Shown here in pieces: positions 1 through 32,155 of a DNA stretch of 32,155 nt. This DNA comes from an uncultured Anaerosacchariphilus sp. (GTDB lineage Bacteria > Bacillota > Clostridia > Lachnospirales > Lachnospiraceae), in contig CAKROP010000002.1 of the NCBI GenBank assembly GCA_934373375.1, positions 1 through 32,155 on the forward strand, read 5' to 3'. How positions within the stretch are numbered: position 1 is the stretch's first letter; each line of letters starts with the position of its first letter. The position numbers and the translations under genes are program-made. The notes under the pieces were generated by a model, which worked only from the letters and a program-made list of their open reading frames with translations, ran no database searches and was not told the origin of the DNA.

Positions 1-1094
1 CGGCTGAGCTGAGACAGAGCCACCACCGGCACGTTCAGCTCACGGGCCAGTCTCTTCAGGCCTCGGGAAATATCCGAGATCTCCTGCTGTCTCGAGTCAG
101 TGGAGCGTCCTCCGCCGGACATGAGCTGCAGGTAGTCGATCATGATGATTCCCAGCTTATTCTCCAGCTTGTACTTGCGGCACTTGCTGCGAAGCTCTGC
201 CAGGGTGATACCCGGCGTGTCGTCGATAATCAGATTGGAACGGGCTACGCCCTCGGCGCCTTCTACCAGGCGTTCCCAGTCTGTATCGGACAGATTACCG
301 TTTCGGAGCTTCTGGGCGTCTACACCGGACTCCATGGAAAGAAGTCGGTTTACCAGCTGCTCCTTGGACATCTCCAGGCTGAAGATGGCGACCGTCTCGC
401 CGCTTCGACATGCCATATACTGGGCGATATTCAGGACAAACGCGGTCTTTCCCATAGACGGTCGGGCCGCGATCAGAATCAGGTCCGAGGGCTGGAAACC
501 GGACGTCTGGTAGTCCAGATCCTTAAATCCGGTGGCGATACCGGTCACATTTCCCTTGGTGCGGGACGCGATCTCGATCTTCTCAATGGCGTTCAGCACC
601 ACCTGCTTAATGGGCACGAAATCGCCCGCGTTCCGTCGCTGCACCAGGTCAAAGACTTTTTTCTCGGTCTGATCGAGCACATTTTCCAGGGGCTCGGTAC
701 CGGCGTAGCACAGGTTGTTGATCTCATCGTTCAGACGGATCAGCTTGCGCAGGGTAGATTTCTCCGCCACGATATTGGCATAATATTTTACATTGGCCGA
801 GGTGGGAACCCGCTCCAGAATCTCCCGCACGAATTCCATGCTGCTGACCTCCTCCGGCACATCCCGGGCACGCAGCTCATTCTGCAGGGTCACCAGATCC
901 ACCGGCTCGTCCCGGCTGAACAGATCCACCATAGCGTCAAAAACTACGCCATACTGCCGCTGGTAGAAATCCTCGCCGGCCAGTATCTCTGACGCCACCA
1001 GCACGGCCTCCCGGTCCATAAGCATGGAACCGATGACCGACTGCTCCGCCTCGATACTGTGGGGCATCACTCGTTTGATGATTGCTTCTTCCAT
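1..1094 (-). CDS. dnaB: Replicative DNA helicase DnaB, 3' end beyond the window
   Basis: This is the hexameric helicase that unwinds DNA at the replication fork. Reading the minus strand from the ATG at 1094 gives 364 codons without a stop. The protein starts MEEAIIKRVMPHS, has the N-terminal DnaB domain (about residues 8-110), a linker, and the RecA-like core with Walker A ARPSMGKTAF, then IFSLEMSKEQ and the Walker B region IIMIDYLQLM. The frame runs off the left edge, so roughly the last 80 residues of a ~445-aa family are missing. The start lies one base after the rplI stop, so its ribosome-binding site is inside rplI and translation is probably coupled. The order gdpP-rplI-dnaB is the usual Firmicutes arrangement. 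Identification is secure; only the end is unknown. Confidence 0.97.
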   Translation of the reverse strand, partial: MEEAIIKRVMPHSIEAEQSVIGSMLMDREAVLVASEILAGEDFYQRQYGVVFDAMVDLFSRDEPVDLVTLQNELRARDVPEEVSSMEFVREILERVPTSANVKYYANIVAEKSTLRKLIRLNDEINNLCYAGTEPLENVLDQTEKKVFDLVQRRNAGDFVPIKQVVLNAIEKIEIASRTKGNVTGIATGFKDLDYQTSGFQPSDLILIAARPSMGKTAFVLNIAQYMACRSGETVAIFSLEMSKEQLVNRLLSMESGVDAQKLRNGNLSDTDWERLVEGAEGVARSNLIIDDTPGITLAELRSKCRKYKLENKLGIIMIDYLQLMSGGGRSTDSRQQEISDISRGLKRLARELNVPVVALSQLS

Positions 1095-1095
1095 C

Positions 1096-1542
1096 TTATG
1101 CTTCTCTTACATTCACTTTCAGTTCAGAGGTTACCTTCGGGTGCAGCTTAATCGGAACCATGGTAGTTCCCAGCACCTTGATCGGGCTCGGAAGAACCAT
1201 TTTCTTCTTATCCAGCTCGATGCCAAGCTGCGCCTTTGCCGCTTCCGCGATCTCCTTGGAGGATACGGAACCGAAGATCTTGCCGCCCTCGCCGGTCTTA
1301 ATCGTTACGTTGACCTCCATCTCCTTCAGGCGCTCGCCGAAAGCCTTAGCCTCCTCGTAAATCTCTTTCGCAACCTTCTCGTCATTGGCTTTCTTAAGCT
1401 TCAGATCGTTTAAATTCTTCGGAGTCGCCTCCAGTCCCAGCTTCTTCGCCAGAATGAAGTTTCTTGCGTAGCCGTCGTTTACATCTACTAACTGTCCCTT
1501 CTTACCCAGGGACTTTACATCTTCAATCAAAATTACTTTCAT
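1096..1542 (-). CDS. rplI: 50S ribosomal protein bL9
   Basis: Ribosomal protein L9 binds 23S rRNA at the base of the L1 stalk and helps maintain reading frame. The 148-aa product starts [20 protein letters not shown], the canonical L9 start, followed by [19 protein letters not shown], the long connecting helix and the C-terminal domain. A start 11 codons upstream is possible, but GGAG sits 7-8 bases before the ATG at 1542 and the family starts here. The gene begins one base after the gdpP stop and ends one base before dnaB, so the three genes are tightly packed in one operon. Confidence 0.97.
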
Positions 1543-1543
1543 T

Positions 1544-3592
1544 TTAAAATTCTCCTTCCTCATGCAGCTTGTCAATGGTGTGCTTCACAATCTCCAGCGC
1601 TTCCTCCACGCCGCACTCCAGCTGGGCACCGGCCATATTCAGGTGGCCGCCGCCGCCCATCCGCTCTGCCAGAAGCTGCACATTCACCTCGTCGATAGAA
1701 CGGGCGCTCACATAAGTCTTATGCTGATAATCCGTCAGTACAACGGACGCTTTGACGCCATTGATGTCCAGCAGCTCGTTGGCCGCCTGGGCGCCCACGA
1801 TTGTTGGGCTCTCCAGATTCTCATTGGGACAGATGGCGATGGCAAAGCCGTGATACAGCTCCGCGTGGCGCACCGCCTCGGCTCTGGCCTTGTATTCGGT
1901 CATGTCGTTCCGGAACATCTTGCGGACACGGGTCACATCCGCTCCGCATCGCCGCAGGAACGCCGCGGCCTCGAAGGTCCGCACGCCCGTCTTGCTGGTG
2001 AAATTGTTCGTGTCGATGATGATACCGCCGTAGAGACAGTCCGCCTCCACCGCCTTGATTTTCAGTCCTTCGTCAAAATACTGCAGGATCTCCGCTACCA
2101 TCTCGCAGGCGGATGACGCGTAGGGCTCGATATAGGAAAGCACCGCATTTTCAATCTGCTCGTTGGTTTGACGATGATGATCCAGTACCACGATGGTTGG
2201 CGTCCGGGTCAGAAGCTCCGGACACTCCGTATAGCTGGGGCGGTTCGTATCGACCACCACCAGAACCGTGTTCCGGTCAATCATTTCGATAGCCTGTTCG
2301 CTGCTCAGGAACATATCCGGCTCGTAGACCGGGTTATCCTCGAAGCAGGCCTTCATAGGACGCACGGAAGTGGTCACTTCATTCAGCACCACATAAGCCC
2401 GCTTTCCCAGCACTTTGGCCGCCCGGTAGATACCGATGGCCGCGCCGAAGGAATCTGCGTCGGTCTGGCGGTGTCCCATAACCATGACCTTATCGCGGCT
2501 CTCAATAAACTCACGCAGCGCGTGGGCTTTCACACGGGCCTTCACACGGGTGGTCTTCTCCACCTGCTGGGTCTTGCCGCCGAAATAGGAGATCTTCTCG
2601 CCCTCCCGGATAACAACCTGATCGCCGCCGCGGGCCAGCGCCAAATCAATAGCAATCCGCGCAAACTCGTAATTTTCCGCAAAGGTCTTGCCGGCACAGC
2701 CGAAGCCCATGCTTAAGGTGACAGCCATTTCATTTCCGATATTGACCGTCTTCACATCCTGGAGAAGCTCGAACTTATTTTCCCGCATGACAGGCAGATC
2801 CTTCTCCTGAATGGCTACAAAGTACTTATCCTTCTCAATATTCTTTACGATACCGCCGAAGGATGAGATATACTTGTTGATCTTTCGGTCTACCAGGGCC
2901 ACCAGAAGAGACCGGCGGACTTCCTCTACAGTGTCCAACGCCTCATCGTAATTGTCCAGGTAAATCAATCCGGCCACCAGCCGCTGCTCCTTGATCATAC
3001 GGATGTACTTGTTCATCTCGGTCTCATCAAAGAGATACACCGCGATCAGGTAGCTGTCATCCTCCTCCACATCCACGAAGGTATTGTCCTCCATGATGTG
3101 ATCGAGATACACTCTGCGCACGTCCGCCCGGTAATCCCGTTCCTCCGCAGAGAACCGCACAGTCCGGGTATCCTCGAAATCATCCTCCGGAAGCAAATCT
3201 GTCGTAAACTCCGGAAAGAAGTAGGTGATGGATTTCCGCAGATTCTTTTTCCCCTTCTCACTGGCCGCGAAAAACGCGCTGTTGGCCCACAGCACTTTTC
3301 CGTCCTCATCCAGCAATGCGTAGGGAATCGCCAGCTCCTTCAAGAGCTTTCTCTGTATCTGCCCGTACTGGGTTGCGAAGGACACCAGCTCCCCGTAGAT
3401 CTGCGCCCGGTTCTGCACATACAGCACCGTCACAATCACGATATACACCAGCACAAATACACTCATGACCACACCGGCCTTTACCGATATGGGATACATA
3501 CAGAGATTCATCACCAGAAGCAGAATGCTCATCAGAATCGGCCACTGCACATACCGTTTCAGACGGCCTTTTAAATGAACCTTTCTTTTCAT
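1544..3592 (-). CDS. gdpP: Membrane-bound cyclic-di-AMP phosphodiesterase GdpP
   Basis: GdpP hydrolyses the second messenger c-di-AMP, which controls potassium, osmolyte and cell-wall homeostasis. The 682-aa protein has two membrane helices (about 16-34 and 39-60), a PAS-like region (about 85-150), a degenerate GGDEF domain (about 190-330) with no GGDEF signature, then a DHH phosphoesterase domain. Metal-binding motifs are visible: GHRQTDAD (373-380), VVVDTN with D448, the DHH triplet at 471-473, IIIDTNN with D527, and the DHHA1 glycine motif GGGGH at 646-650. Length and domain order match GdpP/YybT. It heads the rplI-dnaB operon, with AGAGG before the ATG. The intact catalytic motifs suggest an active enzyme. 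Confidence 0.95.
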
Positions 3593-3640
3593 CTCATTTT
3601 CCTCTATACTTTTTTATTTTGTCTGCTTTCTAATGTTCCT

Positions 3641-3670
3641 ATTATAGCACATCCGGGCGGTACTTTACAA
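3641..3670 (-). promoter_or_regulatory. Promoter of the gdpP-rplI-dnaB operon
   Basis: On the minus strand a perfect -10 box TATAAT (3641-3646), preceded by TG one base upstream (extended -10), lies 18 bp from a -35-like TTGTAA (3665-3670). Transcription would start about 45 bases before the gdpP ATG. It sits between the araA terminator hairpin and gdpP, so gdpP has its own promoter. Confidence 0.75.
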
Positions 3671-3687
3671 GGACAGAGCGCAAATCA

Positions 3688-3725
3688 GAGACGCCGCCGA
3701 ATCCTCCCGGATCCGGCGGCGTCTC
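3688..3725 (-). terminator. Hairpin terminator after araA
   Basis: A perfect 12-bp GC-rich stem (3688-3699 with 3714-3725) with a 14-base loop follows the araA stop by about 35 bases. The run after the stem on the minus strand is only weakly T-rich (TGATTTG), so it could be a weak intrinsic terminator or a 3'-end stabilising hairpin. Confidence 0.6.
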
Positions 3726-3759
3726 CTGCAATATGGGTTCTAATCGTATTGCCTGTTAT

Positions 3760-5199
3760 TTATTTCATGAAAAATTTCTGAAGATCTGCTTCTGTGGTGT
3801 CTTCACCGATGGTGACAAGCTCGGTGCCGGTCAGGCGGGCGAACATGGCGATGTCGTCTCTGGTCAGGGCGGTGGATACTACGGAGTGGTGAGCGCCGCC
3901 TGCGTAGCACCATGCTGCGGTACCGATGGCGAAGTTCGGTTTATGACGGTACATGATTCTGGCTACCGGCAGCTTCGGCATGGGCTTCGGCTGCTTTACA
4001 AGCTCGATGTCCGCGCAGATGATGCGGAAGCGGTCTCCCATGTCTACCATGGTTACCTGGATTCCGTCTCCGGTTACACCGTCAAAGATCAGTCTTGCGG
4101 GATCTTCCTTGCCGCCGATACCCAGCGGGATAACGTCGATCTCCGGCTTATTTGCTGCAAATGCCACCGGAACCTCCAGCATATGGGAAGCCAGCTCAAG
4201 CTCCTGACCCTCTGTCAGATCGTAAGTATAGTCCTCGATGAAGCCGGTTGCTCCCTCGCGTCCCTCTGCCATCTGCATCAGAACTGCGGACAATGCCGCA
4301 ATCTTATAATCTCCCTCCGGACCAAAGCCAACGCCCTTACCCATCAGGTTCTGTGCCGCGATACCCGGCAGCTGCTTTAAGCCATGCAGATCCTGGAATG
4401 TATCCGCAAATGCGCCGATGCCGTTCTCTTTCAGGAACTTCTCGAAGCCAACCTCGTATTTTGCCTGCTCGCGAACAGAATCAATGCGGTCTGTCTTCAT
4501 GGTATACTTATCCGTATACTCCTTCATCTTCGCGTCGATCTCTTCTTCTGTTACCGCATTGATGATGTCTACCACATCACCCAGCGCATAGTAGTTGCAC
4601 TCCCAACCATACTTGATCTGGCTTTCTACACGATCGCCGTCGGTAACTGCCACATGTCTCATGTTATTTCCGAAGGAAGCCACCTTCAGGGACTTGGAGT
4701 AGTTGATAGCCTTTGCCACCTGCGCGAATCTCTTAATCTTCGCTACCACGTCGTCATGCTTGTAATATCCTGCAACCACCTCGTGGGGAATACCCATTCT
4801 GGCTACGATGAAGCCAAACTCACGGTCGCCGTGCGCTGCCTGGTTCAGGTTCATGAAGTCCATATCGATATCGTCATACGGAAGCTTCTCGTTGGCCTGA
4901 GTATGCAGATGAAGCATGGGCTTCCGAAGCTCCTGCAGTCCCTTGATCCACATCTTGGCCGGGGAGAAGGTGTGCATCCAGGTAATGACGCCGATGCAGT
5001 CATCGTCACAGGACGCTTTGCGCATATCCTCGATACAAATCTCAGAAGTCTCTACGGTGGGAAGTACTTCCACTGCCGCGATTCCTTCCAGCTTCTCATT
5101 CAGGAACTCTGCCATCTCACGGGCGTCTGCCGCTACCTGCTTCAGGCACTCTTCACCATACAGGTCCTGAGAACCTACTACAAAATAAAGTTTTTTCAT
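3760..5199 (-). CDS. araA: L-arabinose isomerase
   Basis: AraA converts L-arabinose to L-ribulose in the cytoplasm, the first step of arabinose use. The 479-aa product starts MKKLYFVVGSQDLYGEE and carries the metal and active-site regions of the family: GFGPEGD (E295), FIEDYTYDL (E322), SHMLEVP (H339) and AGGAHHSVV (H437/H438). These correspond to E306, E333, H350 and the C-terminal catalytic His of the E. coli enzyme. It is slightly shorter than the 495-500 aa of E. coli and B. subtilis. AGGAGGT precedes the ATG. It is the last gene of the sugar operon, 54 bp after araR with no promoter seen between them. Neither ribulokinase (araB) nor ribulose-5-phosphate epimerase (araD) is in the window, so later steps are encoded elsewhere. 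Confidence 0.96.
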   Translation of the reverse strand: MKKLYFVVGSQDLYGEECLKQVAADAREMAEFLNEKLEGIAAVEVLPTVETSEICIEDMRKASCDDDCIGVITWMHTFSPAKMWIKGLQELRKPMLHLHTQANEKLPYDDIDMDFMNLNQAAHGDREFGFIVARMGIPHEVVAGYYKHDDVVAKIKRFAQVAKAINYSKSLKVASFGNNMRHVAVTDGDRVESQIKYGWECNYYALGDVVDIINAVTEEEIDAKMKEYTDKYTMKTDRIDSVREQAKYEVGFEKFLKENGIGAFADTFQDLHGLKQLPGIAAQNLMGKGVGFGPEGDYKIAALSAVLMQMAEGREGATGFIEDYTYDLTEGQELELASHMLEVPVAFAANKPEIDVIPLGIGGKEDPARLIFDGVTGDGIQVTMVDMGDRFRIICADIELVKQPKPMPKLPVARIMYRHKPNFAIGTAAWCYAGGAHHSVVSTALTRDDIAMFARLTGTELVTIGEDTTEADLQKFFMK

Positions 5200-5253
5200 T
5201 TTTCTTTACCTCCTGAAATATTTACCAACTTTCCTGTTCCCGCGCGTCAGGGT

Positions 5254-6378
5254 TTAAGCCTGACCGCGTATATCCCTGACCGAATTTCCGTCGTTAAAAG
5301 TGACCGGGAAACGGTGAGAATAGTTTTTTTTCTGCCAGTCCGGATCCTCCATCATGCGGAGCAGATTCCGGGCTGTGACACGTCCCAGATTGTATTTGGG
5401 ATGGACGACCGATAACACCTTCACATTCCCGCTCTGAGCCAGCTCCGCGTCATCGAAAGAGATCAGCGAAATGTCATCCGGAACCTTTAAGCCTCTGTCC
5501 TCCAGGAATTCCATATAGTGTTCGGCCACCTCGTCGTTATAAAGAATCATCGCCGTGCAGTCCTTGGTTCTGCGGTACATCCGCATCAGTCCCTTCTTAC
5601 TCAGCTTCTCCTCCATATCCTTGGTGGAATACCAGCGAATCCAGTCGTCGTCAAACTTTACGCCATAATCCGACAGGCACTCAATGAAACCCTTATAGCG
5701 TTCCATCCCCTGCATATCATCGTATTTGAAAATGCCTCCGATTCTCCGGTGGCCGTTCTGAATCAGAATCTTCGCTGCCTCATAGCCCGCGCGGGCGTCC
5801 GACATTTCCACACTGTCAAACTTCTGGTTCGGATAGTGATTATGGATAAACAGGGTCGGTATGTTTCTCTTTCGAATCTCATTGTAGAGACGGATATTCG
5901 GGTTTGGGAAGCTGGAACGCGTTCCCTCTATGATGAGCCCGGAAAGATTGCTGGAGAGCAATCCTTCCAGATACATAGCCTCATCATTCAGACGATTTTT
6001 CGTCACCGCCACATCAATTTCGTAACCCTTTTCCGTCATGACGGATTCAATTCCGTCGTATACTCTCGGGAACAGATAATCAGAAAAATAGCTCAGAATC
6101 AGTCCAACCCGCGGCTTTCCCTTATCCTCATTTTTATTTTCATAAGATACATAGGTTCCGCTTCCCTTGACGCGGACGATCAGGCCGTCCTCCTCAAGCT
6201 GATTCAGCGCCGTCCGTACAGTCTGCCGGGAATACCCGAACTTTTTCTGCAGAATATTTTCCGAGGGAAATTTATCTTTATTTTTGATGACTCCACTCGT
6301 AATCAGCGTTCTGCACCAGTTATATAATTTCTGATATTTCAGCAGATCCTGGCTGTGTGCGCTTCCTTTTTTTGACAT
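5254..6378 (-). CDS. araR: AraR-type GntR/LacI hybrid repressor of arabinose genes
   Basis: This transcription factor has an N-terminal GntR winged helix-turn-helix (about 13-80; FPSENILQKKFGYSRQTVRTALNQLEEDGL then KGSGTYV) fused to a LacI-type sugar-binding domain (about 90-365; RVGLILSYFSDYLFPRVYDGIE, NGHRRIGGIFK, DISLISFDD). That fusion is characteristic of AraR, which in Bacillus is released from DNA by L-arabinose. It is 374 aa, close to B. subtilis AraR. A GGGGG motif precedes the ATG. It lies within the transport-isomerase operon, so the repressor probably controls its own expression along with the transporter and araA. I found no clear match to the Bacillus AraR operator, so the binding site is unknown. 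Confidence 0.9.
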   Translation of the reverse strand: MSKKGSAHSQDLLKYQKLYNWCRTLITSGVIKNKDKFPSENILQKKFGYSRQTVRTALNQLEEDGLIVRVKGSGTYVSYENKNEDKGKPRVGLILSYFSDYLFPRVYDGIESVMTEKGYEIDVAVTKNRLNDEAMYLEGLLSSNLSGLIIEGTRSSFPNPNIRLYNEIRKRNIPTLFIHNHYPNQKFDSVEMSDARAGYEAAKILIQNGHRRIGGIFKYDDMQGMERYKGFIECLSDYGVKFDDDWIRWYSTKDMEEKLSKKGLMRMYRRTKDCTAMILYNDEVAEHYMEFLEDRGLKVPDDISLISFDDAELAQSGNVKVLSVVHPKYNLGRVTARNLLRMMEDPDWQKKNYSHRFPVTFNDGNSVRDIRGQA

Positions 6379-6420
6379 ATCTGTCCCCCGCCTTTTGTCT
6401 CGTATTTCCGCCGTAATGAT

Positions 6421-7392
6421 TTATTTGATAACCTGCAAAGACTGACGGTCCGCGAATACAGCCACGAATACCAGGAATACAACGCCCTGAATCAGCTGCA
6501 TCATCTGTGTGGAGAAGCCCATCATGGTCAGTCCGCTGTTCAGCACAATGTAAAGCAGAGAACCTACAATAATATTCTCAAATCTTACCTTCGCGCCGCC
6601 GGAGATCGGCATGCCGCCCAGTACCAGCGCAATCAGGATCTGTGTCTCCAGCTGATTTCCGCCGGAGGAGGTTACAGAACCAACCTTGATAACATTGATA
6701 AATGCCGCAAAGCCTGTGATAGCGCCTGCCAGTACATAAATGAGGAACTTCATTCTGTCGGTACGGATACCGGAGAACATAGCCGCCTTCTCTCCTGCTC
6801 CGATGGCCTTTAAATAGGTTCCGAACTTGGTGAAACGGAACAGTACAAAACCGATAACCAGAACCACTACGGTGCAGATAACCTTCAGCGCTGTGCTGTC
6901 ATAGTTGATAAGCAGCGCGGAGCCGGTGACCGGCGCATTGGTGGTCAGGTACTTGATAAAGCCTCTGAACAGGAACATGGTACAAATCGTTACGATGAAT
7001 GATTTAATTTTCCGGCATACATAGAAGTATCCGTTGATGGCCCCGATAGCCGCGCCTGCAGCGATACCGCCTACGATAGCCAGCGGGATGCTGATTTTGG
7101 ACAGCATACATACCACGATGGATGCGATACCCAAGATAGAGCCCTGGGAGAAGTCCAGGCCGCCCATGGTCATGATAAAGAATACGCCTGTTGCCGCGAT
7201 CATTGTAACATATACCTGAGAAAGTACAAGAGACATGTTATTCATCATTCTGAAGTTGGTCAGAACGTTGAATACCAGGAATACTACAATCAGTCCTGCG
7301 ATCGGCAGAAGGGCGCGGATCATCGACATCTTTGATAATTTTTTGAGCTGCTGCTCTTTCTGTTCTGTATTTGTCTTTACTTGATTCTCCAT
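6421..7392 (-). CDS. Sugar ABC transporter permease (RbsC/AraH family), operon copy 2
   Basis: This is a 323-aa inner-membrane permease of the BPD_transp_2 family. After a charged N-terminus (about 1-25) there are roughly eight to ten hydrophobic segments. The GLDFSQGSILGIASIVV region and the conserved cytoplasmic stretch KFGTYLKAIGAGEKAAMFSGI match the EAA-like loop of ribose/galactose/arabinose permeases. It is followed by GGMPISGG, also typical. A strong AAGGAGG lies before the ATG and the gene begins 10 bp after the ATPase. With the 315-aa permease upstream it probably forms a heterodimeric channel, instead of the homodimer of RbsC. The substrate is inferred to be L-arabinose or a related pentose from araR and araA. 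Confidence 0.9.
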   Translation of the reverse strand: MENQVKTNTEQKEQQLKKLSKMSMIRALLPIAGLIVVFLVFNVLTNFRMMNNMSLVLSQVYVTMIAATGVFFIMTMGGLDFSQGSILGIASIVVCMLSKISIPLAIVGGIAAGAAIGAINGYFYVCRKIKSFIVTICTMFLFRGFIKYLTTNAPVTGSALLINYDSTALKVICTVVVLVIGFVLFRFTKFGTYLKAIGAGEKAAMFSGIRTDRMKFLIYVLAGAITGFAAFINVIKVGSVTSSGGNQLETQILIALVLGGMPISGGAKVRFENIIVGSLLYIVLNSGLTMMGFSTQMMQLIQGVVFLVFVAVFADRQSLQVIK

Positions 7393-7402
7393 AACTGCCT
7401 CC

Positions 7403-8902
7403 TTATACCATCATCGTAATCAGACTGTTCTCATCCAGCTCCGGACTTCTCTCCAGCTCGCCGCTGAGCTTACCGTCCTTCATGATTATGATACGGTCGC
7501 ACATACCAATCAGCTCCATCAGCTCCTCGGAAATCATAATAATGGATTTTCCGTTCTTTCTCATCTGATTCATCAGCTGATAGATATCCTGTTTTACCTT
7601 AATATCAATTCCTCGTGTGGGGCTGTCCAGCACGACGATGTCGGAATCCTTTCCAATCCATCTGGCCAGTACGACCTTCTGCTTGTTACCGCCGGACAGG
7701 TCAGATACGAACTGATCCACGTTGACCATCTTGACGGACATCTGCTCCGCGAACTTGTTGGAGAACTCCTTCAGTTTCTTATCGCTGAGCATGTGGGTTT
7801 TGCCAGCCAGCTCATCCAGAGAGGGCAGACAGATATTGTCACCAATGCTCTGATTCAGGACTACGGACTCATTGTCACGATCCTTGGAGGTATACGCGAT
7901 ACTGTGCTTAATTGCAGTCGGGATATCGTTGATCTCGGTTCCGTCCGCCAGAACCACCTTACCTGTTCTGTCATAGGAAGCGCCGAAAATAGCCTTTCCA
8001 ATCTCATGCATACCGGACTCGGACAGTCCGCCGAAGCCCAGGATCTCGCCTTTGTGAAGATCGAAGCTGACATTTTCAATCAGGCCCGGAACGGTTACAT
8101 TCTCTACAGAGAGTACCACCTCGTCGGATACCTTCTCGCCGTAATCCGCACGATAATAATCTCCGGTTACCTCACGGCCTACCATCAGACGCTTCAGGTC
8201 GTCCTCATTTACATCCGCACTCTTTACGGTGTCGATGTAGACGCCGTCGCGCAGGATGGTGATGGTATCGGATTTATCCAGAATCTCCGGAAGGTCATGG
8301 GAGATGAAGATGACAGTATTACCACTCTCACGGATACGGTTCATGTGCTTGTACAGCTCCTCACGTCCTTCCTGGGAAAGAGCTGTGGTGGTCTCGTCGA
8401 TGACTACGATCTTCGGGTCGAAATAGGTTGCCTTTACAATCTCAACCAGCTTTCTGTCCTCGAAATTATAATTATCAATGATATCAGAGGCCTTAATTCT
8501 GTCGAAGCCGTATTTATGAAGAAGCTCGGTGGCCTCTTTGTTCATGGCGTTTGTATTTTTGATTCCGAAGTGTACGAAGCGGTCCTCATGGCCCAGGAAA
8601 ATATTTTCCGCTACGGTCAGGCCGGACAGAGTTCCCAGCTCCTGTACGATGATGGATACGCCCTCTTCATTAGCTTCCACCTGGTTCTTCGGATGAATTT
8701 CTTTTCCATCCAGTACGAAGGTACCGCTGTCGATGCTGTAGATGCCGGTCAGCATGTTGGTCAGTGTGGATTTACCGGATCCGTTCTCACCAATCAGCGC
8801 ATGAACCTCGCCTTTATTTACATTAAATGATACATTCTGTACCGCCTTCGTAATACCGAAGGACTTGCAAAGATTTTTAACCTGTAATCTTACTTCACTC
8901 AT
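7403..8902 (-). CDS. Sugar ABC transporter ATP-binding protein, two-domain (RbsA/AraG/MglA type)
   Basis: This 499-aa protein has two ABC domains in tandem and energises the transporter at the inner face of the membrane. Domain 1 has Walker A GENGSGKST (38-46), Walker B VVIDE (E170) and the switch His in ISHD (H202). Its signature loop is degenerate: YNFEDRK (145-151) stands where LSxGQ-type residues are expected. Domain 2 has an intact signature LSGGNKQKVVLARW (402-415). It lacks a Walker A (GGLSESGMHE, as is usual in this family), and its Walker B carboxylate is replaced by Ser (VVLDSPTRGID, S427). So only the site formed by Walker A/B of domain 1 and the signature of domain 2 looks competent. 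AAGGAGGAG precedes the ATG. Confidence 0.92.
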   Translation of the reverse strand: MSEVRLQVKNLCKSFGITKAVQNVSFNVNKGEVHALIGENGSGKSTLTNMLTGIYSIDSGTFVLDGKEIHPKNQVEANEEGVSIIVQELGTLSGLTVAENIFLGHEDRFVHFGIKNTNAMNKEATELLHKYGFDRIKASDIIDNYNFEDRKLVEIVKATYFDPKIVVIDETTTALSQEGREELYKHMNRIRESGNTVIFISHDLPEILDKSDTITILRDGVYIDTVKSADVNEDDLKRLMVGREVTGDYYRADYGEKVSDEVVLSVENVTVPGLIENVSFDLHKGEILGFGGLSESGMHEIGKAIFGASYDRTGKVVLADGTEINDIPTAIKHSIAYTSKDRDNESVVLNQSIGDNICLPSLDELAGKTHMLSDKKLKEFSNKFAEQMSVKMVNVDQFVSDLSGGNKQKVVLARWIGKDSDIVVLDSPTRGIDIKVKQDIYQLMNQMRKNGKSIIMISEELMELIGMCDRIIIMKDGKLSGELERSPELDENSLITMMV

Positions 8903-8920
8903 TGCATTCTCCTCCTTGGA

Positions 8921-9868
8921 TTACTTCACGATTTCGCCCTTGGTTACCTTGGTAGTCAGGGTGATGATAATCAGCAGTGCCAGACCGGTGATAACGTCCT
9001 GGATAGCAGTCGGTGCGCCCAGAGCGATAAAACCGAAGAAAATAATATTGATGACAAACTCACCGATGACAATGGCCTGCAGCGGCATTCCATATTTCTT
9101 AAATGCCAGACCGAAGAAGCAGCCCATGGTCGGTACGAAGTTACGGCTCATGGAAGCCATACCGGTAACGGCCACCATGGAAGATCCATAGCTGATGGTC
9201 AGGATTGCCATGACGCCCAGGAACGCACCGCTCAGGATGAATGCCAGGACTTTGTATTTATTTACATCGATACCCATGTTCTTGGCAACGAACTCGTTGC
9301 TTCCGATGGCGTATGTATATGTTCCGATTTTGGTGTAGTTCAGGAAGATGTAAGCTACCACACAGGCCAGAACTGCCAGAATGATGTCGCCCGGCATCTG
9401 TCCGAACATTCGAAGGTTTGCCGGGAGGGTCTGCTCCACGCCGCCTGCGATATAGTTGGCGATGGACTCGTAAATCAGAGCCAGACCGGTGGTAACAATC
9501 ATGGACGGGATACGGAGCTTTACATAGAAGATACCGTTCAGCACGCCTACGATAGCGCCGCAGATAATGCAGCCTGCAATCAGGCCCACATAACCCAGAT
9601 TAAACTTTGTTGCAAATACGCATCCCACGATAGCGGAAAGCATGATGTTCGCTCCGATGGAGAAGTCGAACATTCCCATTACCATTACGAAATAGAATCC
9701 AACCGCGCCTACGGTCGCAATCAGGCTGGCCTGAAAGTAGTTCAGCATGTTGGCTGCGGAACCGAAGTTATGCGGTGACAGTACTTTAAAGATACCCCAG
9801 GAAAGTACAACCAGACCCAACAGAATCAGATAACCCTTTGTACTTCCCGACAGCTTTTTAGAACCCAT
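8921..9868 (-). CDS. Sugar ABC transporter permease (RbsC/AraH family), operon copy 1
   Basis: This is a 315-aa polytopic permease of the BPD_transp_2 family, starting MGSKKLSGSTKGYLILLGLV. The start at 9868 is preferred over an in-frame start 17 codons upstream, because GAGG lies 8 bases before it and the upstream codons overlap the intercistronic hairpin. Visible family features are MGMFDFSIGANIMLSAI and the loop KIGTYTYAIGSNEFVAKNMGID followed by VNKYKVLAF. It follows the binding-protein gene after a 29-bp hairpin and precedes the ATPase by 18 bp. It resembles the second permease in organisation but differs in sequence, so the pair is not a recent duplication. Confidence 0.9.
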   Translation of the reverse strand: MGSKKLSGSTKGYLILLGLVVLSWGIFKVLSPHNFGSAANMLNYFQASLIATVGAVGFYFVMVMGMFDFSIGANIMLSAIVGCVFATKFNLGYVGLIAGCIICGAIVGVLNGIFYVKLRIPSMIVTTGLALIYESIANYIAGGVEQTLPANLRMFGQMPGDIILAVLACVVAYIFLNYTKIGTYTYAIGSNEFVAKNMGIDVNKYKVLAFILSGAFLGVMAILTISYGSSMVAVTGMASMSRNFVPTMGCFFGLAFKKYGMPLQAIVIGEFVINIIFFGFIALGAPTAIQDVITGLALLIIITLTTKVTKGEIVK

Positions 9869-9896
9869 ACTCTTTACCTCATTTTTTTGATAATAA

Positions 9897-9925
9897 GAGC
9901 CGGTATCGCCGCGCGACACCGGCTC
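9897..9925 (-). terminator. Intercistronic hairpin between binding-protein and permease genes
   Basis: An 8-bp perfect GC-rich stem (9897-9904 with 9918-9925) continues after one A-C mismatch with three more pairs (TCG/CGA). On the minus strand it is followed by TTATTATC. It sits 25 bp after the binding-protein stop. Such hairpins commonly act as partial terminators or 3' stabilisers that raise binding-protein levels over permease levels; that role is inferred here. Confidence 0.7.
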
Positions 9926-9949
9926 CTACAAACCCTAAGCCCTTAGAAT

Positions 9950-11143
9950 TTATTTGCCTGCACGAGCTGCTGCGTCCTCGATAGATACCTTAGCAGCTGC
10001 TTCCTTCAGTCCTGCCAGATCCAGCTCAGACATAGCTACAAGCTCTTCGTCTGTGTACGGAAGCTGGTCTACAAAGTACTGCTCGTATGCCTTGTAGTCA
10101 TCCGCAGAGGATACATACAGGTACGGGAACGGAACGTCCTCAAACTTGCCTGCGAAATCTGTGTAGTTACCCTTGATTGCGTTGTAAACCATCATGAACG
10201 CGATAAGCGGGTCGCAGTAATGTCCGCCGGACTCACCAGCCATGGAACCGTTCTCAAGTCTCTCTCCCAGGTCCGGAAGGAAGTCTGTGGATACGATGTC
10301 GATGTCCTGAGTCTTGCCTGCACGCTCTACAGCTGCGATAGCGCCCTGAAGCGGGTCTCCGCCGCCGCCTGCCGGAATCAGTGCATCCAGGTTCGGGTCA
10401 GCTGCCATCAGAGCCTCTGCTGCCTTGGAACCACCCTCAGAGGTTGTTCCTGCGTACTGCGGCTCAGACAGAGTAGCCTGATCATCCGGGTTAGCCTCGT
10501 TCCAAGCGTCTACGCCTGCTTTGTAGCCTTCCCATCTTCCAAGCCAGGTTGCGTCACCCTGCTCCCAGCCAATCAGACCGATGTTTCTGTCGCCCTTCTC
10601 AAGAAGGATGTTTACCAGTGCCTCGCCGTTGGCCGGCTCGTCCTCATGAACTGCGCCGATGTAGTAAGCGGAATCGGTAGCCATCTGATAGATGTCTGCG
10701 CTGTTGTCCTTGCTGATTACACGGAAGAACTGTGCCAGATATACTTTGTTATCGTTACATGTCTTGATTGCGGATGTCATCTCTGTATCGGAAGAGTTGC
10801 AGATGATGATACCCTGGCAGCCTGCTGCTACCAGCTGCTCTACGGAAGCGGTAACCTTCTCGGATACGTGTCCCTGGTCAACATACTGTACCTGAACGCC
10901 CAGAGCCTTTGCTGCCTCGTCCAGAATCAGCTTACACTGGGAACCGAGTACGTCGGTAGAGGACCAGATGGAAACACCAATCTTGATATCCTTGTTGTCT
11001 GTTGCTGCTGCCGGAGTCTCAGTTGCTGCTGAGCTGGAGCTGTCTGCTGTTGTGGTGTCCTTGGAACCGCCGCAGGCTGTCATTCCCAGAACCATGGTTG
11101 CTGCCAGTGCTGTGGCAGTCACTTTTTTGAAAAGCTTGTTCAT
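9950..11143 (-). CDS. Sugar-binding lipoprotein of the ABC transporter (periplasmic-binding-protein type I fold)
   Basis: This 397-aa exported lipoprotein captures sugar outside the membrane for the adjacent permeases. It has an n-region MNKLFKKV, a hydrophobic core and lipobox GMTAC with Cys24 as lipidation site, then a Ser/Thr/Ala-rich linker (about 25-50). The binding domain starts near DIKIGVSIWSSTDVLG and includes VEQLVAAGCQGIIICNSS, GDRNIGLIGWEQGD, DPNLDALIPAGGGGDPLQGAIAAVERAG and DIVSTDFLPDLGERL. These are typical of ribose/galactose/xylose-binding proteins. It is longer than most (about 330-370 aa) because of an Ala/Glu-rich C-terminal tail. GGGAGG precedes the ATG. It is the first gene of the operon; arabinose as substrate is inferred from araR and araA. 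Confidence 0.9.
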   Translation of the reverse strand: MNKLFKKVTATALAATMVLGMTACGGSKDTTTADSSSSAATETPAAATDNKDIKIGVSIWSSTDVLGSQCKLILDEAAKALGVQVQYVDQGHVSEKVTASVEQLVAAGCQGIIICNSSDTEMTSAIKTCNDNKVYLAQFFRVISKDNSADIYQMATDSAYYIGAVHEDEPANGEALVNILLEKGDRNIGLIGWEQGDATWLGRWEGYKAGVDAWNEANPDDQATLSEPQYAGTTSEGGSKAAEALMAADPNLDALIPAGGGGDPLQGAIAAVERAGKTQDIDIVSTDFLPDLGERLENGSMAGESGGHYCDPLIAFMMVYNAIKGNYTDFAGKFEDVPFPYLYVSSADDYKAYEQYFVDQLPYTDEELVAMSELDLAGLKEAAAKVSIEDAAARAGK

Positions 11144-11205
11144 GTCTTTTCCTCCCTGTTTCGTTTTTTTGCTTTGGTTATGTCCGTAACCTTGTTGATG
11201 CTTTT

Positions 11206-11234
11206 ATTATATTCAGGCAGGAAATAACTTGCAA
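11206..11234 (-). promoter_or_regulatory. Promoter of the sugar transport-araR-araA operon
   Basis: On the minus strand -35 TTGCAA (11229-11234) and a perfect -10 TATAAT (11206-11211) are spaced by 17 bp. The transcription start would be about 55 bases before the binding-protein ATG. No other promoter of this quality is seen in the six-gene operon. Confidence 0.8.
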
Positions 11235-11528
11235 TAAAATACAGCAAATTATTTTTACCAAGTTGTATTGTTTTAACCGTTTTATCTTGTTGTTTTTTAA
11301 CATTCGTTCGCAACATATGGTTATATTAACCAATTTATTTCTCCAACTTCCTTGCTTAACCTCGTCATTTTGTTACTTTTCACCATTTCCCGTCTATGTT
11401 TGTCGCATTTTTAACACTATTTATAGTACAACTTTATCCGTATTATAACCTGTATTAAATTTGTCTCTTCTTGTCTTTTTCTAAATACAATCTGTAATTT
11501 TTTTGCCTTTCTACCCAATTTACAGTAC
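11235..11528 (-). promoter_or_regulatory. AT-rich upstream regulatory region with two dyads
   Basis: This gene-free stretch between the operon promoter and the helicase terminator is strongly AT-rich. It holds a perfect dyad TGGTTA-TAT-TAACCA (11318-11332) about 84 bp upstream of the -35 box, and a second dyad ACTAT-TT-ATAGT (11416-11427). Either could be an operator for AraR or another regulator. Neither matches the Bacillus AraR consensus, and I see no catabolite-repression (cre) site. A second TATAAT at about 11440-11445 has no good -35 box. Confidence 0.35.
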
Positions 11529-11554
11529 AAAAAAGGAAGCGCCTCAGCGCTTCC
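11529..11554 (-). terminator. Intrinsic terminator of the helicase gene; stop codon lies in its loop
   Basis: A perfect 8-bp stem GGAAGCGC/GCGCTTCC (11535-11542 with 11547-11554) with a 4-base loop is followed on the minus strand by six T residues. The TGA stop of the helicase (11544-11546) is in the loop, so the last codons form the 5' arm. It separates this operon from the sugar operon promoter. Confidence 0.92.
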
Positions 11555-13478
11555 CAAAGCAATCGTCGCACACCTGGAACGGTGATCCCAGCGGCAGCAG
11601 CCTGCCGCAGTATTTGCAGCGTGCGATATAGTTCTGTTTGCCGCGGGTCAGGTAACTCATGATCCGCATCTCGGTCTTTTCCCGCTGCTTGGCCAGCCAT
11701 TCCTCGTCCAGCTCCTTCTGCATGCGGCGGGAGAACTGATAGTACAAGTCCAGCTGTTTGTAATAGGTCTCGTACTGGGCGATGCCGCCCTTGCGATCCC
11801 GGTAGAAGGCCGGTTTCTCCAGGGACACATCCGCCGTGTAGGTTCTGCAGTAATCCAGCCAGAGCATGACAACCCGGCGATCCTTGATATCGATAGGGCA
11901 GGTGATCATCTTGTATACAAGATGCTTGTTCTCGAAGCCGTCAATCTGGTTCTTGTAACGTTTCGCCTGCTCGTAGAGGTACAGGGCCTCGTCGATGTTC
12001 TCTTTGACGAAGGGCTCCGATGGAGTAACAGAGTACCAGATCTTCATCAGTTCATCCAGCGGCGCGTCAATATCCAGCAGTACCTGCGGGAAGCCCAGGT
12101 TCACTTCCGTCAGCGGTTCTTCGTCCGCCTGATACAGGGTACGGATGTATTCCAGCTCCCGCTCGCCCAGGGCGCTCACACAGCCCTTGTCGTAGATGCC
12201 GAAGCGCCCAGCCCGGCCTGCTATCTGCTTGACCTCCGGAATTCTTAAGGGGCGTCGGCTGACGCCGTCGAATTTGTCTGTCTGCATAAAGACAATCCGA
12301 CGTACCGGCAGATTCAGTCCCATGCCGATGGCATCTGTAGCTACCGCTACCTTAGTCTTGCCCTCATTGAACATCCGAGTCTGTCGGCGGCGGATCTCCG
12401 GCGGCAGGCTTCCATAGATAACGCTGGACGCGATACCCGCTTCCTCCAGCCGTCCAGCCACATCCAAAACTGATTTCTTAGAAAATGCGATCAGTGCGTC
12501 GCCCTCCTGTACATCATCCGGGAAGGCAAATGGCCTCTCCTCGCAAACCAGCTCGGTTTTGCGCTCATATCTTCGTACCTCAAAGGTATCGTCGCAGAGC
12601 TGAATCAGATGACAGACTACCTGCTCCGCTGCCGGGCTCATGCAGATATGAATCTCTTCTGCACGTAACCCTAAGATCGCTTTCGTCCAGGAATGCCCCC
12701 GGTCCGTATCTGCCACCAGCTGCGCTTCGTCAATGACTGCAATGTCATAGTTTTCATCAAAATCAGCCATTTCGATGGTAGAAGCCGTCACTCTGCTGTT
12801 TTCTTCCTCGATGCACTCCTGCCCGGTCCGCATGGTGCAGGGCACTCCGGCACCGTGCATCTGCTCGTACACCTCTAGGGCCAGCAGCCGAAGGGGTCCC
12901 AGATAGGTTCCGTTTTTCGCCTGTCTCAGCCGCTCCAGCGCCTGAAAGGTCTTGCCGCTGTTAGTTGGACCGATATGCAAAATAAAATGTCGCGCCAGCT
13001 CCCGCACCTCCGCGAACTCCATCTCCGGTCTGGCCGGAACCAGCTCCAGGATTTTATTTTTTACCTTATACTGACGGAATTTCGGGTACAGGGTGAACAT
13101 AGGCTCCTGGCAGATGGCGCAGGGCATGGTACGGCGCACCCAGGCCAGAAATTCGCCGTTCAGGCCTTCTTTCTGCTCGGTCAACAGCATGCCCAGATCA
13201 AGTTCCATAAGTCTCGGCAGCATTTCTTCATTCAGGCTTTTGATCAGTTCTTCCTTATTTCTGCGATAGGCGTAGGAAGCCGTGTTCTTCAGCTGGCGGT
13301 GCAGCTCCTCCAGGGTGCGGATGTTGATCTGACCGGGGCGGGCGCTTCGGAGCGTCTTATGAATCTTGGCGGTGCGTGCCTGCATACCTGCTTCTTTTAC
13401 CGGCTTCTTGGGCTTTTTGCGGCCTGCCCGCTCGTATTGTTCTATATAAAACTGATTCAGTTTTTTCTTTTGAATCAT
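11544..13478 (-). CDS. SUV3-like DExH-type RNA helicase with terminal Cys motifs
   Basis: This 644-aa superfamily 2 helicase resembles the SUV3 family of 3'-5' RNA helicases, which work with RNA-degrading enzymes. The N-terminal ~155 residues are basic and helical and contain CAIC (C120, C123). The helicase core has motif I GPTNSGKT (170-177, the SUV3 form), motif II DEAQ (250-253), an ATDAIGMGLNLP motif (380-391) and motif VI QIAGRAGRFG (418-427). The C-terminus ends in a four-Cys zinc-ribbon-like pair, CKYC (621-624) and CDDC (637-640). The start at 13478 is chosen over one 12 codons upstream because GAGG precedes it by 7 bases. It lies 23 bp after the rpsR terminator with no room for its own promoter, so read-through from rpsF-ssb-rpsR is likely. 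The partner nuclease is unknown. Confidence 0.85.
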   Translation of the reverse strand: MIQKKKLNQFYIEQYERAGRKKPKKPVKEAGMQARTAKIHKTLRSARPGQINIRTLEELHRQLKNTASYAYRRNKEELIKSLNEEMLPRLMELDLGMLLTEQKEGLNGEFLAWVRRTMPCAICQEPMFTLYPKFRQYKVKNKILELVPARPEMEFAEVRELARHFILHIGPTNSGKTFQALERLRQAKNGTYLGPLRLLALEVYEQMHGAGVPCTMRTGQECIEEENSRVTASTIEMADFDENYDIAVIDEAQLVADTDRGHSWTKAILGLRAEEIHICMSPAAEQVVCHLIQLCDDTFEVRRYERKTELVCEERPFAFPDDVQEGDALIAFSKKSVLDVAGRLEEAGIASSVIYGSLPPEIRRRQTRMFNEGKTKVAVATDAIGMGLNLPVRRIVFMQTDKFDGVSRRPLRIPEVKQIAGRAGRFGIYDKGCVSALGERELEYIRTLYQADEEPLTEVNLGFPQVLLDIDAPLDELMKIWYSVTPSEPFVKENIDEALYLYEQAKRYKNQIDGFENKHLVYKMITCPIDIKDRRVVMLWLDYCRTYTADVSLEKPAFYRDRKGGIAQYETYYKQLDLYYQFSRRMQKELDEEWLAKQREKTEMRIMSYLTRGKQNYIARCKYCGRLLPLGSPFQVCDDCFGKR

Positions 13479-13497
13479 GTAGTTTCCTCTTTCATAA

Positions 13498-13528
13498 CAA
13501 AACCCCGCAGCCAATTTGACTGCGGGGT
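13498..13528 (-). terminator. Terminator between rpsR and the helicase gene
   Basis: A perfect 9-bp stem ACCCCGCAG/CTGCGGGGT (13502-13510 with 13520-13528) with a 9-base loop is followed on the minus strand by TTTTG. It ends 23 bp before the helicase ATG. It probably attenuates read-through from the ribosomal protein operon. Confidence 0.85.
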
Positions 13529-13546
13529 CTGATTCCCGTAAACGGA

Positions 13547-13813
13547 TTAGTCCATTACGTACGGCATCAGGGAAATGTGACGTGCTCTCTTGATAGCTAC
13601 AGTCAGAGCTCTCTGGTGCTTTGCACAGTTTCCTGTGATTCTTCTGGGAAGGATTTTTCCTCTCTCAGATACGTATCTCTTTAATTTCGCTACATCCTTG
13701 TAGTTAATCTCGTTATTCTCTTTGCCGCAGAATACGCAGACTTTCTTTCTTCTACGTCCCATGCCTCTACGTCTCATGGGAGCGTCGCCTCTATCGGATT
13801 TTGTGTAAGCCAT
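13547..13813 (-). CDS. rpsR: 30S ribosomal protein bS18
   Basis: S18 binds S6 and the central domain of 16S rRNA on the small-subunit platform. The 88-aa product contains [19 protein letters not shown] and ends with the conserved [22 protein letters not shown]. Its Cys residues (CVFC plus the Cys in GNCAKHQ) suggest a metal-binding, C+ type paralogue. The N-terminal [17 protein letters not shown] is a short basic extension. AGGAGG lies 8 bases before the ATG. It is the third gene of rpsF-ssb-rpsR. Confidence 0.97.
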
Positions 13814-13856
13814 GGCTTTTACCTCCTATTATACTCTTATCTCTGTTCCACGATTG

Positions 13857-14318
13857 TTAGTTAAACGGTAATTCTTCATCGATGCCATCCGGGATGTTCA
13901 TGAATCCATCTCCCGCTGCTGCGGAAGGAGCCGGTGCAGACTGGAACGGATTGGAATGATTCTGGGGCTGGAAGCCGCCTGCGTGCTCGCCTGCTGCCGC
14001 CTTGCTCTCCGCGAATTCCTGTTCCTCTACAACCACGTCTGTGGTATAGACCTTCTGCCCGTCACGATTCGTGTAGCTGCCGGTCTGGATACGTCCGGTA
14101 ATCGCAATTTTCGTGCCCTGACGCAGATACTTCTCAGCAAACTCAGCCTGACGTCCGAATGCTACACAGCCGATGAAATCAGCGGTTGCCTCTCCGTCTC
14201 TCCTGAATCTTCTGTCCACTGCCAGTGTATATCTCGCAAATGCGCTCGCGTTCTCTCCCTGAGAATAACGAACATCCGGGTCACGGGTTAAACGTCCCAT
14301 TAAAATTACTTTATTCAT
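13857..14318 (-). CDS. ssb: Single-stranded DNA-binding protein
   Basis: SSB coats single-stranded DNA during replication and repair. The 153-aa protein begins MNKVILMGRLTRDPDVRYSQG, has the OB fold over about residues 1-108 (DFIGCVAFGRQAEFAEKYLRQGTKIAITGRIQTGSY), then a Gly/Ala/Pro/Gln-rich flexible linker. The acidic protein-interaction tip ends DEELPFN, a clostridial variant of the DDDIPF tail with one residue after the Phe. GGAGG lies upstream of the ATG. Position between rpsF and rpsR is the standard bacterial order. Confidence 0.96.
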   Translation of the reverse strand: MNKVILMGRLTRDPDVRYSQGENASAFARYTLAVDRRFRRDGEATADFIGCVAFGRQAEFAEKYLRQGTKIAITGRIQTGSYTNRDGQKVYTTDVVVEEQEFAESKAAAGEHAGGFQPQNHSNPFQSAPAPSAAAGDGFMNIPDGIDEELPFN

Positions 14319-14357
14319 ACCAACAATCCTCCACTTTTTCGGTTAAAAACCTTGTCT

Positions 14358-14645
14358 CTATGCGTCTTTGCGAACACACAGATAGCGGATGACATTCTCC
14401 ATGATACGAACGTGCTTCTCCACCTCTGCCGGGCAGGTTGCGTCAGCGTCAAACTGGATGAAGTAGTAGTACGCTTCTCTCATGTGCTGGATATCGTAAG
14501 CAAGACGCTTCTTGCCCCAATCTTCCACCTCTGTCACTACACCGCCGTAACGAGCGATATACTCTTTCGCTTTCTCTACGGTAGCGGTTCTGACGTCATC
14601 CTCTGCCTTTGCATTCACAACTAATGCTAATTCATACTTGTTCAT
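14358..14645 (-). CDS. rpsF: 30S ribosomal protein bS6
   Basis: S6 is the partner of S18 on the 30S platform. The 95-aa product begins MNKYELALVVNAKAEDD and contains GGVVTEVEDWGKKRLAYDIQHMREAYYYFIQFDA, the conserved S6 core, ending in HVRIMENVIRYLCVRKDA. The start at 14645 is supported by AGGAGG 7 bases upstream and by homology; longer in-frame starts run into the promoter. It is the first gene of the operon, 39 bp before ssb. Confidence 0.96.
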   Translation of the reverse strand: MNKYELALVVNAKAEDDVRTATVEKAKEYIARYGGVVTEVEDWGKKRLAYDIQHMREAYYYFIQFDADATCPAEVEKHVRIMENVIRYLCVRKDA

Positions 14646-14714
14646 GCTTTTCCTCCTTTTGGTCTCTGGCTTCCTCACGATGGGGGAAACAAGGAATTTT
14701 AATAATATATCACG
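14646..14714 (-). promoter_or_regulatory. rpsF leader, possible S6:S18 autoregulatory site
   Basis: The predicted rpsF transcript has a leader of about 69 bases containing a short imperfect hairpin (TTCCT...AGGAA flanking a C-rich loop). Many bacteria carry an S6:S18-binding leader structure here that mimics the 16S rRNA site. I can see only the position and a C-rich loop, not a secure match, so the assignment is tentative. Confidence 0.3.
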
Positions 14715-14721
14715 AGGTAAT

Positions 14722-14750
14722 ACTATATCATAGATTTTCCCTGAAAGCAA
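14722..14750 (-). promoter_or_regulatory. Promoter of rpsF-ssb-rpsR
   Basis: On the minus strand -35 TTGCTT (14745-14750) and extended -10 TGATATAGT (TATAGT at 14722-14727) are spaced by 17 bp, about 70 bases before the rpsF start. Confidence 0.78.
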
Positions 14751-14838
14751 GGACTTTTTCGGAGTTTCTGTGAGTTTTTTGCGGATTTTTCAGCATGTTT
14801 TTAATATGCGGGCATTTGTCTTTTCTATACATTCTTTC

Positions 14839-14867
14839 TTTACAAATGGGAAGGCTGCCTTTATACT
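14839..14867 (+). promoter_or_regulatory. Promoter of the 88-aa protein gene
   Basis: On the plus strand -35 TTTACA (14839-14844) and -10 TATACT (14862-14867) are spaced by exactly 17 bp, giving a leader of about 80 bases that is rich in T and TG. It diverges from the rpsF promoter. Confidence 0.72.
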
Positions 14868-14952
14868 CTAAGTGTTGTTTTATCGTTTTGTCATGTGTTT
14901 TGTTATGTGTTTTCTTTATTATAGAAATGTTTTTAAAAATAGGAGAATTTTT

Positions 14953-15219
14953 ATGCGGATCTGGGCAAGGGAATTTAAGAGTAATCATATGTTAAAGGAT
15001 ACGGTGGTTGAGGATTTTTCGGATGAGACGCGGACCCATAAAATCTTTAACGCACTGGATGAGATCTGTCACCAGTTTGATTTGAGTAAGCCCATTTGGC
15101 TGGAGTCTTGTATTGCGGATTTTAAGCGGACGGCGAAGGTACGGTTTTATCAGGATAGTTTTATTGATCAGATTGAGTTTGATTATCTGGAGGTGCAGGT
15201 GATCGAGGAGGATTACTAA
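14953..15219 (+). CDS. Conserved-looking hypothetical protein, 88 aa
   Basis: This is a small cytoplasmic protein of unknown function, starting MRIWAREFKSNHMLKDTVVE. AGGAG lies 7 bases before the ATG; a longer in-frame start 27 codons upstream adds only an unlikely Cys/Phe-rich segment. It has no membrane helix or signal peptide. It is acidic, with a central FNALDEICHQFDLSKPIWLES and an alternating C-terminal half (FIDQIEFDYLEVQVIEEDY) that looks like a beta hairpin. Codon use resembles its neighbours and it has a good promoter and ribosome-binding site, so it is very probably real. From memory, similar short proteins occur widely in Lachnospiraceae, but I cannot search and I assign no function. 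Confidence 0.8.
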   Translation: MRIWAREFKSNHMLKDTVVEDFSDETRTHKIFNALDEICHQFDLSKPIWLESCIADFKRTAKVRFYQDSFIDQIEFDYLEVQVIEEDY

Positions 15220-15426
15220 GACGGACGCCACAGGAGAAACAGCCTCCCTGCCGTGATACGCCTGCGTTCCCTATAGCCTGCACCCGGCTTATACGCATCC
15301 GACCGCCAAACTCGGCCCTACGGGCCTCAAACAGTGGCTCCTTCGGATGCTGCCAGGGTGCAGGCTATGAACGGGAACTCCGGCTACCATCACGGCAGGG
15401 AGGCTGTTTCTCCTGTGGCTGTTTTT
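15220..15426 (+). repeat. Large nested fold-back element, likely also the terminator of the 88-aa gene
   Basis: A 193-base inverted-repeat structure begins directly after the stop codon. The outer arms are a perfect 31-bp match (15227-15257 with 15389-15419). Inside are nested stems of 6 bp (15266-15271 with 15373-15378), 13 bp (15273-15285 with 15356-15368), 8 bp (15295-15302 with 15343-15350) and 5 bp (15314-15318 with 15322-15326). The 5' flank is GACGGAC and the 3' flank is a T run (CTGTTTTT). It separates two convergent genes. The element at 30666-30751 has the same flanks. Confidence 0.85.
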
Positions 15427-15454
15427 CTGAAATAGCACTACGCGCATTTCTGTC

Positions 15455-16570
15455 TTAAATCAGCTTCTCCGGATTCAGGCACTCAAGCTCCGGCACGACA
15501 AAACGGCCGTCTTTACGGATCAGGCGGTCGTCGAACCAGATCTCGCCGCCCCCGAATTCTTCCCGCTGAATCAGCACCAGATCCCAGTGGATGGCGCTGG
15601 CGTTGCCATTGGGGGCTTCGTCGTAGCAATTGCCCGGGGTCAGGTGAATGGAACCCATGATCTTCTCGTCGAAGAGGATGTCCTTCATGGGCTTCAGGAT
15701 ATAGGGGTTCACGCCGATGGCAAATTCACCCACGTAGCGGGCGCCTTCGTCGGTATCCAGAATTTCATTCAGGCGCTCGGTGTTGTTCGCGGTAGCGTTC
15801 ACGATTTTGCCATTCCGGAACTCCAGGCGGATGTTCTCGAAGGTGGTGCCCTGGCAGATGGACGGGGTGTTGTAGGTGATGACGCCGTTAATGGAATCGC
15901 GCACCGGAGCGGTGTAAACCTCGCCGTCCGGGATGTTCATCTGTCCGTCGCAGGCGATGGCCGGAATGTCCTTGATAGAGAAGGTCAGGTCGGTATCCTT
16001 CGCCGTCAGACGCACCTTGTCGGTGCGGTTCATCAGCTCTACCAACGGCTTCATGGCCTCACTCATCTTCGAATAGTCCAGGTTGCAGACGTCGAAATAG
16101 AAGTCCTCGAAGGCTTCGGTGCTGGTGCCGGAGAGCTGGGCCATGGAATCGTTCGGATAGCGCAGAACCACCCACCGTGTCTTCGGCACCCGGATATTGT
16201 GATGAACCGGCGTGGCATACAGAGTCTCATAAAGATGCATTTTCTCCGAAGGGACATCTGAATACTCTGACACATTGTCGCCGCCGCGCACGCCGATATA
16301 GCAGTCCATCTTCGACATTTCCGCCGCGTCGATTTCAGCCATCAGGCGAAGCTGTTCTTCCGTGCAGCCCAGCAGCATTTCCCGCTGTACCTTCGGGTTC
16401 GTGTAGTGGGGGAAGGGCTGTCCGCCTGCGGCGTACACTTCTTTGATAATCTGCCGCGCCAGATCTTCGGTGGACGGGCCAGTGTAGTGGACATATACCT
16501 TATCGCCCGGTTTTACCTTGCAGGAATAATGTACCAGATTTTTTGCTAAGGTTCGGATTCTCTTATCCAT
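15455..16570 (-). CDS. M29-family (AmpS/PepS type) metallo-aminopeptidase
   Basis: This cytoplasmic aminopeptidase releases N-terminal residues from peptides using two metal ions. The 371-aa product starts MDKRIRTLAKNLVHYSCKVKPGDKV. Family metal ligands and catalytic residues are visible: IPDGEVYTAPV (E217), GEFAIGVNP (E282), GSIHLTPGNCYDE (H309, Y316) and AIHWDLV (H328, D330). It is shorter than the ~410 aa typical of family members. The start at 16570 is chosen because AGGAGG lies 9 bases upstream; an ATG two codons earlier is too close. It lies 115 bp after the 847-aa protein gene. A 7-bp hairpin (16620-16626 with 16642-16648) and no convincing promoter are in that gap, so co-transcription is possible. 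Confidence 0.92.
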   Translation of the reverse strand: MDKRIRTLAKNLVHYSCKVKPGDKVYVHYTGPSTEDLARQIIKEVYAAGGQPFPHYTNPKVQREMLLGCTEEQLRLMAEIDAAEMSKMDCYIGVRGGDNVSEYSDVPSEKMHLYETLYATPVHHNIRVPKTRWVVLRYPNDSMAQLSGTSTEAFEDFYFDVCNLDYSKMSEAMKPLVELMNRTDKVRLTAKDTDLTFSIKDIPAIACDGQMNIPDGEVYTAPVRDSINGVITYNTPSICQGTTFENIRLEFRNGKIVNATANNTERLNEILDTDEGARYVGEFAIGVNPYILKPMKDILFDEKIMGSIHLTPGNCYDEAPNGNASAIHWDLVLIQREEFGGGEIWFDDRLIRKDGRFVVPELECLNPEKLI

Positions 16571-16685
16571 AATCATTTTCCTCCTGATATCATAAAGTTT
16601 CAAAAGTCTTGTATTCGCAACGGGAGCCCGCTTTCTGCGCACTCCCGTCTGTCTCTCTTTTACTGTCCACTCTACGCAGCAATTT

Positions 16686-19229
16686 TTAGTTTTCTGTCTC
16701 CGGCAGACACACCAGGAACAAATTACCCAAATCGGCGAACTGCTGGGTACTGTCATTCATGCCGCGCTTGCTGCTTTCACCGGTCAGCGGGTCGGTGACG
16801 ATGATATTCTGCGGGTCATAGCCGGTAATCAGCTCTGCATTGCTTCCGCCCTCCAACGCCAGTACCGGATAGCCCCGGCTCACATAGCAGAGTACCATGC
16901 TCACGGAGCAGCCGGACAGATCAAGCACCCGGTCTCCGGTCTGTTCCGTCAGAATCTCATAGGGCGTATAGCCCTGGGCCAGGTATGCGCCCACGTCGCT
17001 GTAGGTCTTCTGGGCGCCCAGCAGAATCTCCAGCGCCGCCTGCAGTGCGGATTCGCCGTCCTTCTGCTGCGGATTGCTCATGGTTCCCAGATCGGTCCGG
17101 GTCTTCCGGCCGCCCCGGGTCCACAGGATATTTTGCTGCCGATCCACGACAACACCCATATTTTCATTGGCGGTCCACACGGCCTCATTGGCTCCTGTAA
17201 ATGCGCCTCCGAAGGTGCCGTCGAAATTGTATACATAGTAACGCTGGTCGCTGGTCTCTTTTCCCAGGGTGATGGTTCTGCTGCCCTCGTAGACCACCTG
17301 CTTCGGCATCAGGATGCGAAGCTTTCCGCTGCCTCTGGTGCCTGACAACGCGAAATAGTATTCCTGCTTCTTGGGCTCGCTGGACTTCGTCTCTAAGGAT
17401 ATCTTTTCCACAATCTCCGTGGTTTTATTCGTGATGGGCTCCGGATCCGCCTCCACGTAGCTGCCGTCCGCGCTCCGCTGCACACAGTTCAGGGAAATGC
17501 GGTTGCTCTCGATGGAAATGTCGGTCACATATTTGCCCTGGGATTCGTAGTCGAATTCCCGGACCAGCTCGCCCTGCTCATTTTCAATGACGATGCGGCC
17601 CATGGGGAACAGCTCATTGCCGGTCAGCCCCTTCTGTACGTCGCTCTGACGGGCCTCTCCATAGATAAAATCAGTCCCCATGAAGCCCAGCGCCCGGATA
17701 TAATAGCCATCGTCCGCCTGTACCTCCCGGCTCTTGCCGGTGTCCAGATTCAGCACGGCCACGTTCCGGGAGGCATACAGGGAATTTTCCTTATGCCAGG
17801 CCGCCAGATGGCCGTCCTCGGAGACCATGCCGCTGCCTGAGGCAATGCCATCCGCCACAGTCTCATACTCCATGGTGTTCAAATCGATGCGATTCACTGC
17901 ACCATCCAGGAAAATGTAGAACTGACCGTCGTTATTCACATAGGCCATTTCCCCGAGCTTGGACTGAAGCACTGCGAAGGACTCCCGGCTCTCGATAAAG
18001 GCCCGCTCCTCCACGGAATTGGTCAGCGCGTCATAGGTGTACAGGGCCACGCCGGTCTCGCCCTCGTGGGTGCCCCGGTTCATATAGCCGTACACCAGGA
18101 AATCCATGCTGCCGGATTCATCCACCTTCAGGATACGAATGGCGTGCTCGTCATAGGAGCCCCGGAGGTCGTCGCCCTCCCGGAAGCCGAAGACCAGGGA
18201 CAGCTTGTTCTGGGCCACATCGTAGCACCATAGTTCACCGTTCTGGACGAAGCCAACGATATTTTCCTCGTCATTTTTCCGGTATTCCACCGCCGTATCC
18301 AGGATGCCCAGCTCCACGCCCTTTTTCGTGAAAATGTCCAGGGCGGGGTCAAAAACGCGGTCCACCTTCCGGTCGTAATTCAGCAGATACATGCGCTGTG
18401 AGGTATAGCGCACCCGATAGGATTCGGTCACCTCGTAGGTTTCGGTCTCCTCCGCGTCGTTGACATAGGTCAACGGATATTCCAGACGCACGGACGTCAC
18501 CGAGTTGTCTGCCTCAGTCACATAGGTGCGGACGTCTGTTGTGTCCGGCTCCTGCACATCCATGTCGCCCCAGATGAGCTGCTTATATTTGGAATGAATC
18601 GACACATGGGCCAGAGATTTATTGCTGATGCTGTCGTCGGATTCCAGATATTGGGCAATGCTGACAGTATTATTTTTGTCGAAAAGGGCGCTGTGAATCT
18701 CGTCCACAAAAGCCAGGCATTCGTCCAGATGGTTGTCATTCAGTTTCTTCACATGTGTGTAATAATAGGCCTCCTGCTCCTTCTCAAGACCCAGGCGGAT
18801 GACCAGAAGGTATTCCCCGCCGTCGTCCAGCAGATCCTTCAGCTTCAGATCCACGGTCAGCATCCGGCCCTTGCGGCTGTAATCCGTCAGCTCGCCGTCC
18901 TCGATCAGGCGGGTGGTGTCAACACTTCGCACCTCGTAATAGATGTTCTGCACCTTCGCGTCCGGATACTCCACCCGGAAGCTGACGGTCCGATCACTCG
19001 GCAGCGGATAAACCGCATCGCGGATGGTGGCGGCGTCCATGCTTTTCGTGTAGCCGTGGAGCAGGTTCAGGTCCCGGCCCTGGCGTTCCATGTAGATCAG
19101 CGGCAGGGTGGCTTCGGCCATCTCCGCAGTAGAATCTGTATTACCCGCCATCAGGAAATAACTCATACCGGCCACGCCCAGAAGGAAAGCCGCCGCAATG
19201 GTCGCAATTCTTATGACTAGCTTTTTCAC
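16686..19229 (-). CDS. Membrane-anchored propeller-like protein with an inactive C39-like peptidase domain
   Basis: This 847-aa protein of unknown role starts at GTG (MKKLVIRIATIAAAFLLG) with one N-terminal membrane helix (about 5-27), so the bulk should be outside the cell. The middle (about 280-700) has repeated strand-rich units such as GELWCYDVAQNKLSLVF, VALYTYDALTNSV, INRIDLNTMEYETV-like and VAVLNLDTGKSREV, suggesting a beta propeller. The C-terminal ~125 residues resemble a C39-like domain: SALQAALEILLG, GYPVLALEGG, LITGYDPQNIIVTDPLTG. The usual Cys of GCGPxAL is replaced (GESALQ, 725-730), and the usual His of GGHxVxVTGYD is also missing (GGSNAELITGYD). The domain is therefore probably a non-catalytic binding module. 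The GTG overlaps the upstream methyltransferase stop (GTGA), indicating translational coupling. Confidence 0.75.
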   Translation of the reverse strand: MKKLVIRIATIAAAFLLGVAGMSYFLMAGNTDSTAEMAEATLPLIYMERQGRDLNLLHGYTKSMDAATIRDAVYPLPSDRTVSFRVEYPDAKVQNIYYEVRSVDTTRLIEDGELTDYSRKGRMLTVDLKLKDLLDDGGEYLLVIRLGLEKEQEAYYYTHVKKLNDNHLDECLAFVDEIHSALFDKNNTVSIAQYLESDDSISNKSLAHVSIHSKYKQLIWGDMDVQEPDTTDVRTYVTEADNSVTSVRLEYPLTYVNDAEETETYEVTESYRVRYTSQRMYLLNYDRKVDRVFDPALDIFTKKGVELGILDTAVEYRKNDEENIVGFVQNGELWCYDVAQNKLSLVFGFREGDDLRGSYDEHAIRILKVDESGSMDFLVYGYMNRGTHEGETGVALYTYDALTNSVEERAFIESRESFAVLQSKLGEMAYVNNDGQFYIFLDGAVNRIDLNTMEYETVADGIASGSGMVSEDGHLAAWHKENSLYASRNVAVLNLDTGKSREVQADDGYYIRALGFMGTDFIYGEARQSDVQKGLTGNELFPMGRIVIENEQGELVREFDYESQGKYVTDISIESNRISLNCVQRSADGSYVEADPEPITNKTTEIVEKISLETKSSEPKKQEYYFALSGTRGSGKLRILMPKQVVYEGSRTITLGKETSDQRYYVYNFDGTFGGAFTGANEAVWTANENMGVVVDRQQNILWTRGGRKTRTDLGTMSNPQQKDGESALQAALEILLGAQKTYSDVGAYLAQGYTPYEILTEQTGDRVLDLSGCSVSMVLCYVSRGYPVLALEGGSNAELITGYDPQNIIVTDPLTGESSKRGMNDSTQQFADLGNLFLVCLPETEN

Positions 19230-20482
19230 CGGCTCTCTCCTTTCGCGTTTTCGGTATTTTTTCGTCTGGAACGATAGCTTTCCGCCGGGGATGTTCCTGC
19301 GCTCAGAAGCTTCTCCAGAGTAAGGTTTGCGCGCAGAGCTTCCGTGCAGGCCTCAAAGGCTGCCGCAGACGCCTCCTCCGCCTTCTTTCCATTCTTCCGC
19401 TTCACCGCGCGGATCAGGATGTTCTTCGGCGTATGCTCCATGTCGATAAATTCCAGGATCTGGGTGTCGTAGCCCTGCTGCTCCAGAAGCTCGGCCCGGA
19501 GGCCGTCGGTAATCAGGGCGGACATACGCTCTTTCAGGAGACCATACTTCAGCACAGGGGCCAGGATCTCATTTTCTATCTGCTTATTCAGTTCATGCTG
19601 ACAGCAGGGGACGGAAAGGATGACGCTGGCGCCCCACCTGACCGCCTTGTACAGGGCGTAATCGGTGGCCGTGTCGCAGGCATGCAGCGTCACGACCATG
19701 TCCACCCGGGAGCAGCCCTCGTATCCGGCGATGTCTCCCTGGAGAAAGGTTAGCTTATCATAACCGTATTTACGGCTGAGATCGCTGCATTTACGGATGA
19801 CATCTTCCTTCAGATCCAGACCGATAATCCGCACGTCCAGCCCCTGACATTCCCGCAGATAATAATAAATGGCGAAAGTCAGGTAGGATTTACCGCAGCC
19901 GAAATCGAGAATCGTCAGTTCCCGGTCTTTCGGCAGTGCCGGGAGGATGTCTTCGACAAATTCCAGGAAGCGGTTAATCTGGCGGAATTTATCGTAACGG
20001 GCGTGGACGATCTTACCCTCGGGGGTCATGACGCCCAGGTCTACCAGAAAGGGCACCGGACGGCCCTCCTCCAGCAGGTATCTCTTCTTTTTATTATGGG
20101 CAAGCGCGGTCCGTTTTACTCCTGCGTCCTGCAGGGCTTCCGGCGCGGCTTTTCCGGTGGTTCCCCGCTTTTCCCTGACCGTGATTTTACCCTTCTTGCT
20201 CACCAGGGCTGTCACCTGGCCTGCGGCGGCCTGCAGCTGAAGCTGACAGAAGACATCCGTCATCAGTTCAGCGATTCGGTCTACCGCCTCCACCGGGGGC
20301 AGATTTTCGTGAAAGGCCTTGGGCCCGCGGAATGTCTCGAACTGGAATTTCAATTCGTTCCGCAGCAGCACCGGACGGACCCGGGTCTTCAGCTCTTCCC
20401 GGCCCTTTCTGGGGGCGCTTAAGGTGATGAGTTCCAGATTTTCATTTAAATATTTTTCCAATAATGCTTTTAATTCTTCCAT
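19226..20482 (-). CDS. Class I SAM-dependent methyltransferase, Methyltransf_32 (METTL25-like) family
   Basis: This 418-aa protein probably methylates RNA or another nucleophile; the substrate is unknown. The N-terminal half (about 1-135) is a less conserved helical/strand domain. The Rossmann methyltransferase core starts near residue 158 (KIVHARYDKFRQINRFLEFVED), with SAM motif I ILDFGCGKSYLTF (191-203), IIGLDLKEDVI (219-229), then TLHACDTATDYAL (265-277) and SVPCCQHEL (290-298). These are hallmark motifs of this family. The C-terminus is a basic, disordered tail. No clear Shine-Dalgarno sequence precedes the ATG, which follows a structured leader of about 95 bases. It is the first gene of its operon and overlaps the next by 4 bases. 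Confidence 0.85.
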   Translation of the reverse strand: MEELKALLEKYLNENLELITLSAPRKGREELKTRVRPVLLRNELKFQFETFRGPKAFHENLPPVEAVDRIAELMTDVFCQLQLQAAAGQVTALVSKKGKITVREKRGTTGKAAPEALQDAGVKRTALAHNKKKRYLLEEGRPVPFLVDLGVMTPEGKIVHARYDKFRQINRFLEFVEDILPALPKDRELTILDFGCGKSYLTFAIYYYLRECQGLDVRIIGLDLKEDVIRKCSDLSRKYGYDKLTFLQGDIAGYEGCSRVDMVVTLHACDTATDYALYKAVRWGASVILSVPCCQHELNKQIENEILAPVLKYGLLKERMSALITDGLRAELLEQQGYDTQILEFIDMEHTPKNILIRAVKRKNGKKAEEASAAAFEACTEALRANLTLEKLLSAGTSPAESYRSRRKNTENAKGESR

Positions 20483-20582
20483 ATGTTATACTTATTTTAT
20501 CCATTCATTTTTCAGGTTTCCATATCCTTCGGATATGCCGCTTCGCTTTGGATGCCATCCGGCAGGATATAATTCTCACGAC

Positions 20583-20591
20583 ATTATATCA
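20583..20591 (-). promoter_or_regulatory. Extended -10 promoter of the methyltransferase operon
   Basis: On the minus strand TGATATAAT is a perfect extended -10 box. No good -35 box lies 16-18 bp upstream. The resulting leader of about 95 bases contains the hairpin CATATCC-GAA-GGATATG and a GCCG/CGGC-enclosed stem GGATG-G-CATCC. It diverges from the ACT-protein promoter, whose -35 box is 21 bp away. Confidence 0.65.
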
Positions 20592-20611
20592 TAATCTATT
20601 TTTAAATACCA

Positions 20612-20640
20612 TTGTAAAATGCGGCTGCCTGTGTTATGAT
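20612..20640 (+). promoter_or_regulatory. Promoter of the ACT-domain protein gene
   Basis: On the plus strand -35 TTGTAA (20612-20617) and extended -10 TGTTATGAT (TATGAT at 20635-20640) are spaced by 17 bp. The leader of about 82 bases contains the small hairpins TTCGC-ACT-GCGAA and GGGA-TATAT-TCCC, the latter followed by a T-rich stretch. Confidence 0.72.
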
Positions 20641-20728
20641 AGGGATAGTTTCGCACTGCGAAGTTCTAAAGCCATGGGATATATTCCCTGATTTTATATT
20701 TTTGAAATGAAAGAGGAGGAGTTACATT

Positions 20729-21133
20729 ATGTTACAGCAGTTATCGATCTATGCGGAAAATAAGAAAGGCACCATGCAGAATATCACCGAGGTGCTGGCC
20801 GATGAGAATATCAATATCTGGGGCTCCTGCACCAACGACGGCGCAGAGTACGGCATCAATCGTATGGTTGTTTCTGACCCGCAGAGAGCCATGGAGGCCC
20901 TGGAAGCAGTCGGCTACCTGTGCAAGCTTACTTCCGTCATCGGCGTCGAAGTCGAAGATGAGGTTGGCAACCTGAACAAGCTCTTAAAGGCCCTGGCCGA
21001 GAGCAACATCAACATCAACTACATCTACCTGTCCTTCAACCGCGCCTCCGGCAAGCCGGTTCTGGTGTTCCAGACCGCGGATACCGCCGAGGTGGAGGTT
21101 TGTCTGAAGAATAAGGGATTTTCGGTGGTATAA
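20729..21133 (+). CDS. Tandem ACT-domain protein, putative amino-acid sensor
   Basis: This is a 134-aa soluble protein composed of two ACT domains and nothing else. The first (about 1-66) starts LQQLSIYAENKKGTMQNITEVLADENINIW, with the Gly/ligand loop of ACT folds. The second (about 68-134) contains VIGVEVEDEVGNLNKLLKALAESNININYIYLSF. Such stand-alone proteins usually bind amino acids and act as regulators, but no ligand can be read from sequence. AGGAGGAG precedes the ATG by 7 bases. It is monocistronic, with its own promoter and a strong terminator. Confidence 0.9.
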   Translation: MLQQLSIYAENKKGTMQNITEVLADENINIWGSCTNDGAEYGINRMVVSDPQRAMEALEAVGYLCKLTSVIGVEVEDEVGNLNKLLKALAESNININYIYLSFNRASGKPVLVFQTADTAEVEVCLKNKGFSVV

Positions 21134-21142
21134 ATCCAAAAC

Positions 21143-21187
21143 GGCCGCCGCACTGAAAAAGCATTCAGTGCGGCGGCCTGATTTTTT
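21143..21187. terminator. Bidirectional terminator between ACT-protein and Rpn nuclease genes
   Basis: A perfect 15-bp GC-rich stem (21143-21157 with 21164-21178) with a 6-base loop is followed by TGATTTTTT on the plus strand and by GTTTT on the minus strand. It serves the two convergent genes. Confidence 0.95.
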
Positions 21188-21196
21188 CACAAAACA

Positions 21197-22141
21197 TTAT
21201 ACCGACATAGGTTCTTTTTCGGAAATGATTTTCTTTACTTTCTCGATATCCTCGTCTGTGATGGAGGCTATCTGTTCGGCGGTGAAGCCTTTTCTGTACA
21301 TATTCAAAAGAATTTGTGCTCTTCCAATTGCAATTCCCTTTTCCTCAATTCCTTCACCCAAATTACACATATTGCCCACATCCTTTCTCAGATTTTCTTC
21401 TATCGGAATATCATATTCATTTCCGATAAGTTCTAACTTTTCATCCACTGTAAGTTTCTCCGACAACAAGGCTCCAAGCAGGCGGTGCAATTCGTACCCT
21501 TCCCGCCATTCCGGAACTTTCTTTGCCAGGCCTATCATAACGATATTCAGTAAAGCCAAATCGCCTTTCCATGCACAGACTCCGATAACATCTTCTTTCG
21601 CAAGATGAATATGGCTCATGCTATCTTCATCCATATTCATACACACCCAGATAGAGTATACCCGCCTGATATCATCATAATTAGAATATTCGAAATCCCG
21701 CTCCTTCTGCGATGAAATTAACCGGCTTACATAGAAAATTGCTCTATTCAGAATCTGGTACTTTTTCGGCTCATCCTTCTGTGCTTCTACATTGATGATA
21801 ATCTGTGACAATCCATCTTTCATGCGTACATAAAAGACAATGTCAAATCTTATCATACCTTCGTTTATCTCTTCGTTCTCTGCATTAAATCCTGTCAGTC
21901 TCTGGCCTTTTTCTGTCTGAACGACATTTGTAAGCCCCGGCTCCACCGGCACGCTGCTGATATACGGTGTTCCTTCAATGTATTGAACCACTTCTTTTGG
22001 ATTCATTCCCCGGAACTCGTCTACTGTTTTTATCAGTATATGTGCCAGTATGTACTTGTGTCCCAGCAGACGCTTTGCCTTCGCGTCATACTGTGCTTTG
22101 GTATCGGTTGCCTTTACTGCATTTTTCAGCTCTGCATTCAC
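21197..22141 (-). CDS. Rpn-family PD-(D/E)XK nuclease / transposase-like protein
   Basis: This 314-aa protein belongs to the PDDEXK_2 / Rpn group, annotated as recombination-promoting nucleases or putative transposases. It starts MNAELKNAVKATDTKAQYDAK. The nuclease core shows IRFDIVFYVR (D100) and IINVEAQKDE with the E-x-Q form of the motif (E119, Q121). Next come NRAIFYVSRLISSQ and a C-terminal half with repeated EEKGIAIGRAQ/ILLNMYRKGFTAEQIASITDED, typical for the family. AAGGAGG precedes the ATG and it has its own promoter and terminator. No terminal inverted repeats or target duplications are seen, so it stands alone and is not in a recognisable element. It looks intact and is AT-richer than its neighbours. 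Confidence 0.9.
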   Translation of the reverse strand: MNAELKNAVKATDTKAQYDAKAKRLLGHKYILAHILIKTVDEFRGMNPKEVVQYIEGTPYISSVPVEPGLTNVVQTEKGQRLTGFNAENEEINEGMIRFDIVFYVRMKDGLSQIIINVEAQKDEPKKYQILNRAIFYVSRLISSQKERDFEYSNYDDIRRVYSIWVCMNMDEDSMSHIHLAKEDVIGVCAWKGDLALLNIVMIGLAKKVPEWREGYELHRLLGALLSEKLTVDEKLELIGNEYDIPIEENLRKDVGNMCNLGEGIEEKGIAIGRAQILLNMYRKGFTAEQIASITDEDIEKVKKIISEKEPMSV

Positions 22142-22201
22142 TTATTTACCTCCTTGTTTTGAATGCAAGCTCTCCAGGACATTTCTTTCTCTGTCTGTTT
22201 T

Positions 22202-22231
22202 ATTATAACTTATCTAACCCTACCTGTACAA
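22202..22231 (-). promoter_or_regulatory. Promoter of the Rpn nuclease gene
   Basis: On the minus strand -35 TTGTAC (22226-22231) and a perfect -10 TATAAT (22202-22207) are spaced by 18 bp, about 60 bases before the start codon. Confidence 0.78.
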
Positions 22232-22264
22232 TCATATTCTTCTTCCACATATGCTTCTTTTTCA

Positions 22265-22300
22265 AAAAAGTGACCCTCCTCTTCGGAAAGGTCACTTTTT
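22265..22300 (-). terminator. Terminator of the M23 peptidase operon
   Basis: A perfect 11-bp stem AAAAAGTGACC/GGTCACTTTTT (22265-22275 with 22290-22300) with a 14-base loop gives a T run on the minus strand, 12 bp after the M23 stop. Confidence 0.92.
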
Positions 22301-22311
22301 CGTCTCTCTGT

Positions 22312-23940
22312 TTAATTCAGATAGGGCAGCGGATTCACCTGACTGCCATTGATAATAATCTCAAAGTGCACATGAGGTCCCGTACTTCGTCCCGTATTAC
22401 CGCTCAGGGCGATCTTCTGACCCTGCGTTACCTTCTGGCCTGAAGATACCAGGATCTTACTCAGATGTCCATAGCGGGTCTGCTTACCGTCCGGATGTCG
22501 GATGGTGATACAGTTACCGTAGCCGCTGGACCAGCCTGCCTGCACGACCGTACCGCCGCAGGAAGCCATAACTGCTGTTCCAATCGGGCATGCCCAGTCG
22601 ACGCCCTTGTGCATTCGACCCCATCTTTTCTTAAATCCGGAAGTAAAGCGTCCGCCGGAAATCGGTTTGATATAGGTGGGCGGCGTCTGGGTACCGCGCT
22701 CCACAATCTTCGGCACCGGATCCTGCAGAACAGTCTCCGAAATCACATCCCGATTCTCTTCCACGCCGTTTTTCTTCGTAATCAGCGCCGTTACCTCATG
22801 ATAACCTGGCTGCTCCTCCTGGCGCACCTCACTCTTGGTGGTATACCATTCGTCATTATCAATGTACTGAACGTCTGCGTAATATTCTTCCTGATAGGTG
22901 GATTCCTCCACGGTCTCCACGGAAAGCTCCGGCTCCGGCACGGTGATGATGACCTCGTCGCCTTCATGGAGTACCGTATTCTCGCTCATGCCCTCGTTCA
23001 GCGCCAGCACCTCCGCCACGCGGAGTCCATTGCTGTTCGCTATCACAGACAGGGTATCTCCCGCCTTCACCTCGTATACTTCATTCTTTGCCGTATCCTT
23101 GGTCACCAGATCAATGGCCTCACTTGCCGGTGTAATCTCATCTGCTGATACATAAGCCTCGGCAATCTCCACTTTTTCCGCGAAATCCACGGAACGCAGA
23201 CCGTCGCCTTCTGCCTGCTTCTCCCCATTGTCTGCAGCATTCTCTTCCGCCACATCTTCCTCTGTGACGGTCTTCGTAATGACACTCTCCACGGCCTGGC
23301 TCACATCATATTCACCGATACCCGCACAGGCGTCGCCGATTCCGGCGATACCACCCAGCTTCGCCACCTCCGCGGCAGTCTCCTCTGCCGTGTTCTGCTT
23401 TGATACTTCTACTGTGTATACATTCAGCTCCCGGGCCGCATCCGATACGATGTTGATCTGAAACTCATTGTCCGTATCATACCGGTCTTTGGTGGCATAC
23501 AGCACGTCCATGACGTCCTGATAGCTTCCCAGCGTCACCGTGAACTCGTTAATCTTCATCAGGTAAGCCTTTTTCTTGGCCTTTGCCACAATCTGGGTCA
23601 GCTCATTGTAAAAGGCGTCGGTCAGCGTATCGCTGTCCATGGTGGAACCGAAGATCTTCGGCACCTTGTCAAGCTCGTACTCCACATCCGCCAGCACCAG
23701 GCCGTCGGTCTCTCTGGAAATGCGGGCTCTGGCCTGCAAGTAAGCATTTTCCACCACGGACGGGTTCTTGACGGAGCCGACGGTCTTGCCCGCCAGCGTA
23801 ACCTCGTAGTAGCTGTCACCGCTTCCGAAGCCGCTTCCGATGAGCGGCACGCCCAGCAGCATACAGCCGCAGGTAATCATCACGGATTCCGCGAATACAA
23901 GCTGTGATTTTTTATTCCAAAATAACTTTTTTTTCTTCAT
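22312..23940 (-). CDS. M23 metallopeptidase with LysM and G5 domains (cell-wall hydrolase)
   Basis: This is an exported or membrane-anchored peptidoglycan hydrolase-type protein. From MKKKKLFWNKKSQ (542 aa) it has a basic N-terminus and a hydrophobic segment (about 15-35), then a long helical region. Next come a LysM domain (YEVKAGDTLSVIANSNGLRVAEVLALN), a G5-like domain (EVRQEEQPGYHEVTALITKKNGVE) and a C-terminal M23 domain. The zinc motifs are present: MHKGVDWACP and GPHVHFEI. The start is uncertain. An in-frame ATG at 24009 lies two bases after the aroK stop, but has no ribosome-binding site, and its extra 23 codons cover a 12-bp RNA hairpin. The ATG at 23940 has only a weak AAGAAG upstream but gives a normal signal-like N-terminus. 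It is the last gene of the pyrophosphatase operon. Confidence 0.88.
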   Translation of the reverse strand: MKKKKLFWNKKSQLVFAESVMITCGCMLLGVPLIGSGFGSGDSYYEVTLAGKTVGSVKNPSVVENAYLQARARISRETDGLVLADVEYELDKVPKIFGSTMDSDTLTDAFYNELTQIVAKAKKKAYLMKINEFTVTLGSYQDVMDVLYATKDRYDTDNEFQINIVSDAARELNVYTVEVSKQNTAEETAAEVAKLGGIAGIGDACAGIGEYDVSQAVESVITKTVTEEDVAEENAADNGEKQAEGDGLRSVDFAEKVEIAEAYVSADEITPASEAIDLVTKDTAKNEVYEVKAGDTLSVIANSNGLRVAEVLALNEGMSENTVLHEGDEVIITVPEPELSVETVEESTYQEEYYADVQYIDNDEWYTTKSEVRQEEQPGYHEVTALITKKNGVEENRDVISETVLQDPVPKIVERGTQTPPTYIKPISGGRFTSGFKKRWGRMHKGVDWACPIGTAVMASCGGTVVQAGWSSGYGNCITIRHPDGKQTRYGHLSKILVSSGQKVTQGQKIALSGNTGRSTGPHVHFEIIINGSQVNPLPYLN

Positions 23941-23968
23941 TGGTTTTTTAACTTCTTTAATCTCAAGT

Positions 23969-23993
23969 ACACCCCGGAGCAGCTCCGAGGTGT
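23969..23993 (-). promoter_or_regulatory. Hairpin between aroK and the M23 gene
   Basis: On the minus strand 12-base arms (23969-23980 with 23982-23993) pair fully if one U-G wobble is allowed; the same position is an A-C mismatch in plus-strand RNA. No T run follows. It may stabilise or process the operon mRNA, or slow transcription, and it argues against the upstream start codon of the M23 gene. Confidence 0.55.
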
Positions 23994-24011
23994 AATAATT
24001 TCGTAACATTT

Positions 24012-24521
24012 TTATTTTACCAACATTTCTAATGCTTGTAAAGTCTTTTCTAAGGTTTCTTCCACGTTAAGACCGTCCTCCTCGATGGTAACATCGGCGT
24101 ATTTCTCATACAGACCCTCCCGCTCCTCATAAAGATCATGCAGGGTCTGTCCGTCCCGCAGCACCACGCCGCGGCCCTTCACATCGTGAAGTCTGGATTT
24201 CACTGCTTTATAAGAAAGACGCAGGTATACAATCACACTGATTTCACCCAGATGCTTCATAGCTTCCTCGCCATATACTACGCTGCCGCCGGTGGCGATG
24301 ACTGCATTTCCCGGATTCAGTCCCGCATTGACCCGGTTCTCCACGGCCAGAAAACCGTCCGGGCCGTCCCGTTTGATAATGTCCTTCAGAAGCATTCCTT
24401 CCTCTTTCTGAATCACCAGATCCGCGTCAATAAAATCCTTTCCCATCATTTTCGCCAGAATGACACCAATGGTGCTTTTTCCGGCTCCCGGCATTCCAAT
24501 CAGTACGACGTTTTTCTTCAT
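24012..24521 (-). CDS. Shikimate kinase-like protein with an altered substrate site
   Basis: This 169-aa P-loop kinase has the shikimate kinase fold and length. Walker A is GMPGAGKST (9-17), the DAD motif is at 32-34, the TGGS loop is at 77-80 and an Arg sits in EEREGLY (R134) near the lid. One change stands out: the family motif GxxxFRxxE, whose Arg binds the shikimate carboxylate, reads GPDGFLAVE here (L58 in place of Arg). The usual RPLL lid sequence is also not conserved (GRGVVLRDGQ). It may be a divergent AroK or may phosphorylate another small molecule, so I give no symbol. It overlaps the upstream flavin reductase gene by ATGA and lies in an operon with no other aromatic-biosynthesis gene. 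Confidence 0.75.
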   Translation of the reverse strand: MKKNVVLIGMPGAGKSTIGVILAKMMGKDFIDADLVIQKEEGMLLKDIIKRDGPDGFLAVENRVNAGLNPGNAVIATGGSVVYGEEAMKHLGEISVIVYLRLSYKAVKSRLHDVKGRGVVLRDGQTLHDLYEEREGLYEKYADVTIEEDGLNVEETLEKTLQALEMLVK

Positions 24522-25159
24522 TTTCTGCTCTTTCCTTTGCTGCCTTTGCTGTCTTTATTAGTTTTCTTCTTTGCGGTCTTCATTGGCTTCTTCTTCCTCA
24601 CGCTGTATCCGAAGGTGCCAAGCTCCTCGCCCAACGCAAAATAGGTTCCGTGGGAATAAGCCACCAGTCCGGTACTGTTCAGCTCGAAACGGCCATTTTC
24701 ATTCATATAGGCTTCGTCTACCGTCACGCCCAATACTTCTGCCAGGAACATATGATGCGTTCCAAGCTCCTTTACTTCCGTCACGCGGCATTCGATATTG
24801 ACCGGACTCTCCTCGATGGTGGGCGCGTACTTAAGACGCTCCGCCCTGCCCGGCGTCAGATGCATTTCCGCAAACTTGTCCACATCCCGGCCTGAACGCA
24901 CGCCGCAGTAATCGGTAGCCTTCACAAGCTTTTTCGTGGTCAGGTTGATGACGAACTCGCCGGTTTCCCGGATAATGTCGTAGGAATACCGGTTCGGTCT
25001 TACGGAGATGGATACCATAGCGGGGTCGGAACAAATCGTCCCGGCCCACGCCACCGTGATAATATTTGGTTTTTCACCTTCCCTTCCACAGCTTACCATG
25101 ACTGCCGGAAGGGGATAGAGCATATTGCCTGCTCTCCAGTGTTGTTTTTTCTTTTCCAT
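24518..25159 (-). CDS. Flavin reductase-like domain protein
   Basis: This 213-aa protein has the split-barrel FMN-binding fold of the flavin reductase-like family. Characteristic stretches are LYPLPAVMVSCG, NIITVAWAGTICSDPAMVSISVRPNRYSYDII, GEFVINLTT and SPVNIECRVTEVKELGTHHMFLAEVLGVTVD. It could be an NAD(P)H:FMN oxidoreductase or a flavin-binding protein; the partner is unknown. The C-terminus (about 190-213) is unusually Lys/Ser-rich and probably disordered. The ribosome-binding site is weak, but the gene starts 10 bp after the pyrophosphatase stop, and its own stop overlaps the next start (ATGA), so translation is probably coupled. Confidence 0.87.
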   Translation of the reverse strand: MEKKKQHWRAGNMLYPLPAVMVSCGREGEKPNIITVAWAGTICSDPAMVSISVRPNRYSYDIIRETGEFVINLTTKKLVKATDYCGVRSGRDVDKFAEMHLTPGRAERLKYAPTIEESPVNIECRVTEVKELGTHHMFLAEVLGVTVDEAYMNENGRFELNSTGLVAYSHGTYFALGEELGTFGYSVRKKKPMKTAKKKTNKDSKGSKGKSRK

Positions 25160-25169
25160 ATCTTGTAAA

Positions 25170-26834
25170 TTACCGCATTTCTTCCATCTGCTGAATCATT
25201 CCCGCCAAAGACGGAATTAACTGCTTCTTACGGGATACCAGTCCCTTCAGCTCGTAGCTGTCGCCGTCATCCGGCAGCTGGAAGGCTTCCTTCACCAGTG
25301 TGTCGGAGTTGGGGCCGTAGCACAGAAGCTCGGTGGACTCCTTGATGATATTGGTGAGCATGAAGAAAATCATGTTCAGGCCGCTTTCCCGGTGCGCCAC
25401 AGGCAGGTAGGGAATCAGCTTCTCGCGGATCTCCTCCAGCTCCACCGCGTTCATGGAATTGATCTGACCCACGCCGAATTCCACATTTCCCACATCGAAG
25501 CGCTTGAAATCCTGGTAGAAAATCTCCTCCGCGGTACGGGAACCCAGGTTGCTGCCGGCAGAGAACATATCAATAGCCAGATCTTCGATATCGATGCCCG
25601 CAATCTGCGCCAGATGCTCCGCAGCCGATTTGTCAATGGCCGTACAGGTGGGAGAACGGAACATCAATGTATCGGAAATGATAGCTGAGCATAAGAGGCC
25701 CGCGATCTTCTTCGGAATCTCCACGCCCCGCTCCTGGTACATCTGATACATGATCGTCGCAGTGCAGCCCAGCGGCTGGTTCCGGAAAAATACCGGAGAC
25801 ATGGTCTCCAGCGTGCCCAGACGATGGTGGTCGATGATCTCCAGAATCTCTGCATGATCAATTCCGTCCACGGCCTGGGATTCCTCATTGTGATCCACCA
25901 TGATAACCTGCTTGCGCTTCAGATTCAACAGGTTCCGTCTGGAAATCATGCCGATATAATTATCGTCCTTGTCCACGATCGGGAAGTCCCGGTAACGCTT
26001 CTGACCCATGATTTCCTTGATATCGTCAGTCTTCTCATTGACATTGAAAATGGTCAGGTTGTCGGACTTCATAAAGTAGCGGATCGGCATGCTCTGGTTA
26101 ATCAGGCGCGCCGCCGTAAAGGTATCGTGGGGCGTGCTGATGACCACGCAGTGGTGCTCCTGGGCCAGCTTCTTGATAGTCATGGAGACTTTCGCGCCCT
26201 CGCAGACGATGATGCAGCCCGCGCGCATTTCGATGGCGCACAGCTGGGACTCGTAGCGGTTACCCAGGATAACCAGGTCGCCCTCCTCTATGTAGTCCTC
26301 CATCAGATCCGGATTCGCTGCCGCAATGAGCACCTTACCCTTGTTATAATAGTCTTCCGCGGAGCCCACCAGAATCGTACCTTCCAGAGTGTCAATGATA
26401 TTCCGGTACTGGGTATTGGCCTGAGCCAGAATCTTACTGTCCAGCACGTCCATATAGGAGGTGGCGATGTCGCCGATGGTGATCAATCCCTCAATCTTCT
26501 GATCCTTGGTAATCGGCAGGGTCACCGCCCCGATGCGGCGCATCAGATTCCAGGCCTGCTTCAGGGACAGATTGCTCTGTACGCCCTCGGTCTTGCGGAT
26601 CTCGATGTCCTTTACCTGCGTCATCACATCGGCCACGTACACCGGCGCTTCCGCCTGGAAATAGTTCAGCACATACTGTGTCTCCTGATTCAGCTGTCCT
26701 GCCCGCGCCGCGATATATCCACCGCCCTCCAGGGTGTTCTTCAGATACGCGTAGGCCAGCGCCGAACAGATGGAATCCGTATCCGGATTCTTGTGACCGA
26801 TGATATACACCGGTCTGGTATTGTCTTTTTCCAT
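25170..26834 (-). CDS. ppaC: Family II manganese-dependent inorganic pyrophosphatase with regulatory CBS and DRTGG domains
   Basis: This enzyme hydrolyses pyrophosphate to phosphate in the cytoplasm, pulling biosynthetic reactions forward. The 554-aa protein is much longer than the ~310-aa plain family II enzyme because a regulatory insert separates the metal motifs. HKNPDTDS (14-21) comes first, then CBS 1 (about 66-130), a DRTGG domain (about 140-250), CBS 2 (about 250-305), then MVDHNE (312-317), the DHH triplet at 335-337 and the C-terminal substrate motif SRKKQ (534-538). CBS-pyrophosphatases of this type are inhibited or activated by adenine nucleotides; the exact response here is inferred. 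It heads the operon with flavin reductase, shikimate kinase-like and M23 genes. GGGG precedes the ATG. Confidence 0.95.
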   Translation of the reverse strand: MEKDNTRPVYIIGHKNPDTDSICSALAYAYLKNTLEGGGYIAARAGQLNQETQYVLNYFQAEAPVYVADVMTQVKDIEIRKTEGVQSNLSLKQAWNLMRRIGAVTLPITKDQKIEGLITIGDIATSYMDVLDSKILAQANTQYRNIIDTLEGTILVGSAEDYYNKGKVLIAAANPDLMEDYIEEGDLVILGNRYESQLCAIEMRAGCIIVCEGAKVSMTIKKLAQEHHCVVISTPHDTFTAARLINQSMPIRYFMKSDNLTIFNVNEKTDDIKEIMGQKRYRDFPIVDKDDNYIGMISRRNLLNLKRKQVIMVDHNEESQAVDGIDHAEILEIIDHHRLGTLETMSPVFFRNQPLGCTATIMYQMYQERGVEIPKKIAGLLCSAIISDTLMFRSPTCTAIDKSAAEHLAQIAGIDIEDLAIDMFSAGSNLGSRTAEEIFYQDFKRFDVGNVEFGVGQINSMNAVELEEIREKLIPYLPVAHRESGLNMIFFMLTNIIKESTELLCYGPNSDTLVKEAFQLPDDGDSYELKGLVSRKKQLIPSLAGMIQQMEEMR

Positions 26835-26872
26835 TTTAAACCCCTTTTATTCGTAAACTATCAGTTGCCCCT

Positions 26873-26902
26873 ATTTTACCATTGCCGCGGCCCTGTATAC
26901 AA
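26873..26902 (-). promoter_or_regulatory. Promoter of the pyrophosphatase operon
   Basis: On the minus strand -35-like TTGTAT (26897-26902) and extended -10 TGGTAAAAT (TAAAAT at 26873-26878) are spaced by 18 bp, about 38 bases before the ppaC start. Confidence 0.65.
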
Positions 26903-26925
26903 GAGGGATTCCTGTATTTTTTACT

Positions 26926-27045
26926 GTGCACTCCATCCACTGGAAACGCTTTGCGATGCACAGAAATTACGACATAATTTCGCGCTGTGCTCCACCATTT
27001 AGTTCCGTCTCTCACGGACACTCATCCGCATTGTGCGGACTGCAC
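26926..27045. other. Cluster of inverted repeats upstream of ppaC, possible structured RNA
   Basis: About 120 bases of the gene-free stretch 26903-27168 fold as a multibranch structure. A closing stem GTGCA/TGCAC (26926-26930 with 27041-27045) encloses three hairpins. The first is a GCACAG/CTGTGC stem with an inner AAATTA/TAATTT stem (26958-26990), the second TCCGT-CTCTC-ACGGA (27004-27018) and the third TCCGCA-TTG-TGCGGA (27025-27039). No T run or convincing promoter is attached on either strand. No gene is seen here; the rest, up to 27168, is AT-rich without recognisable signals. Confidence 0.35.
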
Positions 27046-27168
27046 GATTTATTCTCCCTGTTTTCTATTGTTTCTCTGCGTTTTGCCGAGCCACCTTTTC
27101 GGATACTTTTATGCTTTTTGTCTATTTTGTCCTGTTTTTTCTTTTCTTTTTTTAGTATTTTGTGCGTT

Positions 27169-27222
27169 TTCACATTAAGTTCACAATTCGTTCATAATTT
27201 ATTCATAATCAATTGCTATACT
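27169..27222 (+). promoter_or_regulatory. Pho-box-like array of four 11-bp direct repeats with extended -10 promoter
   Basis: Four consecutive 11-base units start at 27169, 27180, 27191 and 27202, each beginning TTCACA or TTCATA followed by five AT-rich bases. They end 4 bases before an extended -10 box, TGCTATACT (TATACT at 27217-27222). No -35 consensus is present at optimal spacing. Tandem TT-N-A-C/T-A hexamers on an 11-bp period, covering about -60 to -17, are the arrangement bound by PhoP (Bacillus) and PhoB-type response regulators. The sequence pattern is seen directly; Pho control is inferred. Confidence 0.7.
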
Positions 27223-27228
27223 GTATTC

Positions 27229-27397
27229 AAGTTAAGGGAACAACCTCTTAACAATGAAAATGCTTTCACTACACATATAGATAAATTTTTTCATAATAGC
27301 CTCGGCGTACCTGGTACGTCGGGGCACTCCTCATTTTATGGGAAATATCCAAGTCTGAACATAGAAAGACCTGAAGTCGGCACTTCAGGTCTTTTCC
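27229..27397 (+). ncRNA. Candidate small RNA, possibly phosphate-starvation controlled
   Basis: The transcript of about 170 bases runs from the predicted start near 27229 to the 13-bp terminator. It holds an 8-bp hairpin GTTAAGGG/CTCTTAAC, a small TGAAA/TTTCA hairpin, an AU-rich single-stranded stretch, and an 11-bp hairpin (left arm CCTCGGCGTAC, right arm GTACGTCGGGG). A short unpaired CACTCCTCATTTT region follows, and then the terminator. The wobbles in the 8-bp and 11-bp stems (one and two) are G-U on the plus strand and would be A-C on the minus strand, so selection acts on plus-strand RNA. The unpaired CTCCTC is complementary to a Shine-Dalgarno core. No credible ORF is present. The next gene is convergent, so this is not a leader. 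Confidence 0.6.
27365..27394. terminator. Bidirectional terminator of lepB and the candidate small RNA
   Basis: A perfect 13-bp stem AAAGACCTGAAGT/ACTTCAGGTCTTT (27365-27377 with 27382-27394) with a CGGC loop has T runs on both strands. It lies 12 bp beyond the lepB stop. Confidence 0.95.
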
Positions 27398-27405
27398 TCC
27401 TACCT

Positions 27406-27957
27406 TTATCTCGTCATCCCCATATACACAAACACCCGTCCGGTGATGTCGTCCGCCGTCACGGCTCCGAAGCTTCTGGAATCCTTGGAATTTTCCCGGT
27501 TGTCACCCAGCACGAAATAGCTGTCTGCGGGAACCGTATAGGGATAGGTAATGTTCTCCGACAGGGCCTCGGTTTTGCCGACAGCCGTAACCGTCGTGTC
27601 CTTCTCTCCGTTGACGATAAGACTGCCCTCTTCCGAGAGCTCTACCACGTCACCGGACTCCGCCACCACGCGCTTGATGTATTCCACACCGTCTGCCCGG
27701 TGGATAATCACCAGGTCGTTTCTCTGATAAGTCTCATCCAACCGGTAGAAAAGCACCATTTCCCCGTCTGTCAGACCCGGCTCCATGGAACTGCCACTAA
27801 CGACTGCCAGGCCAATTACATAATGAAACGCTGCGTAGACCAGCGCTACCAGCACGATACATTCTACAATAAAGCGCCGGAACTCCTTCCGCCTGTACAA
27901 CCTTTCTTTTCGTTCTTCCAGTACCTCGTCCACGGACTGAAGCTGTTCTCTTTTCAT
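27406..27957 (-). CDS. lepB: Signal peptidase I
   Basis: This membrane-bound serine protease removes signal peptides from exported proteins. The 183-aa product has one N-terminal membrane helix (about 29-50) after a charged cytoplasmic segment. Ser57 lies in SGSSMEPGL and the general-base Lys95 in EYIKRVVA, with the conserved box GDNRENSKDSR near residue 150. Its size and single helix match Gram-positive type I peptidases. It starts 10 bp after the coiled-coil gene with which it is co-transcribed. The N-terminal 28 residues are unusually rich in Glu, Arg and Lys and predicted helical, perhaps allowing contact with the neighbouring coiled-coil protein. Confidence 0.95.
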   Translation of the reverse strand: MKREQLQSVDEVLEERKERLYRRKEFRRFIVECIVLVALVYAAFHYVIGLAVVSGSSMEPGLTDGEMVLFYRLDETYQRNDLVIIHRADGVEYIKRVVAESGDVVELSEEGSLIVNGEKDTTVTAVGKTEALSENITYPYTVPADSYFVLGDNRENSKDSRSFGAVTADDITGRVFVYMGMTR

Positions 27958-27967
27958 CTGTGTCAGT

Positions 27968-28618
27968 CTACTCCTGTTCCGCCAGTTCTCCGATTCTCGT
28001 CTTCAGCAGAAGGAACCGCTCGTTCAGGCGCTCCAGTTCCTCGCCGATCATTGTCAGCTCACGCTTCTGCTGATCGGCTTTTTCCTGCATCTGTGCCTGC
28101 ATTTCCCGGCGGATTTCTACCCGGGCAGCGGCAATCTGTTCCTGCATTTTCTCGTAAGTTTCCTTCTGCTCCGCGTCGAATTTTTCCTTCATGGCCTGCT
28201 GCTCTTTTTCAGCCTGCTCTTTCAGCTCTGCGCGCTCTTTTTCCATCTGTGCCCGCAGTTCGGCGCGCTCCGCCTCCTGCTTTTCCCGTTCTTCAGACAG
28301 TTTCTGCTGCTCTTCGGCGCGCTCCGCCGCCAGACGGGCCTTCATATCCTCCAGCTCTTCCTGCTGCTGTTTCCGCATCTGCTTTAGCTGTCCCCGGTTC
28401 TGGTCCCGCATCTGCTGGGCCCGGCTCTGGTACATCTTGTTCAGCTGCTGCATTTTCTCATAGACATCTTCTTTTTGAAATCCAAATATTCCACTCTTCA
28501 ATTTCATATTCCTCACAAAATCTGTTATCTCCGGAAACTCTACCTCTACCGTATCCTGCACGATCTCAGGATACTCGAGAGGCTTCCCCTCTACGATTGC
28601 TTTGCTCTGTTCTTCCAT
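27968..28618 (-). CDS. DivIVA-like coiled-coil protein
   Basis: This 216-aa cytoplasmic protein is dominated by a long Glu/Lys/Arg/Gln-rich coiled coil (about 70-205). Just before it is KSGIFGFQKEDVYEKMQQLNKMY, which resembles the short N-terminal DivIVA/GpsB motif (FGYxKxxVxxFLxxL) that targets curved membranes. A role in cell division, polar organisation or envelope assembly is therefore possible but unproven. The start at 28618 is favoured by AAGGGGG upstream; an ATG 13 codons earlier (28657) with GAGG only four bases before it is the alternative. The gene is the first of a two-gene operon with signal peptidase I. No membrane helix is visible. Confidence 0.75.
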   Translation of the reverse strand: MEEQSKAIVEGKPLEYPEIVQDTVEVEFPEITDFVRNMKLKSGIFGFQKEDVYEKMQQLNKMYQSRAQQMRDQNRGQLKQMRKQQQEELEDMKARLAAERAEEQQKLSEEREKQEAERAELRAQMEKERAELKEQAEKEQQAMKEKFDAEQKETYEKMQEQIAAARVEIRREMQAQMQEKADQQKRELTMIGEELERLNERFLLLKTRIGELAEQE

Positions 28619-28702
28619 ACTGCCGCCCCCTTTGTAAGACATCTGAATCACGTTCATACGGCCTCAGCAGCAAGCGCTTCAGCCTGTTATTTATCTTTTT
28701 TC

Positions 28703-28731
28703 ATAATACCGTATAATCCGCGATTTTACAA
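28703..28731 (-). promoter_or_regulatory. Promoter of the coiled-coil protein-lepB operon
   Basis: On the minus strand -35 TTGTAA (28726-28731) and -10 TATTAT (28703-28708) are spaced by 17 bp, about 80 bases upstream of the start codon. Confidence 0.75.
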
Positions 28732-28775
28732 TACTTATTGTATTTTCCCATATTTTCTGTATGTTTTATCAAAAA

Positions 28776-28803
28776 TTTACAACTGGACTGGTTGTTTTAT
28801 TAA
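28776..28803 (+). promoter_or_regulatory. Possible promoter of the ECF S component-aminotransferase operon
   Basis: On the plus strand -35 TTTACA (28776-28781) and -10-like TATTAA (28798-28803) are spaced by 16 bp. An alternative TATAGT at 28836-28841 with a poor -35 box cannot be excluded. The first choice places the 24-bp dyad at the transcription start. Confidence 0.45.
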
Positions 28804-28805
28804 AA

Positions 28806-28829
28806 ACTGGCTATTTTAAAACAGCCAGT
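28806..28829. promoter_or_regulatory. 24-bp dyad at the ECF promoter: operator or minus-strand terminator
   Basis: Half-sites ACTGGCTATTTT and AAAACAGCCAGT meet without a spacer and match at 11 of 12 pairs. As DNA it looks like an operator over the transcription start. As minus-strand RNA the one mismatch becomes a G-U pair and TTTTTAATAAAA follows, like an intrinsic terminator, although no minus-strand gene is upstream. Confidence 0.5.
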
Positions 28830-28925
28830 CAGAGGTTATAGTAGCACCTAACAACAGCAGGAAAACAGAGTCGTGCACCTCTGTATGGATTCCATAGGAA
28901 CTGCTGGGGAAATAAGAAGGAGGAA
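28830..28925 (+). ncRNA. Structured leader of the ECF S component gene, riboswitch candidate
   Basis: A three-way junction can form from CAGCAG/CTGCTG (28855-28860 with 28901-28906), ACAGAG/CTCTGT (28865-28870 with 28879-28884) and ATGG/CCAT (28885-28888 with 28892-28895). A competing 7-bp helix, CAGAGGT/ACCTCTG (28830-28836 with 28877-28883), uses the same CTCTG segment, so two exclusive folds exist. A strong Shine-Dalgarno AAGGAGG at about 28917-28923 follows. It does not resemble any riboswitch class I can recall. Confidence 0.4.
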
Positions 28926-28967
28926 ATTGGAACTGTCCGTTACAGAACAGTTACAAGAAATTTATCT

Positions 28968-29504
28968 ATGCAGACTACAGAAGCAGCCGCATTAAAGAAG
29001 AGCGGCATTACCACAAAGGAACTTGTTATCGATGCAATGCTGATTGCGCTCACCTATATCTTTACCGCATTTGTAAACCTTCGCCTGCCCATCGCAGCCA
29101 ACGGCGGACTGATTCATCTGGGAAATGTACCGCTGTTCCTGGCGGCTATCATCTTCGGACGCCGCACCGGAACCCTGGCAGGAGCCTTCGGAATGGGTCT
29201 TTTTGACCTGCTGTCCGGCTGGTACCTCTGGGCTCCGTTCACCTTCGTGATTGTAGGCCTTATGGGCTTCGCCGTAGGCGCTATTACCGAGAAGCATCAT
29301 GGCTACGGCTGGAACGCGCTGGCTATCGCCGTTGCCTGCGTGATTAAAGTGGTTGGCTACTACATTGCCGAGGGCTTTATCTATGGCAACTGGGTCGCTC
29401 CGGTTACATCCATTCCGGGTAACCTGGTACAGATTGGTGTGGCCGCTATCATCGTGATTCCGATTGCAGAGCGTCTGAGAATTACCATTCAGAGAAGACT
29501 TTAA
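28968..29504 (+). CDS. ECF transporter S component, probably for a vitamin or precursor
   Basis: This is a 178-aa membrane protein of about six helices that binds a small molecule and docks on the shared ECF energy module (not in the window). It contains NLRLPIAANGGLIHLGNVPLFLAAIIFG, RRTGTLAGAFGMGLFDLLSGWYLWAPFTF and GLMGFAVGAITEK, a pattern of the ECF riboflavin-type / COG4720 S components, whose predicted substrates include B-vitamin-related compounds. The ATG at 28968 has no ribosome-binding site nearby. The strong AAGGAGG is 45 bases upstream, where TTG or CTG codons open a 20-22 codon frame that overlaps this start. The aminotransferase gene follows 20 bp downstream, suggesting a shared pathway such as vitamin B6; that is inference. 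Confidence 0.85.
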   Translation: MQTTEAAALKKSGITTKELVIDAMLIALTYIFTAFVNLRLPIAANGGLIHLGNVPLFLAAIIFGRRTGTLAGAFGMGLFDLLSGWYLWAPFTFVIVGLMGFAVGAITEKHHGYGWNALAIAVACVIKVVGYYIAEGFIYGNWVAPVTSIPGNLVQIGVAAIIVIPIAERLRITIQRRL

Positions 29505-29524
29505 TTTAAAAAGGAGTGTTTCCC

Positions 29525-30655
29525 ATGTACGAAATTATGACGCCCGGACCTACACAGGTCCGGGAAAATGTGTTGGCAGCCAGAAGCCTGCCCTGTACCA
29601 ATCCGGATCTGGATCCGGACTTTTACACGTTCTATAAGGAGACCTGCGAGCTCATCAGCTCCCTGCTGCACACCAGGAATGAAGCGCTGATTCTGGGCGG
29701 CGAGGGCATTCTGGGCCTGGAAGCGGCCTGCGCCGGTCTCACCGAGCCGGGCGATCGGGTGCTGATCATCGACAATGGCGTCTTCGGCAAGGGCTTTGCC
29801 GACTTTGTAAAGATGTACGGCGGAAATCCGGTGTTGTATACGGTGGATTATCTGGAAACGGTCGATGTGGACGCGCTGGCAGATTTTCTGAAGAAGGATC
29901 ATGACTTTAAGTACGCAACGGTGGTTCACTGCGACACCCCCAGCGGCGTGCTCAATGATATCGCGCGGATTTGTCCGCTGCTGAAATCCTATGGCATTCT
30001 GACCGTCGTGGATTCTGTCTCCGCCATGTTTGGCGAGGAGGTCCGTGTAGATGATTTTCAGATTGATTTGCTCTGCGGCGGCTCTCAGAAGGTGGTTTCC
30101 GCCCCTCCGGGACTGACCTTTGTGACGGTGAGCCCTGCTGCATGGGCGGCTATGAAGGAGCGTAAGACGCCGATTGCTTCGTTTTACGCAAATCTGATGA
30201 CCTTTGACGGGTATTTTGAGAAGCAGTGGTTTCCGTATACTATGCCCATCAGTGATATTCGGGGACTGCGGGCCGCTTTTGAGAATATTAAGGCAGACAG
30301 CACTATCCTGGAGCGGCATGCGAGGATTGCCCAGGCGGTGCGTACGGCGCTGACTGCTTGTGGATTGAAATTGCATACGCGCAATGGGTATTCGAATACG
30401 GTATCTGTGTTTGATGTGCCGAAGGAGACGACGGCGGCGGCGATTTTGACGGCGGTTCGTGAGAAGTATAACATTATGCTGGCAGGATCCTTTGATGTGC
30501 TGGAAGGTCAGGTTATCCGGATTGGACATATGGGAGAAAATGCGCGGCCGGAGAAGCTGGAGGCTGTGATGAAGGCGCTGGATCAGGTGCTTCCGGAGCT
30601 GGGAGTGCCGATGACCGGATCTCTCACGGAAAGCTATTTGGACGCTTTGAAATAG
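29525..30655 (+). CDS. Class V PLP-dependent aminotransferase (alanine-glyoxylate / pyridoxamine-pyruvate type)
   Basis: This 376-aa fold-type I enzyme is related to serine-pyruvate, alanine-glyoxylate and pyridoxamine-pyruvate aminotransferases. It starts MYEIMTPGPTQVRENVL, the family's opening TPGPT motif. It shows GGEGILGLEAA (58-68), VVDSVSAMFGEE with D163 for the PLP ring nitrogen, and CGGSQKVVSAPPGL with Lys189 as the Schiff-base lysine. The start at 29525 has AAGGAG 8 bases upstream; a GTG three codons earlier overlaps that site. It is the second gene after the ECF S component, so its substrate may be the imported compound or a product of it. Pyridoxamine is a candidate but not shown. 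GC content and codon use shift in the second half, with more T and G at third positions. Confidence 0.9.
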   Translation: MYEIMTPGPTQVRENVLAARSLPCTNPDLDPDFYTFYKETCELISSLLHTRNEALILGGEGILGLEAACAGLTEPGDRVLIIDNGVFGKGFADFVKMYGGNPVLYTVDYLETVDVDALADFLKKDHDFKYATVVHCDTPSGVLNDIARICPLLKSYGILTVVDSVSAMFGEEVRVDDFQIDLLCGGSQKVVSAPPGLTFVTVSPAAWAAMKERKTPIASFYANLMTFDGYFEKQWFPYTMPISDIRGLRAAFENIKADSTILERHARIAQAVRTALTACGLKLHTRNGYSNTVSVFDVPKETTAAAILTAVREKYNIMLAGSFDVLEGQVIRIGHMGENARPEKLEAVMKALDQVLPELGVPMTGSLTESYLDALK

Positions 30656-30665
30656 GGTGATTTAG

Positions 30666-30751
30666 GACGGACGCGGCTGCGGGAAAAATTTTCCACGCTC
30701 GGGCACAATTAGGCCCTCCTTAGGAAATTTTTTCCCGCAGCCGCTGTTTTT
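30666..30751 (+). repeat. Second fold-back element with the same flanks, likely terminator of the aminotransferase gene
   Basis: Outer arms of 22 bases (30673-30694 with 30723-30744) match with one mismatch and enclose about 28 bases. The 5' flank is GACGGAC and the 3' end CTGTTTTT, the same as at 15220-15426, although the stem sequences are unrelated. It begins 10 bp after the TAG stop. Confidence 0.8.
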
Positions 30752-30796
30752 GTATATAACTACTTTAGAACTTTTTTTATTAGCTTACCTTGATTA

Positions 30797-30839
30797 AAAG
30801 CAACCCTGTATTTAGTTTTTATGCATACAGGATTGCTTT
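30797..30839 (-). terminator. Terminator of the Leu-x-x-Gly repeat protein gene
   Basis: A 15-bp stem (30797-30811 with 30825-30839) with one position that is U-G in minus-strand RNA is followed on the minus strand by TTTTAATC. It lies 30 bp after the stop codon. Confidence 0.85.
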
Positions 30840-30869
30840 CGTTTACATAAGTAGTTGTGTGGCTTCTAT

Positions 30870-32155
30870 TTACTTTTTGATTTCTTCGGTTTCTACGATG
30901 AAGCGGACGCTTCCGGTCTTGCCCTCGGCAAGCCCGGCGAAGTTGTCGTAGCCGTCGTCGGCCTCTTTCACTGCCCGCAGCCGGTTCATCACGTTGCGGA
31001 AATCGGCTCCGCCCAGCTTCGTCAATTCGGCGATGCCGTCGTCTTTGAAGTCGCGGACGCCGTCGCGCAGTTCTTTGACGCCGTCCAGGGCTTCGCCGAA
31101 GCCGTCGTAGAGCTCGCCTCCTGCGGTGCAGAGGGTGGTGCCGCCTTCTACGACTTTGGTGGTGCCCTCGTAGAGGGCGCTGACGCCTGCGGTGTAGGCG
31201 GTCAGGCCTTCGGTCAGCTGCTTGCTTCCGGCGGCCAGAGCTGCCACGGATGTTGCAAGCTGGCTCTGGAGTTCTCCTGCGGAGGCTCCGGCGTCTGCCA
31301 GGGTCTGCGCGTAGGCTGCCAGATTCTTAGCGTCTTCGGCGGTCAGACCTAAGGCTTCTAACGCTGCTTTCTGTTCCTCTGTCGCCTCTTCTCCCGAAGC
31401 CGCTCCCAATGCTCCTACAGTCTTTGCGAAAGCTGCCTGGCCTGTCGTGCCGCCCGCGGCACCAAGCGCCGCATTCAGCTGCTCCAGCCCGCTCTGCAGC
31501 GCCGCCGCGCCATCCGTCAGCGCCTTACTGTTTGAATTCAGGGTTCCGGCTCCGTCACGCACCTGATTCATGGCATCCCGAAGTGCCGTCACGCCGCTGG
31601 TATACTCATCCAGATAGCCGTCGAATTCTTTCAGGCCGTCATAGAGCTCTCCGACGCCCTCGTCCATGTCGTCCACGCCGTCCTTCAGGTCGTCCATACC
31701 ATCTGCGAAATCGTCGGCGTCCTTCAGATCGTCCAAATCCAGATCCTCCAAAAGTCCCGGCGTAATGATGCTTGCGGTAAATTCCAGTTCAAACTCTTTG
31801 GCGTCCGCGGTCACTTCCACATATTCGGGAATGTCAATGTCCTCTGTTACCTCATAGCCGGACAGCTGCAGACTGTCCGCCAGGCCCGGCATGGCGCAGC
31901 CGATGACCATGCTCTGGTCGTCCATGTTCATCAGTTTTCCATTGGTTACTTCGATGTTGGAGAAGGTATCGGAGGGCAGTACCAGAGCCGACATGACCAG
32001 GAACGGGGTCTGTACTTCGTAGGCTTTTTTCTTCACGGTCACGGTTTCGGTGGCTGTGTTTTCGTAATCGAAGCGGATTTTTACCTGGCCGCTTTTTCCG
32101 GCCAGTTTTTTCGGGCTTATCTGTTCGCCGTTCAGGTAGTAGGTGACTTTTACTT
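30870..32155 (-). CDS. Leu-x-x-Gly heptad-repeat extracellular protein, 5' end beyond the window
   Basis: The open frame runs from the stop at 30870 through the right edge (about 428 codons), so the N-terminus is missing; a GTG at 32042 is internal to the frame. The first part (VTYYLNGEQISPKKLAGKSG, then VKIRFDYENTATETVTV) looks like a beta-rich surface domain. The middle is built of L-x-x-G heptads such as DDLKDGVDDMDEGVGELYDG and AALAAGSKQLTEGLTAYTAG, forming a helical rod of about 300 residues. It ends FAGLAEGKTGSVRFIVETEEIKK with no membrane anchor at the C-terminus. Similar proteins are annotated as YhgE-like or LxxG heptad-repeat proteins in Clostridia and are thought to be envelope-located. 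Function is unknown. Confidence 0.85.
   Translation of the reverse strand, partial: VKVTYYLNGEQISPKKLAGKSGQVKIRFDYENTATETVTVKKKAYEVQTPFLVMSALVLPSDTFSNIEVTNGKLMNMDDQSMVIGCAMPGLADSLQLSGYEVTEDIDIPEYVEVTADAKEFELEFTASIITPGLLEDLDLDDLKDADDFADGMDDLKDGVDDMDEGVGELYDGLKEFDGYLDEYTSGVTALRDAMNQVRDGAGTLNSNSKALTDGAAALQSGLEQLNAALGAAGGTTGQAAFAKTVGALGAASGEEATEEQKAALEALGLTAEDAKNLAAYAQTLADAGASAGELQSQLATSVAALAAGSKQLTEGLTAYTAGVSALYEGTTKVVEGGTTLCTAGGELYDGFGEALDGVKELRDGVRDFKDDGIAELTKLGGADFRNVMNRLRAVKEADDGYDNFAGLAEGKTGSVRFIVETEEIKK

Follow-up and report, generated by a model that had tools for sequence, protein, structure and literature searches.

Comparative sequence analysis indicates that the intergenic region beside lepB in the window (the whole 32,155-nucleotide stretch of DNA that was analysed) holds a real RNA gene, which would encode a trans-acting small RNA of ~170 nt belonging to a family outside Rfam. 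In the mechanism that we consider rather probable, this RNA works with an htrA-linked OmpR-family regulator and lowers lipoprotein synthesis by pairing through two seeds. The response regulator, of the CssR/CiaR/LisR type and also controlling htrA, would bind the TTCAYA boxes upstream of the RNA and turn it on; CUCCUC would then pair with the Shine-Dalgarno (SD) sequence and UUUUUUCAUAAUA with UAUUAUGAAAAAA, the two seeds being separated by a hairpin. Most gene starts that combine an SD with UAUUAUGAAAAAA appear to be those of lipoproteins that have Met-Lys-Lys signal peptides, and many of these proteins are solute-binding; the RNA would accordingly lighten the exported-lipoprotein load, with HtrA meanwhile removing misfolded ones.

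The first-pass annotation of this DNA had placed four contiguous 11-base repeats just upstream of an extended −10 element, and this arrangement was recovered at the same positions, with boxes starting at 27169 (TTCACA), 27180 (TTCACA), 27191 (TTCATA) and 27202 (TTCATA) and the −10 hexamer beginning 4 bases past the 44-bp block (Table 1). The block scored 24 out of 24; when the 571-bp intergenic region was shuffled 1,000 times with dinucleotides preserved, no shuffle reached this score and the best gave 19. Promoter-like matches of a simple scan were set aside; the boxes themselves were among them. The domain content of the flanks bore out the position of the RNA gene between a DHH/DRTGG/CBS/DHHA2 pyrophosphatase-type gene, which is divergent from it, and the Peptidase_S26 gene lepB, which is convergent toward it. 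A 596-codon open reading frame (window 26926-28716, plus strand), antisense to lepB and also spanning the RNA, appears spurious. The rightward reading, proposed earlier from wobbles that are G-U on the plus strand alone, held for the GC hairpin, which includes U-G and G-U pairs possible on that strand only, and the fold z-score against shuffles was −6.5 for the plus strand vs −4.2 for the minus strand. This hairpin, previously taken as 11 bp, is present but folds as 12 bp; the CTCCTC after it, described as unpaired, is indeed so in the centroid fold but lies partly inside a weak hairpin in the minimum-energy fold. The perfect 13-bp terminator stood as annotated, and may also serve lepB. The most conserved part of the RNA, absent from the earlier annotation, is the unpaired UUUUUUCAUAAUA (27286-27298) at the 3' end of the unpaired stretch, which complements UAUUAUGAAAAAA and, with it, AUGAAAAAA starts.

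Table 1. Features of the RNA locus (window coordinates)
Feature	Position	Strand	Basis or remark
Four tandem 11-bp boxes, TTCACA/TTCATA-N5	27169..27212	+	Presumed response-regulator site
Extended −10, TTGC-TATACT	27213..27222	+	Sequence and alignment
Predicted transcript, ~170 nt	27229..27397	+	Start inferred from the −10; fold z = −6.5
5' hairpin, GUUAAGGG...CUUAAC	27231..27252	+	Fold; sequence differs among relatives
Conserved unpaired stretch	27264..27298	+	No change of UUUUUCAUAAU in the 31-sequence alignment
Covarying GC hairpin between the two seeds	27299..27325	+	58 distinct hairpins, stem in each
CUCCUC, putative anti-Shine-Dalgarno seed	27327..27332	+	Same in all 31 sequences of the alignment
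Terminator hairpin, 13 bp, loop CGGC	27365..27394	+	Short T run after; sequence not conserved

It had been suggested that relatives be compared for the repeats and for covarying stems, and both were found. We collected 80 loci via the divergent pyrophosphatase gene, mostly from Lachnospiraceae or related Clostridia, and the RNA element was detected in 34 of them (blastn, E ≤ 0.01, within the available flanks). Counting the window, 35 sequences were scored for the four boxes and 34 had them; the remaining one, cut by a contig end, starts inside the RNA. The distance from the boxes to the −10 was constant except in L013, where the best score lay one repeat further on. Across 31 aligned sequences, 22 core columns were invariant, including those of UUUUUCAUAAU, which precedes the hairpin, and of CUCCUC, which follows it. 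Among 70 hairpin sequences, selected for the flanking CATAA and CTCCTC, we counted 58 distinct versions, every one of which forms a stem; with levels numbered from the outermost predicted pair, levels 5 and 8-11 showed five or six pair types. The alignments thereby establish a family with a covarying hairpin. An automatic tally, crude and with start sites misplaced in several rows, gave the 5' hairpin in 29 of 35 and the terminator in 11 of 35. The downstream gene was convergent in 30 of 35 sequences; the script picked a same-strand frame in the window, L001, L002, L007 and L061, a pick that masked lepB in the window, and by blastn the element also adjoins lepB DNA in L001, L002 and L007. Model R1, which spans 9 pairs only, detected the RNA at E < 1e-4 in 13 of 16 genomes, at E ≤ 0.5 with strict filters in 142 of 299 family genomes (103 genomes at E ≤ 7.5e-4), and at E ≤ 0.01 in 11 of 391 class-wide genomes, 6 of these 11 being also in the family draw; all counts are raw, with kinship among genomes ignored. 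Plasmid records yielded no match to the RNA. Rfam includes models for the csRNA and LhrC families, and the search of Rfam returned no match at gathering scores and seven weak ones at E ≤ 10, none of them csRNA or LhrC; a known Rfam family was rejected because none matched. Overall, these results indicate that the locus is a real RNA gene, because the element recurs in relatives, its seeds are invariant, its hairpin versions are all paired and the downstream genes are mostly convergent; the proposed plus-strand small RNA with tandem 11-bp boxes and an accessible CUCCUC is kept in relatives.

Weaker R1 matches in these genomes share the layout of the RNA and were read as siblings, in which a U-run with CAUAAU is followed by a hairpin and then by CUCCUC or UCCUCCC. 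Of the 13 genomes having a strong R1 match, 12 contained a sibling; siblings were identified by eye rather than with a dedicated model, and mostly carry TTCATA-like repeats upstream, which were left unscored. Both CUCCUC and CAUAAU are retained even in divergent siblings, and UCCC was read in some siblings only. A promoter-only search added further siblings at L201, L204 and L211. In G006, two siblings lie ~2.8 kb apart (L190:4890-5090 and 7750-7950), the first directly after a response-regulator/kinase pair.

Hairpin aside, the RNA is the complement of an SD plus UAUUAUGAAAAAA. The pattern GAGG-N4-12-TATTATGAAAAA gave 28 matches in 10 genomes compared to 4 for the reversed control; 25 of the 28 were clear gene starts, and lipoproteins accounted for 20 of these 25. 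When the four bases before the ATG were altered as a control (30 loci fetched out of 224 matches), lipoproteins stood at 6 of 20 clear starts (p = 0.001; p = 0.0035 after de-duplication). Ten of the 20 lipoproteins were run against Pfam: nine matched families of solute- or substrate-binding proteins, one of these matches being weak, and the tenth matched a cyclophilin-type isomerase. The pattern was rarer in 18 genomes without an R1 match, with 9 matches in 53.2 Mb vs 28 in 49.8 Mb, a comparison uncontrolled for genome size and base composition, and by reading 3 of 8 clear starts in these genomes were lipoproteins. Lipoproteins were called by a lipobox rule, which in the set without R1 matches wrongly flagged L429 and missed L424. 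Pairing energy over both seeds did not separate lipoproteins among 521 genes (AUC 0.51; shuffled mean 0.509), and in the same test genes with a hydrophobic N-terminus gave an AUC of 0.59 (p = 0.001). With the start segment only, 41 lipoproteins compared to the rest of 682 genes gave AUCs of 0.69 and 0.78, each reached by 0 of 100 shuffles, in a test confined to ATG starts, with a tightened lipoprotein rule and more loci, whose design was picked after seeing the both-seed null; lipoproteins made up 5 of the 10 genes with at least 11 matched bases. We consider lipoprotein starts a likely target class on these sequence grounds.

The locus had originally been read as a phosphate-starvation small RNA under PhoP/PhoB with the same anti-SD action, a reading that we now regard as improbable. 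Tandem boxes with an 11-bp period fit PhoB/PhoP-type regulators in general, some relatives have TTTACA or TTAATA as repeats 1 and 2, and in G001 (likewise, by coordinates, in G002) a sibling lies beside a cluster of NaPi cotransporter, two-component, PiT and pst genes. The G001 sibling (L180:3230-3460, minus strand) has about six degenerate TTCATA-type repeats and sits just upstream of the NaPi cotransporter/kinase/regulator/pst cluster. As a separate observation, a PstS-like protein (L180:10592-11560) matches its profile in two swapped halves, the second first, as if circularly permuted, and such swapped-half matches were seen in G001, G002, G004, G008, G009, G010 and G013. Against phosphate control, the pstS upstream regions of five relatives carry TTTACA-N5-TTTACA in 4 of 5, whereas the boxes of the RNA are TTCAYA. 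A census of exact matches to TTCAYA-N5-TTCAYA-N5-TTGNTA gave 10 matches in 16 genomes, of which 8 lay at this RNA and the other 2 at htrA, and 67 matches in 57 of the 299 family genomes, compared to 1 for the reversed pattern. These 67 comprised 41 at this RNA (≤220 bases from an R1 match at E ≤ 7.5e-4), 12 at htrA (10 by Pfam, G031 by a near-identical HtrA start and G005 by HtrA search), 3 at further RNAs of the same design (one of them, G053 C124, truncated by a contig end and assigned because its promoter is identical) and 11 elsewhere, namely at three ABC-transporter genes, a signal-peptidase operon (L345), a Mur ligase, a helicase-like and an rRNA-methylase-like gene and four places without a clear gene. 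Recognised phosphate genes were found at none of the 67 exact matches in the family genomes, vs 12 for htrA, and on the box difference and this census Pho control was set lower as the leading reading. In L345:290-1547 (G099), the exact promoter match stands ahead of two genes, the second of which encodes a Peptidase_S26 signal peptidase; the RNA in the window adjoins lepB. The census establishes, at the level of DNA sequence, a promoter design common to the RNA and htrA; since this design is shared and translation of lipoproteins would apparently be blocked, an envelope-stress regulator is more likely than a phosphate-starvation RNA.

Two other readings were weighed against the same evidence. 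That the RNA, although under the htrA-linked regulator, has a small number of specific mRNA targets or a protein partner instead of lipoprotein starts in general seems doubtful to us: about 30 nt of the unpaired stretch is conserved, which exceeds the needs of a start-codon seed, and the both-seed energy test was negative, but the context test and the start-segment energy favour lipoprotein starts, and the retention of CUCCUC and CAUAAU extends to divergent siblings. We hold it very improbable that the element acts in cis, whether for lepB (as its antisense transcript, 3' end or terminator) or as the leader of a downstream gene; the terminator begins 11 bases past the lepB stop and lepB DNA adjoins the element in close relatives, but the RNA has its own conserved promoter, its gene neighbours vary between groups and its downstream genes are predominantly convergent.

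For the envelope-stress RNA that we prefer, the candidate regulator is the response-regulator/kinase pair divergent from htrA. Six of 14 htrA upstream regions scored at least 15 for three TTCAYA boxes, and the closest relatives read (G001, G002 and G004) showed no clear boxes at htrA. In 12 of 12 genomes, htrA had a response-regulator gene no more than ~4 kb away, and five htrA loci show genes for a response regulator and a histidine kinase, together with a long frame (mutS2 judging by its start), that are divergent from htrA; the L418 regulator and the L418 and L419 kinases match response-regulator/kinase models. Because the candidate passes no NCBIfam equivalog cut-off (the best models, MtrA, YycF, PieR and PhoB, were each below it), its identity as the regulator is one that we infer. 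Promoter sites with one mismatch were also seen at response-regulator genes in L258 and L259, which may be chance, since the reversed pattern gave 9 matches vs 36. Streptomyces CutR, also an htrA regulator, binds TAWATAAA according to an excerpt of the published work (PMC12802291), so that a TTCAYA-type box is not universal to htrA regulators.

In excerpts of the published work, Streptococcus CiaR controls htrA and csRNA genes alike (PMC4507080, PMC3091779) and binds hexamer repeats with an 11-bp period, TTTAAG-N5-TTTAAG (PMC3091779, PMC4507080), and the unpaired regions of csRNAs complement SD and AUG (PMC3091779). As far as those excerpts go, the likeness to the csRNAs and CiaRH extends to siblings under two-component control, 11-bp repeats, an htrA gene sharing the regulator and unpaired anti-SD and anti-AUG regions. 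Three such traits were present here: CUCCUC and UUUUUCAUAAU are invariant in the 31 sequences and unpaired in the centroid fold, the promoter site is common with htrA as a sequence match (12 of 67 at htrA, 41 of 67 at the RNA), and sibling copies occur within the genome in 12 of 13 genomes. The RNA differs from csRNAs in its box sequence, in the covarying hairpin between its seeds, in the lipoprotein-start context and in having no Rfam match, and its targets are predicted whereas those of csRNAs, in the same excerpts, are proven. LhrC of Listeria, in the parts of the reports available, is under LisRK and acts at the ribosome-binding site to repress OppA and LapB (PMC4132741, PMC8079631); it resembles the present RNA in being multicopy, in its envelope-stress two-component system and in C-rich motifs directed at ribosome-binding sites of surface proteins, including the solute-binding OppA, but its UCCC motifs lie in loops and a linker, those parts mention no start-codon seed, and no Rfam sequence match links the two. 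The Bacillus subtilis CssR box, TTTTCACA in the excerpt consulted (PMC6749698), is close to the TTCACA found here, and htrA genes are among the CssRS targets; however, the portions of the CssRS literature searched name no small RNA of such kind. In the best-supported model, that of an envelope/secretion-stress RNA which lowers lipoprotein synthesis, the family would work like csRNAs and LhrC; by the Rfam test it belongs to neither. The E. coli Sigma-E RNAs MicA and RybB are likewise envelope-stress RNAs that cut the synthesis of abundant exported proteins, but differ in regulator, envelope and RNA.

Our searches of open-licence papers found no description of this RNA or a similar one in Lachnospiraceae, and the excerpt available of a 50-genome ncRNA paper (PMC11109978) does not mention the family. 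Lachnospiraceae are a major gut family, and we put forward tentatively, as a possibility, that in them an htrA-linked two-component system drives sibling RNAs that are, in Gram-positive bacteria, the equivalent of E. coli's envelope-stress RNAs, with hairpin-separated anti-SD and anti-AUGAAAAAA seeds serving as a generic lipoprotein address. If true, a target-prediction rule of SD plus UAUUAUGAAAAA would be open to test, the logic of csRNAs and LhrC would seem to have arisen more than once, and one small RNA family would tie HtrA envelope quality control to the synthesis of nutrient-binding lipoproteins.
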